From assembly GCA_021789815.1 (NCBI GenBank), contig JAJYIZ010000002.1, positions 1-55,985 on the forward strand: DNA of 55,985 bases. Reading direction: 5' to 3'. Within the stretch, counting starts at the first letter, position 1. Each line of letters starts with the position of its first letter. Shown one piece after another: positions 1 through 55,985 of this stretch. A program made the translations under genes and the position numbers. This DNA comes from Microcaldota archaeon. Its GTDB lineage: Archaea; Micrarchaeota; Micrarchaeia; Micrarchaeales; Micrarchaeaceae. A model generated the notes under the pieces. The model searched no databases. It was not told the DNA's origin and saw only the letters and a program-made list of their open reading frames with translations.

Positions 1-604
1 CCGCTGCTATGGCCTCTGGTATGAGTATACCGAATGTTCCTGCCACTATAGCGTATGATACACCCGCTGCAATGAAGACGTTTATTCCGGATGTTACCCC
101 GTACTTTGTCATGGTCTCGTCAAGGAAGATTATGGTTATTGCGCCGACCGCCAGCTGGAGCATCACAATGCCTACAGCACCTGCAGACGCTACAGGCACA
201 TAGCCGGTAAGCACGAATATCACTGACTCGATCACTGCTATCGACATTGCTGCGAGCTTCTGCAGCGTCTGGAACCTCGCCCTCTGCGCTGTGTCCTGCA
301 TGTCGATTTTTATGAGACCCGATCCAGAAATTAGCTGGAGCACTATGCTGGAGAGGACTATCGGCCCTATTCCGACAGTTATGACGCTGCCGATCCTTGC
401 CGCGAATATTATGCTGATAAGCTGGAGCAGCGGCTGGGAGACAGCCTGCTGGTTTATCCCTATTGCGTATGTGTTGTAAAGCAGGAAGTATATTCCGAGT
501 ATGCCCGCCGTCCAGTACATCTTCTCTCTTAGCGATAGCGGTGTGGCGGGTCCCTTTATTGAAGGTATGAATTTTGCTATTGTGTCCATGAACTCCAGGG
601 CCAT
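1..604 (-). CDS. secY: Preprotein translocase subunit SecY (partial, C-terminus outside window)
   Basis: Central channel subunit of the Sec translocon in the cytoplasmic membrane, which passes unfolded proteins outward and lets membrane helices exit sideways. I translated the minus strand by hand: about 201 residues from the N-terminus are present, starting MALEFMDTIAKFIPSIKGPA, with a first long hydrophobic helix, a plug-like small-residue stretch, the QRARFQTLQKL cytoplasmic segment and several further membrane helices typical of archaeal SecY. The frame runs off the left edge. An in-frame GTG lies two codons upstream (610); the ATG at 604 is taken. It starts only 10 bases after the stop of the V4R-domain gene, so the two are probably co-transcribed rather than secY sitting at the end of a ribosomal protein operon. 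Family call is firm. Confidence 0.92.
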   Translation of the reverse strand, partial: MALEFMDTIAKFIPSIKGPATPLSLREKMYWTAGILGIYFLLYNTYAIGINQQAVSQPLLQLISIIFAARIGSVITVGIGPIVLSSIVLQLISGSGLIKIDMQDTAQRARFQTLQKLAAMSIAVIESVIFVLTGYVPVASAGAVGIVMLQLAVGAITIIFLDETMTKYGVTSGINVFIAAGVSYAIVAGTFGILIPEAIAA

Positions 605-614
605 TCGCACCAAC

Positions 615-1676
615 TCATTTGCCTATCTTCTTACCGGAAATATTAACAATGTATGCGCCGCGCCTGGTCTCCCTTGTTACGCTCGCCCCTTCTATAGCGT
701 GGTTCTTGAGAAGTCCGTTGATGAACGCTATGGCGAGCTCGACGAACTCGTGCTTCGAATGGAGCTTATCAAAAGATATCTCTATCTTTACAGGATATAG
801 GCTTCTCACGGTCGTCTTTCCAAGGTTGAGGAGGTTCATGACACGCTCTATCCTGCTTATAGCTGACCTTGATGTGCGCGTTCGTTCGCTTGTAAAGAGC
901 CTCATGCCGATTTCGCTTCCTATATAAGAGGCGACATGCTGGATCTCTTCCTGGTAGGGCCTGTCTAGGACCGTAGACATTGCGAGCATGTAATATTCTG
1001 GGGCTATTCTAACGAGCTGCTTCTTCTCAAGCTGTTCTGTGCGCTTGGTCACGTGGTCTACGAACCTTAGTATGGATGCCTTTGCGTCCCTCTGGCTCTG
1101 CTGCCTGTATGGATCGTGCAATGAAGTGAACTTGCAGTATTCCGATCCGTTGTTTGAGCATTCGTGTTCCGTGACATCAACGTACTGCTTCTTAGCAGCT
1201 GTAAGAAATCCCGATATCAGGCCTGCCTCGAAGGAGTGCAGGTCTATTCCTATGTATTCATGAGAATTGTCGTACATGTGAAGGTCTATCCTGTCAGGGA
1301 AGATGTTGTATGTTATTCTTGTATAACCAGAATGCTCGAAGAACCTGACAAGGTCTGCAACTGACTCTTCATACATTATGTATTTGTTGCTGCTCTTGAG
1401 CATCGAGTAAAGCTGGCGACCCACATACATGCCGTTGCGCCTGCTCACATCAGAAAGGCTTGGCGTAAGGTTCGACAGTAGTGCAGGGAAGAGTATCGTG
1501 TTCTCTGACACCTGCTCCAGGTTCTCTCCGTTAACTATCCTTGCGAGCATCACGCTCTCTTTGCTGCCCGTGTACTGTTGCTCCTGATCAGGGAAAATTG
1601 TTATTTCTTTCAGAGTTTTGATCTTTGCGGCTGGTTTGCGGGTACTCGAGCGTACCGCCTTCTGTTTGGTTTTCAT
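615..1676 (-). CDS. V4R (4-vinyl reductase-like) domain protein
   Basis: Soluble protein of about 353 residues. Its middle part resembles the V4R ligand-binding domain: a helix with 'LHSFEAGLISGFLTAAKK' followed by a strand and a Cys pair in 'EHECSNNGSEYCKF', the usual E-x-x-C-x(5-8)-C signature of that small-molecule-binding fold. A second alpha/beta part follows at the C-terminus. V4R domains are known in bacteriochlorophyll enzymes and as sensor or adaptor modules in archaea; the ligand here is unknown. The frame could begin at a GTG at 1691, but a TATA-like element at 1704-1713 puts the transcript start near 1682, favouring the ATG at 1676. It lies directly upstream of secY with a 10-base gap, hence probably one operon. 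No link with secretion can be proved. Confidence 0.6.
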   Translation of the reverse strand: MKTKQKAVRSSTRKPAAKIKTLKEITIFPDQEQQYTGSKESVMLARIVNGENLEQVSENTILFPALLSNLTPSLSDVSRRNGMYVGRQLYSMLKSSNKYIMYEESVADLVRFFEHSGYTRITYNIFPDRIDLHMYDNSHEYIGIDLHSFEAGLISGFLTAAKKQYVDVTEHECSNNGSEYCKFTSLHDPYRQQSQRDAKASILRFVDHVTKRTEQLEKKQLVRIAPEYYMLAMSTVLDRPYQEEIQHVASYIGSEIGMRLFTSERTRTSRSAISRIERVMNLLNLGKTTVRSLYPVKIEISFDKLHSKHEFVELAIAFINGLLKNHAIEGASVTRETRRGAYIVNISGKKIGK

Positions 1677-1731
1677 GCTGCTCAGCTTCACAATGCAATC
1701 TCTTTTTATTTAACCTTATTAAAGTATGGGG

Positions 1732-2220
1732 TCAGGTCATCCTCCAACTCCTTGATAGTCTGACTAGGTAGTACAGTATGAGCGCTACATTCAGAATAAT
1801 CATTGCTGATATTATCTCTATGGAGTAGCTTGCTATGAACGCCTGGACAACAGAGATCTCTGCTATGCTCAGGCCGAAAACGGTTATGCTGTAGAGCAGC
1901 GGAGCAGCACAGCCGCAACCTGCTACAACCCCAGCGAACAGTGTCATGAATGTCCCGATTACGCTTGCCGAAGCCGACTTTCTGAGAGTCAAGGACCTAG
2001 CGGCTGCGTATATGCCAATAGTGAACATTATCGATGATGTGACAATCAGGGCGTATATGAGATATAAAGGCAGAAATACAAGAAGTATGCCGTAGTTCTG
2101 GTACCTGACAAGGGTCGTGAAGATAAGGTAGTATGCAAAAGCAACAAGCACATTCAGTATGATGTACTTTGGCCTGTAAAGGTTTACCAGTGCTCTCAGG
2201 ATCTGTGGTCTGCTTTTCAT
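1732..2220 (-). CDS. Small polytopic membrane protein with CGC motif
   Basis: A 162-residue protein of about four hydrophobic helices (roughly residues 18-38, 46-72, 88-120 and 128-152). A Cys-Gly-Cys pair (C102, C104) followed by Ala-Ala-Pro sits at the start of the third or fourth helix. I do not recognise a named family. The ATG overlaps the stop codon of the DUF929 gene by four bases (ATGA), which points to translational coupling. Because the partner is a membrane-tethered thioredoxin-like protein with a CxxC pair, a role as membrane redox partner (passing electrons to or from the CIFC pair) is a reasonable inference, but CGC could also bind metal. Confidence is high that it is a real membrane protein and low on function. 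Confidence 0.6.
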   Translation of the reverse strand: MKSRPQILRALVNLYRPKYIILNVLVAFAYYLIFTTLVRYQNYGILLVFLPLYLIYALIVTSSIMFTIGIYAAARSLTLRKSASASVIGTFMTLFAGVVAGCGCAAPLLYSITVFGLSIAEISVVQAFIASYSIEIISAMIILNVALILYYLVRLSRSWRMT

Positions 2221-3338
2221 GAGCCAACGCCCATACGGCTCTCAAGCTTCTGTATTGCTGGGAGGGAGCATACCTGAGCGGTGTTGTTGATGCTTGCACA
2301 TGTCAAAGCAATGTAAACGTCAGCTCCAGCATACTCGGTCCATGCAAACTGGTCGTTGGGGTTTGCGAGCTGTGCGAGCACCTGCTCGTGGGTCATGTTT
2401 GTGAGCGGAAGCGGAGGGGCGGACGGCGTAGTGTTGCCGAAGTCAACAGCGTCGGCGCCGCTGACCACATATCTACCCCAGATTGTGTACGGAGTACCGG
2501 AGAATGTCCCGATTTTGTTTATATAGCTAAATGCGTCTATGTACGCAAGGTTGCCCGTTGTGTTGAGCTCGCTGCCAACCTGTTGGAAGGTCTGGAGGTT
2601 GAAACCACCAGTTATTGGGTTCGAATCCTCAAGCGAAAGGAAGTTGATGTAGCTGCTGTTGTAAAAGCTCCCTATATTCATGGTAGTATTGCTGTATTCA
2701 ATTGGGCGCCAATATAGAGTAGGCACATCGCCGTCGCCCAAGCTGCTATATCCTTTGAATAGATGCCCGAAATTTCCAAATTTCCCGAGTGCGAGCGCCA
2801 TGGCCCACCTGTTCTCGCCGCAGAATATGCAGGTTACGCTCCCGTAGTATATAACAGAGGGTTTGCCGTTGACGGTGAAGTTGTTAACCTTCTGCCAGCT
2901 GCTCGTCACTATGACGTTGTGCACCGTTCCATTCAGCAGCATCTCACCTGCTATCTCAAAATATGAATTCGGCGCGTTGTTTATCACAGCGAGCTCCGAC
3001 TGATTTAGTTGAGAGTTAATCCCTGTCAGGCGCTTCCCGAATGTCTGGTTCTCTGTTATAACCGGATAGGCGGACAGGCTAAGTGGCGGCACGACCGGTT
3101 CGCTCTGTATATTGTATGTTGGCAGAGGCGCAAGGTTGGATCCCGTGGTATTGGTGCTTGTCTTGTTTGATAGTGTAGCTATCAAGATACTTTGAAGGTT
3201 TATCTTGTTTGTCAGGCCGTTTATCAAGAAGAGCTGATAGATTACAAGAATTGCAAGTATGATGGTGGCTACACCTAGGACAAGAAACGCCGCCGTAGGG
3301 TTTCTGTTTTTCTGTGGTTTTCTCTTTGGACGCGCCAT
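2217..3338 (-). CDS. DUF929 family, membrane-anchored thioredoxin-like protein
   Basis: 373 residues. A basic N-terminus (MARPKRKPQKNRN) precedes one membrane helix (about 16-38), then an Asn/Ser/Thr-rich linker with several N-glycosylation-type sites, then a thioredoxin-like domain. The family signature is clear: GKPSVIYYGSVTCIFCGENRW, continuing into a helix and the 'KFGNFG' segment. C170 and C173 form the CIFC redox pair. DUF929 proteins are known mainly from acidophilic and thermophilic archaea; the domain should face the outside of the cell. A second, clearly diverged DUF929 protein lies at 46602 and has CPYC instead. The gene has its own promoter region facing away from tatD and is coupled to the CGC membrane protein. 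Activity (disulfide oxidase, reductase or isomerase) cannot be told from sequence. Confidence 0.75.
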   Translation of the reverse strand: MARPKRKPQKNRNPTAAFLVLGVATIILAILVIYQLFLINGLTNKINLQSILIATLSNKTSTNTTGSNLAPLPTYNIQSEPVVPPLSLSAYPVITENQTFGKRLTGINSQLNQSELAVINNAPNSYFEIAGEMLLNGTVHNVIVTSSWQKVNNFTVNGKPSVIYYGSVTCIFCGENRWAMALALGKFGNFGHLFKGYSSLGDGDVPTLYWRPIEYSNTTMNIGSFYNSSYINFLSLEDSNPITGGFNLQTFQQVGSELNTTGNLAYIDAFSYINKIGTFSGTPYTIWGRYVVSGADAVDFGNTTPSAPPLPLTNMTHEQVLAQLANPNDQFAWTEYAGADVYIALTCASINNTAQVCSLPAIQKLESRMGVGS

Positions 3339-3426
3339 GCTAATGTGCTCTCTGTGTCAAGGATTAAGTTAATAAGGACTTGCTCTTTAAAGGTATTAAT
3401 ACTTATCTAAGTCTTTAGGGGAATCT

Positions 3427-4245
3427 ATGCAGAGCAAGCAACTTTTGCAGCATATGGAGGAGCAGCAGAAGAATGTTGTGGAGATGGCGGACGCGCACTG
3501 CCACCTTAGCATACTCAGCGACGCCGCTATTATAAGGGATTCTGTAAGCTACGGTGTACGAACAATCATAACTAATGGCGTTGACACTCCATCAAACATA
3601 AAGACGCTTGAGGTAGCAGACAACGAGCATGTCTTTCCTGCAATAGGCGTAGATCCAGAACATGCGCTTGCGATAGAGGAGGGCTCCCTTCAGAAGGAGC
3701 TGGAGTTCAATGTGAATATGATAAGGCAGCATGTCGAACGGCTGGTTGCCATAGGCGAGATAGGGCTTGATTATACGATAGGCGGAGGACCGAGGAACGT
3801 AGCAAGGCAGAAGAAGGTCTTCGAGATGTTTGTCGATCTATCGATAGAGTTGGGGCTGCCAGTTTCCGTGCACGCGAGGAATGCGCTCAAGGATGTACTT
3901 GCAATACTCAAAGAAAAAAACGCGAAGATGGTGCATCTGCACTTCTTTGAAGGCGGGCTCGAAGAGGCCAAGGTTGCACTCAAGCACGGATACATGATAT
4001 CAGTACCACCGATAGAGTCGAGCAAACGAAAGAGGGTAATAGGCATGATGCCTATCGGCAACATAATGGCGGAGAGCGATGCACCTGTTGTAGGCCAGAC
4101 GCCGAAGGCTGTCGAGAAGTCCATAAGATACATCGCAGAGATAAAGAGGATGAAGTATGAGGATGTTGCTGCGGCGTTGACGGAGAACACAAAGAGGTTC
4201 TTCAACATCAATCTCAAGGGCAGCGCAAAAATGATGCGTTATTAA
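3427..4245 (+). CDS. tatD: TatD-family metal-dependent hydrolase / DNase
   Basis: A TIM-barrel amidohydrolase-type nuclease; TatD proteins are two-metal 3'-5' exonucleases linked to DNA repair and turnover. Visible metal ligands: the HxH pair in 'DAHCHL' (H24, H26), the GEIGLDY motif (E111), 'VSVHAR' (H149), 'VHLHFFEG' (H172) and 'AESDAP' (D218). The 272-residue length is normal for the family. The start at 3427 is preceded by AGGGG five bases upstream; an extra about 20 residues precede the barrel, so the ATG at 3484 is an alternative. It is transcribed away from the DUF929 operon and is followed by tRNA-Arg. Confidence 0.88.
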   Translation: MQSKQLLQHMEEQQKNVVEMADAHCHLSILSDAAIIRDSVSYGVRTIITNGVDTPSNIKTLEVADNEHVFPAIGVDPEHALAIEEGSLQKELEFNVNMIRQHVERLVAIGEIGLDYTIGGGPRNVARQKKVFEMFVDLSIELGLPVSVHARNALKDVLAILKEKNAKMVHLHFFEGGLEEAKVALKHGYMISVPPIESSKRKRVIGMMPIGNIMAESDAPVVGQTPKAVEKSIRYIAEIKRMKYEDVAAALTENTKRFFNINLKGSAKMMRY

Positions 4246-4269
4246 CTTTTGCTTCCTCATTATTTGCGT

Positions 4270-4344
4270 GGGCCCGTAGCTCAGCTTGGATAGAGCGACA
4301 GACTTCTAATCTGAAGGTCACGGGTTCAAATCCCGTCGGGCCCG
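4270..4344 (+). tRNA. tRNA-Arg (anticodon TCT)
   Basis: A full cloverleaf can be drawn: acceptor GGGCCCG at 4270-4276 pairs with CGGGCCC at 4337-4343, discriminator G at 4344. The D stem is GCTC/GAGC, the anticodon loop CTTCTAA has TCT at 4305-4307, and the T arm ACGGG-TTCAAAT-CCCGT is standard. No intron and no encoded CCA. The 27-43 pair is an A-A mismatch, the only irregularity. Confidence 0.95.
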
Positions 4345-4398
4345 TCCTATTTATCCTAAACTGAATCCTTATATATCTAAAGAGGTAGGAAAACTATT

Positions 4399-5163
4399 AT
4401 GATGGCAAAAAGGGCTACCGCTGAGCAGATAAAGAACCCTTCTGGAGAAAGAATTGACTTTGTTGTTGAGGGTAATCCTCATGCCACGGTTACCGTAGTG
4501 TTTGTCCATGGGTTTGGAACAAACAAAGATGAAGGATTTAATCTTTTTGTGGATTTAGCAAAGCCTCTTTCGGAAAATTATCGAATTGTAAGGTTTGACT
4601 TCTCCGGGTATGGGAAAAGTGAGGGAAAGCAAGAGGATGTAAATTTGCTTAAACATGCTGGAGACCTCAAAGCCGTATTAGACTATACAAGAGCAACCTA
4701 TGGCGGAGAAATCTACATCTTAGCGTTTTCTATGGGGTGCTCCGTGGTTTCTACGCTAAGTCCTGATGATGTAAAGAAGACTTTCTATGTATCTCCACCA
4801 AGCACGGATACAGAGACGAGCATACAGAACTTAAAAAATAGAATCTTATCAAGGCCTGGCGGTACAGTAGATGAAGACGGAGTAAGTGTATATCCGCGTA
4901 CAGGTGGCCAAGTGCAAAAACTCGGGCCATCTTATTGGAGAGTGCTACGAGGATTTGACCCGATAGCCGCTATAACAAAATATTCAAAAAAGACAGAACT
5001 TAAAATAATAAGGCCAATTGAGGATGATGTTGTTGTTGGAAATGTTACAGCACCTTATAGGAGCGTGCCGAATCTAGAGTACGTTGAACTTCACGGAAAT
5101 CACGGTTTTACAACGCCGGCTGATAGACAGGCTTTAATCCAAGAACTAGTGAGGTCTCTTTAA
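4399..5163 (+). CDS. Alpha/beta-hydrolase fold protein
   Basis: 254 residues with the alpha/beta-hydrolase plan: oxyanion-hole motif 'VFVHGFG' (H37-G38), a strand-turn 'RFDFSGYGKSEG', the nucleophile elbow 'AFSMGCS' with Ser111 (the first Gly of GxSxG is Ala), an Asp late in the chain and the catalytic His candidate H235 in 'GNHGFTT'. The substrate is unknown; such proteins are usually esterases, lipases or acyl-hydrolases. TATATATCT at 4372-4380 gives a nearly leaderless transcript. The codon choice is visibly more A/T-rich (many TTA, AAA, AAT) than in surrounding genes, which hints at later acquisition. The stop overlaps the convergent gene by four bases. Confidence 0.8.
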   Translation: MMAKRATAEQIKNPSGERIDFVVEGNPHATVTVVFVHGFGTNKDEGFNLFVDLAKPLSENYRIVRFDFSGYGKSEGKQEDVNLLKHAGDLKAVLDYTRATYGGEIYILAFSMGCSVVSTLSPDDVKKTFYVSPPSTDTETSIQNLKNRILSRPGGTVDEDGVSVYPRTGGQVQKLGPSYWRVLRGFDPIAAITKYSKKTELKIIRPIEDDVVVGNVTAPYRSVPNLEYVELHGNHGFTTPADRQALIQELVRSL

Positions 5164-5612
5164 ACAGCCTGCGCCCCTTGGTTATCTGGCTGGTCTGCTT
5201 GTTCCTGTTTGCCTCTTCCTCCCCTCTTTGGTTGCTTCTCTACTCTTGCATTGGCAAACTGGATGGCTAGGTCTTCTTCTGCAGAGCTCTCCATCCAGGC
5301 CTTTATGTATGTAGCGATGTTCCTGAAGGGCTTTGAGAATCTGTCTGTAAGCATGTATGTGCTGCTTTCGTGTTTCAGAAGGCCGAGCTGCACTGCAAAA
5401 TCGAGGTATCTCTTTGCAGTAGCTATTGGTATTGAATTTGGAACCTCTTTCAGACGAAGCTGTCCCTTCTTCTTCACTTCTAGGAGCAGTGTAGCAAACC
5501 TGTATGCCTCTGTCTCGTTGTCGTAGAAGAGCTTTGCAACATCCTTGACCGTTGCGCTCTTGAGCTTCTCCTTAAGCGGAGCATCCTCAAACTCCCAATA
5601 CTTTATTGCCAT
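5160..5612 (-). CDS. Hypothetical protein, winged-helix-like
   Basis: 150 residues, soluble, charged. Residues about 20-95 are mostly helical and end with '...GLLKHESSTYMLTDRFSKPF', which resembles the third helix and beta-wing of a winged-helix domain; the last 30 residues are low-complexity, rich in Lys, Arg, Gly, Gln and Asp (a flexible tail). GGTGAC lies six bases before the ATG, a good ribosome site. I do not recognise the family. It could be a DNA-binding regulator or a small ribosome/RNA-associated factor. Confidence 0.55.
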   Translation of the reverse strand: MAIKYWEFEDAPLKEKLKSATVKDVAKLFYDNETEAYRFATLLLEVKKKGQLRLKEVPNSIPIATAKRYLDFAVQLGLLKHESSTYMLTDRFSKPFRNIATYIKAWMESSAEEDLAIQFANARVEKQPKRGGRGKQEQADQPDNQGAQAV

Positions 5613-5676
5613 AATGTCACCGGTCGCACTAATTATGGGAAGAAAGATTATTTAAGCATTCCATATTTTCGGAAGT

Positions 5677-6519
5677 TCATTCCAGTTTGAATTTATCTCT
5701 ATGATGTATTTCATCAACCATTTTAGATACAATTTCCTCGTATGTGTGTGTTGGTAGTCTTAGCTCCTCTATTTTTGACAGGTCAACCTGCACTGGAGCC
5801 GAAGTATCGTTATCATTTTTCATTTCTACTTTCACTCCGAATTTAGAAAGGATATCGTTGGCGATATCGAATCTAGACCTTTTGCCCTCAGAGAATACAA
5901 TTACAACCTCATTTTTGATGCCCCTCCTAATTGAAAGAATAACTACTTCTGATATATGACCTATCCAAGTTACATTTGCTTTCCATGAAGTGTCGTAAAT
6001 TGCTGGTGTTTTTTGGTCGAGGTTCTTTAGGATTCTGTTAAATGGCCTATCGTTTTCCGTATTTGGCGAAAATCCTTCAACAAGTCCAGGTCTCACTATC
6101 AAAAATCCGCTCTTGCAGCCTTTTACTATTTCTTCTGCTGCTAGTTTAGTCTTCCTATAAACGTCTGCAGGATTTAGTACCCCAGTAGTGGAGATGTATA
6201 TAATTCGTGCGTTTATTTTGTTCGCAGCTTCTAGGATATTTTCTGTACCGTTCTTGTTGATTTCCATAGCTTCTTCAGGATGCGCTTCGCACCATGCGGG
6301 GCTCGCCATTGCGACTACATCGACTATTATGTCGGGTCTTATTTTTTCTATAGTACCTAAAGTGTTTTGACTATCTGTTACATCTAATTTGATAAATTTC
6401 TTTGATATTTGCTTAGAGTGATAGGTGCCTGTAACGTCATCTTCGCCGAATTCCTTTACAAGGTCTAGATACAACCGAGCGCCAACATAGCTATTTGCTC
6501 CAATAATAAGAATTTTCAT
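5677..6519 (-). CDS. NAD-dependent epimerase/dehydratase (extended SDR, RmlD-like)
   Basis: A 280-residue sugar-nucleotide-type oxidoreductase of the extended short-chain dehydrogenase family, resembling dTDP-4-dehydrorhamnose reductase. It begins with the Rossmann motif GANSYVG (residues 7-13), has D47 in 'KLDVTD' for the adenine ribose, 'VVAMASP', and the catalytic set S110 (ISTTGV) with Y121 and K125 (YRKTK). It would make or modify an activated deoxysugar, plausibly for surface glycans, but the substrate cannot be read. It is A/T-rich compared with its neighbours, and it diverges from the M20 peptidase gene. Confidence 0.82.
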   Translation of the reverse strand: MKILIIGANSYVGARLYLDLVKEFGEDDVTGTYHSKQISKKFIKLDVTDSQNTLGTIEKIRPDIIVDVVAMASPAWCEAHPEEAMEINKNGTENILEAANKINARIIYISTTGVLNPADVYRKTKLAAEEIVKGCKSGFLIVRPGLVEGFSPNTENDRPFNRILKNLDQKTPAIYDTSWKANVTWIGHISEVVILSIRRGIKNEVVIVFSEGKRSRFDIANDILSKFGVKVEMKNDNDTSAPVQVDLSKIEELRLPTHTYEEIVSKMVDEIHHRDKFKLE

Positions 6520-6576
6520 CTGATCATTAGTTTAGTTGCACATTTGGTTATTAAATGTTTCAACAGAGTTATCAAC

Positions 6577-7773
6577 ATGAATAATCTAGACAAGCTCATC
6601 AAATCATACGAGAAGGACATGATATCGACGATGTCGCACATTATACCGATAAAAGCGGTATCACCCATGAGCGGAGGAGGTGGTGAATCAAAAAGAGCAG
6701 ACTATCTTGAGAAAGTTCTGCGTTCTTTGGGACTTAGCGTTAAGCGCTATTCTTACAAGGACAAGTATGGCGTGCCTCGACCAAACCTTGTTGCAGTGTA
6801 TGGAGACAAGCCTCGAACAATATGGATTGTGCCACACATGGACACAGTATCTGAGGGCGACCCTGCACTTTGGAAGACGCCGCCGTTTAAGGCTTGCGTG
6901 ACGAACGGAAAGATTTACGGCAGGGGCAGCACAGATAACCTACAAGCTTTGGTATCTAGCATATACGCTCTCAAAGCGCTAAAGAAAGCTGGTGCAGAGT
7001 TGAAGTACAACTTCGGCCTTGCGATCGTTGCAGATGAGGAAATAGGAAGCGTATATGGGATACAGAAACTGCTCAAAGAGCATATCTTCAAGCGCAGTGA
7101 CATGTTCATTGTGCCGGATTGCGGTGACGCGAACGGCAACATGATAGAAGTTGCCGAGAAGGGCATCCTTTGGGTAAAAATAACGGTCAATGGCAAGCAG
7201 GTGCATGCCAGCACCCCAGACCAAGGAGTGAACGCGCATAGGTACATGCTGAGGTTCCTGCTCAAGGTGGACGAACTGCTTCACAGGAAGTACACCAAAA
7301 CGTCGAATGTATTCTCCCCAAACATTTCAACCTTCGAGATGACAAAGCACGAGAAGAATGTTGACAGCATCAACATCATACCAGGCACAGAGATTGCGTA
7401 TATAGACTGCAGGGTGCTCCCGGATTACAAGCTAGATGATGTTCTCGGTGACATGAAGAGGGTCGCTTCTGGATCGGATTTCTCAAAGGTAAAGATTTCC
7501 TTTGAGATAGTGCAGCGTGAGGACCCGGCACCACCAACAAGTGCGAATGCCGAGGTTGTAAGACTGCTCAAAAAGGCGATAAAGTCAAAGAGAGGGGTCA
7601 AAGTCAAAACAGTAGGCATAGGCGGCGGCACATGCGCGGGTTTCCTCAGACGTATAGGGCTTGAGTCTGCAGTCTGGAGCACAGTAAACGATATCGCCCA
7701 TAGGCCAAACGAATACCTTGTGATAAAGGACATGGTAGATGATGCGAAAGTTTTCGCAGAACTCTTTGTATGA
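6577..7773 (+). CDS. M20-family metallopeptidase / deacylase (ArgE-DapE-like)
   Basis: A 398-residue two-zinc hydrolase that cleaves small amide or peptide substrates. Ligands seen: H87 and the catalytic D89 in 'VPHMDTVSEGD', bridging D120 in 'GRGSTDN', general base E154 with ligand E155 in 'VADEEIGS', then 'PDCGD' and the terminal His in 'DIAHRPNEY'. The dimerisation lid occupies about 200-300. The frame is open from 6544, but the ATG at 6577 begins a typical helix (MNNLDKLIKSYEKDM) and is preferred. Substrate could be an N-acyl amino acid, succinyl-diaminopimelate or a dipeptide; the sequence alone does not decide. It ends one base before the convergent DRG gene. Confidence 0.85.
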   Translation: MNNLDKLIKSYEKDMISTMSHIIPIKAVSPMSGGGGESKRADYLEKVLRSLGLSVKRYSYKDKYGVPRPNLVAVYGDKPRTIWIVPHMDTVSEGDPALWKTPPFKACVTNGKIYGRGSTDNLQALVSSIYALKALKKAGAELKYNFGLAIVADEEIGSVYGIQKLLKEHIFKRSDMFIVPDCGDANGNMIEVAEKGILWVKITVNGKQVHASTPDQGVNAHRYMLRFLLKVDELLHRKYTKTSNVFSPNISTFEMTKHEKNVDSINIIPGTEIAYIDCRVLPDYKLDDVLGDMKRVASGSDFSKVKISFEIVQREDPAPPTSANAEVVRLLKKAIKSKRGVKVKTVGIGGGTCAGFLRRIGLESAVWSTVNDIAHRPNEYLVIKDMVDDAKVFAELFV

Positions 7774-8880
7774 CTACTTGTTCTTGATGAATGTTATCGT
7801 GTCCCCCTCTGCGAGAAGATGTTCTGCCCCGACTCTCTGGTTGGAGAACCTGGCGCTCGGCCCTGTTATGAAGGCGCATTTCAGCTCGTCTACTATCTGT
7901 GTGTGGAACTTCTTGGCAGCATCCATGACCGTAGCGCCTTTACCCAGTATCATTGGTGCGGGCCTGTCGTTTCCCACTCTTGCTTTAAGGTATACTGTAA
8001 TTATGTCAAGGTTCGCGTATATGCTCTCGCGCAATTTCTCTAGGTTGGTCCCCTCCGTGGCACTTATTGGTATAACCTCTATGTTGAATTTCCTTGAAAG
8101 CTCCCTTGCCGCCCTTTCGTATTCTTGATCCATATCTATCTTGTTGAGGGCTACTATAGCTCTCATGTATATCGCTTTACCCGATATTAAGGATATAAAC
8201 TCATCTTCGGATGCCTTTCCCCAAATGGAGATTATCGCGTTATGCATTCCCAGGCCCTGGAGTATCTCCTTTATGTCCTCTTCCGGAAGGCCAGACTTGT
8301 TCACTTCTATGCGTATGCCACCGGTGTTCTGCTCCGTAAGCTGAATGTACGGTTTCTTTTTGTTGATGTTTATTTCTAGAGCGTTGAGCTCTTTCATTAG
8401 CTTCTCGAACTGTTGAAGCTGGCCTATCTCTATTACGAATACTATAAGATCAGCTGATTTCGCTGCAGATATGACCATGCGACCTCCGCCCTTGCCTAGG
8501 TGTGCGTCCTCGATAAGACCAGGCATATCGAATACCTGAATGTGAGCGTCTTTGTAGAGCATCGTGCCTGGTATAATTGAAGTAGTTGTGAAGGCGTACT
8601 GAGCTGTCTTTGATCTCGTGTTCGCTATAGCATTTATCAAGGATGACTTCCCTGCGCTTGGGAAGCCGACAAGAGCTACCGTTGCATCACCTGTCTTCTT
8701 TACAAAGAACCCGGTGCCGTGCTTCTTTTTGCTTGCCGTTATTATGTCCTTCTTGACCTGCGCTATTTTGGCGCGCAGCATACCCAAATGCAGGTTTGTA
8801 GCCTTGTTGTACTTCGTTTTTGAGTACTCTTCTTGCAGTTCTCCAAGCTTTTGCGTCAGAGAATCTGTCTTGTCTGTCAT
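7774..8880 (-). CDS. DRG-family GTP-binding protein with TGS domain
   Basis: A 368-residue GTPase of the Obg/DRG group, the archaeal-eukaryotic translation-linked factors that act with ribosomes. Domains: an N-terminal coiled helical region (1-65), the G domain with P-loop GFPSAGKS (72-79), Switch I around TTTSIIPG, G3 'DMPGL' (118-122) followed by the glycine-rich HLGKGGGR typical of DRG, an inserted helical segment, G4 'ALNKID', and a C-terminal TGS domain from about 295 ('VYLKARVGNDRPAPMIL' onward). Length matches the family. A TATA-like TTTATAAAA at 8901-8911 gives a leaderless transcript. Confidence 0.93.
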   Translation of the reverse strand: MTDKTDSLTQKLGELQEEYSKTKYNKATNLHLGMLRAKIAQVKKDIITASKKKHGTGFFVKKTGDATVALVGFPSAGKSSLINAIANTRSKTAQYAFTTTSIIPGTMLYKDAHIQVFDMPGLIEDAHLGKGGGRMVISAAKSADLIVFVIEIGQLQQFEKLMKELNALEININKKKPYIQLTEQNTGGIRIEVNKSGLPEEDIKEILQGLGMHNAIISIWGKASEDEFISLISGKAIYMRAIVALNKIDMDQEYERAARELSRKFNIEVIPISATEGTNLEKLRESIYANLDIITVYLKARVGNDRPAPMILGKGATVMDAAKKFHTQIVDELKCAFITGPSARFSNQRVGAEHLLAEGDTITFIKNK

Positions 8881-8964
8881 TTAATACACACATATTTACT
8901 TTTATAAACTGATATATACAGAAACGACTTTTGTTTACTATCTGTGACATTATCTGAATGCAAT

Positions 8965-8973
8965 CTTAAATAC
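8965..8973 (+). promoter_or_regulatory. TATA-like element of the 14-codon mini-gene
   Basis: CTTAAATAC lies about 35-39 bases before the ATG at 9004, so transcription should start near 8996 and give a leader of about 8 bases. This matches the spacing seen before many other genes in the window. Confidence 0.45.
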
Positions 8974-9003
8974 TTATCATGTAACGCAGTATCAGTGGAT
9001 GTA

Positions 9004-9048
9004 ATGGCAAAGAAAAGAAAGTCACACAAGCGCAAGAGGAAGAGATAG
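9004..9048 (+). CDS. 14-residue strongly basic micro-protein
   Basis: ATG to TAG encodes MAKKRKSHKRKRKR, with 11 Lys/Arg/His-type residues out of 14. It sits alone between the DRG GTPase and SRP54 genes, with a well-placed TATA element upstream and a T-rich tract directly downstream (9061-9089), so it looks like a compact self-contained transcription unit. The sequence resembles the basic tail of tiny ribosomal proteins such as eL41 but is shorter than those I know. It could be a ribosome or nucleic-acid-binding micro-protein; alternatively the unit makes a short non-coding RNA and the frame is chance. Not recognised with certainty. Confidence 0.5.
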   Translation: MAKKRKSHKRKRKR

Positions 9049-9060
9049 TTAGTCTCTTCT

Positions 9061-9089
9061 GTGTTTTTATTTTCTAATTTTTTGTTTTC
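9061..9089 (+). terminator. T-rich tract downstream of the mini-gene
   Basis: Runs of T (TTTTTATTTT then TTTTTTG) follow 13 bases after the mini-gene stop. Oligo-T on the coding strand is the usual archaeal termination signal. The tract also ends just beside the stop codon of srp54 on the other strand. Confidence 0.4.
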
Positions 9090-10385
9090 TCAAGCCATAT
9101 TGGCAAATCTCTTTCTGAACGACCTGTCGTTCTTGAGGGTGTCGAACATCCTTCTCATCTTGTTGAAATCAGAGATTAATTGGTGAACGTCTTTCTCTGT
9201 GACGCCACTGCCTTTTGCTATTCGTTTTATTCTTGTGGGATTGTGCAGTATTCTCTCGTTGCTTCGCTCCTCTTTTGTCATGGATCCTATGATGGCCTTG
9301 TACTTGTTAAGCTTCTCTTCGCCCTGCTCGACAACGTCCTTTGGCAGATCTGATGCTCCCATCATTCCGAATATGTTCTTCAATGGACCCATCTTTCCCA
9401 TTGCCCTGAGCTGTGCATAGAAGGTCTCGAAGTTGAGTTCCTCTGCTTCGACCTCTTCTGGCTTGAGTTGGGCTTCCTTTATGGCGATCTGAACGTTTGA
9501 TACAAGTCCGGCTATATCCGGAACACCTAAAAGAGATCCTATAAACTTCTCTGAATTGTAAGGCTCTATGTTTGAGAGCTTTTCTCCCGTGCCTATGAAC
9601 ATTACTGAAGATTTTGCTGCGTTCGTTGCGCTCAATGCCCCTCCCCCCTTTCCAGAACCATCCATCTTAGTGACTATTACTCCTGTCATGCCTACAGCAT
9701 TATGGAACTGCATTGCCTGACGGCCTGCAACCTGGCCTATGTCTGCGTTTATAACCATTATTCGCTCGTCTGCCTTGAATACATCTGCGACCCTCTTGAG
9801 CTCATTGATAAGCTCGCTGTCTAGAGCGTTCCTTCCGCTAGTGTCGCATATTACTACCTGCTTGTCCTTGAACTTCTCTAGTCCTTCTTTTACAATCTTG
9901 GACGCGTCCTTCTCTCCCTTCTTGCCGAAGAACATCACGTTGGCCTGCTTTGCGAGTGTCTCGAGCTGCTCGTATGCTGCAGGTCTTGCTACGTCGCAGC
10001 ATATCAGTGCTGCACTCAGTCCCCTATCTTGATAGAACTTAGCCAGCTTCGCGGCAGTTGTGGTCTTTCCGGAGCCGTAGAGACCCATAAGTAGTATTCT
10101 TTGCCTCTTCAGCTTCGGTTCATAAGACCTGCCCATCAGCTCTACAAGCCCTTCGTAGACCATGTTTGTTATGTAGTCTCGTGGAGCAAGGCCTGCCGGG
10201 GGTCTGCTCTTGAGGGCCTTGTCTTCTATGCTCTTCGTGAAGTTCAGAACAAGCTCTACCTCTACGTCTGCACCTAAGAGACTCTTCTGAAGTTCTTTGT
10301 TGAACTCCCTGATCGTCTTCGTGTCTATTATTGTGGCGTGCTGCAGCCTTGCTATGGCCTTTCGCAGCCCCTCACCAAGATCCAT
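9090..10385 (-). CDS. srp54: Signal recognition particle 54 kDa protein (SRP54)
   Basis: GTPase that binds signal sequences on nascent chains and delivers ribosomes to the membrane with 7S RNA, SRP19 and FtsY. N domain (1-85) starts MDLGEGLRKAIARL; G domain has the P-loop GLYGSGKTT (101-109), 'CDVARPAAYEQL', 'DTSGR', 'VTKMDGSGKGGGAL' with the TKMD specificity motif; the Met-rich M domain follows from about 300. The frame is open to 10445, but 20 extra residues there are unlike SRP54, and a TATA element at 10417-10425 lies inside them, so the ATG at 10385 is chosen (431 residues, normal length). It diverges from a glycosyltransferase gene. Confidence 0.95.
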   Translation of the reverse strand: MDLGEGLRKAIARLQHATIIDTKTIREFNKELQKSLLGADVEVELVLNFTKSIEDKALKSRPPAGLAPRDYITNMVYEGLVELMGRSYEPKLKRQRILLMGLYGSGKTTTAAKLAKFYQDRGLSAALICCDVARPAAYEQLETLAKQANVMFFGKKGEKDASKIVKEGLEKFKDKQVVICDTSGRNALDSELINELKRVADVFKADERIMVINADIGQVAGRQAMQFHNAVGMTGVIVTKMDGSGKGGGALSATNAAKSSVMFIGTGEKLSNIEPYNSEKFIGSLLGVPDIAGLVSNVQIAIKEAQLKPEEVEAEELNFETFYAQLRAMGKMGPLKNIFGMMGASDLPKDVVEQGEEKLNKYKAIIGSMTKEERSNERILHNPTRIKRIAKGSGVTEKDVHQLISDFNKMRRMFDTLKNDRSFRKRFANMA

Positions 10386-10416
10386 AAAACCAGTAAATAC
10401 TATTCTGGAGAGTCGA

Positions 10417-10425
10417 TATTTATAG
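10417..10425 (-). promoter_or_regulatory. TATA element for srp54
   Basis: On the minus strand CTATAAATA is centred near 10421, putting the transcript start at about 10395, ten bases before the chosen ATG. It lies within the longer open frame and so decides the start. Confidence 0.5.
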
Positions 10426-10453
10426 CTTTTCAGACGTTTTATCATGGAGCGGT

Positions 10454-11587
10454 ATGAAGAGCGTAGACATGGTACTGACGCAGTCGAACCTTACTTTGCT
10501 AGGCGGTGCGGAATTCACTATACTGAAGATAGCGCAGCATTACAATCCTGTGATTTACACCGCGGAATACGACAAGAAGAACACCTATCCGGAGTTCAAA
10601 GAGTTTGATATCAAGATAATAAGTAAGGGCAGTTTCGGAAAGCTATTACCGTACGGTAGGGCTACCCAGGGGCTTGATTATGGCCTTGCCTTCTACAACA
10701 CGAAAATAAAGGAGGATTATGATTTGATAAACGCCCATTTGGGGCCTAGCCACTGGATCAGGAACAAGAACGAAAGGGTTATGTGGCACTGCCATACCCC
10801 TTTGAGGGATATCTATGACCTTTACAGCTTCAGGATGGCGAAGAGACCTGCTCACGTAAGGCCATTCTACAGGCTTGGCGCTAGATTTGTCAGGAATATG
10901 GACCAGCAAGTTGTCAAGAAGATAGAGCTCATAATCACAAACAGCCCCATAACGCTTGCCAGGATAAAGAAATACTACAACAGAAATGCGATAGTTGTGG
11001 GTACTGGCGTTGACTACAAAGACTACGAGAACGATGGCGATGGCAAGTACTTCTTCTATCCATCAAGATACTCTCCGAATAAGCGGCAGGACTACGCCAT
11101 AGAGGCCTTCCGCCTCTTCAAGAAGAGGGTGAAAGGCTACAAACTCGTACTCTGCGGTCCTGTCTCTAACGATCCCTTCTACAAAGAGTACTACGATAAG
11201 ATAGTAGCATTGGCAAAATCTGTTGGGGACGTAACCGTTCTGCCTGCGATTCCACAAAACAAGGTAAAATCACTCTATTCCAAATGCACAGGAGTATTGT
11301 TTACACCCAAAGACGAGGATATAGGGCTCATTCCATTGGAAGCAATGGCGAGCGGCAAGCCGATACTTGCAGTAAATGAGGCAGGTCCGACAGTCACTGT
11401 GAAGAACAAGATCACTGGCTATCTTGTCAATAGCATAGAGGAGCTTTCAAAGAGAATGATAGATGTTGCGACAGACAAGTCACTAGCAGAGAGGCTTGGC
11501 AGAAACGGAAGAAAATGTGCAAAGGAGGAGTGGTCCTGGGACGCATTCTTCAAAAGATACGATGCTGCAATAAAGAGAATAATTTAG
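10454..11587 (+). CDS. GT4-family glycosyltransferase
   Basis: 377 residues, GT-B fold, retaining sugar transferase using a nucleotide sugar at the inner membrane face. The N-terminal acceptor domain begins LGGAEFTILKIAQHY; the C-terminal donor domain shows 'FYPSRYSPNKRQDYAIEAF', a glycine-rich 'LCGP' strand and the E-x7-E-type motif in 'DEDIGLIPLEAMASGKP' near residues 288-300. GGAG six bases before the ATG supports this start. It diverges from srp54 and is not next to other sugar genes, so the product (glycolipid, N-glycan or extracellular polysaccharide) is open. Confidence 0.85.
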   Translation: MKSVDMVLTQSNLTLLGGAEFTILKIAQHYNPVIYTAEYDKKNTYPEFKEFDIKIISKGSFGKLLPYGRATQGLDYGLAFYNTKIKEDYDLINAHLGPSHWIRNKNERVMWHCHTPLRDIYDLYSFRMAKRPAHVRPFYRLGARFVRNMDQQVVKKIELIITNSPITLARIKKYYNRNAIVVGTGVDYKDYENDGDGKYFFYPSRYSPNKRQDYAIEAFRLFKKRVKGYKLVLCGPVSNDPFYKEYYDKIVALAKSVGDVTVLPAIPQNKVKSLYSKCTGVLFTPKDEDIGLIPLEAMASGKPILAVNEAGPTVTVKNKITGYLVNSIEELSKRMIDVATDKSLAERLGRNGRKCAKEEWSWDAFFKRYDAAIKRII

Positions 11588-11600
11588 CTATCGGCAAAAT

Positions 11601-11954
11601 TCATGTTTTTGCAGGCATGGCCTTTGCCTGTGGTGAAGGGCCTATTACATACTTTGATATGACCTTTGCGGCGTAATCCAGTGCTCTCTTTATGTTTGCC
11701 TCTGTGTTTGCACCAGTGCAGATCATCTTGCCGTTCTTGAAGAGTATAATGGAGACGTGCGGATCCGCAATCTTGAATATCGCGCCGGGAAACTGTTCTG
11801 GCTCGTAATCGACTTCCTTGACCTTCTTCGATAATGAATACAGGTCTATCTCTGCATGAAGGTCTGCGCTCACGACTATGTTTTCGATCTTTATGACGGG
11901 ATTAGTTATCATTCCGTCCTTCATCTTCTTTGGCTTGGCTGCCGTGGAAAACAC
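11601..11954 (-). CDS. Single-repeat TBP-like (TATA-binding protein fold) protein
   Basis: Residues 19-100 match one half of the TATA-box binding protein: 'IKIENIVVSADLHAEIDL', 'DYEPEQFPGAIFKI', 'SIILFKNGKMICTGA', then the long helix with 'ANIKRALDYAAKVI'. Both DNA-kinking Phe positions of a TBP repeat are kept (F55 in EQFPG, F72 in ILFKNG). Normal archaeal TBPs have two such repeats in about 180-190 residues; here there is one, then a short Pro/Ala/Lys tail. No second half or frameshift remnant lies on either side. It could work as a homodimer, as a partner of a full TBP, or as a non-DNA-binding relative such as the TBP-like domain of RNase HIII. The GTG start at 11954 is uncertain; TATATAAATA at 11962-11971 would favour the ATG at 11924. 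Confidence 0.75.
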   Translation of the reverse strand: MFSTAAKPKKMKDGMITNPVIKIENIVVSADLHAEIDLYSLSKKVKEVDYEPEQFPGAIFKIADPHVSIILFKNGKMICTGANTEANIKRALDYAAKVISKYVIGPSPQAKAMPAKT

Positions 11955-11961
11955 CTATGTC

Positions 11962-11987
11962 TATTTATATACGAAGATTTAAATAGG
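11962..11987. promoter_or_regulatory. Divergent TATA elements between TBP-like gene and flavoprotein gene
   Basis: Two A/T boxes sit side by side: TATTTATATA (11962-11971) and GATTTAAATAG (11976-11986). The second lies about 26 bases before 12007, five bases ahead of the plus-strand ATG at 12012. Either can serve the minus-strand gene; which one is used decides between the GTG and the ATG start of the TBP-like protein. Confidence 0.4.
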
Positions 11988-12011
11988 ATAAGAATTGCGA
12001 CAGTTGGGAAG

Positions 12012-13103
12012 ATGCAGAAAGAGGTAGCAATTGTCGGCGGAGGGGTCGTAGGCCTTGTCCTTGCAAAGGAGCTCGCAAAGCATGGAGTAGATACCACAGT
12101 TTATGAGGCAAAACGAGAGGTTGGGGAGGGCGCAAACAAGGCCTCTGGCATACTTTCTGTAGAAGGGCTGAAGCAGATTGGCGTAGATTATAGGGCTGCC
12201 ATTCTGAACTCATTGAGCGGCGCTGTTCTCTATGCAGGAAAGCAGAAGCTAACAATAAAATCAAATGAAACGAAGGCATACGTTCTTGACAGAGAGATAT
12301 TTGCGAAAGTATGCGCGAATGAGGCAGAGGATGCCGGAGCAAAGATAATCAGGAATGCCAAAGTTGGAAAGGAAATGCTCGACCAATTTGGAACAGATAA
12401 AATAATCGTAGGCGCAGATGGTGTTGTATCCTCTGTTGCAAACCACTTTGATTTCCCAAAAATAAACAACTTCATACTTACGTATAAGGCCGAATACGAG
12501 AAACCTAACATAAGTGATGTAAACTCGTGCGAACTCTTCTTCTACGACGCACCCAAGAAATTCTTTGGTTGGACAGTTCCACATTCTGATTCCGTGCTAG
12601 AGGTTGGCATAGGCGAATGGATAAGAACAAGGAGGAACAGCTATTCTGTTTTCAGCTCATTTGTAACCAATCCGATTGTGAGCGCAGAACTTGATGGCTC
12701 TAGGCGTGTCTCTGGTCTGGCTAGCATCATACCGCTTGAGGCTAGGAAGAGGACCGTGAAGGGCAACGTGCTGCTTGTCGGGGACGCTGCGGGCCAGGTG
12801 AAGGCCACTACAGGCGGTGGCATAGTCTTCGGCTCTCTCTGCGCCAAGACCGCTGCTGAAGCCATAACGAGCCATATAAAGAAAGGTACGCAGTTATCGC
12901 TCTATGAAAAGATGTGGCGTAGCAGATACGGCCTAGACCTGAAGATGCACAGGATAATTCACGGATACTACTCAGGGATGGGTGCCAGGGGTTCGGCGAT
13001 GCTCTTCAGGCTAGCAAAGCTCTTTGGTGCAGAGAGCTTCCTTAGCGAATACGGGGATATGGATAGGCCGAGCCTCGTTGTGAAGAGACTTTTTATCAGG
13101 TAG
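12012..13103 (+). CDS. Geranylgeranyl reductase-family FAD-dependent oxidoreductase
   Basis: 363 residues. It starts with the FAD-binding motif 'VAIVGGGVVGLVLAKELAKHG' region (GxGxxG at 8-13), ends the Rossmann unit in 'VYEAKREVGE', and has the second FAD motif 'NVLLVGDAAGQVKATTGGG' near 255-273, which is the hallmark of the geranylgeranyl reductase (GGR/ChlP) family. In archaea these flavoenzymes saturate the isoprenoid chains of ether lipids; others oxidise different substrates, so the lipid role is likely but not proved. The open frame reaches back to 11856, but the promoter and homology both place the start at 12012. Confidence 0.82.
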   Translation: MQKEVAIVGGGVVGLVLAKELAKHGVDTTVYEAKREVGEGANKASGILSVEGLKQIGVDYRAAILNSLSGAVLYAGKQKLTIKSNETKAYVLDREIFAKVCANEAEDAGAKIIRNAKVGKEMLDQFGTDKIIVGADGVVSSVANHFDFPKINNFILTYKAEYEKPNISDVNSCELFFYDAPKKFFGWTVPHSDSVLEVGIGEWIRTRRNSYSVFSSFVTNPIVSAELDGSRRVSGLASIIPLEARKRTVKGNVLLVGDAAGQVKATTGGGIVFGSLCAKTAAEAITSHIKKGTQLSLYEKMWRSRYGLDLKMHRIIHGYYSGMGARGSAMLFRLAKLFGAESFLSEYGDMDRPSLVVKRLFIR

Positions 13104-13175
13104 ACACTTCGCTTATCTGCGTGGTTACACAAAAGGAATAAAAGCAACTTGCTTGATAGAACTTTCCAGGAGCCA

Positions 13176-13724
13176 ATGTCATTGAACCCGTCTTTCGTAA
13201 AGGTGGTGGAGAGCATACCCTCTGACGCAGATAGGCTCGGCACCCTGAGCAGCCTTGTAAGGCTTAGGCCCGGACAGTATGCGCTAGTTGAGCTGCCTGG
13301 CTATTCCACTGTTGGAAGCGTGGAAACCTTTGCGAAACGAACGTTTGGGATGGGTATGAACAGGGGATTTACAGCAGATCCGAAGTATGCGGGCTCTGCT
13401 GGGATATTGAGGAGGGAAGATGGAAAGACCTTGGGCTATTTTGCATCTGAAGAGCTTTCGATGGTAACTACGCTCTTTCTGGCGAGACACTATGCGATGG
13501 CGAGGGAGATAATAGCAATGTATGGATCAGATCTACATGCATATCTCATACCAGAGGCGACCTGCGCCAAGTTTGATATAAGGCCTGGAGAGCGTGTTTC
13601 GCTTTTCGTGGACCCAACAGTAAAGCCATCAAGGCTTTTACCTAGAGATAATGACTTCGGGCCTTCTGGGCAGTTTGATGCTCCGGCAAACCCCGTAACA
13701 AACATACCAGAGCTCGGTATCTAG
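13176..13724 (+). CDS. Hypothetical protein
   Basis: 182 residues from the ATG at 13176, which is preceded by CCAGGAGCC, a strong ribosome site (the frame also has a TTG at 13149). The product is soluble, mixed alpha/beta, with 'RPGQYALVELPGYSTVGSV', 'GMGMNRGFTADPKYAG' and a Pro/Asp/Asn-rich C-terminus; no catalytic motif that I recognise. The stop overlaps the end of the convergent nuoN gene by four bases. Real coding is well supported; function unknown. Confidence 0.6.
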   Translation: MSLNPSFVKVVESIPSDADRLGTLSSLVRLRPGQYALVELPGYSTVGSVETFAKRTFGMGMNRGFTADPKYAGSAGILRREDGKTLGYFASEELSMVTTLFLARHYAMAREIIAMYGSDLHAYLIPEATCAKFDIRPGERVSLFVDPTVKPSRLLPRDNDFGPSGQFDAPANPVTNIPELGI

Positions 13725-15139
13725 ATGCCAAGGGCGCTCGCAGCTGCAGAAGCCAGGCTTATCATGCTCTGCGGGTATATCCCGATAATTATCACAAATA
13801 CGATGCTTATGCCCAAAACTATCGCTATGTTCTTATCCAGGTAAAGCCTCTTTGCTTCTTTCCTTTGGAACATCTGGTTGATGACCTTGGCGTAATAATA
13901 GATGGAAATAAAGCTGTTCACTATTCCTATGAAAGCTAGGTATGCCTGGTTTGCGTAGACAGCACTGGAGAATAGAAGGAACTTGCCTGCAAATCCAACC
14001 AATGGAGGTATTCCTGCCATTGAGAGCATGAGAACCGTCAGGCCTATCGCGGCAAAAGAGTTCCTGCCGTAAAGCCCGGAATACTCATCGAGCGTCCTTG
14101 CGTTGTTAGACTCCAGCCAGAAAACTATCGCAAATGCCCCTATTATCATGAACATGTGCGCTATGATGTAGAAGATGCTGGCCTCTATTCCAAGGTGCGT
14201 TGCGGATGCTATTCCTATGAAGATGTATCCTGCCTGCGATATAGATGAATAGGCTAGAAGGCGCTTGACGCTCTTCTGGGCAAGAGCTGCAAGGTTTCCG
14301 AAGAACATAGTAAGCGTAGCGACTATGAGCATTACATGCGAGTATAGTGCAGATCCACCCAAAGAGCCGTAGAAAGCGAATACAGATGCGAGTATCTCCA
14401 GTATTGCTATGAACGCGATCTTCTTGTTTACACCAGCAAGCAGGGCGGTTATGTTGCCCGGGGCGCCTTCGTACACGTCCGGTATCCAGAAGTTGAATGG
14501 AAAACCAGCGCTCTCTACTGATAGGGCAGCAACGAAGAGGACCAAAGATAGCCCGAATAGGAATTTGCCTGCAGGCAGGCTCGCTATCTGCGTGAGCGAA
14601 AGTGCAGAGTCATATGGAAAGAGCAACGCCAGCGCCATTGTGAATATCGCTGTTGCTATTGCACCTAAAAGAAAGAGCTTGAGCGCAGGCTCCACATACT
14701 TCTTGCCGCTTATCAGTATCATGAAGGCTGTGGCAAGGATGACGGTCTCGATTCCGGCCAGTATTGCTATCATTGAATACGCGTACGTGACCAGGAAGGC
14801 GCCGAATGCTACAAAAGAGAGAAGCATGTTGAAGTGCTGCAAGGATTCCGTGTGCTTGTAAGAGATCAGCTCCACCATGAACATTCCAAACGCTAGGAAT
14901 CCGAAGAGAAGGCTTCCGAAGGAATTTACCTGAAGCACATGAATTAGAGGGAATGCAACGCCCGTGTAGGCAATGTATAGCGATGACATAGCCGAGACGG
15001 CAAGCAATGCTGCAGTGAGGATGAACGGCAGTCTGCTCGATTTAGAGAACGTAGATAGTATTCCAGAAATCACGAGCAGAGCTACAGGAATGGCTACAAG
15101 GTATATGACCCATTCCTGGCCGGTAGTGTATGGAATCAA
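13721..15139 (-). CDS. nuoN: NADH-quinone oxidoreductase-type subunit N (antiporter-like)
   Basis: A 472-residue membrane protein with about 14 helices, one of the three Mrp-antiporter-like proton-pumping subunits of complex I. Seen: 'ESAGFPFNFWIPDVYEGAPGN' in the helix-7/8 region, including the family's FHxW/PDxYxGAP-type loop in NuoN form, 'KKIAFIAILEIL', 'KRLLAYSSISQAGYIFIGIA' with the conserved Lys, and 'MLSMAGIPPLVGFAGKF'. Last gene of the nuo block; the start is seven bases after nuoM stops. Confidence 0.92.
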   Translation of the reverse strand: MIPYTTGQEWVIYLVAIPVALLVISGILSTFSKSSRLPFILTAALLAVSAMSSLYIAYTGVAFPLIHVLQVNSFGSLLFGFLAFGMFMVELISYKHTESLQHFNMLLSFVAFGAFLVTYAYSMIAILAGIETVILATAFMILISGKKYVEPALKLFLLGAIATAIFTMALALLFPYDSALSLTQIASLPAGKFLFGLSLVLFVAALSVESAGFPFNFWIPDVYEGAPGNITALLAGVNKKIAFIAILEILASVFAFYGSLGGSALYSHVMLIVATLTMFFGNLAALAQKSVKRLLAYSSISQAGYIFIGIASATHLGIEASIFYIIAHMFMIIGAFAIVFWLESNNARTLDEYSGLYGRNSFAAIGLTVLMLSMAGIPPLVGFAGKFLLFSSAVYANQAYLAFIGIVNSFISIYYYAKVINQMFQRKEAKRLYLDKNIAIVLGISIVFVIIIGIYPQSMISLASAAASALGI

Positions 15140-15146
15140 ATTATCA

Positions 15147-16550
15147 CTATGCGTTTATCAGCTTAAGTAATATGAATGGAAGTATTCCGAAAAGGAATAA
15201 TGCTGAGAGCAAAACAGAGTAACCGATTTTCTGCCTCACCGTTATGAACCCGTCCGCTGAAGTGCGCTCCTTGTTCGCGAAGAAAGATTTGTTTATGACA
15301 AAGTACATGAATGCGCCCATCAGCACGAGCGAGAAGAGCGGCACTATTCCGAAGAGACCGAATGCGCTTATTGCTCCTATGAACATGAATACGTCTGCTA
15401 TGAAGCTTGCTGTTAGCGGCACTCCTGTTATCGCGAATATTCCGATAAGGAATATGTATGCCGTGAGCTTCGCATTGTGCGATATTCCCTTTAGAATGTT
15501 TATGTTCCTGTCGTGGAAGATGTGTTCGACAGCACCAGCTGCAAGGAAGAGCATCGCCACTGCCAACCCGTGGGCAAACATTCCGTAGATTGACCCCGAA
15601 GTTCCAGGAACCGTCAGCGTCGCTATAGCGAACATTATTATCGACATTTCCACTATCGTGGTGTGCGCAACTATCCTCTTTATGTCGGATTGGCGCATTA
15701 TCAGGAACGCGGCATAGAATGCAGATATGGCAGCCAACAGCGCTATGATCCCGGCATAGCTCTTCGCTATCGGCATGGCGAATATTATGAGCATGCCAAA
15801 TCCGCCGAACTTTGTGAGTATTCCTGAGAGGACCATGGATCCCTGTGTCGATGCTTCCGAATGCGCGTCTGGAAGCCACGCGTGGAGCGGGAATATCGGC
15901 ATGTTTATCATGAAGGCAATGAAGAGCAGAAGGAATATCGATTCCTGTATGCCCACAGGCATCGTCGATGTGGATGCGAGCGCAGAGATGCTAAGCGAAT
16001 GCCCTGGTGAATAGAAGTACATAAGCAGTATCGCGAATAGGAGCAGTGCGCTGGCAAATATCTCATAAAGTATGAACTTGTAGGATGCTGTCTTCCTGTT
16101 GGCTGACCCAAGCACGTTTATCATGAAGAACGGGGCTATCACACCTATGTCCCAGAAGATAAAGAAGATGAAGAGATTGCCAGAAAGGAATATCCCCGTA
16201 GCACCTATCTGAAAGAGAACAAGCAGCAAGCTAGCTATTCTTTCTCTGTCCTTCGATATGTTACCGCTAAGGGCAGTTATGAATATGACTATGGATGACA
16301 TTAGAAGCAGTACCAACGACGCAGCGTTGGTCCTTAGGTTGAAGCCGATGTTCAACGATGTAATGTACCCGTAGTTCTCGGAGATGTTGGGGCTACTGCC
16401 CATTATTGCAGTAGCAATTACCGCAAGCGTGAGCGCCAGGCCTGTTATTGAGGATATTGTTGCAATTAAAGAGCTGTATCGCTTAAGCACGCCTATCATA
16501 GCTAGGAAAAGCACAGGCAATGCAACCATAAGCAACAGGAGCGGGATCAC
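15147..16550 (-). CDS. nuoM: NADH-quinone oxidoreductase-type subunit M
   Basis: 467 residues, about 14 membrane helices, second antiporter-like pump of the membrane arm. Family signs are 'FFIFWDIGVIAPFFMI', 'FPLHAWLPDAHSEASTQGSM' with the conserved HxW-PDAH segment, 'LTKFGGFGML', 'DIKRIVAHTTIVEMS' with the Lys in the pumping path, and 'GVPLTASFIADVFMF'. Its ATG overlaps the nuoL stop by four bases. Confidence 0.93.
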   Translation of the reverse strand: MIPLLLLMVALPVLFLAMIGVLKRYSSLIATISSITGLALTLAVIATAIMGSSPNISENYGYITSLNIGFNLRTNAASLVLLLMSSIVIFITALSGNISKDRERIASLLLVLFQIGATGIFLSGNLFIFFIFWDIGVIAPFFMINVLGSANRKTASYKFILYEIFASALLLFAILLMYFYSPGHSLSISALASTSTMPVGIQESIFLLLFIAFMINMPIFPLHAWLPDAHSEASTQGSMVLSGILTKFGGFGMLIIFAMPIAKSYAGIIALLAAISAFYAAFLIMRQSDIKRIVAHTTIVEMSIIMFAIATLTVPGTSGSIYGMFAHGLAVAMLFLAAGAVEHIFHDRNINILKGISHNAKLTAYIFLIGIFAITGVPLTASFIADVFMFIGAISAFGLFGIVPLFSLVLMGAFMYFVINKSFFANKERTSADGFITVRQKIGYSVLLSALFLFGILPFILLKLINA

Positions 16551-18328
16551 GGGACGAACACCAGAATTATAAAGACCAGTATGAGGCCTATGGCCAATGC
16601 GGCTATGTATGTATTTATGTTTCCTTTTTCTGCTATCTTCACAGAGCCGGCCAGGCCCATTACACCACTACTACCCATGTAGAAGAGCCGATTGAGCCCG
16701 TTGTCGAATATCTCTATTGCGTGGGCTACCAACCCGAAAAACTTTGCTATGTAAAGGTACGCCAGGTTGAGCGCGTTTCCTGTGTAGAGTATCTTTCTTG
16801 ACCTGCTCCCTTCAGACAGGACGTTCTTTGCCTTCTTGAACATTATGTACGCTGTAATTGCGCCGAACGCAGAGGCTGCCATCTCCACTATGCTGTGGTC
16901 AAGGTTTGCCTGCTGGGCCACACCATTGTAGAAAAAGATGACCGAAAACAGAATGATGAGGATTGCAAGGACTAACTGGGGAATCTGCATGCTTTTCTTA
17001 AGCAACGAGTAGCCTGCCGAATAGGCTGTTTGGTGCGCCTTCTTCTGGTTCTCCATGGGCACAAGCAGCCACCTGAAGATGTAAAGCGCTGTGAGGAAGT
17101 CAACAGCAGTAAGAACCGCATAAACAATCGCGTTGGAAGACGCTGCGCTGTCCACTGCGACCTTTCCGAAGAAGCCGCTGAACGGGAATATTCCAGAAAT
17201 TGATAGTGCTCCTATCAGCGCAGAGACGAAGAGCAGCCTGTTCCTGCCGAACGAAGATACTCTGTAAATGCTTGTGCGGTCATCGTTTGCCTTCATTATT
17301 GTGCCAGAGCTCATAAGCAGGAGTGCTTTGTAGAGTGCCTGGACTGTGAAGAATATCAGAGCTGCCGAAAGCGCGTTGAGCCCTATGGCAACAAACATGA
17401 GACCCAGATCTTCTATTGTAGAATATGCGAGAATCTTCTTTATGTGGTCAGAGGTAAGTGCTGTTATGGATCCTATGACTGCTGTTATTGTGCCTATAAG
17501 CAGCATTGGCCAGAGAAGGTTCAGCTTGACAAAGAGTGGGAGCAGCAGTACAGTCAGAAAGACCCCAGCCTTGACCATGGTTGACGAATGAAGGAATGCC
17601 GATACCGGTGTAGGGCCCTCCATGGCACCCGAAAGCCACTCGTGGAACGGGAACTGGGCCGATTTTGTGAACGCACCGACCAATATCAGCAACGCAGCAA
17701 CAGCAAGGTATGTTGATGAACCAGATAATGTCAGGGCAGCTGAGTTTATTGCGCTGAAGTTGAGGCTATGGAAACTGCTCCAGAGCAATAGAATTCCTGC
17801 CAGCATGGCTATGTCGCCGATAAGTATTGTTGTTATTGCGGTACGGGCTGCGTCTGCGGGGGCATCCCTCTGGTACCAGAAACCTATAAGCAGGTAGCTG
17901 GTTATCCCGAGCCCCTCCCACGCTATGAAGAAGGTAAGGAAATCACCAGACATCGCCAGCAGCATCATCGATATTGTAAACAGGCTCAGCTCGAAGTAGT
18001 ACCTGCTCTGCTCGCTAGGTACGTTCATGTAGCCAGTAGAGTAGAAAAATATCAGAGGGGATATTACAGCGATGAGAAAGAGCAACAAAGAGTTCGCGCC
18101 ACCCAACGATAGCGTTAACTGGAAGCCGTACTGGCCTATTGAGAACCAGTTGGTAAGCTGGTATGACTGAGCGGGTTGCATGAATAGGTAAATCGAAAGC
18201 AATGACGACCCTATAGCACCGGCGAGCGCAACATGTTTTGCATATTTCTCTGTCTTGATGGATGCGCCAAGAAGTAGCGATAATATTCCGCCAAAGAAGA
18301 GCGGGAGCAAGGCCACTAGTGGATGCAT
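16547..18328 (-). CDS. nuoL: NADH-quinone oxidoreductase-type subunit L
   Basis: 593 residues, the largest and most distal antiporter-like pump. Motifs: 'AWEGLGITSYLLIGFWYQRD', 'KSAQFPFHEWLSGAMEGPTP', 'SAFLHSSTMVKAGVFL', 'DHIKKILAYSTIEDLGLMFV', then a long C-terminal extension (about 430-593) that should form the lateral helix bracing NuoM and NuoN. Length is close to the usual 600-620. Five bases separate it from nuoK. Confidence 0.94.
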   Translation of the reverse strand: MHPLVALLPLFFGGILSLLLGASIKTEKYAKHVALAGAIGSSLLSIYLFMQPAQSYQLTNWFSIGQYGFQLTLSLGGANSLLLFLIAVISPLIFFYSTGYMNVPSEQSRYYFELSLFTISMMLLAMSGDFLTFFIAWEGLGITSYLLIGFWYQRDAPADAARTAITTILIGDIAMLAGILLLWSSFHSLNFSAINSAALTLSGSSTYLAVAALLILVGAFTKSAQFPFHEWLSGAMEGPTPVSAFLHSSTMVKAGVFLTVLLLPLFVKLNLLWPMLLIGTITAVIGSITALTSDHIKKILAYSTIEDLGLMFVAIGLNALSAALIFFTVQALYKALLLMSSGTIMKANDDRTSIYRVSSFGRNRLLFVSALIGALSISGIFPFSGFFGKVAVDSAASSNAIVYAVLTAVDFLTALYIFRWLLVPMENQKKAHQTAYSAGYSLLKKSMQIPQLVLAILIILFSVIFFYNGVAQQANLDHSIVEMAASAFGAITAYIMFKKAKNVLSEGSRSRKILYTGNALNLAYLYIAKFFGLVAHAIEIFDNGLNRLFYMGSSGVMGLAGSVKIAEKGNINTYIAALAIGLILVFIILVFVP

Positions 18329-18332
18329 CTCT

Positions 18333-18635
18333 TCACCTATCGCGTAGCCTGTTCAGCTTTGTCACATCTAGGTTCATCTTCAGTTTTGCAAGGTACCTGT
18401 AGAAGACCACGAGCGCAATCACATCCAGTGCGGCTATCGCCCATATCACGAACAGAAGGGATAGTATTTCGCCGTTAGTTATGTAGCTGTAGAGCGATAC
18501 AGCCACAAGAGAGCTCGCCACCAGTATTATCTCTATAGAAAGGACCATTATCACGAAATGCCTAGATGAAACAACGCCGGCTATGCCTATAGAGAAGAGC
18601 GCGATTCCCATTGTCAAAATAAAATCAAGGATCAT
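18333..18635 (-). CDS. nuoK: NADH-quinone oxidoreductase-type subunit K
   Basis: 100 residues and three membrane helices, the standard size of this MnhC-like subunit. The conserved membrane Glu lies in 'VLSIEIILVASSL' (helix 2), and helix 3 holds 'LLFVIWAIAALDVIALVVF' in place of the usual Glu-bearing AAxxA segment, so Asp takes a charged position there. ATG overlaps the nuoJ stop (ATGA-type). Confidence 0.9.
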   Translation of the reverse strand: MILDFILTMGIALFSIGIAGVVSSRHFVIMVLSIEIILVASSLVAVSLYSYITNGEILSLLFVIWAIAALDVIALVVFYRYLAKLKMNLDVTKLNRLRDR

Positions 18636-19123
18636 ATCACCTTAAGCCTGTTGAGCAGCGGTATCGCGCCGATCGCAAGCAGGAAGAGCATCAGCGCAAT
18701 TGTGTACAGCGACAGTATTGTGTATTTTGTAGTAAGCGATGCCGCAGCCTGGCTTGCAGTAAACGAGTTTGCAAGGGGCTGCCCTTGCGCGTAGCCGATT
18801 GTGCCTGTCTGGTACATTCCATACATCAGTATCGCAAATATCGCGATTGCGATAACCGCAAGTGCAACATAGTTTGTGTATTTGAAATGCGAATAGCTAG
18901 CTGCAGCGACTCCAACAAAGAGATAGACAGACACGCCGCCGATCATGACGAAGAGCTGTATCACCGCAAGGAGCGGCTGGTTCATCAGAAGAAAGATGAG
19001 CGAATTGACAAGGAAGACGAACGAGAGCGCTACGGCGACGTGCAGGACATCCCTGAATACGAACATTAGGGATGCGCCTATGGTTATCAGTGCTGCTAGA
19101 GCCACCGCGATTGCAGATATCAT
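18632..19123 (-). CDS. nuoJ: NADH-quinone oxidoreductase-type subunit J
   Basis: 163 residues, five predicted helices. 'VALSFVFLVNSLIFLLMNQPLLAVIQLFVMIGGVSVYLFV' carries the conserved pi-bulge helix region that contacts the quinone-side water chain. Length is typical for archaeal NuoJ. Located between nuoI and nuoK in the normal order. Confidence 0.88.
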   Translation of the reverse strand: MISAIAVALAALITIGASLMFVFRDVLHVAVALSFVFLVNSLIFLLMNQPLLAVIQLFVMIGGVSVYLFVGVAAASYSHFKYTNYVALAVIAIAIFAILMYGMYQTGTIGYAQGQPLANSFTASQAAASLTTKYTILSLYTIALMLFLLAIGAIPLLNRLKVI

Positions 19124-19142
19124 CCCATCACCGAGGATTCCT

Positions 19143-19505
19143 TCATTTGAGGTCCTCGGGCCTCTTGATAAATTCCCTTCTGTCGAACCTTTCGACGTTG
19201 TAATCCTTTGTTAGTATAAGGCATTCCGTTGGGCAGACCTCTTCGCATAGGGCGCAGAAGAGGCACCTCTCAAGGTTTATCTCGGGCATTATCTTCTTGC
19301 CCATGTCCGTGTCGACATTAACCATGGTTATTGTCCGGTTGGGGCAGATCCTTGCGCACGCAGAGCAGCTTATGCAGGTCTTCATGTCAAGCTTGTGTAC
19401 TCCCCTGTAGTTGTCCGTGACTGCCTCTCTCTGCTCCGGATACTCTAATGTCTCTGGAGCGCGTACCGCCTCTTTTGCAACGTCGACCAGCGGCTTTACA
19501 ATCAT
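19143..19505 (-). CDS. nuoI: NADH-quinone oxidoreductase-type subunit I (two [4Fe-4S] clusters)
   Basis: About 120 residues. Two complete ferredoxin motifs: C44-x2-C47-x2-C50-x3-C54-P (CISCSACARICP) and C81-x2-C84-x2-C87-x3-C91-P (CLFCALCEEVCP). It passes electrons through clusters N6a and N6b to N2. The frame opens at 19532, inside nuoH, but the ATG at 19505 starts eight bases past the nuoH stop and gives the natural N-terminus (MIVKPLVDVAKEAV). Confidence 0.93.
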   Translation of the reverse strand: MIVKPLVDVAKEAVRAPETLEYPEQREAVTDNYRGVHKLDMKTCISCSACARICPNRTITMVNVDTDMGKKIMPEINLERCLFCALCEEVCPTECLILTKDYNVERFDRREFIKRPEDLK

Positions 19506-19512
19506 CGCAACA

Positions 19513-20556
19513 CTAGTGAATGAATAATACAAATGTAACTAATAAATTAACTACTGCGAGCGGCGTCATGTACAGCCAACCAAGACGCAGAACGTTGCTT
19601 ATGCGCATCCGCACAAACGTGACACGTATCACTATTATGAATATTGAAAGAAGTACAACCTTTATCACTGCCCAAACGAACGGGGGCAGGATGCCAGGCC
19701 CCAGATAACCCCCGAAGAAGAGCACAGATATGAGCAGCGCGCCTGTGAATATTCTTGCATAGTCAAGGAAGAGAACCACCCCGTAATACGGTGCTGGCAC
19801 GTCTGTAAGCCAACCGGCTATAAGCTCACTGTCTGCTTCGCGAAGGTCGAAAGGCGGCCTCTCCAGCTCCGCCAGCATTATTATGAAGAAGATTGCGAGG
19901 CCAAGTGGCATCAGGAGTGCATACCAGTATGTGTGCTGAGCAGATATGATGCTCGAGAAGCTGTAGCTGTTGGCGAGCATCGCAACAGATACTACAACAA
20001 GCAGCAAAGGAATCTCATAGCTTATCAGCATGACCACGGATCTCTCTGCACCGATCGAAGCAAACTTGTTGCCGCTCGCCCACCCTGCTACGAACACGAA
20101 TAGGGGCACAAACGATAGTATCATGAAGACTACAATCAAGCCTAGGCTTGTGCCTATTCCTAAGTATGTGCTCGTGATAGGTATGAAGAACAGCATAAGC
20201 ACAAAGGCGGCCACCATTGCAGGTATAGATGCTAGGAAAAGGGTGCCGTCCGCCCCCTTTGGCACTATGTTCTCCTTGCTTATCAGTTTTATAAGGTCGG
20301 CAAGGTTCTGGAGCCATCCAAACTTCCCTACGTATGTGGGGCCGTGCCTGGACTGCATCCTTGCCATGAACTTTCTCTCAAAGTAGCTTACGAAGTAGAT
20401 GAAGACTGTAAGAAGGAGTATCAAACCTACAGCAAAAACCAGGATTGCTATGAAGGCCGACAAAGGAAAGAGGTACTGCTGTGGCACAACGCTGCGCAAC
20501 AGCCCTTCTATTATTGTTGTGTAGCCTTGAATGGCACCTGAGCCGATTGCAAACAT
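19513..20556 (-). CDS. nuoH: NADH-quinone oxidoreductase-type subunit H
   Basis: 347 residues, eight helices; forms most of the quinone chamber with NuoBD. Signs: 'SYFERKFMARMQSRHGPTYVG' (usual ERKxxxxxQxRxGP), 'QNLADLIKLISKENIVPKGAD', 'ELERPPFDLREADSELIAGW' with conserved acidic residues, and 'VTFVRMRISNVLRLGW'. First gene of the block; a TATA element at 20582-20592 puts the transcript start just before the ATG, so the peripheral-arm genes (A-D) must be transcribed from elsewhere. They are not in this window. Confidence 0.95.
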   Translation of the reverse strand: MFAIGSGAIQGYTTIIEGLLRSVVPQQYLFPLSAFIAILVFAVGLILLLTVFIYFVSYFERKFMARMQSRHGPTYVGKFGWLQNLADLIKLISKENIVPKGADGTLFLASIPAMVAAFVLMLFFIPITSTYLGIGTSLGLIVVFMILSFVPLFVFVAGWASGNKFASIGAERSVVMLISYEIPLLLVVVSVAMLANSYSFSSIISAQHTYWYALLMPLGLAIFFIIMLAELERPPFDLREADSELIAGWLTDVPAPYYGVVLFLDYARIFTGALLISVLFFGGYLGPGILPPFVWAVIKVVLLSIFIIVIRVTFVRMRISNVLRLGWLYMTPLAVVNLLVTFVLFIH

Positions 20557-20581
20557 GAAAACGAATCTGAATCTACTCTCA

Positions 20582-20592
20582 GGCTTTTATTT
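20582..20592. promoter_or_regulatory. TATA element shared by nuoH (minus) and a small gene (plus)
   Basis: GCTTTTATTTG reads CAAATAAAAGC on the other strand. On the minus strand it predicts a start near 20561, five bases before the nuoH ATG; on the plus strand one near 20613, nine bases before the TTG at 20622. One box could thus serve both directions. Confidence 0.4.
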
Positions 20593-20621
20593 GTTTGTTG
20601 CGTTTTGGGTATGTTGGTTAC

Positions 20622-20885
20622 TTGCCGACAGAACAGGCGCTTGGGATTGTGAAGTCCGGGACAGCAAGGCTCAGGGTAAAGAGAGCCGGAATGCTGCAGT
20701 ACGTCGTATTTGCCGTTAAGAGGATAAAGCTCGGAGCAGATGAGTTCGCAGAGCTCTATTCCAATAGGGTAATAGACTTTGGTGAACTGCAGAGGCTTGC
20801 AGATGAGACTGGCTTGCCGGTTGAAGCGTCGAACGGCAGGGCGTTCCCAAAGGGATTGGGGGCTAAGGATTTCATAGGAATCTAA
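20622..20885 (+). CDS. Hypothetical small protein
   Basis: About 87 residues from the TTG at 20622; the frame is open to a TTG at 20595. 'GTARLRVKRAGMLQYVVFAVKRIKLG' (strand-turn-strand, basic) is followed by 'ADEFAELYSNRVIDFGELQRLADETGLPVE', a compact helical unit, and a conserved-looking 'NGRAFPKGLGAKDF' end. This two-part build suggests a small nucleic-acid or protein-binding fold. I do not recognise the family. It ends one base before the stop of the convergent extracellular-protein gene. Confidence 0.5.
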   Translation: MPTEQALGIVKSGTARLRVKRAGMLQYVVFAVKRIKLGADEFAELYSNRVIDFGELQRLADETGLPVEASNGRAFPKGLGAKDFIGI

Positions 20886-22583
20886 CTATACGGCAAAGTT
20901 GCTTATGTTTACGTAGCCATACGCCCTTTGCACCATTCCGTTTATTGTGTAGTTTAGCGAAAGGCTGTAGCTTGTTTGAGCGGTTGCGACCGGGACCGGT
21001 AGGTTGTAGCAATAGAGTATGGCATTCGCGGACTGCCCCTGCGCTATGCTCAGGTTTAGTGCCTCGTTCTGGTGCGCTCCAGAGACTGCGCAGGATGCGC
21101 TAGAAATCTTAATCGTGCTGCCAAGATTATTCACAAAACGCAAAGATGCGAAAGAGGTGGTGTGGTTGAAGCCGAGTACATTGCACGATATCGATACATT
21201 GAGTATTGTGCAGGTATTTCTGAAGGGTGTGTTCCAGCCCGCGCTCCTGCTGCTTATGTTGCGCGATAGGAGGAGCCTGAGCCCGTTCTCGTTGGCCTGC
21301 CGCAGGTTGCTTGAGTTGACAAATGAATAGAGCGATGCTGTGTAATTCGATGTCACAACCGTCTCATTTATGAGTGCGGTTGTCTCGCCGCTGCCATACA
21401 ATGGAGCCACAAAGCTCGAGCATATGAACACGTTCCCGCTCGGGTAGACTATCCCGTTGCAGGTCTGGTTCCTGCTAATGTCAACGCTCGGGACGTTCTG
21501 CTTTATGTAGCTCAGATATGTGCCGTACTGGTTCCCGAAGAGGCTGGCTGCACCGAACGAGCCATTCAGATGAGTTATTGCAGACCCCAGGTATATCGAA
21601 TTAGTGTAATAGAAGTTGCTCGACAGGTTGGCCAGCCTCGGCGTTGAGTTGAAGCCAGACGATATTAACGCGCTTTCGCTATCTGTATGCGCAGATGCCG
21701 CTATGTTGCTGCATGTTCCTGAGCTTGTGTTGTTGTAATATGATATCATCTTCGTCCAGCCGTTTGAGTAGAAGAAGCAGACGCTTACAGTATTGCTCAC
21801 AGCTGCATAGAGCGCAGGTGTGCCGTTCAGGCTTATGCTTGTCATAGGCACAGAGAAGCTATTCACTATTGCGGCGACTATGCCTGGGCTGAGCGTGCCC
21901 TGCAACCATGTTGTGTAGGCTATCGACCCGTTTTTGTAATATGATATCGCACCCCTGCCTGCGTTTATTGTGCCTGCAAGGTTTTGCAGTGTCCTTAGCA
22001 CTATGGAGTGCGCAGGGCCAAGCATCTGGTTGACAACGCTGATGTTGTAACCGAGGGCTATGTTCGCAAGCGCGGAGCTGCCGTTCCTGAATATTGCAAA
22101 CGTATCTGTGCCAGATATACCGTTGTTTGGCACGCTTGTGTAGACCTCTGGCGACTGCTGCGCACTCACATTTACCGTTACTGACGCTTGTGCGAGTGAT
22201 CTGTTCTGTATGTCAAAGAGATGCCCTGGGTCTGCTATCACTTCAAATGTGTATGTGCCGTTTGCGGGATATGTGTAATTCCAGTATATCGCTCCACCCT
22301 TCCCTGCAGGCAGGGTAACCTTGTAATTGCCAAACGGATTGCCGTTTATGTATATGAGCAAAGGCAGTGAGGTCACGCTCTTTGATCCGGTATTGTTGAT
22401 GTACAGCTTGAATCCAGACTTTTGGAACGGGTAAACCGTATGCGTCCCGTTCGATAGCAACGTTGTGCTTATGCTGTATGTGTACTTTAGCTGGCTTGAG
22501 AGGGCGTATGCGACGCCTAGAGCAACGACTATGACTATTATAGAGTAGACCAATACGCTTTTGAAATCCAATAAATCACTCAC
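20886..22583 (-). CDS. Large membrane-anchored extracellular protein
   Basis: 565 residues. One N-terminal helix (about 10-30, 'VLVYSIIVIVVALGVAYAL') anchors a long outside part rich in Ser, Thr, Asn and Gly with many N-x-S/T sites. Residues 50-140 look like a beta-sandwich of the CARDB/Ig type ('GFKLYINNTGSKSVTSLPLLIYINGN', 'YPANGTYTFEVIADP'). A few Cys in the C-terminal third may form disulfides. It is probably a surface structural or binding protein. The start overlaps the stop of the HTH gene by four bases, so both come from one transcript. Confidence 0.6.
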   Translation of the reverse strand: MSDLLDFKSVLVYSIIVIVVALGVAYALSSQLKYTYSISTTLLSNGTHTVYPFQKSGFKLYINNTGSKSVTSLPLLIYINGNPFGNYKVTLPAGKGGAIYWNYTYPANGTYTFEVIADPGHLFDIQNRSLAQASVTVNVSAQQSPEVYTSVPNNGISGTDTFAIFRNGSSALANIALGYNISVVNQMLGPAHSIVLRTLQNLAGTINAGRGAISYYKNGSIAYTTWLQGTLSPGIVAAIVNSFSVPMTSISLNGTPALYAAVSNTVSVCFFYSNGWTKMISYYNNTSSGTCSNIAASAHTDSESALISSGFNSTPRLANLSSNFYYTNSIYLGSAITHLNGSFGAASLFGNQYGTYLSYIKQNVPSVDISRNQTCNGIVYPSGNVFICSSFVAPLYGSGETTALINETVVTSNYTASLYSFVNSSNLRQANENGLRLLLSRNISSRSAGWNTPFRNTCTILNVSISCNVLGFNHTTSFASLRFVNNLGSTIKISSASCAVSGAHQNEALNLSIAQGQSANAILYCYNLPVPVATAQTSYSLSLNYTINGMVQRAYGYVNISNFAV

Positions 22584-23041
22584 TGCCTGCCCTTTAGCTC
22601 TTTTATTGCAGCCGATATCTTCTCCTTTATGGGCTGCACCTCTGTGTTGAAGTATTCGCTAACCCATGCCTCTTCGTTGTACTTTTGATCCGGGTTTGCA
22701 TTCGACAGGAAATATACACCCTTAGAATGGCTGACCACCTTCGCTTTGCTAAGCTGGAGCAGGTGATATCTAAGGGTCTTCTCGTTCATGGGCTCCCAGT
22801 TCTTTGATATATATTCGGAAAGCTCTTGCACCGATGGATCCTTGCGCTCGACGAACTGGAAGTACAGTATGGAATCCAAAACTGCTACCGCGCTCTGCCT
22901 TGATTCTCCGGGGTTTATTATTCCTAGTGCAAGCGCTAGCCACCTTACCAAGGATCGCCTTGTCTCAGTGACCTCTTTTGTGAGCATCATGTTTCGCAGG
23001 GTTATTTCTCTTTCTATGAACTTCGATTCGTTGAGCTCCAT
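22580..23041 (-). CDS. Helix-turn-helix protein, probable transcription regulator
   Basis: 153 residues, soluble. 'SVQELSEYISKNWEPMNEKTLRYHLLQLSKAKVVSHSKGVYFLS' (about 73-117) is a good winged-helix pattern: helix, turn, recognition helix, wing ending in an aromatic strand. The N-terminal half is helical and may be a dimer or sensor part; a C-terminal helix follows. Its stop is fused by ATGA overlap to the extracellular-protein gene, an unusual pairing that suggests it controls or responds to envelope state. Confidence 0.6.
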   Translation of the reverse strand: MELNESKFIEREITLRNMMLTKEVTETRRSLVRWLALALGIINPGESRQSAVAVLDSILYFQFVERKDPSVQELSEYISKNWEPMNEKTLRYHLLQLSKAKVVSHSKGVYFLSNANPDQKYNEEAWVSEYFNTEVQPIKEKISAAIKELKGRQ

Positions 23042-23177
23042 AAATGCACCATAAGGAAAATGCGTGCCGCCTTGTCTTATTTTTATTGTCGAATGTTTCT
23101 AAATACCTTTCCTATTTTTGGCAAGGTTTTCTGGCAAGCATTTAAAGCTCTTTCAATAATTATAGGTTGGTGATCGG

Positions 23178-23537
23178 TTGGCTAAGGTAGAGATATCAAT
23201 AAAATTCGAGCCAGAGACCCTGAAGTCCTACTCGAAGAACGAGGCATATCTTGTCCTATCCCTGAAGAACAGCGACGGTAGCTCCGCGTATTGGTGCGAG
23301 TGCGATGTTTCTGTCAGGCCGCCGCTCTCCTTGACGCACGACAAGGAGCTGAATGTCGGAAAGACGAAAGTCGGAATAGTCAAGCCGAACGGCGAGCTGA
23401 GCAAGAGGATAAGGCTCTATACAATGCCGAACAACATACCAGATGAATACCCCGTCTCTGTCACTTCGTACATATACGACGCTGACGGAGCAATAGCAGA
23501 ACGGGAAGAGAAGAGCGAGAAACTGCCATGCAAATAG
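23178..23537 (+). CDS. Hypothetical beta-rich protein
   Basis: 119 residues beginning at a TTG (23178) preceded by GGTGATC, an exact match to the archaeal ribosome-binding core but very close to the start. Alternating strands ('EISIKFEPETLKSYSKNEAY', 'WCECDVSVRPPLSL', 'YPVSVTSYIYDADG') suggest an Ig-like or C2-like beta-sandwich, intracellular as there is no signal peptide. Two close Cys (WCEC) are notable. Convergent with the phosphatidyltransferase gene with no gap. Family unknown. Confidence 0.55.
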   Translation: MAKVEISIKFEPETLKSYSKNEAYLVLSLKNSDGSSAYWCECDVSVRPPLSLTHDKELNVGKTKVGIVKPNGELSKRIRLYTMPNNIPDEYPVSVTSYIYDADGAIAEREEKSEKLPCK

Positions 23538-24182
23538 TCAGCCGTAGATGCTCTCGTACATCTCCGCGGCACCCCTCAGCATTATGTGGAAGAACAGGAT
23601 TGCTACTGCAACGTATGCAATGATGAGATACCAGCCAAAGGTATAACCGATTATGTAGATCAGCGCAAGATACCCGAAGTTTATAGCCTTGTTGACGTTG
23701 ATCCAGCCGCGCCCCGCAACAGAAGAGAAGACCATGCGCGCGAACTTTGTGTGCATTTTTGATGATGTGCCTCTAGATGCCATCATCGCATCAACATAAG
23801 CGTGCCTTATCACTATCAGGAGGAACACCCAGATCGGGATTATATGCAGATACGTGAAGATTATCCAGAACGCGAACTCCACAACTCGGTCACCCGCTAT
23901 GTCAAGCCTGGCACCGTACCGCGTGCCTGACAATGACTTGTACTTTGCGACCTTTGCCTTTGCATGCCTGTTGCCTAAAACCGTGGCCATTACGTAATCC
24001 CAGAAACTGACCCGGCCCTTGCTCTTGGCGTTGACCATGGCAAACCCGTCAACCGCGTCGAGTATGAACATTATGCCTATCAGGACGAGCGTGAGTATGA
24101 CATTCAGCCTGTTGAATATCGCGTACGCTATAGGAAAGATCATCAGGGTCCTGATTACAGTCATTAGGTCTGCTCTGTTCAT
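23538..24182 (-). CDS. CDP-alcohol phosphatidyltransferase family membrane protein with an insertion
   Basis: 214 residues, about six helices. The catalytic signature D-x2-D-G-x2-A...G-x3-D-x3-D is present in two pieces: 'LDAVDGFA' and 'YGARLDIAGD'. In the family these acidic residues bind two metals and transfer a phospho-alcohol from CDP-diacylglycerol or CDP-archaeol, making inositol, glycerol or serine phospholipid heads. Normally about 12 residues separate the two parts; here about 43 do, and the Arg of AR is Met. So either the active loop is remodelled or the substrate differs. The frame opens at 24290, but CTTTATAGC (about 24204-24212) predicts a leaderless start at the ATG 24182. Confidence 0.72.
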   Translation of the reverse strand: MNRADLMTVIRTLMIFPIAYAIFNRLNVILTLVLIGIMFILDAVDGFAMVNAKSKGRVSFWDYVMATVLGNRHAKAKVAKYKSLSGTRYGARLDIAGDRVVEFAFWIIFTYLHIIPIWVFLLIVIRHAYVDAMMASRGTSSKMHTKFARMVFSSVAGRGWINVNKAINFGYLALIYIIGYTFGWYLIIAYVAVAILFFHIMLRGAAEMYESIYG

Positions 24183-24307
24183 CTGTGCAAAATCGCTACT
24201 TAAGGCTATAAAGATTGTGCTCTTCTTGCAATGTTTTTGGCCGCCCGGATATACGAAGCTTATCAATAGCGTTAAAAAGAGCTCTTTCATTATCTACTTG
24301 TGGTGGG

Positions 24308-24970
24308 ATGGCATCTAGCAATATGGGATTGGCTATTTTAGGAATAATAATTGTAGTGCTGATAGCTGTAGGTGTTCTGTACCTCTATCATAGCAAAGGC
24401 GGATTTTCGACCATTGCAGTGCAGATGACAGACCCTCCCAAAGTTCCTGCCGGGACCTCTGCCTTGGTAATAGCCTACTCTTCAGTAAAAGTCCACGCAT
24501 TCAGCGCAACCAGCAACCCTGCCAATGAAACAAACCAGAGCGGTTGGTACAATGCAGATGGCAGCGGCTCTGTGAACCTGCTTGCCGTGACAAATGTCTC
24601 GCAGACCATAGCTACTGCGCAGGTGCCCACAAACTCTATTGTTAACATAGTAAGATTCAACATAACCTCTGCAACGATAACCATAAACGGCACTACATAC
24701 AATGTAACAAGCCCCAACGGCCAGATAAACGTAGCTGTAAGAGCCAGCCCTAAGATAAACGCAAGCTCCGCTGCGGTGCTGATAGATTTCAGAGCGACCG
24801 TCAACACGCAGGGGAACGCAAGCTCGCATACATACATGCTCGTGCCGGCTGCAACTGCTATAGTGGTAAATGCAAACTCTAGCGTAAGCATAAACACAAA
24901 TGTTGGCGGCCAGGGATCTATTTCTGCAAGCAGCAGAGCGAGGCTGAACCTCGGACTTAACGTGAGCTAG
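24308..24970 (+). CDS. DUF4382-like extracellular lipoprotein-type protein
   Basis: 220 residues from the ATG at 24308 (GGTGGG just before it). One N-terminal membrane helix (about 5-25) is followed by a beta-rich outside domain: 'IAVQMTDPPKVPAGTSALVI', 'SSVKVHA', 'GWYN...GSVNLLAVTNVSQTIATAQVP', 'RFNITSATITINGTTY'. This is the pattern of DUF4382, an Ig-like domain found on archaeal and bacterial surface proteins. Many N-x-S/T sites occur. The upstream open frame (24215-24307) is not needed. Ligand or role unknown. Confidence 0.65.
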   Translation: MASSNMGLAILGIIIVVLIAVGVLYLYHSKGGFSTIAVQMTDPPKVPAGTSALVIAYSSVKVHAFSATSNPANETNQSGWYNADGSGSVNLLAVTNVSQTIATAQVPTNSIVNIVRFNITSATITINGTTYNVTSPNGQINVAVRASPKINASSAAVLIDFRATVNTQGNASSHTYMLVPAATAIVVNANSSVSINTNVGGQGSISASSRARLNLGLNVS

Positions 24971-25053
24971 GGCTGCACAGAAGCCTTTAATTCCTGAACA
25001 AAGCCATTCTGCGTTGCGTGGAATGGTTGTTGTATGGCAAGAAAGAAGGCCCC

Positions 25054-26847
25054 TCAGTCTGATGCGAGAACAGATGCGTCTGTATCAATGGGTTCTAGGA
25101 GTTCTTCCGAATCAGGATCAAGTACAGCTTTGGGAGCAAGGTTCTTGGAAGGCTCTGAAAGACTATTAAGAGGAAGATCTTCAAGGTTCTCAGATGGTGG
25201 TTCTGCAGGGGGCGCGTATCTTGAGGGATCCGGAAGTGGAGATGCGCAGTTTGCTGCTGGGGAGATGTGACCGCTGAAACTTTTTAGGTCTTCTATGTTG
25301 AGTACCATGGTCTTGTCCTTCTCGAAGTAGCTCTTGTAGAAACCAAAGGCCCTGCTGTTCACAAATACAATCGTTTGTGGATACTCTTTGGAGCGGGCAT
25401 CAAGCATCTTTGATGTGCTCCTGTAGCTCTTCCTGCCGGTTTCATATTCTATGGCAGTCTTAACTCCGCGTATGTACGCGACTATGTCAGGGCCTTGAGA
25501 ATTATTCAATATGAAATGCCTTATCCTGAGTTCAGACAGCCTATCTGAAACCCTGTTTACGCAATCATAATGTTCCGCACTTTGGAAACTCCTTTTCTTT
25601 TCATTATCTGTGTTCGTTTTCTGGGCTGGTGCCTCTGGGCCTGCAGCTTCGACTACCTGTTTCGCTGTTGGGGTAGTAACCACAATTGGCTCTTTCATTC
25701 TGCCTGTCACAACAAGGGCTTCGTTCTGTTTGAGTTCGCGAAGCTTGCTTCTAACAAGGCTCCTTCTCTGCTCTTCGCCGCCAGACATGGCGCTCGCTAT
25801 GTAGTTGACCTCAGATGGGTCCCTGGAATAGAATGATATCAGGGTAGAAGCGTTGGCCAGTACCTGCCTGTCTAGGTTGCCGGTTATATGTGTAGCTATT
25901 ACTACACCGGAGCCGTATTTTCTGCCCTCTTCGACCATGCTCCTTACAGAGTTGTAGCCCGCCTGTGAGTTAAGCAGGAACTGGGCCTCGTCTATCATTA
26001 TGAAGAGCCTGAGACCTTTCTCCCTTTCCATTCCTTTCATTGATGTGTATATGCGCTTTAGGAGCTCGTGTATGTAGATTACACGTGCTTCTGTGCTCTT
26101 CAGCCCTGCGAGAGAGAAGGAGCTTATGCCCTCTTTCAGCCCTTCCACAGACACCGTGTTTGAATTGAACGCGCTGTTGTTCAGCAACGATATTTTCTCC
26201 TTGAGGTGCTGCAGCGTGTTGGTCTCTGCCGCACTCCTCGAGTTCTTTATGAATATGTTCAGTTCTTTTAGCAGATCGCTCATCGTCGGCTGCCTTTTCT
26301 GCACACCTTTCATTTCGAGTTTCCTATATGTGTAACGCAGACAGGCGCCTAGCTTTGTTGCCTGTATATAACCCAAAGAGTATACGTTCTTTAGTAGGGA
26401 GACCAGCTCCGATATCCTGTCTTCTTTAGATAGCCCATTCAGCTCGAGTATGTTTATACCGGTATTAGCGCAATCGTATACCCGACCGTTCAGGCTCCTT
26501 ACAATCTTCTCGTGCTCGTTATGCGCATCGAAAACTATAGCTGAGATTCCCATTCCTTTTATGTCAGCCAGTATGGACTTGAAAAGCGTGCTCTTTCCGT
26601 ATCCACTCATTCCAACTATTATCATGTGGGGATTTGGCTCTCTGTTTGGATTTATCCTGATCTCTTTTCTGAGCCTTCTCCATGAGACCCCGTTATAAAG
26701 TTCGGTCCGCACGCCTCTGCCTGCCTTTTTGTAAATGATCTTTCTGCGTTGTGAAAGAACCGATTGTGCCTTGCCTATTATGATCGAAGGAACACTGTCC
26801 TTCTTGAAAAACCTGATAATATCTTTTATCTTTTTTAGAAACTCTAT
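25054..26847 (-). CDS. HerA/VirB4-type ATPase fused to PD-(D/E)XK-like nuclease domain
   Basis: A P-loop DNA-pump-like ATPase. Counting from the GTG at 26712, the Walker A motif is GMSGYGKST (34-42), 'VFDAHNEHEK' follows, and the Walker B is 'LFIMIDEAQFLL'; sensor segment 'GSGVVIATHITGNLDRQVL' fits HerA/DUF87 proteins. After a linker, residues about 380-490 hold a separate alpha/beta unit with 'GPDIVAYIRGVKTAIEYETG', the D...ExE pattern of PD-(D/E)XK or replication-relaxation-type nucleases. An acidic tail ends the protein. The same frame stays open and protein-like for 52 codons above the GTG ('FLKKIKDIIRFFKKDSVPS') but holds no ATG, GTG or TTG; the ATA at 26847, about 26 bases from a TATA-like box, is a candidate start. 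It may process or translocate DNA ends, in repair, mobility or defence. Confidence 0.7.
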   Translation of the reverse strand: MEFLKKIKDIIRFFKKDSVPSIIIGKAQSVLSQRRKIIYKKAGRGVRTELYNGVSWRRLRKEIRINPNREPNPHMIIVGMSGYGKSTLFKSILADIKGMGISAIVFDAHNEHEKIVRSLNGRVYDCANTGINILELNGLSKEDRISELVSLLKNVYSLGYIQATKLGACLRYTYRKLEMKGVQKRQPTMSDLLKELNIFIKNSRSAAETNTLQHLKEKISLLNNSAFNSNTVSVEGLKEGISSFSLAGLKSTEARVIYIHELLKRIYTSMKGMEREKGLRLFIMIDEAQFLLNSQAGYNSVRSMVEEGRKYGSGVVIATHITGNLDRQVLANASTLISFYSRDPSEVNYIASAMSGGEEQRRSLVRSKLRELKQNEALVVTGRMKEPIVVTTPTAKQVVEAAGPEAPAQKTNTDNEKKRSFQSAEHYDCVNRVSDRLSELRIRHFILNNSQGPDIVAYIRGVKTAIEYETGRKSYRSTSKMLDARSKEYPQTIVFVNSRAFGFYKSYFEKDKTMVLNIEDLKSFSGHISPAANCASPLPDPSRYAPPAEPPSENLEDLPLNSLSEPSKNLAPKAVLDPDSEELLEPIDTDASVLASD

Positions 26848-26898
26848 CGTAAAACCACCTATGAACGCTTATTAATCTTGTCAACTAAGGATTAGCAT

Positions 26899-27022
26899 GC
26901 CAGGGTGGCAGAATCTGGTATCGCGCCGGTCTTGAGTTTACAAAACGTCAAGAGCTGATCTGTGATGCAAAAAGAAAACCGGTGTCCGCAAGGACTTTAG
27001 GGTTCAAATCCCTACCCTGGCG
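26899..27022 (+). tRNA. tRNA-Ser (anticodon TGA) with 40-base intron
   Basis: Acceptor GCCAGGG (26899-26905) pairs with CCCTGGC (27015-27021), discriminator G. The T arm is TAGGG-TTCAAAT-CCCTA and there is a long variable arm (GTCC-GCAA-GGAC), so this is a class II tRNA. The anticodon stem CCGGT (26926-26930) pairs only with ACCGG at 26978-26982, leaving an intron at about 26937-26976 after position 37. The joined loop is CTTGAGA with anticodon TGA (26933-26935). TCAAGA inside the intron is complementary to the anticodon loop, as in bulge-helix-bulge precursors. G at position 73 and the anticodon both say serine rather than leucine. No encoded CCA. Confidence 0.88.
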
Positions 27023-27034
27023 ATTCAGAAAAAG

Positions 27035-27604
27035 TCATTTCTTTTTCATCAGTATTGCCCAATCTGTCAGATTCTTCAGCTGCTTCTTCATCTGCCCTAT
27101 TATCTTCTTATCTGTGACCTTGCCGTTCTTTATCTTCTCGTCTGCATTGGTAACCTTTACCTCTATGCCGCTTATTGCATGCATTCCTGAACCTAGCATA
27201 ATCTGCCGCATATGAAGCGAGGCCCTTATTCCTCCGAACTGTCCATCAGATGAGCTCATCACAGATGCCGGCTTGCCGATAAAAGAATTATCCGCATCTG
27301 GTCTCGACGCCCAGTCTATTGCGTTCTTGAGATAGCCGGGCACAGAGTAGTTGTATTCCGGAGTGACTATCAGAAGAGCGTCTGCGCCTCTTATCGCCTT
27401 CTTAAATGCTTTTACGCGCTTGGGCATCGCGCTATTTTCGATGTCCTGATTGAACGCTGGGATTCCCTCAAGGCTAAAGGTCTCCAATGTTGCGCCCTCG
27501 GGAACCAACTCCTTGGCGCTTTCCAGAATGGCTGTGCTGAATCCACCTTTCCTAAGGCTCGCTCCGAAGCCAAGTATCCTTATTTTTGCCATAGAATCAT
27601 TCAC
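27035..27604 (-). CDS. NAD(P)H-dependent FMN reductase-like flavoprotein
   Basis: 189 residues, flavodoxin-like fold. Signs: 'ILGFGASLRKGGFSTAIL' (phosphate loop, G-S-x-R-x(3)-S type), 'GADALLIVTPEYNYSVPGYLKNAIDWASR' (the PEYN-S-PG-LKNAID flavin motif, very typical), and 'VMSSSDGQFGG'. It would reduce FMN, quinones or azo/metal substrates with NAD(P)H. The ATG at 27604 overlaps the msrA stop by four bases; an ATG at 27592 is an alternative. Third gene of the msrB-msrA operon, so a role in oxidative-stress reduction is likely. Confidence 0.9.
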   Translation of the reverse strand: MNDSMAKIRILGFGASLRKGGFSTAILESAKELVPEGATLETFSLEGIPAFNQDIENSAMPKRVKAFKKAIRGADALLIVTPEYNYSVPGYLKNAIDWASRPDADNSFIGKPASVMSSSDGQFGGIRASLHMRQIMLGSGMHAISGIEVKVTNADEKIKNGKVTDKKIIGQMKKQLKNLTDWAILMKKK

Positions 27605-28122
27605 TTGATGTTGAATTCCTTTTTTATCATGTTCACTTTCGGTCTCGTAACAAACATGCAGTATGGCTGGAGTGGATTTCTTTTATAGTAATCTTTGTGG
27701 TGCTCCTCGGCAGCATAAAACTTGTCAAGTTTCTTTACCTCTGTCACTATTGGCTTGTCATATTCCTTCTTTGCCTGCCAGATGAATTTGTCTATGGTTT
27801 TTTTCTGCTCATCGTTGTTGTAGAGTATTATGGACCTGTATTGCGTTCCCACATCATTTTCCTGCCTGTTCAAGGACGTAGGATCGTGCATCTTGAAGAA
27901 GACTTTCAATAGCTGCTCTAGAGATATTACCTCAGTATTATACTCTATCTGGAGGACCTCTGCGTGGCCCGTCTCGCCTGTGCACACCCGTTCATAGTTT
28001 GGGTTCTTTGCAGTACCACCTGCGTACCCTGGCGTTGTTTTGGTAACGCCTTTGAACATCTGGAAGACAGCCTCTGTGCACCAGAAGCAACCTCCACCAA
28101 AGACTATGCTATCATTTTTCAT
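27601..28122 (-). CDS. msrA: Peptide methionine sulfoxide reductase MsrA
   Basis: Repairs the S form of methionine sulfoxide in proteins. 173 residues with the catalytic 'FGGGCFWC' (C12 catalytic), 'GVTKTTPGYAGG', 'TGETGHAEVLQIEY' and 'NDVGTQYRSIIL'. The C-terminal resolving Cys may be C-terminal 'YCMF' or C15. Start overlaps the end of msrB by 11 bases. Confidence 0.96.
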   Translation of the reverse strand: MKNDSIVFGGGCFWCTEAVFQMFKGVTKTTPGYAGGTAKNPNYERVCTGETGHAEVLQIEYNTEVISLEQLLKVFFKMHDPTSLNRQENDVGTQYRSIILYNNDEQKKTIDKFIWQAKKEYDKPIVTEVKKLDKFYAAEEHHKDYYKRNPLQPYCMFVTRPKVNMIKKEFNIK

Positions 28123-28507
28123 TCTTATCCTTCTCTTTTGGTATGAACTTCATTGATAGTGAATTAACGCAATGCCTCACGTTCTTTGGCGTTAAGCCTT
28201 CTCCTTTATAGAAATGGCCCAGGTGAGCACCACACCTTGCGCATTCGAGCTCATCCGATGCGCCCAATATTTTGTGAATTCCATCTGGGGGGATATGTTT
28301 TACCGCCCCGGGTATCTCGTCATCGAAGGCTGGCCACCCACAATGCGCGTCGAACTTGTCCTTCGACCTATAGAGCGGTGCGTTGCATCTTCTGCATACG
28401 TATGTGCCATCCTTGAAGAAGTTGCCATACTCACCACTAAATGGCCATTCTGTCCCTTTATTTACTATTACTTGCTCTTCCTCTTTAGTGAGTTTGTTGA
28501 ACTTCAT
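28112..28507 (-). CDS. msrB: Peptide methionine sulfoxide reductase MsrB
   Basis: Reduces the R form of methionine sulfoxide. 131 residues. Zinc site C38/C41 and C89/C92; 'AHCGWPAF' and the catalytic C113 in 'RHCVNSLSMKF'. First gene of the msrB-msrA-flavin reductase operon, five bases after the PIN gene stops being read (stop at 28512). Confidence 0.96.
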   Translation of the reverse strand: MKFNKLTKEEEQVIVNKGTEWPFSGEYGNFFKDGTYVCRRCNAPLYRSKDKFDAHCGWPAFDDEIPGAVKHIPPDGIHKILGASDELECARCGAHLGHFYKGEGLTPKNVRHCVNSLSMKFIPKEKDKNEK

Positions 28508-28511
28508 TATT

Positions 28512-28925
28512 TCACTTTAACCTTATGGATTTCTGATCTATCCTCTCAATATTTTTTATTTTATCGAATATATGATCGCTGCTTATGATTCTACCATCCA
28601 TGCTTAATGCCGTAGCTGCATGGTAAGCGTCAAACGGGCCCATCTGGTATTCTTCGATCAAAGCGGCGGCGTTCAGACATATTTCCTTGCTCACGTTAAT
28701 CCATTCTAAGTTCCGAATATCTAGCAACGAACTCACTGCGGTCACAACTTCTGCCGCGCGATTTTCCTTTAGCAACCAAAAAATTACTTCTTGTAATGCT
28801 GCAGAGGATGCATATGCCCCTGTTATTTCACCTTTGTGTATTGCAGATATTATGTAGGCTGCATCATCTCTAAGTCTGTCATTTTCCTTTATAGTAGCTA
28901 TAAACGTATCGGATTCTATCAACAT
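28512..28925 (-). CDS. vapC: PIN-domain ribonuclease toxin (VapC type)
   Basis: 137 residues with the acidic PIN residues D6 (MLIESDTF), E46 (LQEVIF), D99 (GPFDAYHAATAL) and D117 (SSDHIF). Such toxins cut tRNA or rRNA when released from the antitoxin. Start is directly after the stop of the AbrB-type gene (one base), forming a clear toxin-antitoxin pair. Confidence 0.88.
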   Translation of the reverse strand: MLIESDTFIATIKENDRLRDDAAYIISAIHKGEITGAYASSAALQEVIFWLLKENRAAEVVTAVSSLLDIRNLEWINVSKEICLNAAALIEEYQMGPFDAYHAATALSMDGRIISSDHIFDKIKNIERIDQKSIRLK

Positions 28926-29180
28926 TCAGGCACTATTTTTACCAGCTTCTTCCATGGCCATCTGGTTTATTTTCCTCTTTATTTCTTGGATTGTATCTTT
29001 TGTTTTAATTTTCATGGATAGCAGGGTTTTAAGGGGGTCGGTTGAACGGGGGACTATAACAATATGATCCCCTAGGTCTATGCAGGTAATTCTATCGCCC
29101 TCCTTTATGGAATATCTCATACGTATCTTCTTTGGCAGTGTTATTTGACCCTGCCTTGTAACCTTTCCTTCGTAGTTCAA
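28926..29180 (-). CDS. vapB: AbrB/SpoVT-fold antitoxin (VapB type)
   Basis: 84 residues. 'EGKVTRQGQITLPKKIRMRYSIKEGDRI' is the swapped-hairpin AbrB DNA-binding fold (TRQGQITLPKxIR is very typical), followed by a helical tail that would wrap the PIN toxin. The product likely represses its own promoter; TATA-like ATTTTATAGTAATG lies upstream at about 29190-29203. Confidence 0.9.
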   Translation of the reverse strand: MNYEGKVTRQGQITLPKKIRMRYSIKEGDRITCIDLGDHIVIVPRSTDPLKTLLSMKIKTKDTIQEIKRKINQMAMEEAGKNSA

Positions 29181-29282
29181 TCCATCACTACTATTTTATA
29201 GTAATGAATATTAATAAACCTTTGTTTTTAGTAATTTCATGAATGAATAAAGAGGGCATCCTGTTGATGCCCTGCTGCATAG

Positions 29283-29582
29283 CTACTGTCGGTGCGGCGG
29301 CCTGTCTATGCTGTACTTCAGCTCCTCCCAGTCGACCTGGCCGGAGAACCTGTATGCGAGCTCACCCAAGCTCTCCTCCTTGAAGTTCTCGCTCAGCTTC
29401 CTGCACTTTACTAGGTATATGACCAATTGGGCCATCTCCCCCGCAAAATGCATGTCCATTGTCTGCCTAGCTAGTACCTCAAGCTCGTCCAGGAGCTGCA
29501 TGCCGCATGTTCTGCTCATCCTCTCAACGTAGCCGGATATTGCGGAGCGAAGCTCGCGCTCCTCTGCGCTTATCTGCTCCAT
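29283..29582 (-). CDS. Hypothetical small helical protein
   Basis: 99 residues, almost entirely helical, with two Cys (C26 and a later 'VKCRKL'). Pattern 'EQISAEERELRSAISGYVERM' at the start suggests a coiled or bundle fold. No motif known to me. An in-frame stop lies seven codons upstream, so the ATG is well set. G+C-rich compared with the TA genes on its left. Confidence 0.45.
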   Translation of the reverse strand: MEQISAEERELRSAISGYVERMSRTCGMQLLDELEVLARQTMDMHFAGEMAQLVIYLVKCRKLSENFKEESLGELAYRFSGQVDWEELKYSIDRPPHRQ

Positions 29583-29730
29583 GCTGGCACCAAAATTCGT
29601 TGATCAGCTTGTATAGCGCCGATCTTGCGCGTTTCTGTGACTTTATAGTGATAATCATATTTATATACTTTACTACAAGATTATGAAGTAAAAGAAAGTC
29701 TTTTATATTTAAATAGCACTTATGTGACTG

Positions 29731-29794
29731 CCGTATGCGCATCTGAGCATGCGGTACCAAAACTCGGGCCCGCTCCGGCGGGCTTGGTGCTCAA
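29731..29794 (+). promoter_or_regulatory. Structured 5' leader of the membrane protein/ATPase operon
   Basis: A TATA element (TATATTTAAATA, 29704-29715) predicts transcription from about 29733-29735, leaving a leader of about 60 bases, long for this genome. It can form two exclusive folds. Fold A: CCGTATGC (29731-29738) with GCATGCGG (29747-29754). Fold B: TGAGC (29744-29748), ACCAA (29756-29760) and GCCCGC (29768-29773) pair in order with GCTCA (29789-29793), TTGGT (29784-29788) and GCGGGC (29778-29783), closed by a UCCG tetraloop. Fold B ends two bases before the ATG at 29795 and would hide it. It fits a switch-like control element; the trigger is unknown. Confidence 0.5.
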
Positions 29795-30085
29795 ATGATC
29801 TCAGGCTTTATGGGCTTCTACTCTGCGCGGCAGAGAGGCGGCCTTCTTTTCTATGTATCGGCGGCCATTGCCTCCGCCCTTTTTCTTGTGCTTGGCACGC
29901 TATATGCATTTTATTACATAGGATTAGATATACCTGCGCTTCCATTCATTCTCATAGGTTTAATTTTTGCAGTAACAATGCTCTTTCTAAACCGCAGGCA
30001 TGAAACCACGATCACGCACAGGGCCAAAATCGCGATCTTGATGTCGCTGCTGCTATCTACGATGTCATTGTATCTGATTCTATGA
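29795..30085 (+). CDS. Small membrane protein, partner of the HerA/VirB4-type ATPase
   Basis: 96 residues, three hydrophobic helices (about 18-42, 45-65, 76-95) with a basic loop 'NRRHETTITHRAK'. Size and build resemble VirB3/PrgI-like or other small partners of DNA-translocating ATPases, but sequence identity cannot be judged. Its stop overlaps the ATPase start by four bases (ATGA), so they are translated together. Confidence 0.6.
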   Translation: MISGFMGFYSARQRGGLLFYVSAAIASALFLVLGTLYAFYYIGLDIPALPFILIGLIFAVTMLFLNRRHETTITHRAKIAILMSLLLSTMSLYLIL

Positions 30086-32283
30086 GTACATGTTGTTATG
30101 AGATCTCTTCGGTTCCAGACAAGCCTTTTGATAGGGGACTCTTCCTTGAGGTGATGGGTAGGGAGAGCTTTGCGATCGCTTATGATATGAGCAGAAGAAT
30201 GAGCTTCCTGGTTTTTGATCCTTTATCTGACAGCAGAACTCGGGTAATTAGCTCTGTCATAGCTGGCCTAGATTTCCGGAAAGGCGAGCTTGATGAATCT
30301 TCCCTTGGATTCCATATTATGTCAGCATATAGGGGTTTGGAGAGTTTTCCGCAAGCCTTCCTTTCGGATATCTTTGATGCCGGGCTAGGAGGAATCCTCT
30401 ACATGATCTTTGTTCCACAAACCGAGAAGGAGATATCGCCCGCAAGAGAATACATGGAAAGAAAGCTTAGCGGTATAAGTGTCGCGAGCGGTTATTCGGT
30501 ATCTGATTCAGGATCTGGGAAACGCACGAGCAGATCGATACAGCATCAGAGCTTTGAGAGATCCGATGAATCGAGCATGCTCAGGGAGATGCTCGAGACG
30601 CTTAACAGGTCAGTTACAGCGAATGGGTTAGCGTACAAGATAGCTTTCGCTACCACAACACCCGAACTCAAGGAGTATCTTCTTTCAAAAATGGTACTGC
30701 TTGATTCACACGCCTTTAATGGCTCTGCCGATGAACTTATCGCACACATAGAAGAGACGCGCTGCATGCCATTCGGCAGCGACTTTGCAAAGAGGCTTGT
30801 CAACTTCTATGGTAGCGTAGAGACGAGCTATACAATAGCAACATCTTATGCGAGCTCTTTGGGGGATGTCCCGCTTGGCAATTTCCTGAAAGATTCTGTA
30901 CACGAGACAAGCAATATGATAATGGTTAATAGGACGGCTCTAAACCTTGGCTTCATAATAAGCGGCCTTCCAGGATCTGGGAAGACCAGAGAGGCAATGT
31001 CCATACTCGATTCTGCAATGAGGGTTGGTAGCACTAGAGTAATAGTGATATCGCCTACCGATGAATGGGATTCTTTTGCACTATCGCATAGAATGTACCT
31101 TATCAAACTCTGCGAAGACAGTATACCGATAAACTTCTTCAGGTGCCCTAGAGGAACCGACAGGCAGAGGTTCTATGAATCGCTGGCTATGATACTTGCT
31201 TCCGCTTCTGCTGCTGGCCCATACAGGAATCCGATGGAGAAATGCATGCTCAACGCTTTCAGAAGGGTGTACAAGGAAACGGATACACCAGATCCGGTTG
31301 CTGTTTATTCTGAAATAGAGGAATCGATAGCAAGAATGCATGGAAAACGCACGAACGTTGGTATAAAATACACAAAGCATGGAGAGAATATCAAATCTTC
31401 CATGGAGAATCTTGTTGCGGTTCTGCAGATGCCGGAGTATTCTGAAAGGAGGGGCGTCTGCATAGAGGAGTTGCTTGAAGGCGGAATGGTCTTTGATATA
31501 TCTGGCGCAGGAGTAGAGACAAAAACTCACTTTTACGCTCTAATTCTGAATCAAATATATTCGGTTGCATCATCCTTAGATTCCAATGGCGATGATGATC
31601 TTAGGATTGTGATCTGCCTTGAAGAGGCTCAGATGATGCTTAGGGAGCAGAGATCGCCTGTAGTAGAGGATATGAGAAACAGGATCCAGGATTTTAGAAA
31701 GAAGGGCGTGGGGCTGATGTTGCTCGCGCATAATATAACCGATATCGATGTAGGGATACGAAGGCTCTGCCAGATGAAGATCTATCTGAAGCAGGCCTCA
31801 GACGTGGCAGAAGCGGCAGCAGGAGACCTAGTCTTTGCACATGCTGAACAAGAAGATATCTCATCAAAACTGAAGCATCTTGATTCAAGAGTGGGAGCCT
31901 TGAGCTACGTGAGCAAGGAGGGCAACGAAAAGAGAGCCCATGATTCCGTGTTTATCAAGACAAAAGAATATATGAACCTGCCTGTATCTGAGTACCAGAA
32001 TCCAGTTTTGGCTTACGCGAAGAAGAGAAGACTCGCTGCCTCAAAAAGGATAGTTTCGACTATTGTAGTCCGCGCGAGCGATGATGTTCTTGGGCTGCGG
32101 ATAATGTATCTGGGTGAAGAGATTGGTCAATATGTATTTGGAGAGGGTCCAAAGGTTGTATCTGGAGAGCTGATAGAAAGCAGAAGTTATTCCGTGGAGT
32201 TACTTGGACCTAGAGACAGAGTACTAAGAAGACTTGAGGTGGTCGCAACTCCAGAGATTGGTATAGATGCTGCAGTAAAATGA
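30082..32283 (+). CDS. HerA/VirB4-type P-loop ATPase
   Basis: 733 residues. An N-terminal alpha/beta part (1-280), then the ATPase: Walker A GLPGSGKT (295-302), 'VISPTDEW', Walker B 'IVICLEEAQMML' with E514/E515, then 'RKKGVGLMLLAHNITDIDVGIR', the sensor/arginine-finger segment of HerA-FtsK-VirB4 proteins. A beta-rich C-terminal domain (about 650-733) is added. Such ATPases are hexameric pumps for DNA or secreted substrates; a membrane partner overlaps the gene upstream. It is unlike the nuclease-fused HerA at 25054. Possible roles are DNA transfer, pilus-like secretion or defence; none can be fixed. Confidence 0.8.
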   Translation: MSTCCYEISSVPDKPFDRGLFLEVMGRESFAIAYDMSRRMSFLVFDPLSDSRTRVISSVIAGLDFRKGELDESSLGFHIMSAYRGLESFPQAFLSDIFDAGLGGILYMIFVPQTEKEISPAREYMERKLSGISVASGYSVSDSGSGKRTSRSIQHQSFERSDESSMLREMLETLNRSVTANGLAYKIAFATTTPELKEYLLSKMVLLDSHAFNGSADELIAHIEETRCMPFGSDFAKRLVNFYGSVETSYTIATSYASSLGDVPLGNFLKDSVHETSNMIMVNRTALNLGFIISGLPGSGKTREAMSILDSAMRVGSTRVIVISPTDEWDSFALSHRMYLIKLCEDSIPINFFRCPRGTDRQRFYESLAMILASASAAGPYRNPMEKCMLNAFRRVYKETDTPDPVAVYSEIEESIARMHGKRTNVGIKYTKHGENIKSSMENLVAVLQMPEYSERRGVCIEELLEGGMVFDISGAGVETKTHFYALILNQIYSVASSLDSNGDDDLRIVICLEEAQMMLREQRSPVVEDMRNRIQDFRKKGVGLMLLAHNITDIDVGIRRLCQMKIYLKQASDVAEAAAGDLVFAHAEQEDISSKLKHLDSRVGALSYVSKEGNEKRAHDSVFIKTKEYMNLPVSEYQNPVLAYAKKRRLAASKRIVSTIVVRASDDVLGLRIMYLGEEIGQYVFGEGPKVVSGELIESRSYSVELLGPRDRVLRRLEVVATPEIGIDAAVK

Positions 32284-32331
32284 CGGGAAAGGTATTTATA
32301 TGTTTAAGCATACAAACATATTAGTGGTAAA

Positions 32332-32574
32332 ATGATGAAGCGGACGACAGTACTTTTAGAGGGTGAGGTATACGATGCTCTGGTGAAAGAGAGCCTTGAG
32401 AAGTATAGAAACTCTAAGGCGATATCAAAGGTACTTAATGAGATTGTAAAGAGAACGCTAACCAGCAGAGGTAGACTATCAAAGCTATTGCACGCTAAGA
32501 AATTTGCTTACGTGGATGAAAAGGAATTTGAGAAGTTTAGACATGAATTGTCGCAAAGTGTGATAGAACGATAG
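32332..32574 (+). CDS. vapB: Antitoxin, ribbon-helix-helix type (VapB)
   Basis: 80 residues. 'KRTTVLLEGEVYDALVKESLEKYRNSKAISKVLNEIV' is a ribbon-helix-helix DNA-binding unit (strand then two helices); the rest would clamp the toxin. The product is normally an autorepressor. TATA-like GGTATTTATATG is at 32290-32301. Stop TAG shares bases with the toxin start (ATAG). Confidence 0.8.
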   Translation: MMKRTTVLLEGEVYDALVKESLEKYRNSKAISKVLNEIVKRTLTSRGRLSKLLHAKKFAYVDEKEFEKFRHELSQSVIER

Positions 32575-33008
32575 TAGACACAACTTATCTGTTGCCAATA
32601 CTGAGACTAGGGATACGCGCGGATCTTTTGAGCGAGATGGAGAGAAGAGGCGTACCCGTAGAGGACATGGGTGTAAGTTTGGTGTCGCTATTTGAACTGC
32701 AGGCTAAAGCTGCCAAGCTGGGCGTGCCTTCTAGATACGTTGTCGAAGCCATAGACACAATAAATCATACTTTCAGGGTGGAACCCTTCTTTAATCCAAA
32801 AATTGTGGAGACGAGTTCGAATCTACTTAAAGACCTAAATGATTATGTAGATTGCTTAATTTTAGCAACAGCCATTGCCTCGAAAGAGGATCTTGTAACA
32901 GAGGATCAGAAGATACTTGGTGTAAGTAATGAGATGAAGGATAGGTATGGGGTAAATATAGTGAGTTCGAAAGAATTCTTAGCGCATTTAGATTCTCTTA
33001 AGTCCTGA
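32571..33008 (+). CDS. vapC: PIN-domain toxin (VapC) with apparent AUA start
   Basis: 145 residues from the ATA at 32571: I-V-D-T-T-Y-L-L-P, the standard PIN first strand with the catalytic Asp (D3), E42 in 'SLFELQAK', the acidic 'LNDYVDCLILATA' and 'TEDQKIL'. The nearest standard start, a TTG at 32592, would remove the first strand and the catalytic Asp. No ATG, GTG or TTG lies between the upstream in-frame stop (32544) and that TTG. The ATA overlaps the antitoxin stop as ATAG, the same geometry as the ATGA overlaps elsewhere in the window, and GTGAT lies six bases before it. Toxin call is firm; the start codon is an inference. Confidence 0.82.
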   Translation: MVDTTYLLPILRLGIRADLLSEMERRGVPVEDMGVSLVSLFELQAKAAKLGVPSRYVVEAIDTINHTFRVEPFFNPKIVETSSNLLKDLNDYVDCLILATAIASKEDLVTEDQKILGVSNEMKDRYGVNIVSSKEFLAHLDSLKS

Positions 33009-33426
33009 GCAGAGAATCTGCTTCGTTAGGGCTCGCAACTGCCCTTACGTTCAATCCAGAAAGGAGACTTCCATGAAATACTAAATCTTCCATAAGAAAC
33101 ATCCTGCGGTGCTCTTCCCCAACCGGGTCCCCAAGGTTCGAGTTTGCCCGGATCTGCATGTAAGCATCTACAATCACAAATCCCCTGTGCCTGTAATCTG
33201 GAGATACCTTATAGGCAAAACCGCTGTTTCCAGCCCTAAGCCTAGACGCTGTTCTTTCTACCTCGCTCGCAGCATCGATAGGTATGTATAGTCTAAAATG
33301 TGACAGTTCCTTGCTGCCGTTGATTTCATCTATTCGCTCTCGCGCAGGGACGCGTTCGACTACAACTGTGGGCCTTTCTGTTTCTGAAATAGCATTGGAT
33401 CTTGCTCCTGCTTGCGCGTCTGCCAT
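32998..33426 (-). CDS. Hypothetical protein
   Basis: 142 residues from the ATG at 33426, supported by AAATATAAATATC upstream (about 33449-33461). N-terminal 30 residues are disordered; the rest is alpha/beta ('SHFRLYIPIDAASEVERTASRLRAG', 'HRGFVIVDAYMQIRA'). Not recognised. It ends 11 bases inside the convergent vapC. The longer frame to 33507 overlaps the next gene and is not needed. Confidence 0.5.
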   Translation of the reverse strand: MADAQAGARSNAISETERPTVVVERVPARERIDEINGSKELSHFRLYIPIDAASEVERTASRLRAGNSGFAYKVSPDYRHRGFVIVDAYMQIRANSNLGDPVGEEHRRMFLMEDLVFHGSLLSGLNVRAVASPNEADSLLRT

Positions 33427-33479
33427 TAAATCAAAGGATTTGATGCTGTTCAGATATTTATATTTTACAATTTCATGAA

Positions 33480-34526
33480 TTAGAGCTTCTCTATATCCGC
33501 TGTCCATTCCAATACGCTGTAATCATCCTTCACGTAAACGCTCCTGATTGGCAATCTGCCGAGCAGAACTCTATCTATTGCGTTGAAGTACATGTTGATT
33601 ATGTGCGTGCCCATGGTCTGTTTATAATACAGGAAGCAACGCTCGTACCCGGTCTTGTAACTGTCAAAAACACCCATGCCGAAGTGGTCAAAACTACCGA
33701 CCATGGATGCGTTGTACATGTAGCGGTTTGCTATAGAGTACCTGTCATCGGACATTATCGCAAGGCGCGCCCTGGCGGAATCCCTTTCCCGGTTTGGTGC
33801 GCCCTTGTATTTCATCAAAAAGCTAGTCGGAACCATCCCATTCTGTCTCGCGGTTGTGAGCGTGAACCTCTTTATGTAACCACTCTTCACAAGTTTGTTG
33901 AATGTGTATGTAACTGTGTTGAAGTGCTTACCCAGTTTTTTTGATAGTTTTTGTATAGATGCCCTGCTGTTCTGGTTGAGCAGCTTTATGAGTTCCTTTT
34001 CCTTTGGGTTTATGGCCAATCTCTCTATAAGTTCATTCCGAATGGGCACGAAACCAAGCTGCTTGTGAGCGATCTCAGACGAGTATAGAGTAGTGCCGTA
34101 TTTGTAGAGCAGAAGATCCATCGCGTTGTCCCAGTATGCGAAATCGTCTGGTGCTGTTGCTAGCGCGTATATGTAGACTTGGTTCCTGCCTCTTATGGTG
34201 AATGCCAACTGGGGTATGTACGACTTCTTGAGCAATTCTGTTATGTAATTGTAATCTGGCTTCTTATTGAAATCCAACACCACAAGGTGGGGCATTGATA
34301 AACCAAGGGTCTTTTCGTTGAGTTCCAGTGTATAACGCACATCTAGATCTCTTTCTATTCTGTCTAGCTTTTCCCTAACGGTGCGCCTCGATAGATTAAG
34401 GTCAGAAGCAAGCTTTGTAAGGGAGGTTCTGGAGTTTTCTGATAGTGCGCGTATAATTTTTCTAGTAGGTATGCTGTATCTTTCATTGAACTTGCTTGGA
34501 AACTCATATTCTATTTCCTCGTTCAC
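33480..34526 (-). CDS. Transcription regulator with two Lrp-like winged-helix domains
   Basis: 348 residues. First wHTH near 20-65 ('RKIIRALSENSRTSLTKLASDLNLSRRTVREKLDRIE'), second near 175-220 ('EKELIKLLNQNSRASIQKLSKKLGKHFNTVTYTFNKLVKSGYI'), each followed by an alpha/beta part as in Lrp/AsnC proteins. It is divergently placed to HMG-CoA reductase, the committed step of isoprenoid synthesis, with an inverted repeat between them, so it probably controls that gene and itself. The TATA GTAATTAAA (34551-34559) gives a leaderless transcript from 34526. Effector ligand unknown. Confidence 0.75.
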   Translation of the reverse strand: MNEEIEYEFPSKFNERYSIPTRKIIRALSENSRTSLTKLASDLNLSRRTVREKLDRIERDLDVRYTLELNEKTLGLSMPHLVVLDFNKKPDYNYITELLKKSYIPQLAFTIRGRNQVYIYALATAPDDFAYWDNAMDLLLYKYGTTLYSSEIAHKQLGFVPIRNELIERLAINPKEKELIKLLNQNSRASIQKLSKKLGKHFNTVTYTFNKLVKSGYIKRFTLTTARQNGMVPTSFLMKYKGAPNRERDSARARLAIMSDDRYSIANRYMYNASMVGSFDHFGMGVFDSYKTGYERCFLYYKQTMGTHIINMYFNAIDRVLLGRLPIRSVYVKDDYSVLEWTADIEKL

Positions 34527-34536
34527 GATATCCCAA

Positions 34537-34591
34537 AATAACGAATATTTGTAATTAAATCGTTATTTTTCAACATATATAAATCGTTGTT
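34537..34591. promoter_or_regulatory. Inverted repeat/operator between regulator and HMG-CoA reductase
   Basis: AATAACGA (34537-34544) and TCGTTATT (34560-34567) are perfect inverted halves 15 bases apart; AATCGTTGTT at 34582-34591 is a third, direct near-copy of AATCGTTATT. The halves surround the regulator's own TATA (34551-34559), and the third copy follows the HMG-CoA reductase TATA (34573-34583). This fits repression of both genes. Confidence 0.6.
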
Positions 34592-34617
34592 TCTGCACAG
34601 ACGTATCGGGTGGGAAA

Positions 34618-35898
34618 ATGCATAGACATAGTCCGGGTGAAGGAAAGCAGGCTAAGGAACCAAGTTTCAGGGAGCTAACTACTCTAGCGGAAAAGTTGGA
34701 TTATTTAGAGAAACACACTCCTCTGACTCGCGAGACCAGGGTGGTTTTTGAAGATTTTGCAAATAGGCACGTTTCGGTGGTTGCTGGCCCTACAAAAGAG
34801 AATCATCTTGTTAATTTGCCTATGCCTATTGGGATAATACCGAAAATAGTTGTTAATGGGAGTGCAAGAGCGGTGCCGATGCTTATAGAAGAGGCGTCGG
34901 TCGTCGCCGGTGTATCTAACATGTCGAAGATAGGGAGCGCGACTTATACAGAGTATGTTGATGATCATTCTATAGACAGTACACTCCTGAGCTCTAAAAC
35001 TGGTTTTCAATCGGTAGCTTCTGGAAATGCAACAACGGGCCAGATACAGATAATTGGTATCCCTGATACTGAGATTGCAAAGGCTTTGGAAGAGATAAAG
35101 GGGCATAAAGATGAGCTCATCAGAATTGGCAATGCTCAGCACAAGCACGCAAAGATCCTGACACTTGAACCAAAGGTCATCGAAACCGAGAGAGGCAAAC
35201 AGGTGATTGTAAGGTTTGAGGTGGAGACTGGCGACGGCCAGGGAGCCGGCGTGGTAAGTAATATGGGGGAGGTTATGAAACCTGAGCTAAGCAGAATCAC
35301 TGGAGGTTATGCTGCCGTAGCGATACTATCCAACCTTGCTCTTGGACGGTTGGTGACGTGCGAGGCAACGTTCGGAAAGGACGAGCTTGCATGGAAAGAT
35401 AAGAGTGGGAAGGTGCTAATGACTGGTGAAGAGGTTATAGAGAGGATACTTGACCTGCAGGCATTGGCTAAGGCAGACCAGGAGAGAGCGACAACCCACA
35501 ACAAGGGAATAATGAATGGGATAATTGCGGTAGCAAATGCGCTGCTGCAAGATACGCGTGCACTAGAGGCAGGAGCGCATTCCTATGCAGCATACGGACA
35601 TGCGTATGCGCCATTATCATCATTTAGAGTAGACAGCGAAGGCAACCTGGTTGGCGTACTAAAACTTCCAGTAGCTATAGGGACCGTAGGTGGTGCGTTT
35701 GGGGACAATCCGAACGTTGGAAGGTTCTTTATGGAAATAATGGGTTGCACAAAGGCCAGCGAGGTCGCTGAGGTGATGGCTGCCGTAGGCCTTGCGCAGA
35801 ACGTCGCTGCACTGCGTATGCTTGTAACGTTTGGGGTAACTGAGGGACACGGCGGATTCAAGAGACCTGCACTGCTTAGGTCAAATGCGTCCTCATAG
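34618..35898 (+). CDS. hmgA: HMG-CoA reductase (class II-like)
   Basis: Reduces HMG-CoA to mevalonate, the committed isoprenoid step. 426 residues. 'NLPMPIGIIPKIVVNG', 'VPMLIEEASVVAGVSNMSKI', 'HNKGIMNGIIAVANAL' (catalytic Lys), 'DTRALEAGAHSYAA' (catalytic Asp) and 'EGHGGFKRPAL' near the end are the class II pattern (Pseudomonas mevalonii, Archaeoglobus and Thermoplasma types) rather than the eukaryotic class I. Class II enzymes often use NADH. The gene has its own TATA and the presumed operator. Confidence 0.93.
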   Translation: MHRHSPGEGKQAKEPSFRELTTLAEKLDYLEKHTPLTRETRVVFEDFANRHVSVVAGPTKENHLVNLPMPIGIIPKIVVNGSARAVPMLIEEASVVAGVSNMSKIGSATYTEYVDDHSIDSTLLSSKTGFQSVASGNATTGQIQIIGIPDTEIAKALEEIKGHKDELIRIGNAQHKHAKILTLEPKVIETERGKQVIVRFEVETGDGQGAGVVSNMGEVMKPELSRITGGYAAVAILSNLALGRLVTCEATFGKDELAWKDKSGKVLMTGEEVIERILDLQALAKADQERATTHNKGIMNGIIAVANALLQDTRALEAGAHSYAAYGHAYAPLSSFRVDSEGNLVGVLKLPVAIGTVGGAFGDNPNVGRFFMEIMGCTKASEVAEVMAAVGLAQNVAALRMLVTFGVTEGHGGFKRPALLRSNASS

Positions 35899-35950
35899 GC
35901 GCCAGCACAAAAACTATATATATCTGGAGAAGCCGAGTTCTGTTGATTGA

Positions 35951-36985
35951 ATGGAATACACCGCGCCAGGAGTGGTAAAGCTCTTCGGAGAGCATTCTGT
36001 AGTATATGGGAGGCTTGCTGTAGCTGCTGCAATCTCGCTCCAAGCAAAGGCCACGGTAGAGAAAGTCGACGAAAGTAATCTTGTTGTCACGCTTGCAGAT
36101 CTCCAAAAATCCAGAAGTTTCACCTATGGCGAATTGGTAGATCTAAGGGAGAGATGGAAGACGCAAGGCAGGGACTTCGTAGCCTTCGCTGCTGCTGAGG
36201 AGCCAAAATATGGGGATTTCCTGCCCTATGCATTTATAGCTTCTAGGCTGCTTGAACAAGGCGTTCAGGTTCTTGGGAAGAGGATGAGCCTTGCATCTGA
36301 CATACCAATACAGAAAGGGCTCGGAAGCAGCGGAGCGATGTGCACGGTATTTACTGTAGCACTTGTAGGCAAGGATGGCGTATTGAAAGATGATGAGATA
36401 ATAGACGTTGCAAGAGATGGGGAGAGGATCAGGTTGAGAAAACCCGGTGCTGGAGGAATAGACGTAAGCACCAGTTATTATGGAGGGGTAGTGACCTTCA
36501 GGAGCGGGCGGGCCGAGGTAGCACATGTGAATACACTGCCAGAAATAGTACTGATTGATACCGGACCTAAGCTTGATACTAATACGATGGTTGGCATTTT
36601 TGCGAAACATGTAGAGGCAGAAAAAGCGCGTGGGTCGAGCGAGACGCTTGACAGCATGGATAAGATTGCGAACCTAGGCCTCGAAGCACTCTATAGAGAT
36701 GACCTTGGCAGGATCGGCACTCTGATGGCCGCAAACCAGCAGCGCCTGAAAAGTGCAGGTGTCTCTAGTGATAGCCTTGACAGAGCGGTCGATGTAGGAC
36801 TTGCTGCAGGAGCGCTGGGAGTTAAGCTTACCGGAGGCGGTGGAGGAGGCATGGCTATAGCTGTGACGGAGAATCCAAGCGCACTCATAATTGCTGAACG
36901 CGGAGCTGGCTTCGATGCCTATGCTGCAAAGATAAAAAACTCTGGGGCAAAGTCCGGCTTACTGAGACTTAATAGGGTTGCATGA
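35951..36985 (+). CDS. mvk: Mevalonate kinase (GHMP family)
   Basis: Makes mevalonate 5-phosphate. 344 residues; 'APGVVKLFGEHSVVYGRLAVAAAI' (GHMP motif 1, GEHxVVYG is specific to mevalonate kinase), 'IPIQKGLGSSGAMC' (ATP-binding loop), 'GAGGIDVSTSYYGG' with the catalytic Asp (usual Ser before GID is Gly) and 'KLTGGGGGGMAIAV'. Own TATA (CTATATATA about 35914-35922). Confidence 0.92.
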   Translation: MEYTAPGVVKLFGEHSVVYGRLAVAAAISLQAKATVEKVDESNLVVTLADLQKSRSFTYGELVDLRERWKTQGRDFVAFAAAEEPKYGDFLPYAFIASRLLEQGVQVLGKRMSLASDIPIQKGLGSSGAMCTVFTVALVGKDGVLKDDEIIDVARDGERIRLRKPGAGGIDVSTSYYGGVVTFRSGRAEVAHVNTLPEIVLIDTGPKLDTNTMVGIFAKHVEAEKARGSSETLDSMDKIANLGLEALYRDDLGRIGTLMAANQQRLKSAGVSSDSLDRAVDVGLAAGALGVKLTGGGGGGMAIAVTENPSALIIAERGAGFDAYAAKIKNSGAKSGLLRLNRVA

Positions 36986-37083
36986 CGGCACCATATTCGT
37001 CTTCAGACGTAACGGCTAGAATGCTTAAGTATTATGAAAAGATGAGATTAGTTTGTCAATAATACTTGGAGCGAGAGCGCTTC

Positions 37084-37824
37084 ATGGTGTTGTTATACAT
37101 GAACAGAAATGTTTGGCATTCGAGTGACGAAGGACTTTCTGGGGTAGCTCCGCGAACCGGACACCAGTATGAGAAGGTCGAATCTGAATCTAGATTCTTC
37201 TTGGACCAGACCCGTTTCTCTGGAGATGGCGGAAGACAGGCGCTTCTTGATGCGCTTGGTTCGCACTTCGTACTAAAGCAGATTAAGTCGTATGCTTTTG
37301 ATGACACATATTTCAGGTCCATAGACTTGACAAACCCTATCGTAGGCTCTTTGAGGATGCGCGTATGGACAAGGTATGAGCTTGCAGGAAAACCTGCAGA
37401 GCAGCAGCCCGTTCAGATTATTCTTTCAGATCCAAAAACAGATACCTACAGGGGTGTACCGTTCAAAACTGGGGAAAAGAAGAGCAAGCGCTCTTTTGAT
37501 ACAACACGTGAAGCACTAAATCAACTGCAGCTTGAGGGGTACGAAAAGGCTTTTGTAGTTGAAAAGGGGAACGGCGTGCACTTTAAGATAGAAGGCACAG
37601 GCGCAGAGGCTAGGGTGGCAATAGAGAATGTTACTGTAAGAAATGGTAACTCTAGTTGGTCACGCACAATGGTGGAGCTTGAGGTGCTAAGTGGAGATAG
37701 AGATACCGTTGTTGATGCTATAGAGAGGGTCCTAGCTGCAATAGGAGTTCCAAAAGAGTCGCTTATCGGAGAGCCGATGGAGAAAATTGCACTTGCAGGA
37801 CTTATGAGGGGTGCAAAACAATGA
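37084..37824 (+). CDS. CYTH-like domain protein
   Basis: 246 residues from the ATG at 37084 (a TTG at 37066 is in frame; GGAG lies between). 'KVESESRFFLDQ', 'SYAFDDTYFRSIDLTN', 'SLRMRVWTRYE', 'KAFVVEKGNGVHFKIEG', 'TMVELEVLSGDRDTVVDAIERVLAAIGV' follow the ExExK-DTYxD-RxR-ELE order of CYTH triphosphate-tunnel enzymes. These hydrolyse or bind triphosphates or polyphosphate. The middle part is loosely conserved. It overlaps the MBL gene (ATGA) and opens the second half of the mevalonate cluster; a role there is unproved. Confidence 0.55.
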   Translation: MVLLYMNRNVWHSSDEGLSGVAPRTGHQYEKVESESRFFLDQTRFSGDGGRQALLDALGSHFVLKQIKSYAFDDTYFRSIDLTNPIVGSLRMRVWTRYELAGKPAEQQPVQIILSDPKTDTYRGVPFKTGEKKSKRSFDTTREALNQLQLEGYEKAFVVEKGNGVHFKIEGTGAEARVAIENVTVRNGNSSWSRTMVELEVLSGDRDTVVDAIERVLAAIGVPKESLIGEPMEKIALAGLMRGAKQ

Positions 37825-38600
37825 AACTTGTAATACTAGGAGCAGGTGAGGCATTCCACGACTCTAAGACAAATATATCCATACTTGCTTCTGGGGCAAC
37901 GAACATGCTTGTCGACTGTGGTTATAATGTGCCACAGAAACTGTGGAAGATTCATCCAGACAAGGACTTCCTAGATGCGGTCTTCATAAGCCACTTCCAT
38001 GCTGATCATGTAAGCGGACTGCCTATGCTGATAATGAGGATGCGCCAGGACAAACGAACAAAGGCCCTTACTCTGATAGGTCCAGAAGGGTTTGAAAAGT
38101 CGTTCAGGGAGCTTTATGACCTAATCTACAAGGGATTCTTCGAGATAAATGGATTCCCGATAAAGTTTATTGAAGTGAAGGAAGGTGACACCCTAGCAAT
38201 TGGTGACCTGTCGCTTAAGTTCACAGAAGCGGACCACCTAAAGGGCACACCGCAGTTTGTTCCTACCATGGCAATAAGGATCAGTAACCCAGAAGGCTCT
38301 GTGTGCTATTCTTCGGATACAACCTATACTGAAAGGATACCACAGTTGGCGATGAGTTGCGATGTGCTGATACATGATGCGTACATGCCTGCAGATTCGG
38401 AGTACCACAAACGCATGCCTGCCCATTCATCTCCAAGAGATGCCGGCCGGGCAGCAGCGCACTCTGGCGCAAAGAGACTCGTACTCTTCAATACGCACAG
38501 ATCTTTTGATGGTAAAGAGGATCTGCTGCTTTCAGAAGTAAAGCAGGAATTCGATGGTGAGGTAATAATACCGAACGAGGGGCAGTCCTTCGAAATATGA
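37821..38600 (+). CDS. Metallo-beta-lactamase-fold hydrolase (RNase Z-like)
   Basis: 259 residues. 'VFISHFHADHVSGLP' carries the HxHxDH zinc motif, with 'TEADHLKGTP' (His), 'SDTTYT' (bridging Asp) and a late 'FNTHRSFDG' (His). The layout matches RNase Z/ElaC and phosphodiester hydrolases of the same group; the 3'-tRNA exosite arm is not visible. Translationally coupled with the CYTH-like gene and nine bases before phosphomevalonate kinase. Confidence 0.82.
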   Translation: MKLVILGAGEAFHDSKTNISILASGATNMLVDCGYNVPQKLWKIHPDKDFLDAVFISHFHADHVSGLPMLIMRMRQDKRTKALTLIGPEGFEKSFRELYDLIYKGFFEINGFPIKFIEVKEGDTLAIGDLSLKFTEADHLKGTPQFVPTMAIRISNPEGSVCYSSDTTYTERIPQLAMSCDVLIHDAYMPADSEYHKRMPAHSSPRDAGRAAAHSGAKRLVLFNTHRSFDGKEDLLLSEVKQEFDGEVIIPNEGQSFEI

Positions 38601-38609
38601 GATGATCGT

Positions 38610-39827
38610 ATGACAAACTTTGAGGTAAACTCTTCAGCGCCCGGTAAGATGCTCTGGCTTGGAGGCTATGCTATACTTGAGAGACCTAACGTTGGTTTTG
38701 TAACAACGATAGACCAGCACGTTCATGTAGTTGGAAGACGCAACCAGGGCAATACAGTTCTGATAAGCGCACCACAGCTAGCTACAGACATAGTGCGCGG
38801 CACAGTAGACACACAGACCGGTAAGATAACTTTGGATGGAGCACCCAAAGAATTAAACCTGCTAAGAACCGCTGCGGAATTGAGCTTGATGCACGCATTG
38901 AGCATAGGTTTCCCAGTAGGTGGATTTGACATAGCAACATTGAATGATCCGGCGTTCGCGTATAGGAAGGTGGGGGCCGACGGCAAGAAACTGTCGAAAA
39001 GCGGAATGGGGAGCAGCGCTGCGGTCACTGTAGCCACTGTAGGTGCTGTGATGGAACTATTTGAGGAAGGTGCATTTACAACAGATGTGCATAAGATCTC
39101 CCAGATGGCACATGCACATGCTACAAAAAAGGTTGGTAGTGGGTTTGACATAGCAGCTGCAAACTATGGCAGTATCACATATACAAGATTCTCAGAGCAG
39201 TTTGTAAGAAGGCTTCCGGATGAAGGTTATACTAAGGATGATGTGGAGAAGCTTGTCAATGAAGATTGGGACTACAGGGTGACTCCACTTACCTTGCCCA
39301 GCTTCCTACATCCCGTTGTAGCCAACTTTGTAGGCGAATCGGCCAACACGGCCAGTCTGGTAGGTGTTGTTAATAGATTCAAGGGTGAGGAGCCAAACGA
39401 TTATGGAAAGCTTATTGTGGATCTCAATGCTGAAAGCCAGAAAGCGATAGATGCACTTAAGAGGATGCGTGGGAGCGAAGATTTAGATGCTCTTCAGACC
39501 TTCCAAGAAGCTTTTGACGCTGGTAGAGCGCTCTCAAAGCAGTTATGGTTGAGAAGTAAGGTTCATATCAAGGATGACGACCCACCGGAGGTTAAACTCG
39601 GTCACATAGAACCGGACGATGTGACAGAACTTATCGAAAGAAGTAGAAAGGCTGGTGCATTCGTAGCCAAGTCCCCTGGCGCAGGAGGAAAGGACTCCCT
39701 GGCCGCGCTCTGCAGGACAGAGGAGGATGCAACACGCCTCAGAGAGATGTGGAGAGGGGAAAGGGGATTGGAGGTTCTTAATGTGACACCCCAGAGAAGG
39801 GGCCTCTCTGTTTCTAGATCCACATAG
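38610..39827 (+). CDS. Phosphomevalonate kinase (copy 1, GHMP family)
   Basis: 405 residues. 'SSAPGKMLWLGGYAILERPNVGFV', 'KSGMGSSAAVTVATVGAV' and 'KKVGSGFDIAAANYGSITYTRF' are the eukaryote/Sulfolobus-type phosphomevalonate kinase signatures; the C-terminal 'AKSPGAGGKDSLAAL' is motif 3. It would make mevalonate 5-diphosphate. A second similar kinase lies at 40920. Weak GATGATC ribosome site before the ATG. Confidence 0.85.
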   Translation: MTNFEVNSSAPGKMLWLGGYAILERPNVGFVTTIDQHVHVVGRRNQGNTVLISAPQLATDIVRGTVDTQTGKITLDGAPKELNLLRTAAELSLMHALSIGFPVGGFDIATLNDPAFAYRKVGADGKKLSKSGMGSSAAVTVATVGAVMELFEEGAFTTDVHKISQMAHAHATKKVGSGFDIAAANYGSITYTRFSEQFVRRLPDEGYTKDDVEKLVNEDWDYRVTPLTLPSFLHPVVANFVGESANTASLVGVVNRFKGEEPNDYGKLIVDLNAESQKAIDALKRMRGSEDLDALQTFQEAFDAGRALSKQLWLRSKVHIKDDDPPEVKLGHIEPDDVTELIERSRKAGAFVAKSPGAGGKDSLAALCRTEEDATRLREMWRGERGLEVLNVTPQRRGLSVSRST

Positions 39828-39865
39828 GCTATTTAAAATTGGTGCATCAAACTAATTACGAGAGA

Positions 39866-40915
39866 ATGTCCGATATAGTAACCGCAGTTGGCACTCCGAA
39901 TATAGCACTTATCAAATATTGGGGCAAGCGCGACGAAAAACTGATCCTTCCTACAAACTCTTCCGTTAGCATGACCCTTGATGAGCAATTGAACACCAAA
40001 ACCAGCGTGCTCTTCTCCAACAGATTGAAGGAAGACAGGGTTTACATAAACGGGGAACTGCAGAATACAAGAGGTACGGAGGTTGGTGAGAGGCTTGTCT
40101 GCTTGGACATACTTAGAAGGATAGCCAAAGACAAGAGGCACGCTTTGGTTGTATCGGAGAACTCCTTCCCTACCGGAAGCGGATTTGCCTCAAGCGCATC
40201 TGGACTAGCGACCCTAGTTTATGCGGCCTCGAAGGGACTCGGGCTCAGATTATCAGGCAAAGAAATGTCCATAGTGGCAAGGAGGGGCAGCGGCAGCGCA
40301 TGCAGAAGCCTAATGGGCGGCATGGTCAGGTGGAGAAAGGGTGTAAAGGCTGATGGATCAGATTCCTATGCAGAGCAGATAACTAAGCCGGATCATTGGC
40401 CTGAACTTATGAATGTTGTGGGGATATTGTCCGCATCTAAGAAGAAATTCTCCTCTAGGGCTGGCATGAGGCAGACCGAAAGGACAAGCATATTGTATAG
40501 AAGCAGGATGGCGTATGTAGAGGACGCAGCATCAAGACTCACGGCTGCGCTCAAAAAGAGGGATTTCCAGACGCTTGGGGAGATCACAATGCGGGACAGC
40601 AACAACATGCATTCCGTTATGCTTGACACATGGCCTCCGCTATTCTACATGAATGATAACTCAAAAGAAGTGATCTACAAGGTACATGAATTGAATGAAT
40701 CGGAAGGAAAAATAATAGCTGCGTATACGTTCGATGCAGGTCCAAACCCACATATTTTAACACTGCGCAGGAATGTCAATAAGGTGACCAGGTTGCTTGA
40801 TGAAGTAGACGCTGTTCAGAAGGTGCTTAAGCTCAGCATGGGCAACGGCCCACGTATCCTTGACAGAAGCGAATCTTTGATAGACGAGAGGTCACTCAAG
40901 CCATTCAAGAACTGA
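39866..40915 (+). CDS. mvaD: Diphosphomevalonate decarboxylase
   Basis: Makes isopentenyl diphosphate from mevalonate 5-diphosphate, with ATP. 349 residues; 'VGTPNIALIKYWGKRDEKLILPTNSSVSMTL' segments, 'PTGSGFASSASGLATL', 'RRGSGSACRSLMGG' and the catalytic Asp in 'YTFDAGPNPHIL'. All key residues that I know are present, so this is a true decarboxylase, not the Thermoplasma mevalonate-3-kinase relative. GCTATTTAAAATTGG (39828-39842) is an internal TATA giving a start near 39860, so the ATG at 39866, not the TTG at 39839, is the start. Confidence 0.93.
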   Translation: MSDIVTAVGTPNIALIKYWGKRDEKLILPTNSSVSMTLDEQLNTKTSVLFSNRLKEDRVYINGELQNTRGTEVGERLVCLDILRRIAKDKRHALVVSENSFPTGSGFASSASGLATLVYAASKGLGLRLSGKEMSIVARRGSGSACRSLMGGMVRWRKGVKADGSDSYAEQITKPDHWPELMNVVGILSASKKKFSSRAGMRQTERTSILYRSRMAYVEDAASRLTAALKKRDFQTLGEITMRDSNNMHSVMLDTWPPLFYMNDNSKEVIYKVHELNESEGKIIAAYTFDAGPNPHILTLRRNVNKVTRLLDEVDAVQKVLKLSMGNGPRILDRSESLIDERSLKPFKN

Positions 40916-40919
40916 TGCA

Positions 40920-42086
40920 ATGACCGGTTTTGACATAAGGGCAAGCGCGCCTGGCAAAATTCTCCTGCTTGGAAGCTACGCGGTTGTAGATGGTTATACA
41001 GGATATGTAATCACTGTAGATTCTAGAGTGCACGTGAGAATCCGTCAGTTGGAGGGCCATGAGGTAAGAGTGTCTGCCCCGCAGTTCGGGGTAGAGGGCA
41101 GCGGGTCTATAGATTCCAAAACGGGTGAGCTGAACTTTAAGCTGCCTCCAGGAATGGAGGTGTTCAAGGCTGCTGTAGAGATCCCGATAAAGTACCTTGT
41201 CTGTTTGGGTGCTGATGTTCCCGGCTTCCACATAGAAGCGCGCAACGATGCAAACTTCTCTTCTGGAAAAACAAGCAAGAGCGGCCTTGGAAGCAGCGCG
41301 GGAGTGACTGTGGCTGGCATAGCTGCCGCATTAGCAGTATCGAAGCACGGGAGCGAGGCGTCGAAGGTTGACAAGGAACTTGTTCACAAGCTTTCACAGA
41401 TATCGCATAGCGTTGCAACCCAAAAAATAGGGAGTGGCTTTGATATAGCTGCTGCAACATACGGAAGCCTTATCTACAAGAGATATTCGCCAAGGCTCAT
41501 GGAACGACTACCAAAGGACTACACCTGCGACGACATAGTAAAACTTACAAAAGAGAAGTGGGACTACAAGGTGGAGAGGTTCGACCTGCCGAAAATGTTC
41601 GACATAGTTTATGCAGGATTTAGGAACGAATCTGCTTCTACCGTGTCTTTTGTTTCTAAAGTCTGGGATTTCAAGAAAAGGAATCCTGAGGGATTCGACG
41701 ACATTATGCACCAGATAAACGACGCTAATGTTGCTGCACTTAGCTCGCTAAAGGCAGTGAATGGGACAGATGACAGAGGTCCACTTGAAAAATTCAAGGA
41801 TAATTTTGAGACTGCGAGGCACCTTACAAAAGAACTAGGAAATCTTTCTGAGGTAGGTATAGAGCCCGATGAATGCTCGGATCTTATAGACAGGAGTAGA
41901 GAGAATGGAGCTTTTGTAGCAAAGCTGCCTGGTTCAGGAGGCAAGGACTCTATGGTAGCGCTGACTACAGACTCGCAGAGCAAAAGGAGACTTGTCGAGT
42001 ATCTAAATTCCCGCAGTGAGCTGAAGGTCCTTGACCTGAAAAAAGACGATGCTGCTGGAGTCAGAGTGAACGGAACAGGCCCGTAA
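40920..42086 (+). CDS. Phosphomevalonate kinase-like protein (copy 2)
   Basis: 388 residues, clearly related to copy 1 along its whole length: 'SAPGKILLLGSYAVVDGYTGYVI', 'KSGLGSSAGVTVAGIAAAL', 'QKIGSGFDIAAATYGSLIYKRY', 'AKLPGSGGKDSMVAL'. The ATP-loop and motif 3 are kept, so it should be an active kinase. Either it shares the phosphomevalonate step or it has taken another phospho-alcohol substrate. It starts four bases after the decarboxylase stop. Confidence 0.78.
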   Translation: MTGFDIRASAPGKILLLGSYAVVDGYTGYVITVDSRVHVRIRQLEGHEVRVSAPQFGVEGSGSIDSKTGELNFKLPPGMEVFKAAVEIPIKYLVCLGADVPGFHIEARNDANFSSGKTSKSGLGSSAGVTVAGIAAALAVSKHGSEASKVDKELVHKLSQISHSVATQKIGSGFDIAAATYGSLIYKRYSPRLMERLPKDYTCDDIVKLTKEKWDYKVERFDLPKMFDIVYAGFRNESASTVSFVSKVWDFKKRNPEGFDDIMHQINDANVAALSSLKAVNGTDDRGPLEKFKDNFETARHLTKELGNLSEVGIEPDECSDLIDRSRENGAFVAKLPGSGGKDSMVALTTDSQSKRRLVEYLNSRSELKVLDLKKDDAAGVRVNGTGP

Positions 42087-42122
42087 GCCTGGTTCTATAT
42101 ATCTTCTTTTGAAAGTGCTAGC

Positions 42123-42728
42123 ATGTTCAAGACAATAATCTTTGATATAGGGGGTGTGATTGTAGATTTCACCGAAGAGCAGTACATCGCATTCCTGTCT
42201 AAGAAACTGGGGGTGAGCAAGAGATACCTCTCTGCATTGATATTCCCAATCGAAGTGCAAATGGAATACGGAAGGATGACTCTCAAACGTGCAGAAAAAA
42301 TATTTTCAAAAGAGATGCTGATTCCAAACCCCAAGCTTTATTGGGTCCAAGGGTTCAAGAGTAAGGCGAAGGTGAACAAACCTGTGCTTCGCCTGGTAGA
42401 GAAACTCTCTAAGAGGTATCCAATCGTGCTCCTCTCGAATGTTGCAGAAAGCAGGTACAGGGAGATAAGTGGCATGGGTCTGGATAGGTTGATAAAATCC
42501 AGGGCCGTGCAGAGGGTATTTACCTCTTATGCGATAGGGCTAAGGAAACCCGACATCCGCATATACAAGTACGTTCTGAAAGAGATGAAGATAAACCCGA
42601 AAGAGGCTTTATTCATAGACAATCAGCCAGAGAACGTGCTTGGGGCCCAGAGGGCTGGAATTAGGGGAATCCATTTCACGAACTACAGAAGGCTTGTAAG
42701 AGACCTTAAAACTCTTGGAGTCCTATAG
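42123..42728 (+). CDS. HAD-superfamily hydrolase (subfamily IA)
   Basis: 201 residues. Motif I is 'IIFDIGGVIVDF' (nucleophile D8; the usual second Asp is Gly, as in the YihX-like DIGGV group), motif II 'VLLSNVA', Lys in 'GLRKPD' and motif IV 'FIDNQPENVLGAQ'. A phosphatase acting on a small phospho-compound is likely. TCTATATATCTT (42093-42104) gives a leaderless start, so it is a separate unit from the mevalonate genes. Confidence 0.85.
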   Translation: MFKTIIFDIGGVIVDFTEEQYIAFLSKKLGVSKRYLSALIFPIEVQMEYGRMTLKRAEKIFSKEMLIPNPKLYWVQGFKSKAKVNKPVLRLVEKLSKRYPIVLLSNVAESRYREISGMGLDRLIKSRAVQRVFTSYAIGLRKPDIRIYKYVLKEMKINPKEALFIDNQPENVLGAQRAGIRGIHFTNYRRLVRDLKTLGVL

Positions 42729-42740
42729 CGTAGTGTTGGA

Positions 42741-43580
42741 ATGAAATTGAGCTGGATAGAGGAAAGGATATTTGCCGGCAGGTGGATAGCAGGAGAGAGG
42801 ATAACCGATGCTATACGTGTAGGTAGAGCGCTCAACAGCGAAAACATAACTGCGATAATAAACTATCTTGGGGAGCAGTACGAGAGAAAACAGGACGTAA
42901 ACCATTCGGTAAAAGAATACCTCAGGCTTATTGATGATGTAAAGAAGGACGGGATAAGGGCAGACATAGCCGTGAAGGCCACGCAGATCGGCCTGATGAT
43001 AAACAAGCTTGAGTTCCTGAGAAATTATGCGAAGATAGTGAACTTTGCAAAAAAAAGCAATGTATTTGTCTGGCTCGACATGGAGGAGCGCGAATTCGTC
43101 GAGGCTACGATAGATGCGTATGTAGATCTTATGGGTAAGGGAAACACTGGAATATGCATACAGGCCTACCTGAGAAGGAGTCAGAAGGACCTTGCAATGC
43201 TGCTAAAGCGCGGAGCCGTTGTCAGGCTTGTTAAGGGTGCATATAGGGGCAGCGGCGTAGGCCTCGATGCCCAAAGCACAGAAAGGAATTACTCCAGGCT
43301 TATGAACTATCTCTTCGTACATGGAATGACATTCACCATAGCAAGCCACAGCCAGAGGATAATAGAGCGCGCTAGAAGAATGAACAAAAGGTACAAACGC
43401 AATGTAACATACGCTATGCTTGAAGGAATCCACCAGGGGTATGCGGAAAAACTTTCTATGGAAGGCGAACAGGTCTCTGTTTACGTGCCTTTCGGTCCAA
43501 AATGGAAGGAGTATGCATTCAGAAGGCTGAAGGAACTAAGAAACATAAGGCTTCTTGCAAGGTCGATGCTTGGAGGTTAG
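42741..43580 (+). CDS. Proline dehydrogenase
   Basis: FAD enzyme that oxidises proline to pyrroline-5-carboxylate and feeds electrons to quinone. 279 residues, TIM barrel: 'DIAVKATQIGLMI' (K-x-T/S-x-x-G), 'FVWLDMEEREFVEATIDAY', 'GICIQAYLRRSQKDL', 'VVRLVKGAYRGS', 'FTIASHSQRII', 'YAMLEGIHQGYAEKL', 'VYVPFGPKWKEYAFRRLKE' (RxxE-type proline site). Twelve bases after the HAD gene, hence co-transcribed. The partner P5C dehydrogenase is not in the window. Confidence 0.92.
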   Translation: MKLSWIEERIFAGRWIAGERITDAIRVGRALNSENITAIINYLGEQYERKQDVNHSVKEYLRLIDDVKKDGIRADIAVKATQIGLMINKLEFLRNYAKIVNFAKKSNVFVWLDMEEREFVEATIDAYVDLMGKGNTGICIQAYLRRSQKDLAMLLKRGAVVRLVKGAYRGSGVGLDAQSTERNYSRLMNYLFVHGMTFTIASHSQRIIERARRMNKRYKRNVTYAMLEGIHQGYAEKLSMEGEQVSVYVPFGPKWKEYAFRRLKELRNIRLLARSMLGG

Positions 43581-43585
43581 TTGCA

Positions 43586-44437
43586 TTATACTCCAAATGT
43601 CAAGAGAATTCCCGCTACTATAGCGATTACGCCAAGGGCGCTTGTCACGTATGTTATCTTCGTCCTTCTTCCGATCTTTATCATGAAGTCTATAAGGAAG
43701 AGGCTCACTATCAGCGATGCAGCTATCGCAATCATCATTCCAGGCAGTCCTATCGCAGCCAGGTCTGCATTCACATTGCTCTTTGTCGCAACGAGCGTAA
43801 GCCCGAATGCAGCTATCGCAGCAAATATGCCGATTAGGAAAGATAGCCTGAATGCTTCGTCCGGTTCTACGTTCAGAACAAGAAGCGCGCTAGTCGTTAT
43901 ACCAGAACGACTTACTCCTGGGAGCGCGGCTATCCCCTGTGCTACTCCCACGATGATGTAGTCCTTTATCTTTAGATCCTTGAATTTCCTTGTTGTGCCG
44001 CCTTGCTGCTGCCTCTTTCTTGAGTACATTATGAAGACCGCGTCGCCGATCAGGACAAGCCCTACGATCATCATCGGCACCCCGATCGGTATGTTGGTCA
44101 GCGAGTCTGCAATCAGGTAGAGCGGAGCGCCTATTATGCCTGTTATTATCGTAGTGACAAGTACGTAAATGAAAAGATTCCTATCCTGGTTATCCTTGCT
44201 TCTGAGAAGGATCACCCTTATGAGCGTCAAGAGCTCCCTCCTGAAGTAGATTATCGCTGCCAAGACCGTTCCTATCTCCATGAAGAGGCCGAAGGTGTAG
44301 GCCTGCGAGTAGGTTAGGCCCAGCAATGCTTGCGATGCTATAAGCACCTGAGTCTTGCTGCTTATCGGGAGCCACTCAGATATGCCCTGCACTATCCCGA
44401 TTATTATTGAATGTATCAAACTGGTAAGAGTCAGCAC
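43586..44437 (-). CDS. uppP: Undecaprenyl/polyprenyl-diphosphatase (UppP/BacA family)
   Basis: 283 residues, about eight helices. 'GIVQGISEWLPISSKTQVLI' (E-x-LP-I-S-S motif) and 'GVAQGIAALPGVSRSGITTSALL' (PGxSRSG, catalytic Arg/Ser) define the family. In archaea it would recycle dolichyl/polyprenyl diphosphate after glycan transfer. It could use lipid carriers derived from the neighbouring mevalonate cluster. Confidence 0.92.
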   Translation of the reverse strand: MLTLTSLIHSIIIGIVQGISEWLPISSKTQVLIASQALLGLTYSQAYTFGLFMEIGTVLAAIIYFRRELLTLIRVILLRSKDNQDRNLFIYVLVTTIITGIIGAPLYLIADSLTNIPIGVPMMIVGLVLIGDAVFIMYSRKRQQQGGTTRKFKDLKIKDYIIVGVAQGIAALPGVSRSGITTSALLVLNVEPDEAFRLSFLIGIFAAIAAFGLTLVATKSNVNADLAAIGLPGMMIAIAASLIVSLFLIDFMIKIGRRTKITYVTSALGVIAIVAGILLTFGV

Positions 44438-44491
44438 GAAATTACCATTAAGTTGTAGATGTTATACAATATCCCAACAAGCCTTTATAAT

Positions 44492-45004
44492 TTATCCGGT
44501 TTCTGAAGGACCAAGACGCTCTGTTATCAGCCTGTCCACCTTCTCTCCCCATAAACTCCAGACTTTCTTTGTCACAGGAGTCATCTCCACTCCATCTGGT
44601 ATGCCGCTGTTCTGCGCCACGTTGGCCCACTGAAAGATCCCCCAGGCAGTATGTTCTGTGCTTAGCTCTATCCTGGCGAGCTCTGCCCTATGGAGCACAC
44701 CGAAGAACAGGTGCAATCTTAATGTGGTATCTCCATCTTTTATGTTTCTGACGCCCACCTTTTCCAACCTGCCCGGAGCAAGCGGTATGTGTATCTCCTC
44801 TGCGGTTTCTCGTCTTATGCCCTGCAATGGAGTTTCGCCTGATTCTATGTGGCCTGCAGTGTTAGCCCATTTGCCAGGGTGTGTCCTTACATGCTCAGAT
44901 CTCTTTAGAAGTAGTATGCCGGCACCGGCCTCTTGTGGAACGGCAAGCGTAGCTGATGCGACCCGTTCTGGACGTATAGGATCTACCCTTCTCATCAATA
45001 TCAC
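44492..45004 (-). CDS. Nudix hydrolase
   Basis: 170 residues from the GTG. The Nudix box is complete: 'GHIESGETPLQGIRRETAEEI' region with G-x5-E-x7-R-E-x2-E-E. It hydrolyses a nucleoside diphosphate-linked or isoprenoid diphosphate substrate; 'WANTAGHIESGE' and a late 'FQWANVAQN' resemble NTP pyrophosphohydrolases more than IPP isomerase, but isomerase-like use cannot be excluded. The frame continues above the GTG for 21 codons (to 45067) with protein-like codons ('IEKVSIKHEKGLV') but no ATG, GTG or TTG; the ATA at 45040 fits a TATA box at 45065-45075. Confidence 0.82.
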   Translation of the reverse strand: MILMRRVDPIRPERVASATLAVPQEAGAGILLLKRSEHVRTHPGKWANTAGHIESGETPLQGIRRETAEEIHIPLAPGRLEKVGVRNIKDGDTTLRLHLFFGVLHRAELARIELSTEHTAWGIFQWANVAQNSGIPDGVEMTPVTKKVWSLWGEKVDRLITERLGPSETG

Positions 45005-45108
45005 TAGACCTTTTTCGTGCTTTATGCTAACCTTCTCTATTTGAAATCCCTTTGGTATGGTCAGATATTAATACTTATTGCGCCGCTTGTCGACGAGAGG
45101 TTTGCTTT

Positions 45109-45795
45109 TCAGGACCGGTAGTTGCAGACGTGCTCGTAGGTGCAGATGCACGGCATATGATGGCATTCGTGGCAGTTATTGGAGAACAGCTTTGCGATTT
45201 CGTTCCCGGTGTCTATGCTGATGGAGTTCAATACACCCATAAGGCATGAAAAATAGTCGGCAGCTTCTGTGGACACCTTTTGAAAGTGCATGTCGCTCCT
45301 GTCGCCCATGTAGATGTGAACGGCCTCTGAGAGTTCTCCTGTCTCTTCTGCGAGGTGTATTGCGGCATCGCCCTTCGTTCTCGCTTTTGTCGGGTATATC
45401 TCCATGAACATTTCTTGTATGTCCTTGATGCGTTTGGGCATCGAAGAAGAATTGCCAGTTACCTTTCTCCTGGTTTTGACCTTTTCTGCCTTGCAGGCGC
45501 ACGGGCACTCCCCACAGTATGAACACAAATAAGGGAACCTGTGCCATATTGAGTCGTCAACATTTATGTGCAGTCTATTCATCAACGACATGTACCAGCT
45601 CAGGCAGATCAGCGCATTAATCCTCGTTTTATTTTTGTCCTCCTTCCTTACGCCCTTAACGCAACGCATAGAGAATCTCTGAACGTTGTCGAGCATATCC
45701 CATATCGTATAGAATCTATCGTTCTGCATGCCGTATACCAGTTGTATGAATTTCGAATAATCAGAAATAGTTGCATCTTTCGATAGAGATACCAT
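45109..45795 (-). CDS. MazG-like nucleotide pyrophosphohydrolase domain protein with two Cys clusters
   Basis: 228 residues. 'HLAEETGELSEAV' (E150, E151, E154) and 'STEAADYFSCLMGV' (E177, D180) are the EEx2E...ExxD magnesium-binding signature of all-alpha NTP pyrophosphatases (MazG/dCTPase). A first Cys cluster lies before the domain (C91, C94, C97, C99, C101) and a second after it (C208, C211, C216, C218, C224); both have C-x2-C-x(2-4)-P-C-x-C. They probably bind zinc or iron-sulfur and are not a normal part of MazG. The N-terminal 90 residues are helical. Possibly a house-cleaning or redox-sensing enzyme. Confidence 0.7.
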   Translation of the reverse strand: MVSLSKDATISDYSKFIQLVYGMQNDRFYTIWDMLDNVQRFSMRCVKGVRKEDKNKTRINALICLSWYMSLMNRLHINVDDSIWHRFPYLCSYCGECPCACKAEKVKTRRKVTGNSSSMPKRIKDIQEMFMEIYPTKARTKGDAAIHLAEETGELSEAVHIYMGDRSDMHFQKVSTEAADYFSCLMGVLNSISIDTGNEIAKLFSNNCHECHHMPCICTYEHVCNYRS

Positions 45796-45855
45796 ATTCT
45801 ATACAGTGCATTAAAGATATAAATTGTTTGGATTCGTCCTGCACATGCTGGCTTG

Positions 45856-46164
45856 CTATAGCTTGCGACCCTCAAATATCCGGTTCTCCCAGAAGTTCTT
45901 GTCTACAAAGAGATACACACCTATCAGAAGAACGATAACCCACCATATCATGCTCACTATCCCGGCTGCCACCCTTGCCGTAGCGTCAATATAGGGATGT
46001 CTGACCTGTATAAGCTGGGTGACTTGGATGACCCACTGGATAGTAGTAATCGATCCTATTATCTGAATTATCGCAGTTACAATAAGAAAAATGGCTAAGA
46101 TTCTCTGGCCGTTCCATACCCTATGCTTTCTCTTTGAAACGCTCACACTTCTCCCCGATAACAT
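45856..46164 (-). CDS. Small membrane protein
   Basis: 102 residues, two membrane helices (about 22-45 and 66-88) with a basic N-terminus (SVSKRKHRVW) and basic C-terminal 'ENRIFEGRKL'. The loop holds 'IQWVIQVTQLIQVRHPYIDATAR'. Not recognised. It lies alone between the MazG-like gene and tRNA-Trp. Confidence 0.45.
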   Translation of the reverse strand: MLSGRSVSVSKRKHRVWNGQRILAIFLIVTAIIQIIGSITTIQWVIQVTQLIQVRHPYIDATARVAAGIVSMIWWVIVLLIGVYLFVDKNFWENRIFEGRKL

Positions 46165-46399
46165 TCAAACCTAAAATCTAATAATGGATATGCCTTGCTC
46201 TCTCAGCAAAAACGTTTTCGTTCAATTTTCTTTATGTCCTTTGTCAAACCCCTCTTCCATGACAAGGAATTTCCTAAAAACAGGGCCGAAAATGAAAAGG
46301 AGCGCTACAACTACCTCCCCATTCCCACAAAGGCCATCACTCTCTGCATCTCTGCAGACTCAAGCCTTTTTTCACCAAGTTTTAATAGGGTTAGCAGTT
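46165..46399. other. Intergenic stretch without a recognisable gene
   Basis: 235 bases between the small membrane protein and tRNA-Trp. I see short open frames in several phases but no promoter-start combination, no clear repeat and no RNA fold that I could defend. It may hold upstream promoter elements of the membrane gene on the minus strand. Confidence 0.3.
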
Positions 46400-46541
46400 T
46401 GGGGCCGCCGGGATTTGAACCCGGATCTGCTGGTTACTTCATGCTTTAATTATTTTTCCAGATCCTCATCATCGCAGTTTCCTGCTCACCAAATTATAAA
46501 CATCTGGAGCCAGCTGCGCTGCCAAGTTACGCTACAGCCCC
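46400..46541 (-). tRNA. tRNA-Trp (anticodon CCA) with 69-base intron
   Basis: Minus strand: acceptor GGGGCTG pairs with CGGCCCC, discriminator A at 46400; T arm CCGGG-TTCAAAT-CCCGG. The anticodon stem GCTGG pairs with CCAGC at 46429-46433 and leaves an intron at about 46435-46503 after position 37; the joined loop is CTCCAGA with anticodon CCA (46505-46507). The intron contains ATCTGG complementary to the anticodon loop and a perfect box-C-like GATGATGA. Archaeal tRNA-Trp introns often carry box C/D guide RNA. No encoded CCA. Mature length about 73 bases. Confidence 0.88.
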
Positions 46542-46601
46542 TGCCTTTGAGATAACGAAAACAAGATATAAATGCTTGCGTTACAAACTATAGTCGATTG
46601 A

Positions 46602-47381
46602 ATGGAGAGGAAGCTGATCTACGGCATTGCGGTTGTTATCATTATTGCTGGTGCTGGCGCGTTCCTTTATCTTAACGGCTCTGCTGGCCCGAATTTGAAC
46701 TCTTATCTTAATCAGCCAGTAGCGCAGGCGCAGATGGCGACGCTTCAGAGCATAGCCGCAAACAGCACGCTCGCGAACGGCGTAGGCGCGGGCCTTATTG
46801 GATCGCCGCCTTCAAAGACCAACAACACAGTTATCCTGATGCTTTCTGGAAAGCCAGCCGTGATTTACATAGGCGCGGATTATTGCCCGTACTGCGCGAT
46901 AACGCGCTGGGGCCTGATAATAGCTCTAATGAGATTTGGCAACTTCGGTTCTCTTCATTACATGACCTCTGACCCGTCAGACGTCTTTCCCAATACGCCG
47001 ACATTTACATTCTACAACTCGAGCTACTCGAGCAGCTATATAACATTTCTCTCTGCAGAGATAGAGAATAGGACCCAGGCACCTCTGCAGCAGCTCGATC
47101 CTTTGGAAAATTCTGCAGCGCTCGCATATGACCCTGGTGGTGGGATACCATTCATAGATTTCGGGAACATGAGTACGCAGGCAGGCATACCGCCAGGCAT
47201 ATCTCCAGGTTTCCTCAAGGGGCTTAACTGGAACCAGATAATATCCCAGATAAAGGACCAGAACAGCAGCATATCGCAGTCCATCATAGGGCAGGCAAAC
47301 ATCTTCACAGCGCAGATATGCAAGATCGATAATAATACCCCTGCGTCTGTATGCAGCCAGCCGTATGCAAAGGTGCGCTAA
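46602..47381 (+). CDS. DUF929 family, membrane-anchored thioredoxin-like protein (second copy)
   Basis: 259 residues: one membrane helix (5-25), short linker, then '[34 protein letters not shown]', split here as the family pattern with the redox pair C95/C98 (CPYC, thioredoxin-like). It is shorter than the copy at 2217 (373 residues) because it lacks the long Asn/Ser linker. Two further Cys near the C-terminus (CKIDNN, VCSQ) may form a structural disulfide; the first copy also has a Cys pair there. TATA GATATAAAT (46565-46573) sits between it and tRNA-Trp and may serve both. Extracytoplasmic disulfide chemistry is likely. Confidence 0.78.
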
Positions 47382-48784
47382 CCCAGCATCGAGTTCGCAA
47401 TTCCTCTATTAGAATCTATTATGCTGCTGGTCTCCTGCGGGTCCGAATGCAGATCGTAGAGCTCGTCCTTCTGCTTGCCGAAATAGTGGATAAGCTTGTA
47501 TTTTCCCGAGTAGACTGCAGTAACCTTATGGTTGTGGCGCATCTTTGCTTTGTAGATCCTGTCTGCAACGGATGACTTCGATTTTAAGAATGAGAGAAGC
47601 TGCTCGTCCCATCCCTCGCTTATGCCTGTGTGCTCGCAGAAGACCTTCTTGTCGCGTCTCAGGTTGCCGTTGAGATGCTCGTAGCGTCCTGATGCAAGAT
47701 CCAGCACTGCTTTGTGCAAAGATAGCTGGCTGACTGGCGTCTCGACCTCTTCCTTCTGCCTTACAAGCCTGCCGTTCTCGTAGTTCGCCGCTATTAGGGG
47801 TACCTTTGCCACTCCGTCATACGGCGGCATGGCGTGGTATAGAAGCCCGTGCTCTCCGAACATCTGGCCGTGGTCTGATGTAAGTATAACAGTAGCGTTC
47901 TCTAGCATGCCCGAAGACTTGAGCACCCGTAATGTCTCGCCTATTTTCTTATCAAGGTATGCGAGACGTCGGTTGTATGCATCGTGCAGGGCTGCCATGC
48001 GGTCCTCGCTCATCTCTTCTATGCCGCTGAGATAGAGCCATTTGTCTTGGAGTATGTCCTCGCTGACCGGATAATTTTCATGCGCCTCTATGTAGTTTAT
48101 GAATATGAATTGCGGTGCGTAGTTGTAGTTATATTTGAGATATTTTGAGAGTGCCTTGTTTGTGTCATTCGCTCCTCTATCTAGCCTGTAGGTTCCGTCC
48201 GCCTCTGCTACTCCTTTGTCTAGCCTGAGTCTCAGATCCATGTAAACCTTGTCGAGCAGGACTCTTGGAATAACCTTGGATATCATGTGGCTTGCCTTGT
48301 ATATCCTTTCGCGTGTTTTGGACCCGCCTTCGAATATGAATGAGACCTTGTCAACCATCTTCTTGTTGTACTTTGAATTTGAGTGCTCCCAGATGTCGTA
48401 TGTTTTGTCGAAGCCAGATGCAAGGTTCGTGTAGCTGGTAAGGAACGGATTGTTTGATAGGAGCACAGAGTAGTATCCGTATTTGGAAAGCTTTGATGCT
48501 AGCGTGCTTGATGATCCATCTATAAACTTCGTATCGACCATCCAAGGCGATATCTTCCTTGAACCACCGCTAAAGAAATCCTGCGAAACCCTCTTTATGG
48601 TAGATACCTTTGAGTCTGTGAATAGGGCAGCGTGGGTTGGTGCTGTCCAGGTGCCAGGTGCAACTGTATTGAGGTATGTTGTGCTATTCTTGGCTATCCT
48701 AGATACGTTAGCCATCTTTGGATTCCCATAAACATCCTGTGCCCTCGCGGTATCGAGCAGCAGCAGTATTATGTTCCTATTCAT
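47378..48784 (-). CDS. Sulfatase/alkaline phosphatase-superfamily protein
   Basis: 468 residues from the ATG at 48784, which has a very strong ribosome site (GGGAGGAGC). '[16 protein letters not shown]' holds the first metal Asp (D11), '[14 protein letters not shown]' the nucleophile region (Thr instead of the Cys/Ser that becomes formylglycine), '[13 protein letters not shown]' the metal DHG. So it keeps the sulfatase fold but probably not classic sulfatase chemistry; a phosphotransferase or phosphodiesterase is equally possible. No signal peptide. The longer frame to 49042 is overlap with the next gene's promoter. Confidence 0.82.
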
Positions 48785-48889
48785 TGCTCCTCCCTTCGTG
48801 GAAAGTGGTCCCGTTATTATAAGACCTACGGGCTTTAAATTTGTTACACTGTTAAGGTTATTCAGCAATATACACACCCTAGTGGTTGC

Positions 48890-50056
48890 TTGGACATATG
48901 CGTGCTCAACCCGTTTTTCTACCCGTATGCAGGGGGCACAGAGCGTGTGCTGCTCGAGGTCTACAGCAGGCTCTCGAAAAGACATAATGTAACTGTCATA
49001 TCTGCGGCTTTGAACGACAAGAACAAGGGATCCGTAGAACACGTAAAGGGCATAAAGGTCGTGCGGCTAAAGACTCTTCATCTAGACTTCCCGGCGTTGC
49101 CTATGCCGTTCCCTGTAATGAGGGGCCTCCCGGACGCCATACAGAAGGCTGGCGCAGATATCTATCATATAAACAACAGGTACCTCTACTTCTTCAACAC
49201 GATAAACGCGATAAAGAAGATGAATAGGTCTCTGGCCCTTACCCTGCACGATGCGATGCCCAGCAACATAGATACGATAACAGACAGAGGGGGCTACCTA
49301 TATGATGTTGTGTGGGGCAGGCGGCTCATGGAGTATGCGGACGTCATAACGGCCGTATCTGAGAACACCCTCAAAACAACCGTACCTGAGAAGTACAGAG
49401 ACCGTGCCTACGTAATCTATAATGGAGTTGACACAGATAGATACAGACCGAGGAGCAAGAACGACAGGGATGTCGTGCGCATAAGAAAGGAACTCGGCCT
49501 GTCAAACGATTCTATAACAATAATGAACAACGGCAGGCTCGTGCCGCAGAAAGGCCAGGTATATCTTATTAGGGCATTTGCCGAGATAGTGAAAAGGAGA
49601 AAGGGCCTAGATCTCAACCTTCTGATAATCGGGAGGGGGCCGCTCAAGGATACGTTAATGTACATGGCTCGGGACCTTGGCATAGACTACCGAGTGCAGA
49701 TGCTTACCGGGATAGACGAGATGGAGATGCCATACTATTACAATGCCTCTGACATGTTTGTTTCTGCCTCGCTGTACGAGCCAGCCTCTCTGTCTGTTAT
49801 GGAGGCCCTTGCCAGTCAGCTGCCAGTAGTTGCCACAAAGGTTGGCGGAGTCCCAGAGATGATGCATGCAAATGGAGTATACACAAAACCGCACAGCATA
49901 TCTGGGCTTAGAACCGGCATTACCAATGTACTGGAGAATATGACCTCTGCAGGAAAGAGAGCAGCGCGTGGCAGGGAGCTGATGATAAAAGAACACGATT
50001 GGAACTCTATTGCAAAGGATTATGAAAGGATATTCGAATCAACTTTGAGGAACTGA
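48890..50056 (+). CDS. GT4-family glycosyltransferase
   Basis: 388 residues starting at a TTG. 'NPFFYPYAGGTERVLLEVYSRLSKRHNV' (nucleotide-sugar glycine loop), 'HLDAMPS'-type acceptor part, 'IYNGVDTDRYRP' and 'NNGRLVPQKGQVYLIRAF', 'IIGRGPLKD', and the E-x7-E motif in 'SLYEPASLSVMEALASQLPVV' (near 295-310). It adds a sugar to a lipid-linked or surface glycan. Four bases before the flippase-like gene, so one operon. Confidence 0.88.
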   Translation: MDICVLNPFFYPYAGGTERVLLEVYSRLSKRHNVTVISAALNDKNKGSVEHVKGIKVVRLKTLHLDFPALPMPFPVMRGLPDAIQKAGADIYHINNRYLYFFNTINAIKKMNRSLALTLHDAMPSNIDTITDRGGYLYDVVWGRRLMEYADVITAVSENTLKTTVPEKYRDRAYVIYNGVDTDRYRPRSKNDRDVVRIRKELGLSNDSITIMNNGRLVPQKGQVYLIRAFAEIVKRRKGLDLNLLIIGRGPLKDTLMYMARDLGIDYRVQMLTGIDEMEMPYYYNASDMFVSASLYEPASLSVMEALASQLPVVATKVGGVPEMMHANGVYTKPHSISGLRTGITNVLENMTSAGKRAARGRELMIKEHDWNSIAKDYERIFESTLRN

Positions 50057-50060
50057 TAGG

Positions 50061-51089
50061 ATGGCGCAAAAGAAATCGTTCTGGTACAGTATAGTCCACC
50101 AGAAGAGGCTGAGCCGCGAAGGTTATCTCAGGCTCGTGCACCGTGTATCGATCTTTGTGGGCATCGGCTTTGCCGCTAGCCTGATCGTCTTTTTGGGAAT
50201 TGCGATCTTTGGCGGTTTCAGAGACGTACTGGGAATAATATCGCACGCTAACTTCTACATTTACTCTCTGGCGTTCGTTGCGGTTGCGGGCAGCCTGTCG
50301 CTGAGGTTCATAAAATGGAAGTACTTCATGAATGTGCTTGGCCTGAAGCTTGACATAAAGAAGAACCTTGCAGTCTACTTCTCGCTCTATTCGATGAACA
50401 TAACTCCTGGAAATGTAGGAAGAGTGGTTGCTGCGTATTCGCTTAACCGATTGACGAAAATAAGATTCGCAAATATTGTTCCGATAGTAACGATGGACAT
50501 CTTTACAGATTTTATAGGTTTTGCTGTGCTCGCGCTTCTTGCAGCAATATACTTTCATATGTTCATCACATATGTTGTCATAATAGACATAGTGCTGCTC
50601 CTGCCTTTCGTATTTATCCTCAACGACTGGCTTTACAATGTTCTGAAGAGCCTTCTCAAGAGGAGCAGGTTCATCAAGACCTTCACACCTTATGGTGAGG
50701 AATACTTCGCTTCGCAGAACAAGCTCAACACACCACACGTGTATGCAGTGTCGCTTTTCGTCACGCTGCCTGCAGCATTCCTCAATTCGCTTACATTGTT
50801 CTTCTCCCTGCTTGCGCTTGGCATAACACCATCGATTGCAGGTTCTGTGTTTGTATACTCGTCATCGACAATATTCGGAATGGTGAGCGCCGTGCCCGGC
50901 AGTATAGGGGTAACGGACGGTGCGCTTGTAGCCGTAGTGGGCAGCGTCTTCAAGCTAGATTCAACATTGTCATCCGCAGTAACAATAATGAGCAGGCTCG
51001 CTGATCTCTGGTTCAGCGTCCTTCTTGGTGCAATCTTCTTCTTCTATACTCTCAAGTATTGGACGCCAAGTACCAAAAGAACAAGATGA
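50061..51089 (+). CDS. UPF0104/lysylphosphatidylglycerol synthase TM-type membrane protein
   Basis: 342 residues, about eight helices. 'NITPGNVGRVVAAYSLNRLTKI' and 'SAVPGSIGVTDGALVAVVG' are the two signature blocks of the AglD/UPF0104 flippase-like family. Such proteins are often paired with glycosyltransferases and may move lipid-linked sugars across the membrane. Directly after the GT4 gene. Confidence 0.85.
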   Translation: MAQKKSFWYSIVHQKRLSREGYLRLVHRVSIFVGIGFAASLIVFLGIAIFGGFRDVLGIISHANFYIYSLAFVAVAGSLSLRFIKWKYFMNVLGLKLDIKKNLAVYFSLYSMNITPGNVGRVVAAYSLNRLTKIRFANIVPIVTMDIFTDFIGFAVLALLAAIYFHMFITYVVIIDIVLLLPFVFILNDWLYNVLKSLLKRSRFIKTFTPYGEEYFASQNKLNTPHVYAVSLFVTLPAAFLNSLTLFFSLLALGITPSIAGSVFVYSSSTIFGMVSAVPGSIGVTDGALVAVVGSVFKLDSTLSSAVTIMSRLADLWFSVLLGAIFFFYTLKYWTPSTKRTR

Positions 51090-51092
51090 CTG

Positions 51093-51617
51093 TTATTCTT
51101 CTAGGTTCAGAGATCGCTGCTCTTTTCGTGTCCTCCTTATTCTAGATATAGATACAAACGCGATTCCTGCGCCTAGCCCAATCAGTGCAGTGTAAACCTC
51201 ATTTGGAAAGGCAGATAGTTTTCCTAACGTGCTTTCGGTGTAACCCAAAGCGCTGGCTGCGATCTCTCCGAACGCTACCACGGTTAGCCTAGTAAAAGCC
51301 TTCACTCTTCTATTTAGCACGTCTCTGATTTCGCCGAGTGCTGAATTCCCCTGCTCTATGACGGACTTAGCGCGCTCTCTTGAAACTCTCTGCTCTTCGA
51401 GTATCTTTGGATCTATCATAAATGCATTTCCGACTATAAATGGGGGCTTCGACCTCATTAGGTTGTAGAGCATCATGCGATGCATCATGTTCTGTGTCTC
51501 GGTAATCTCCAAGCTTACCGTACCTAGATTTATCAGTTCCCTTGCGTCATTTGCTGCCTTACGCAGTGGCTGAAAGTCTGGTGCGGGCCCAGCTGGTCTC
51601 CTATCGGTAACAGCCAT
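51093..51617 (-). CDS. Hypothetical protein with C-terminal membrane helix
   Basis: 174 residues from the ATG at 51617 (GGGAGAAAAT before it; TATA GTATAAATATC at about 51645-51655). N-terminal half helical and charged, then 'VIEQGNSALGEIRDVLNRRVKAFTRLTVVAFGEIAAS' coiled-coil-like, then 'VYTALIGLGAGIAFVSISRI' as the anchor and a basic tail. Looks like a tail-anchored scaffold. Not recognised. Confidence 0.5.
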   Translation of the reverse strand: MAVTDRRPAGPAPDFQPLRKAANDARELINLGTVSLEITETQNMMHRMMLYNLMRSKPPFIVGNAFMIDPKILEEQRVSRERAKSVIEQGNSALGEIRDVLNRRVKAFTRLTVVAFGEIAASALGYTESTLGKLSAFPNEVYTALIGLGAGIAFVSISRIRRTRKEQRSLNLEE

Positions 51618-51684
51618 ATTTTCTCCCTTTATCTTCTGTTTTAGGAGATATTTATACTGTCTTAAAAGAGGATTAGCCTTTTCT

Positions 51685-52035
51685 TTACATCTCTTCGTCA
51701 GAGCCTTCTTCAGGTGAATCAGACGCACCGGCAGATCCGTCGCCCTTCTCGACCACTTTTATCTTGCCGAACTTGCCTGTTGACAATTGTGGATTGCCTC
51801 TGAATTCGCTTACATAGCCGTTCGATACTTCTACGGTATCACCTACATCGACCTCGTTGATGGTCTCTCCCCATAATGACATGGCTATGCTTCCTGAATC
51901 GTCCTGAAGGGTTATGTTGGCAACGCTCAATCTCTTGCCGTACTTTGTCACTACCTCTCTAGGCTCGTCCTTCTGGGTTACCTTGGCTGTGACAGTAACG
52001 TTGCTGGCTCCTGCTCTCAGTTCACTTATCTTCAT
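51685..52035 (-). CDS. Single-stranded DNA-binding protein (OB fold, RPA/SSB-like)
   Basis: 116 residues: 'ASNVTVTAKVTQKDEPREVVTKYGKRLSVANITLQDDSGSIAMSLWGE' as a single OB fold with the 'LWG' core, 'VDVGDTVEVSNGYVSEFRGNPQLSTGKFGKI', then an acidic flexible tail (GSDEEM) like crenarchaeal SSB. Binds ssDNA in replication and repair. Length and tail match single-OB archaeal SSB. Confidence 0.85.
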   Translation of the reverse strand: MKISELRAGASNVTVTAKVTQKDEPREVVTKYGKRLSVANITLQDDSGSIAMSLWGETINEVDVGDTVEVSNGYVSEFRGNPQLSTGKFGKIKVVEKGDGSAGASDSPEEGSDEEM

Positions 52036-52173
52036 TCTATCACTTTTTTCTTATTTCTGAAAACTAGAAAACTAGTTGTTCCATGAGTTTATGATTGGAA
52101 AGTTATTTAATACGATAGGCACTCTCGGTATTTCCGGCACCATTCTGATAGTCTTTTAGATTTTCATTGAAAA

Positions 52174-52968
52174 ATGTATAGTATGGAGGGTGAAACAGAG
52201 CTGCCCAAGGGTGCTCATCCGTCTTTTGCAAGGGTAATCCAGCAGAAGCAGCGCGTAAAGGCAAACCTATCGAAAATAAAACATAAGATAGGGGTCTACA
52301 GCGCAAAGGGTGGTGTTGGCAAGACCACAATTGCGATAAACCTGGCGTATGCCCTATCAAGAAAGGGTTTTAGGGTGGGCCTTCTAGACGCAGACATAGA
52401 TTGCCCAAATGTTACCATGTTCCTCGGCATTGAAGATAGGATGGACCCGCATGCTCCACTAAAGCCTCCGACAAAGGATGGAGTTAAGGTCGCATCGACA
52501 GCCATGCTTACAGATGAGCTGAAGAAGCCAATAATATGGAGGGGGCCTATGGTCACAAAGATGCTGAGCGATTTCTTTGAGTACACAGACTGGGGGGAGC
52601 TTGACTACCTGATAGTAGACAGCAGCCCTGGGACCTCAGATACTCCTCTAACAATAATGCAGCTTCTCGATACCGATGGGTTCATAATAGTCACGACTCC
52701 GCAGAAGATCGCCGGAGTCAATTCCATGAGGTCTGGGATAATGGCCAAAAGGCTGGGTTCGAATATACTTGGAGTTGTTGAGAACATGTCTGACGGAAAA
52801 CCTAGCAGAAGCACAAACGAAGCGGCAGAGACCTTGGGGGTCTCGGTTCTCGGTTGTGTAAAAGCAGACGCCAGATTCAACAGCAGCAGCGATTCCGGTA
52901 TTGTGCCGGTTTTGGAATATCCGGACATAGAAAAAGAGTTTACCCTTATAATCGAGAGATTTCTCTGA
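52174..52968 (+). CDS. Mrp/NBP35-type P-loop ATPase (Fe-S cluster carrier or MinD-like)
   Basis: 264 residues with the deviant Walker A 'KGGVGKTT' (45-52), 'LLDADIDCPNV', 'GPMVTKMLSDFFEYTDWGELDYLIVDSSPGTSD' (typical Mrp Walker B) and 'VENMSDG'. The CxxC that usually ends the Mrp Fe-S motif is not visible, so it could assemble Fe-S proteins through another site or act MinD-like. ATG overlaps nothing; a second ATG lies three codons on. Confidence 0.82.
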   Translation: MYSMEGETELPKGAHPSFARVIQQKQRVKANLSKIKHKIGVYSAKGGVGKTTIAINLAYALSRKGFRVGLLDADIDCPNVTMFLGIEDRMDPHAPLKPPTKDGVKVASTAMLTDELKKPIIWRGPMVTKMLSDFFEYTDWGELDYLIVDSSPGTSDTPLTIMQLLDTDGFIIVTTPQKIAGVNSMRSGIMAKRLGSNILGVVENMSDGKPSRSTNEAAETLGVSVLGCVKADARFNSSSDSGIVPVLEYPDIEKEFTLIIERFL

Positions 52969-53562
52969 TCAACTTTCCTGCTCCTCTACGGCCTCTCTGG
53001 AATCCCCGTGTGCTACCGCACTGTAGTCATCGCTGCGTGGTTTGTGTGTTGCGTGGCCGTACTTCCTATGAAGGTGCTTGACTAGCTGGATGACCTTTGC
53101 TTTTGCCTCGTCTCTGTCGCTATCGTTCAATGCATCAGACACGATTATGCCAAAGGTGAAGGCTCCGGACCCTGTTGGCGTGCCGCTTCCAGAAGGGCTT
53201 GAAACATAGTTCATTGCTACTCGCGAAGGCAGGATCAACGTGTATCTGCACTGCACCTTTGATGGCTCGCTCAGGTCATCGTACGAAACAAAGACGCTAA
53301 AGAACGGGCCTCTGTGCATCGTTTCTGCGAATTCTCGGACGTCAAGATCAGCGGAATGCCATTGATGACCGCTTCTCAAAGCGACCCTGCCCAGATAGAC
53401 ATGCGCATTGCTTCCAAGATAATCAGAGGTTATCCTCCCTTCTTGATACGTTCTTAAATCAAGGTCTGTGTTGCCAGGCGGGCTGCCTACCCTGGCTATA
53501 GAAGAAATAACAGGGTCTACCTTTGCCGCGCCTGCTTCTGTCTGGCCTCGCCTTGTGGGTAT
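52969..53562 (-). CDS. Hypothetical protein with apparent AUA start
   Basis: About 197 residues if begun at the ATA at 53562. 'RITSDYLGSNAHVYLGRVA' joined to 'LRSGHQWHSADLDVREF', then 'GPFFSVFVSYDDLS', 'VQCRYTLILPS', 'SGAFTFGIIVSDALN' are regular beta/alpha elements; the end is low-complexity and basic. The only standard start in frame is a TTG at 53379, which would cut 61 protein-like codons; none exists above it before a stop at 53641. AGGTGA lies four bases before the ATA, and TATAAATA (53594-53601) predicts a transcript start near 53572. Not recognised. Confidence 0.5.
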   Translation of the reverse strand: MPTRRGQTEAGAAKVDPVISSIARVGSPPGNTDLDLRTYQEGRITSDYLGSNAHVYLGRVALRSGHQWHSADLDVREFAETMHRGPFFSVFVSYDDLSEPSKVQCRYTLILPSRVAMNYVSSPSGSGTPTGSGAFTFGIIVSDALNDSDRDEAKAKVIQLVKHLHRKYGHATHKPRSDDYSAVAHGDSREAVEEQES

Positions 53563-53762
53563 CCCCTCACCTTTGGCATTTCGATGCGCGAGATATTTAT
53601 ACTTTCGTCTGAAAAGCGGGCTTTTTATTACTCGGAAAGGCTATCGCATAAGTTTAAATATTTTAACTCCTATGCTAATAGGTAACTACATTCTTGTTGC
53701 TTAAGGAGCGTTTTATTGCGAAGTTTTGCACAGGAAAATAACGATATCTAAGGTGAATTATC

Positions 53763-55418
53763 ATGGCAGAAAATCAACTAGGTGGACAACAGGTTCTTTT
53801 GCTTCCAGAAGGAGCTTCAAGGATTCTTGGAAGGGACGCGCAGCGCACAAACATTGCTGTTGCTGTAGCAGTAGCAAGCGCTGTGAAGACAACCCTTGGA
53901 CCGAAGGGAATGGACAAGATGCTGGTCAGCGAGCTCGGTGATATAATAATCACGAACGACGGCGCCACCATACTAGATGAGATGAACGTGGAGCATCCGG
54001 TAGCAAAGATAATGGTCGACATTGCGAAGACACAGGACAAGGAAGTCGGCGACGGAACAACAACTGTTGTAATAATGGCCGGGGAGCTGCTCAAGGGAGC
54101 CGGCGACCTAATAGAACAGGGCATACACCCAACTACGATAATAAGGGGGTACAAGATGGCCGCGGAGAAGGGAGAGAAGATACTCGAGGATGTAGCAAGG
54201 AAGGTCAACATAAGCGACGATGCGACATTGCAGAGAATAGCTCTCGTATCCATGGGATCAAAGAACGTCGGAGACGACACAACGAAGGCCCACCTTGGCA
54301 AACTTGTGATCAATGCGGTAAAGCAGGTAATGGAAAAGGACGCATCTGGCAAGACGATAATAGACCACGACTACATAAAGGTCGAGAAGAAGGCCGGTGG
54401 AAGCATTGCAGACACTGAGCTGATCAACGGCGTGCTCGTAGACAAGGAGATCTCGCATCCTGGAATGCCTAGGAGCGTAAAGGATGCTAAGGTAGCGCTT
54501 CTGGACGTAGCCCTCGAGATCGAGAAGACAGAGACAGAGGCAAAGATAGAGATAACTTCGCCGGAGCAGATGCAGGCTTTCCTGCAGCAAGAGGAACGCA
54601 TGCTGAAGGACATGGTCACAAAGATAAGCAAGAGCGGAGCCACTGCGCTCTTCACGCAGAAGGGAATCGATGATGTGGCGCAGCACTATCTTGCAAAGGC
54701 AGGCATAGTCGCAGTCAGGAGGGTCAAGAAGAGCGATGTAGAGAAGATCGCGAGAGCCTCTGGGGCAAGGATAGTCACAAGCCTCGACGACCTTACATCG
54801 AAGGACCTAGGATTCGCTGGCCTGATAGAAGAGAGAAAGATCAGCGGGGAACGGATGGTCTTCATAGAGAAGTGCAAGGTGCCGAAGAGCGTCACGATAT
54901 TCGTGCGCGGAGGGAACCAGCAGGTCGTAGATGAGGTCGATAGATCTATAACAGATGTGATTGGCGCCATATCGAGCGTTATGATAGACGGTAAGTATGT
55001 CATAGGCGGGGGCAGCGTAGAGATAGACGTCGCGAACGGCCTTAGGTCATACGCGAACGATGTGGGCGGCAGGGAGCAGCTTGCGATACAGAAGTTCGCA
55101 GACGCTATGGAGGTAATACCCAAAACGCTTGCAGAGAGCGCAGGCATGGATGCGATTGACACTCTAGTTCAGCTTAGAAGCAGGCACAGGTCCAAGGAGG
55201 GTGGAGTGGCAGGAGTAGACATACTCAAGAACATGATCGGCGACATGGCCAAGCAGGGCGTCTTCGAGCCACTGAAGGTTAAGCAGCAGGCTGTCTACAG
55301 TGCAAGCGAAGCCGCTGAGATAATCCTAAGGATCGACGACATGATAAGCTCGAAGGGCAGGGCGCCTGCCGGAGGGCCTGGAGGCATGGGCGGGCACGGC
55401 CATGGAATGGAAGAATAA
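53763..55418 (+). CDS. thsA: Thermosome subunit (group II chaperonin)
   Basis: ATP-driven folding machine of two stacked eight-membered rings, cytosolic. 551 residues: 'TTLGPKGMDKMLV', 'ITNDGATILDEM', 'GDGTTTVVIMAGELL' in the equatorial domain, 'KISKSGATALFTQKGID' apical, 'GGGSVEIDVA' and 'YGVDA'-like 'AGMDAIDTLVQL' at the end, and a GGM-rich tail (GGPGGMGG...). GTTTAAATATTTTAA (53652-53666) is the likely promoter, giving a leader of about 80 bases, long for this genome; AAGGTGAA precedes the ATG. Confidence 0.97.
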   Translation: MAENQLGGQQVLLLPEGASRILGRDAQRTNIAVAVAVASAVKTTLGPKGMDKMLVSELGDIIITNDGATILDEMNVEHPVAKIMVDIAKTQDKEVGDGTTTVVIMAGELLKGAGDLIEQGIHPTTIIRGYKMAAEKGEKILEDVARKVNISDDATLQRIALVSMGSKNVGDDTTKAHLGKLVINAVKQVMEKDASGKTIIDHDYIKVEKKAGGSIADTELINGVLVDKEISHPGMPRSVKDAKVALLDVALEIEKTETEAKIEITSPEQMQAFLQQEERMLKDMVTKISKSGATALFTQKGIDDVAQHYLAKAGIVAVRRVKKSDVEKIARASGARIVTSLDDLTSKDLGFAGLIEERKISGERMVFIEKCKVPKSVTIFVRGGNQQVVDEVDRSITDVIGAISSVMIDGKYVIGGGSVEIDVANGLRSYANDVGGREQLAIQKFADAMEVIPKTLAESAGMDAIDTLVQLRSRHRSKEGGVAGVDILKNMIGDMAKQGVFEPLKVKQQAVYSASEAAEIILRIDDMISSKGRAPAGGPGGMGGHGHGMEE

Positions 55419-55467
55419 GCCTGCACCGTTTCTTTTTATATTTTTACTCTGATAGCTGTTGGGTTTT

Positions 55468-55985
55468 ATGCCTATAGTAGTGGTCACAGGGTCGCCAGGC
55501 GCTGGCAAGACAACATTACTTGAAAGGGTAAAGGGCCACGAAGGACTTGAGGTAGTAAACCTAGGCACAATAATGACAGAGTACGCTGTGATGAAGGGCT
55601 ATGTGAAAAACAGAGATGAGATAAGATTCCTGGAGACAAAGCCGGAAGTGATGGAGGAACTGCAGACGTACTCTTTCACGGCAGTAAGCAAAATGAAGGG
55701 CAACATACTGCTTGACACGCACGTTTCGGTAAAGGCCGACAAAAGGTACATGCCAGGGCTCCCGTCAAAATACATAAAGATGCTGACCGGCCTGATCGGC
55801 TTTATCTATGTAGATGTGGATACCGATACCGTAATAAAGAGGAGACAGGCGGACAAGAAACGGGTCCGCATGGAGCAGGATGCTTTGGAGATAGATGCAC
55901 AGAGGGTAATCAACCTATCAGAGCTTTCGTACCATTCTGCGTATCTTGCTGTGCCGCTCTACGTGATAGAGAATGCACAGGGCAA
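55468..55985 (+). CDS. adkA: Adenylate kinase, archaeal AdkA type (partial, C-terminus outside)
   Basis: Interconverts ATP, ADP and AMP. I read about 172 residues: 'MPIVVVTGSPGAGKTTLLERV' with the P-loop GSPGAGKTT, 'VVNLGTIMTEYAVMKGYV', 'ILLDTHVSVKADKRYMPGLP' and 'VIKRRQADKKRVRMEQDALEI' which match the trimeric archaeal AdkA rather than the bacterial type. The reading frame runs off the right edge near its expected end. ATATTTTTAC at about 55440-55448 is a possible TATA. Confidence 0.9.
   Translation, partial: MPIVVVTGSPGAGKTTLLERVKGHEGLEVVNLGTIMTEYAVMKGYVKNRDEIRFLETKPEVMEELQTYSFTAVSKMKGNILLDTHVSVKADKRYMPGLPSKYIKMLTGLIGFIYVDVDTDTVIKRRQADKKRVRMEQDALEIDAQRVINLSELSYHSAYLAVPLYVIENAQG

Follow-up and report, generated by a model that had tools for sequence, protein, structure and literature searches.

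In archaea, the motor HerA works together with the nuclease NurA, whose fold is described as that of RNase H (PMC9905601). The same paper describes archaeal conjugative elements as having no recognised relaxases and proposes that HerA-NurA makes the strand (Beltran et al., PMC9905601). Similarly, a survey of thaumarchaeal elements reports that no relaxase was found (PMC6563490). CedD is described as having a transmembrane domain and as required for DNA import in Saccharolobus (PMC11868833), and arCOG03166 is described as an AAA+ ATPase fused to an HTH and a RecB nuclease (PMC4158269).

The gene analysed here lies in the window, that is, the whole stretch of 55,985 nucleotides under study, at 25054-26847 on the minus strand. 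Sequence and structure model together confirm the observation that it encodes a single chain in which a motor is followed by a predicted PD-(D/E)XK nuclease domain. This order-wide single-chain motor-nuclease is real, and it is a variant of the known motor-plus-nuclease arrangement. Its features are as follows.

25054..26847, minus strand: whole gene, 597 aa from ATA 26847 (alternative, 552 aa from GTG 26712)
25663..26667, minus strand: FtsK/HerA/VirB4-superfamily ATPase, approximately residues 61-395, by DUF87 and model matches to DndH-C, VirB4, HerA and TrwB
26590..26613, minus strand: Walker A GMSGYGKS, residues 79-86, with G, S, G, G, K and S each conserved at 90% or more among 71 proteins
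25987..26001, minus strand: Walker B IMIDE, residues 283-287, with D286 and E287 invariant in 71 proteins
25264..25578, minus strand: predicted PD-(D/E)XK nuclease domain, approximately residues 424-528, by the model of the domain alone and fold matches
25570..25575, minus strand: candidate motif I, E425-H426 (H426 invariant, E425 at 90% or more)
25486..25491, minus strand: motif II, P453-D454, invariant, opening the second strand of the model
25429..25449, minus strand: motif III, EYETGRK, residues 467-473, an ExE variant (E467, Y468, E469, T470, G471 and K473 invariant)
25057..25260, minus strand: disordered proline- and acid-rich tail, residues 530-597, mostly at pLDDT below 50
26898..27023, plus strand: intron-containing tRNA gene, a divergent neighbour 50 bp from the ATA (ARAGORN with introns allowed, Ser-TGA)

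The gene and its domains

On the minus strand, an open frame of 604 codons runs from 26868 down to the stop codon at 25054-25056. The listed ORF of 552 aa starts at GTG 26712 and misses the stretch between this codon and the in-frame ATA at 26847 (IGKA..SVL). Because that stretch is kept in relatives, and because the ATA aligns with the ATG of the close relative L003 (IEFLKKI vs MIVLKKI), the 597-aa form is preferred; on this alignment it is the likelier one, and its start codon would be rare or mis-assembled. The interval given in an earlier note on this DNA is probably right in its coordinates, the N-terminal stretch being conserved. The predicted model of the full-length protein has a mean pLDDT of 86.6, with the ATPase at about residues 61-395, the nuclease domain at 424-528 and the disordered tail at 530-597.

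For the motor, Pfam returns DUF87 (E 4.8e-13), the T4SS-type AAA_10 and TrwB_AAD_bind, all above cut-off. Among the NCBIfam models, CedB, three VirB4-type models and CedD all rank above HerA, with bit scores far below the equivalog cut-offs (CedB, 68.6 against 700; CedD, 44.5 against 600; VirB4 CD1110, 50.7 against 325); the HerA equivalogs, at 28.0 against 800 and 20.4 against 970 bits, fall short as well. Over 71 aligned members, the CedD model matches 70, the CedB model 64 and four HerA models 62 to 67, and the member L046 scores 66.5 bits with CedD, 60.4 with a HerA model and 43.2 with CedB. Since these scores lie close, both over the members and in L046, the place of the motor within the superfamily is not sharp. 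In structural comparison, the motor of the model is matched best by DndH-C (Z 35.5, rmsd 2.6, 338 residues aligned), followed by VirB4 (Z 33.0, rmsd 3.0, 331 aligned), HerA (Z 28.5, rmsd 3.8, 318 aligned) and TrwB (Z 24.7, rmsd 3.9, 333 aligned). The HAS-barrel is absent from the Pfam matches of the window protein, PF09378 matches nothing in its own genome, and no membrane segment is seen by eye in its N-terminal region. A canonical HerA was rejected, the HAS-barrel and NurA both being absent. The earlier description as a HerA-type ATPase stands as far as the superfamily motor is concerned, but not for canonical HerA; in the tree the protein lies apart from the HerA of sister orders, at a support of only 90/73.

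The C-terminal domain is predicted with confidence to adopt the PD-(D/E)XK nuclease fold. Modelled alone (pLDDT 90.8), it consists of a helix, three strands, a helix, a strand, a helix and a strand. The second strand begins with D454 and the third contains E467 and E469, an arrangement shared with PD-(D/E)XK enzymes. In the conservation alignment of 71 proteins, which are 27-66% identical to the window protein, the residues reported as invariant are H426, P453, D454, A465, E467, Y468, E469, T470, G471, K473, M481 and R485, and E425 is kept at 90% or more. Compared with the canonical motifs, E425, P453-D454 and E467 are present and conserved, ExE replaces ExK, and K473 follows. An ExE site is found in BamHI. 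Matches to PDB structures have weak E-values (best 0.004, none below 0.001) and Z up to 8.8; they are mostly of the restriction-endonuclease-type fold (FokI, Hjc, HindIII, Bax1, BspD6I, EcoT38I, EndoMS and Vsr), and the same lists contain an aldolase, Rpb5 and mitoribosomal chains. Four matches to a viral structure library have E-values that pass 0.001, and two of these bear the name nuclease or restriction endonuclease. By sequence, no Pfam family matches the window's own nuclease domain, and 27 domain sequences give only scattered weak Pfam matches (CoiA_nuc in 3, best 0.012; Hjc in 1); PHROGs gave no match for three nuclease-bearing queries, and a PDB sequence search with the nuclease domain returned nothing credible. 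The nuclease-like unit that had been proposed from the sequence is upheld by the domain model and by fold matches that are mostly of the expected type, albeit at weak E-values, and the acidic residues on which the proposal leaned are kept in the 71 aligned proteins.

It could be argued that the domain has no activity and serves only to bind DNA or to hold a complex together, as motif III reads ExE rather than ExK and the window's domain has no sequence match to any nuclease family. This is most improbable, however: few positions are conserved as well as the acidic residues in homologs of 27-66% identity, and the D and the last E-T-G are also kept in the T4SS-associated nuclease forms described below.

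Between the motor and the nuclease, many relatives carry an extra stretch that resembles a small winged helix by eye, whereas the window protein has a short linker in its place; weak Pfam HTH matches fall in the motor-nuclease gap of L164 and at the C-terminus of L192. In the alignment, 28 relatives have a complete C-terminus, and no tail as long as that of the window protein occurs among them (L004 is cut off, and the tail of L010 is short). The acidic tail remarked on earlier is present, but judging from the alignment it appears peculiar to the window's gene and not a feature of the family.

Distribution and chromosomal setting

The sample comprised 245 genomes of the phylum, 131 from the window's order (families of 68 and 63) and 114 from other orders of the class. 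The nuclease profile matches 121 of the 245. At E 3.6e-23 or better it matches 103 of the 131 order genomes and none of the 114 others; the 18 genomes with weaker matches (3.9e-11 to 2.5e-4) all belong to other orders of the class. With a strong match in 103 of 131 genomes, the fusion is not a chance event. Some ATPase match occurs in 60 of 60 relatives, but a paralog is included, so that the nuclease profile is the better marker of the family. Two order genomes (G123 and G224) have the ATPase part only.

NurA (PF09376) is found neither in the window's own genome nor in any of 60 closer relatives, and over the sample it occurs in 1 of 131 order genomes versus 84 of 114 genomes of other orders; the control was positive in 7 of 14. 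The only order genome with a match, G078, gives a weak one (20.5 bits) and also has the fusion. Similarly, the HAS-barrel is above cut-off in 0 of 131 order genomes versus 45 of 114. Nine order genomes have weak HAS-barrel matches, all below cut-off, and the two inspected (L131 and L132) lie, by eye, within A-type ATP-synthase subunit genes. In other orders, HerA with a HAS-barrel is recognised by eye in L183-L186, and NurA and HAS-barrel matches lie about 1 kb apart by coordinates in G082, G088, G097 and G215. From this near-absence in the order and frequency outside it, we infer that the window's order lost HerA-NurA; it has the fusion. The earlier note had remarked that no nurA lies next to the gene, and the absence proves stronger than that, extending over the genome and the order.

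On the other hand, neither the fusion nor NurA is present in 26 of the 131 genomes of the order, where ATPase matches are at paralog level (E 2.9e-19 at best). Some of these are near complete (G026, 96%; G032, 94% and one contig), and the fusion and NurA are therefore each dispensable. The complementarity of the fusion and HerA-NurA amounts to about one event, because the pattern is confined to one clade, which the Fisher values ignore. Of 60 relatives, 57 retain the Rad50 zinc hook; in the window's own genome, one lies on another contig. In the GTDB collection, a scan with a single peptide pattern, which diverged forms elsewhere would escape, confirmed 94 loci; the titles of the 80 listed are 73 Micrarchaeota/Micrarchaeaceae, 6 Marsarchaeota and 1 uncultured archaeon. 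Viral contigs scanned with the nuclease alignment, the window protein and the VirB4-nuclease L158 gave no confirmed relative by short patterns, which reach close relatives, and a virus-borne origin was rejected on these scans.

By eye, the window is ordinary chromosome, with NADH-dehydrogenase-like, mevalonate-pathway, thermosome and methionine sulfoxide reductase genes. The tRNA gene at 26898..27023 (plus strand) was missed by default ARAGORN, and its body is Leu-like by eye. A second, much diverged ATPase of the superfamily, 733 aa, is encoded at 30082-32283 on the plus strand; it matches mad8 (37.4 bits) and CedB (21.2 bits) weakly and was not placed in the tree because its branch is too long. 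Among the 80 homologous loci listed, 33 have a member of one gene cluster upstream in the same orientation, and in 19 of the 80 the distance is 75 bp or less. Its L046 copy matches AP_endonuc_2 at 1e-44 and is endonuclease IV-like by eye; L090, with a distance of 80 bp, was left out of the 19 close endonuclease IV loci, because its apparent 1052-aa fusion is by eye an over-extended frame and was rejected. The association with endonuclease IV reflects synteny shared within one branch, and the window gene is without such a neighbour.

No T4SS or transfer genes were recognised by eye near the window gene or among the recurrent neighbours of other loci, and no defence or modification genes beside the window gene; at other loci, endonuclease IV is one of the conserved neighbours inspected, none of which was recognised as a defence gene. 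These observations bear on the idea that the protein is an anti-phage effector like HerA-DUF4297, HerA-SIR2, Mads or the Dnd/Ssp systems. A PADLOC scan of the two window ATPases does give mad8 (76.5 bits) and DndH (60.0 bits) as the best models for the fusion protein, and DndH-C is its best structural match. The matched parts, however, are the shared ATPase only, and the gene is order-wide, so that a defence role is very unlikely; the earlier suggestion of a defence protein finds no support in the context read by eye, with PADLOC run on two proteins.

Transfer-type relatives of the motor and the nuclease

Outside the order, the ATPases most like that of the window are found in G082 (4.5e-63), G215 (2.4e-56), G190 (6.4e-42), G086 (1.7e-38) and G205 (3.2e-34). 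In the first two (L187 and L188) the chain ends after the motor. In the other three (L189, L176 and L190) the motor carries a MTES_1575/DUF559-like nuclease, with MTES_1575 at E 9.5e-6, 4.1e-6 and 5.4e-4, respectively, below family cut-offs. Comparing these chains with the window's, the C-terminus of the motor lineage has borne nucleases of at least two kinds, or no nuclease. The motor-nuclease gene lies 0.5 kb from a VirB4-type gene in L176 and 1.4 kb in L190, and the end of this neighbouring gene resembles the window nuclease, clearly in L176 and partially (iE 0.005) in L190. Multi-span genes accompany both motors, and L176 has a PrgI-like gene; no VirB4 was found within the 9 kb of L189. 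The nuclease-less motors of L187 (1-7483) and L188 (2-7490), of 403 and 408 aa, adjoin a frame of 1756-1758 aa and a pair of small genes, arranged alike in the two genomes. In the ATPase tree, a split with support 90/73 places the window family, these motors, L164 and L192 on one side and HerA, VirB4 and the 508-aa paralog on the other, and the corresponding split in a tree without HerA has 95/86. The fusions form two supported ATPase subclades, a pattern in line with vertical descent.

The second finding is that the nuclease type of the window is also present on archaeal VirB4-type proteins, where it forms the end of proteins of T4SS-like loci in other orders. In 20 stretches from 14 of the 18 genomes with weak matches, 21 ORFs have a near full-length match to the nuclease domain. 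Nine of them are VirB4-type nuclease proteins of 998-1138 aa (L157-L160, L165, L168, L169, L171 and L172) and four are shorter VirB4-like frames (L166, L167, L175 and L176); L164 is a membrane-anchored ATPase with the nuclease, L174 is truncated at the edge of its contig, and the remaining six are short nuclease ORFs (L161, L162 twice, L163, L170 and L173). VirB4 identity was tested for L165, the remaining VirB4-type proteins being assigned by similarity, by eye. L165 has a TraG P-loop match above cut-off (1.3e-20), PrgI and TraC matches below cut-off, and 270 bits against the CD1110 VirB4 family, whose cut-off is 325. Genes for five- to seven-span membrane proteins adjoin L165, L157 and L169, and a Cdc6-type gene lies near L157. 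In L162, only 2 bp separate the end of an integrase gene (2e-18) from the short nuclease gene that follows it, and this arrangement repeats within the stretch. The window-type and VirB4-type nuclease groups match each other at 98.7% probability (E 3e-16), a comparison that is partly circular because the second group was found with the profile of the first. Against plasmids, tblastn with L165 hit 3254 records, none of which covers 80% of the query at a single site; among the 30 matches listed, all end by residue 904, short of the nuclease. As further observations, genome G146 (L157-L163) has ten nuclease matches, which fall on VirB4-type proteins and on short proteins with a membrane anchor that neighbour integrases, and a 432-aa frame in L170 (4244-5542, plus strand) combines, by eye, a DDE-transposase-like stretch with the same nuclease domain. 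The window's own genome also has a run of six genes for multi-span membrane proteins with a VirB4-like ATPase of 508 aa behind it (L111, 1001-10077, plus strand), possibly a chromosomal T4SS-like apparatus.

These relatives raise the question of whether the window protein is itself a motor for DNA uptake or transfer, that is, a CedB/CedD-like ATPase whose T4SS-like channel is encoded elsewhere and whose nuclease nicks or trims the strand instead of a relaxase. With the window protein, the CedB, VirB4 and CedD models outrank HerA; VirB4-type proteins of other orders terminate in the same nuclease, and the nearest outside-order ATPases adjoin T4SS-like genes in L176 and L190. The archaeal conjugative elements described as without recognised relaxases (PMC9905601, PMC6563490), the L111 cluster of its own genome, and a built-in nuclease in an order without NurA would fit as well. 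Nevertheless, the protein has no N-terminal membrane segment by eye and no T4SS genes recognised next to it, the sister branch has endonuclease IV rather than transfer genes alongside, and in L046 the HerA model lies near CedD and above CedB. We consider a present-day transfer motor possible but rather unlikely.

Proposed role and comparison with known systems

The best reading is a motor-nuclease of transfer-machine kinship that is now chromosomal. The ATPase half would form a DNA-pumping ring, as expected from its superfamily, with the nuclease sitting at the C-terminal face, one per subunit, and presumably cutting the DNA being pumped. The cutting would be done by the ExE-type metal site; the conserved residues are observed, the fold is predicted, and metal-dependent cleavage is presumed. 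The ATPase belongs to a lineage whose nearest kin outside the order stand beside T4SS-like genes in two of five cases and mostly have a C-terminal nuclease of their own; in the window's order the fusion is a chromosomal gene kept where the HerA-NurA pair is missing, with the processing of ends or damage as its most likely job.

That this single-chain translocase-nuclease processes DNA ends or damaged DNA in place of HerA-NurA has about an even chance of being correct. The predicted fold and the conserved catalytic-type residues, the order-wide presence, the loss of HerA-NurA, the kept Rad50 hook, the endonuclease IV neighbours, the ordinary chromosomal surroundings and the two supported subclades of fusions argue for it; the 26 of 131 genomes with neither system, the one-clade pattern, the restriction of the endonuclease IV link to one branch without the window gene, the motor kin pointing towards DNA transfer, the ExE motif and the weak E-values of the fold matches argue against it. 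DNA-end processing and mobility, both put forward in the earlier note, are plausible roles. In a wider scheme, which is distinctly unlikely, motor-tethered PD-(D/E)XK nucleases of Micrarchaeota would supply the DNA-processing step that archaeal DNA transfer lacks: joined to VirB4 and to a second motor, they would replace the relaxase on T4SS-like elements, while the window family would have been domesticated on the chromosome and have taken over the work of HerA-NurA.

For the source of the transferred strand in archaeal conjugation-like machines, a nuclease joined to the motor would be a concrete candidate, testable by one aspartate mutant, and the window family would provide a one-polypeptide model of motor-nuclease coupling. 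The fusion also suggests what a reduced, symbiont-type lineage uses after the loss of HerA-NurA. A literature search by title returned no earlier report of it; the superfamily survey of Iyer et al. 2004 lies outside that coverage, and priority is not established.

Compared with HerA-NurA, which occurs in sister orders of the phylum, the window protein likewise joins a superfamily motor with a nuclease. However, HerA-NurA is encoded by two genes, with an RNase H fold in NurA and an N-terminal HAS-barrel in HerA, whereas the window protein is one chain in which the barrel was not found. HerA-DUF4297, HerA-SIR2 and DndH/Ssp share with it a superfamily motor plus an effector, and their motors match its motor well in structure; their setting is defence, and in the PDB entries HerA has its effector as a separate chain, unlike the single chain described here, around which no defence context is seen. 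CedB, CedD and VirB4 supply the best NCBIfam models for the motor, and VirB4 also a close fold match (Z 33.0), but the scores are far below the equivalog cut-offs, no transfer genes lie nearby, and the C-terminal nuclease is extra. The nuclease domain shares its core topology and the order of its acidic motifs with FokI, Hjc and BspD6I, from which it differs in an identity below about 20%, in the lack of any shared sequence family found, in its ExE motif and in its fusion to a ring ATPase. Finally, arCOG03166 resembles the chains described here in having an ATPase, an HTH and a nuclease in one archaeal polypeptide, and it is set apart as an AAA+ protein by description only.
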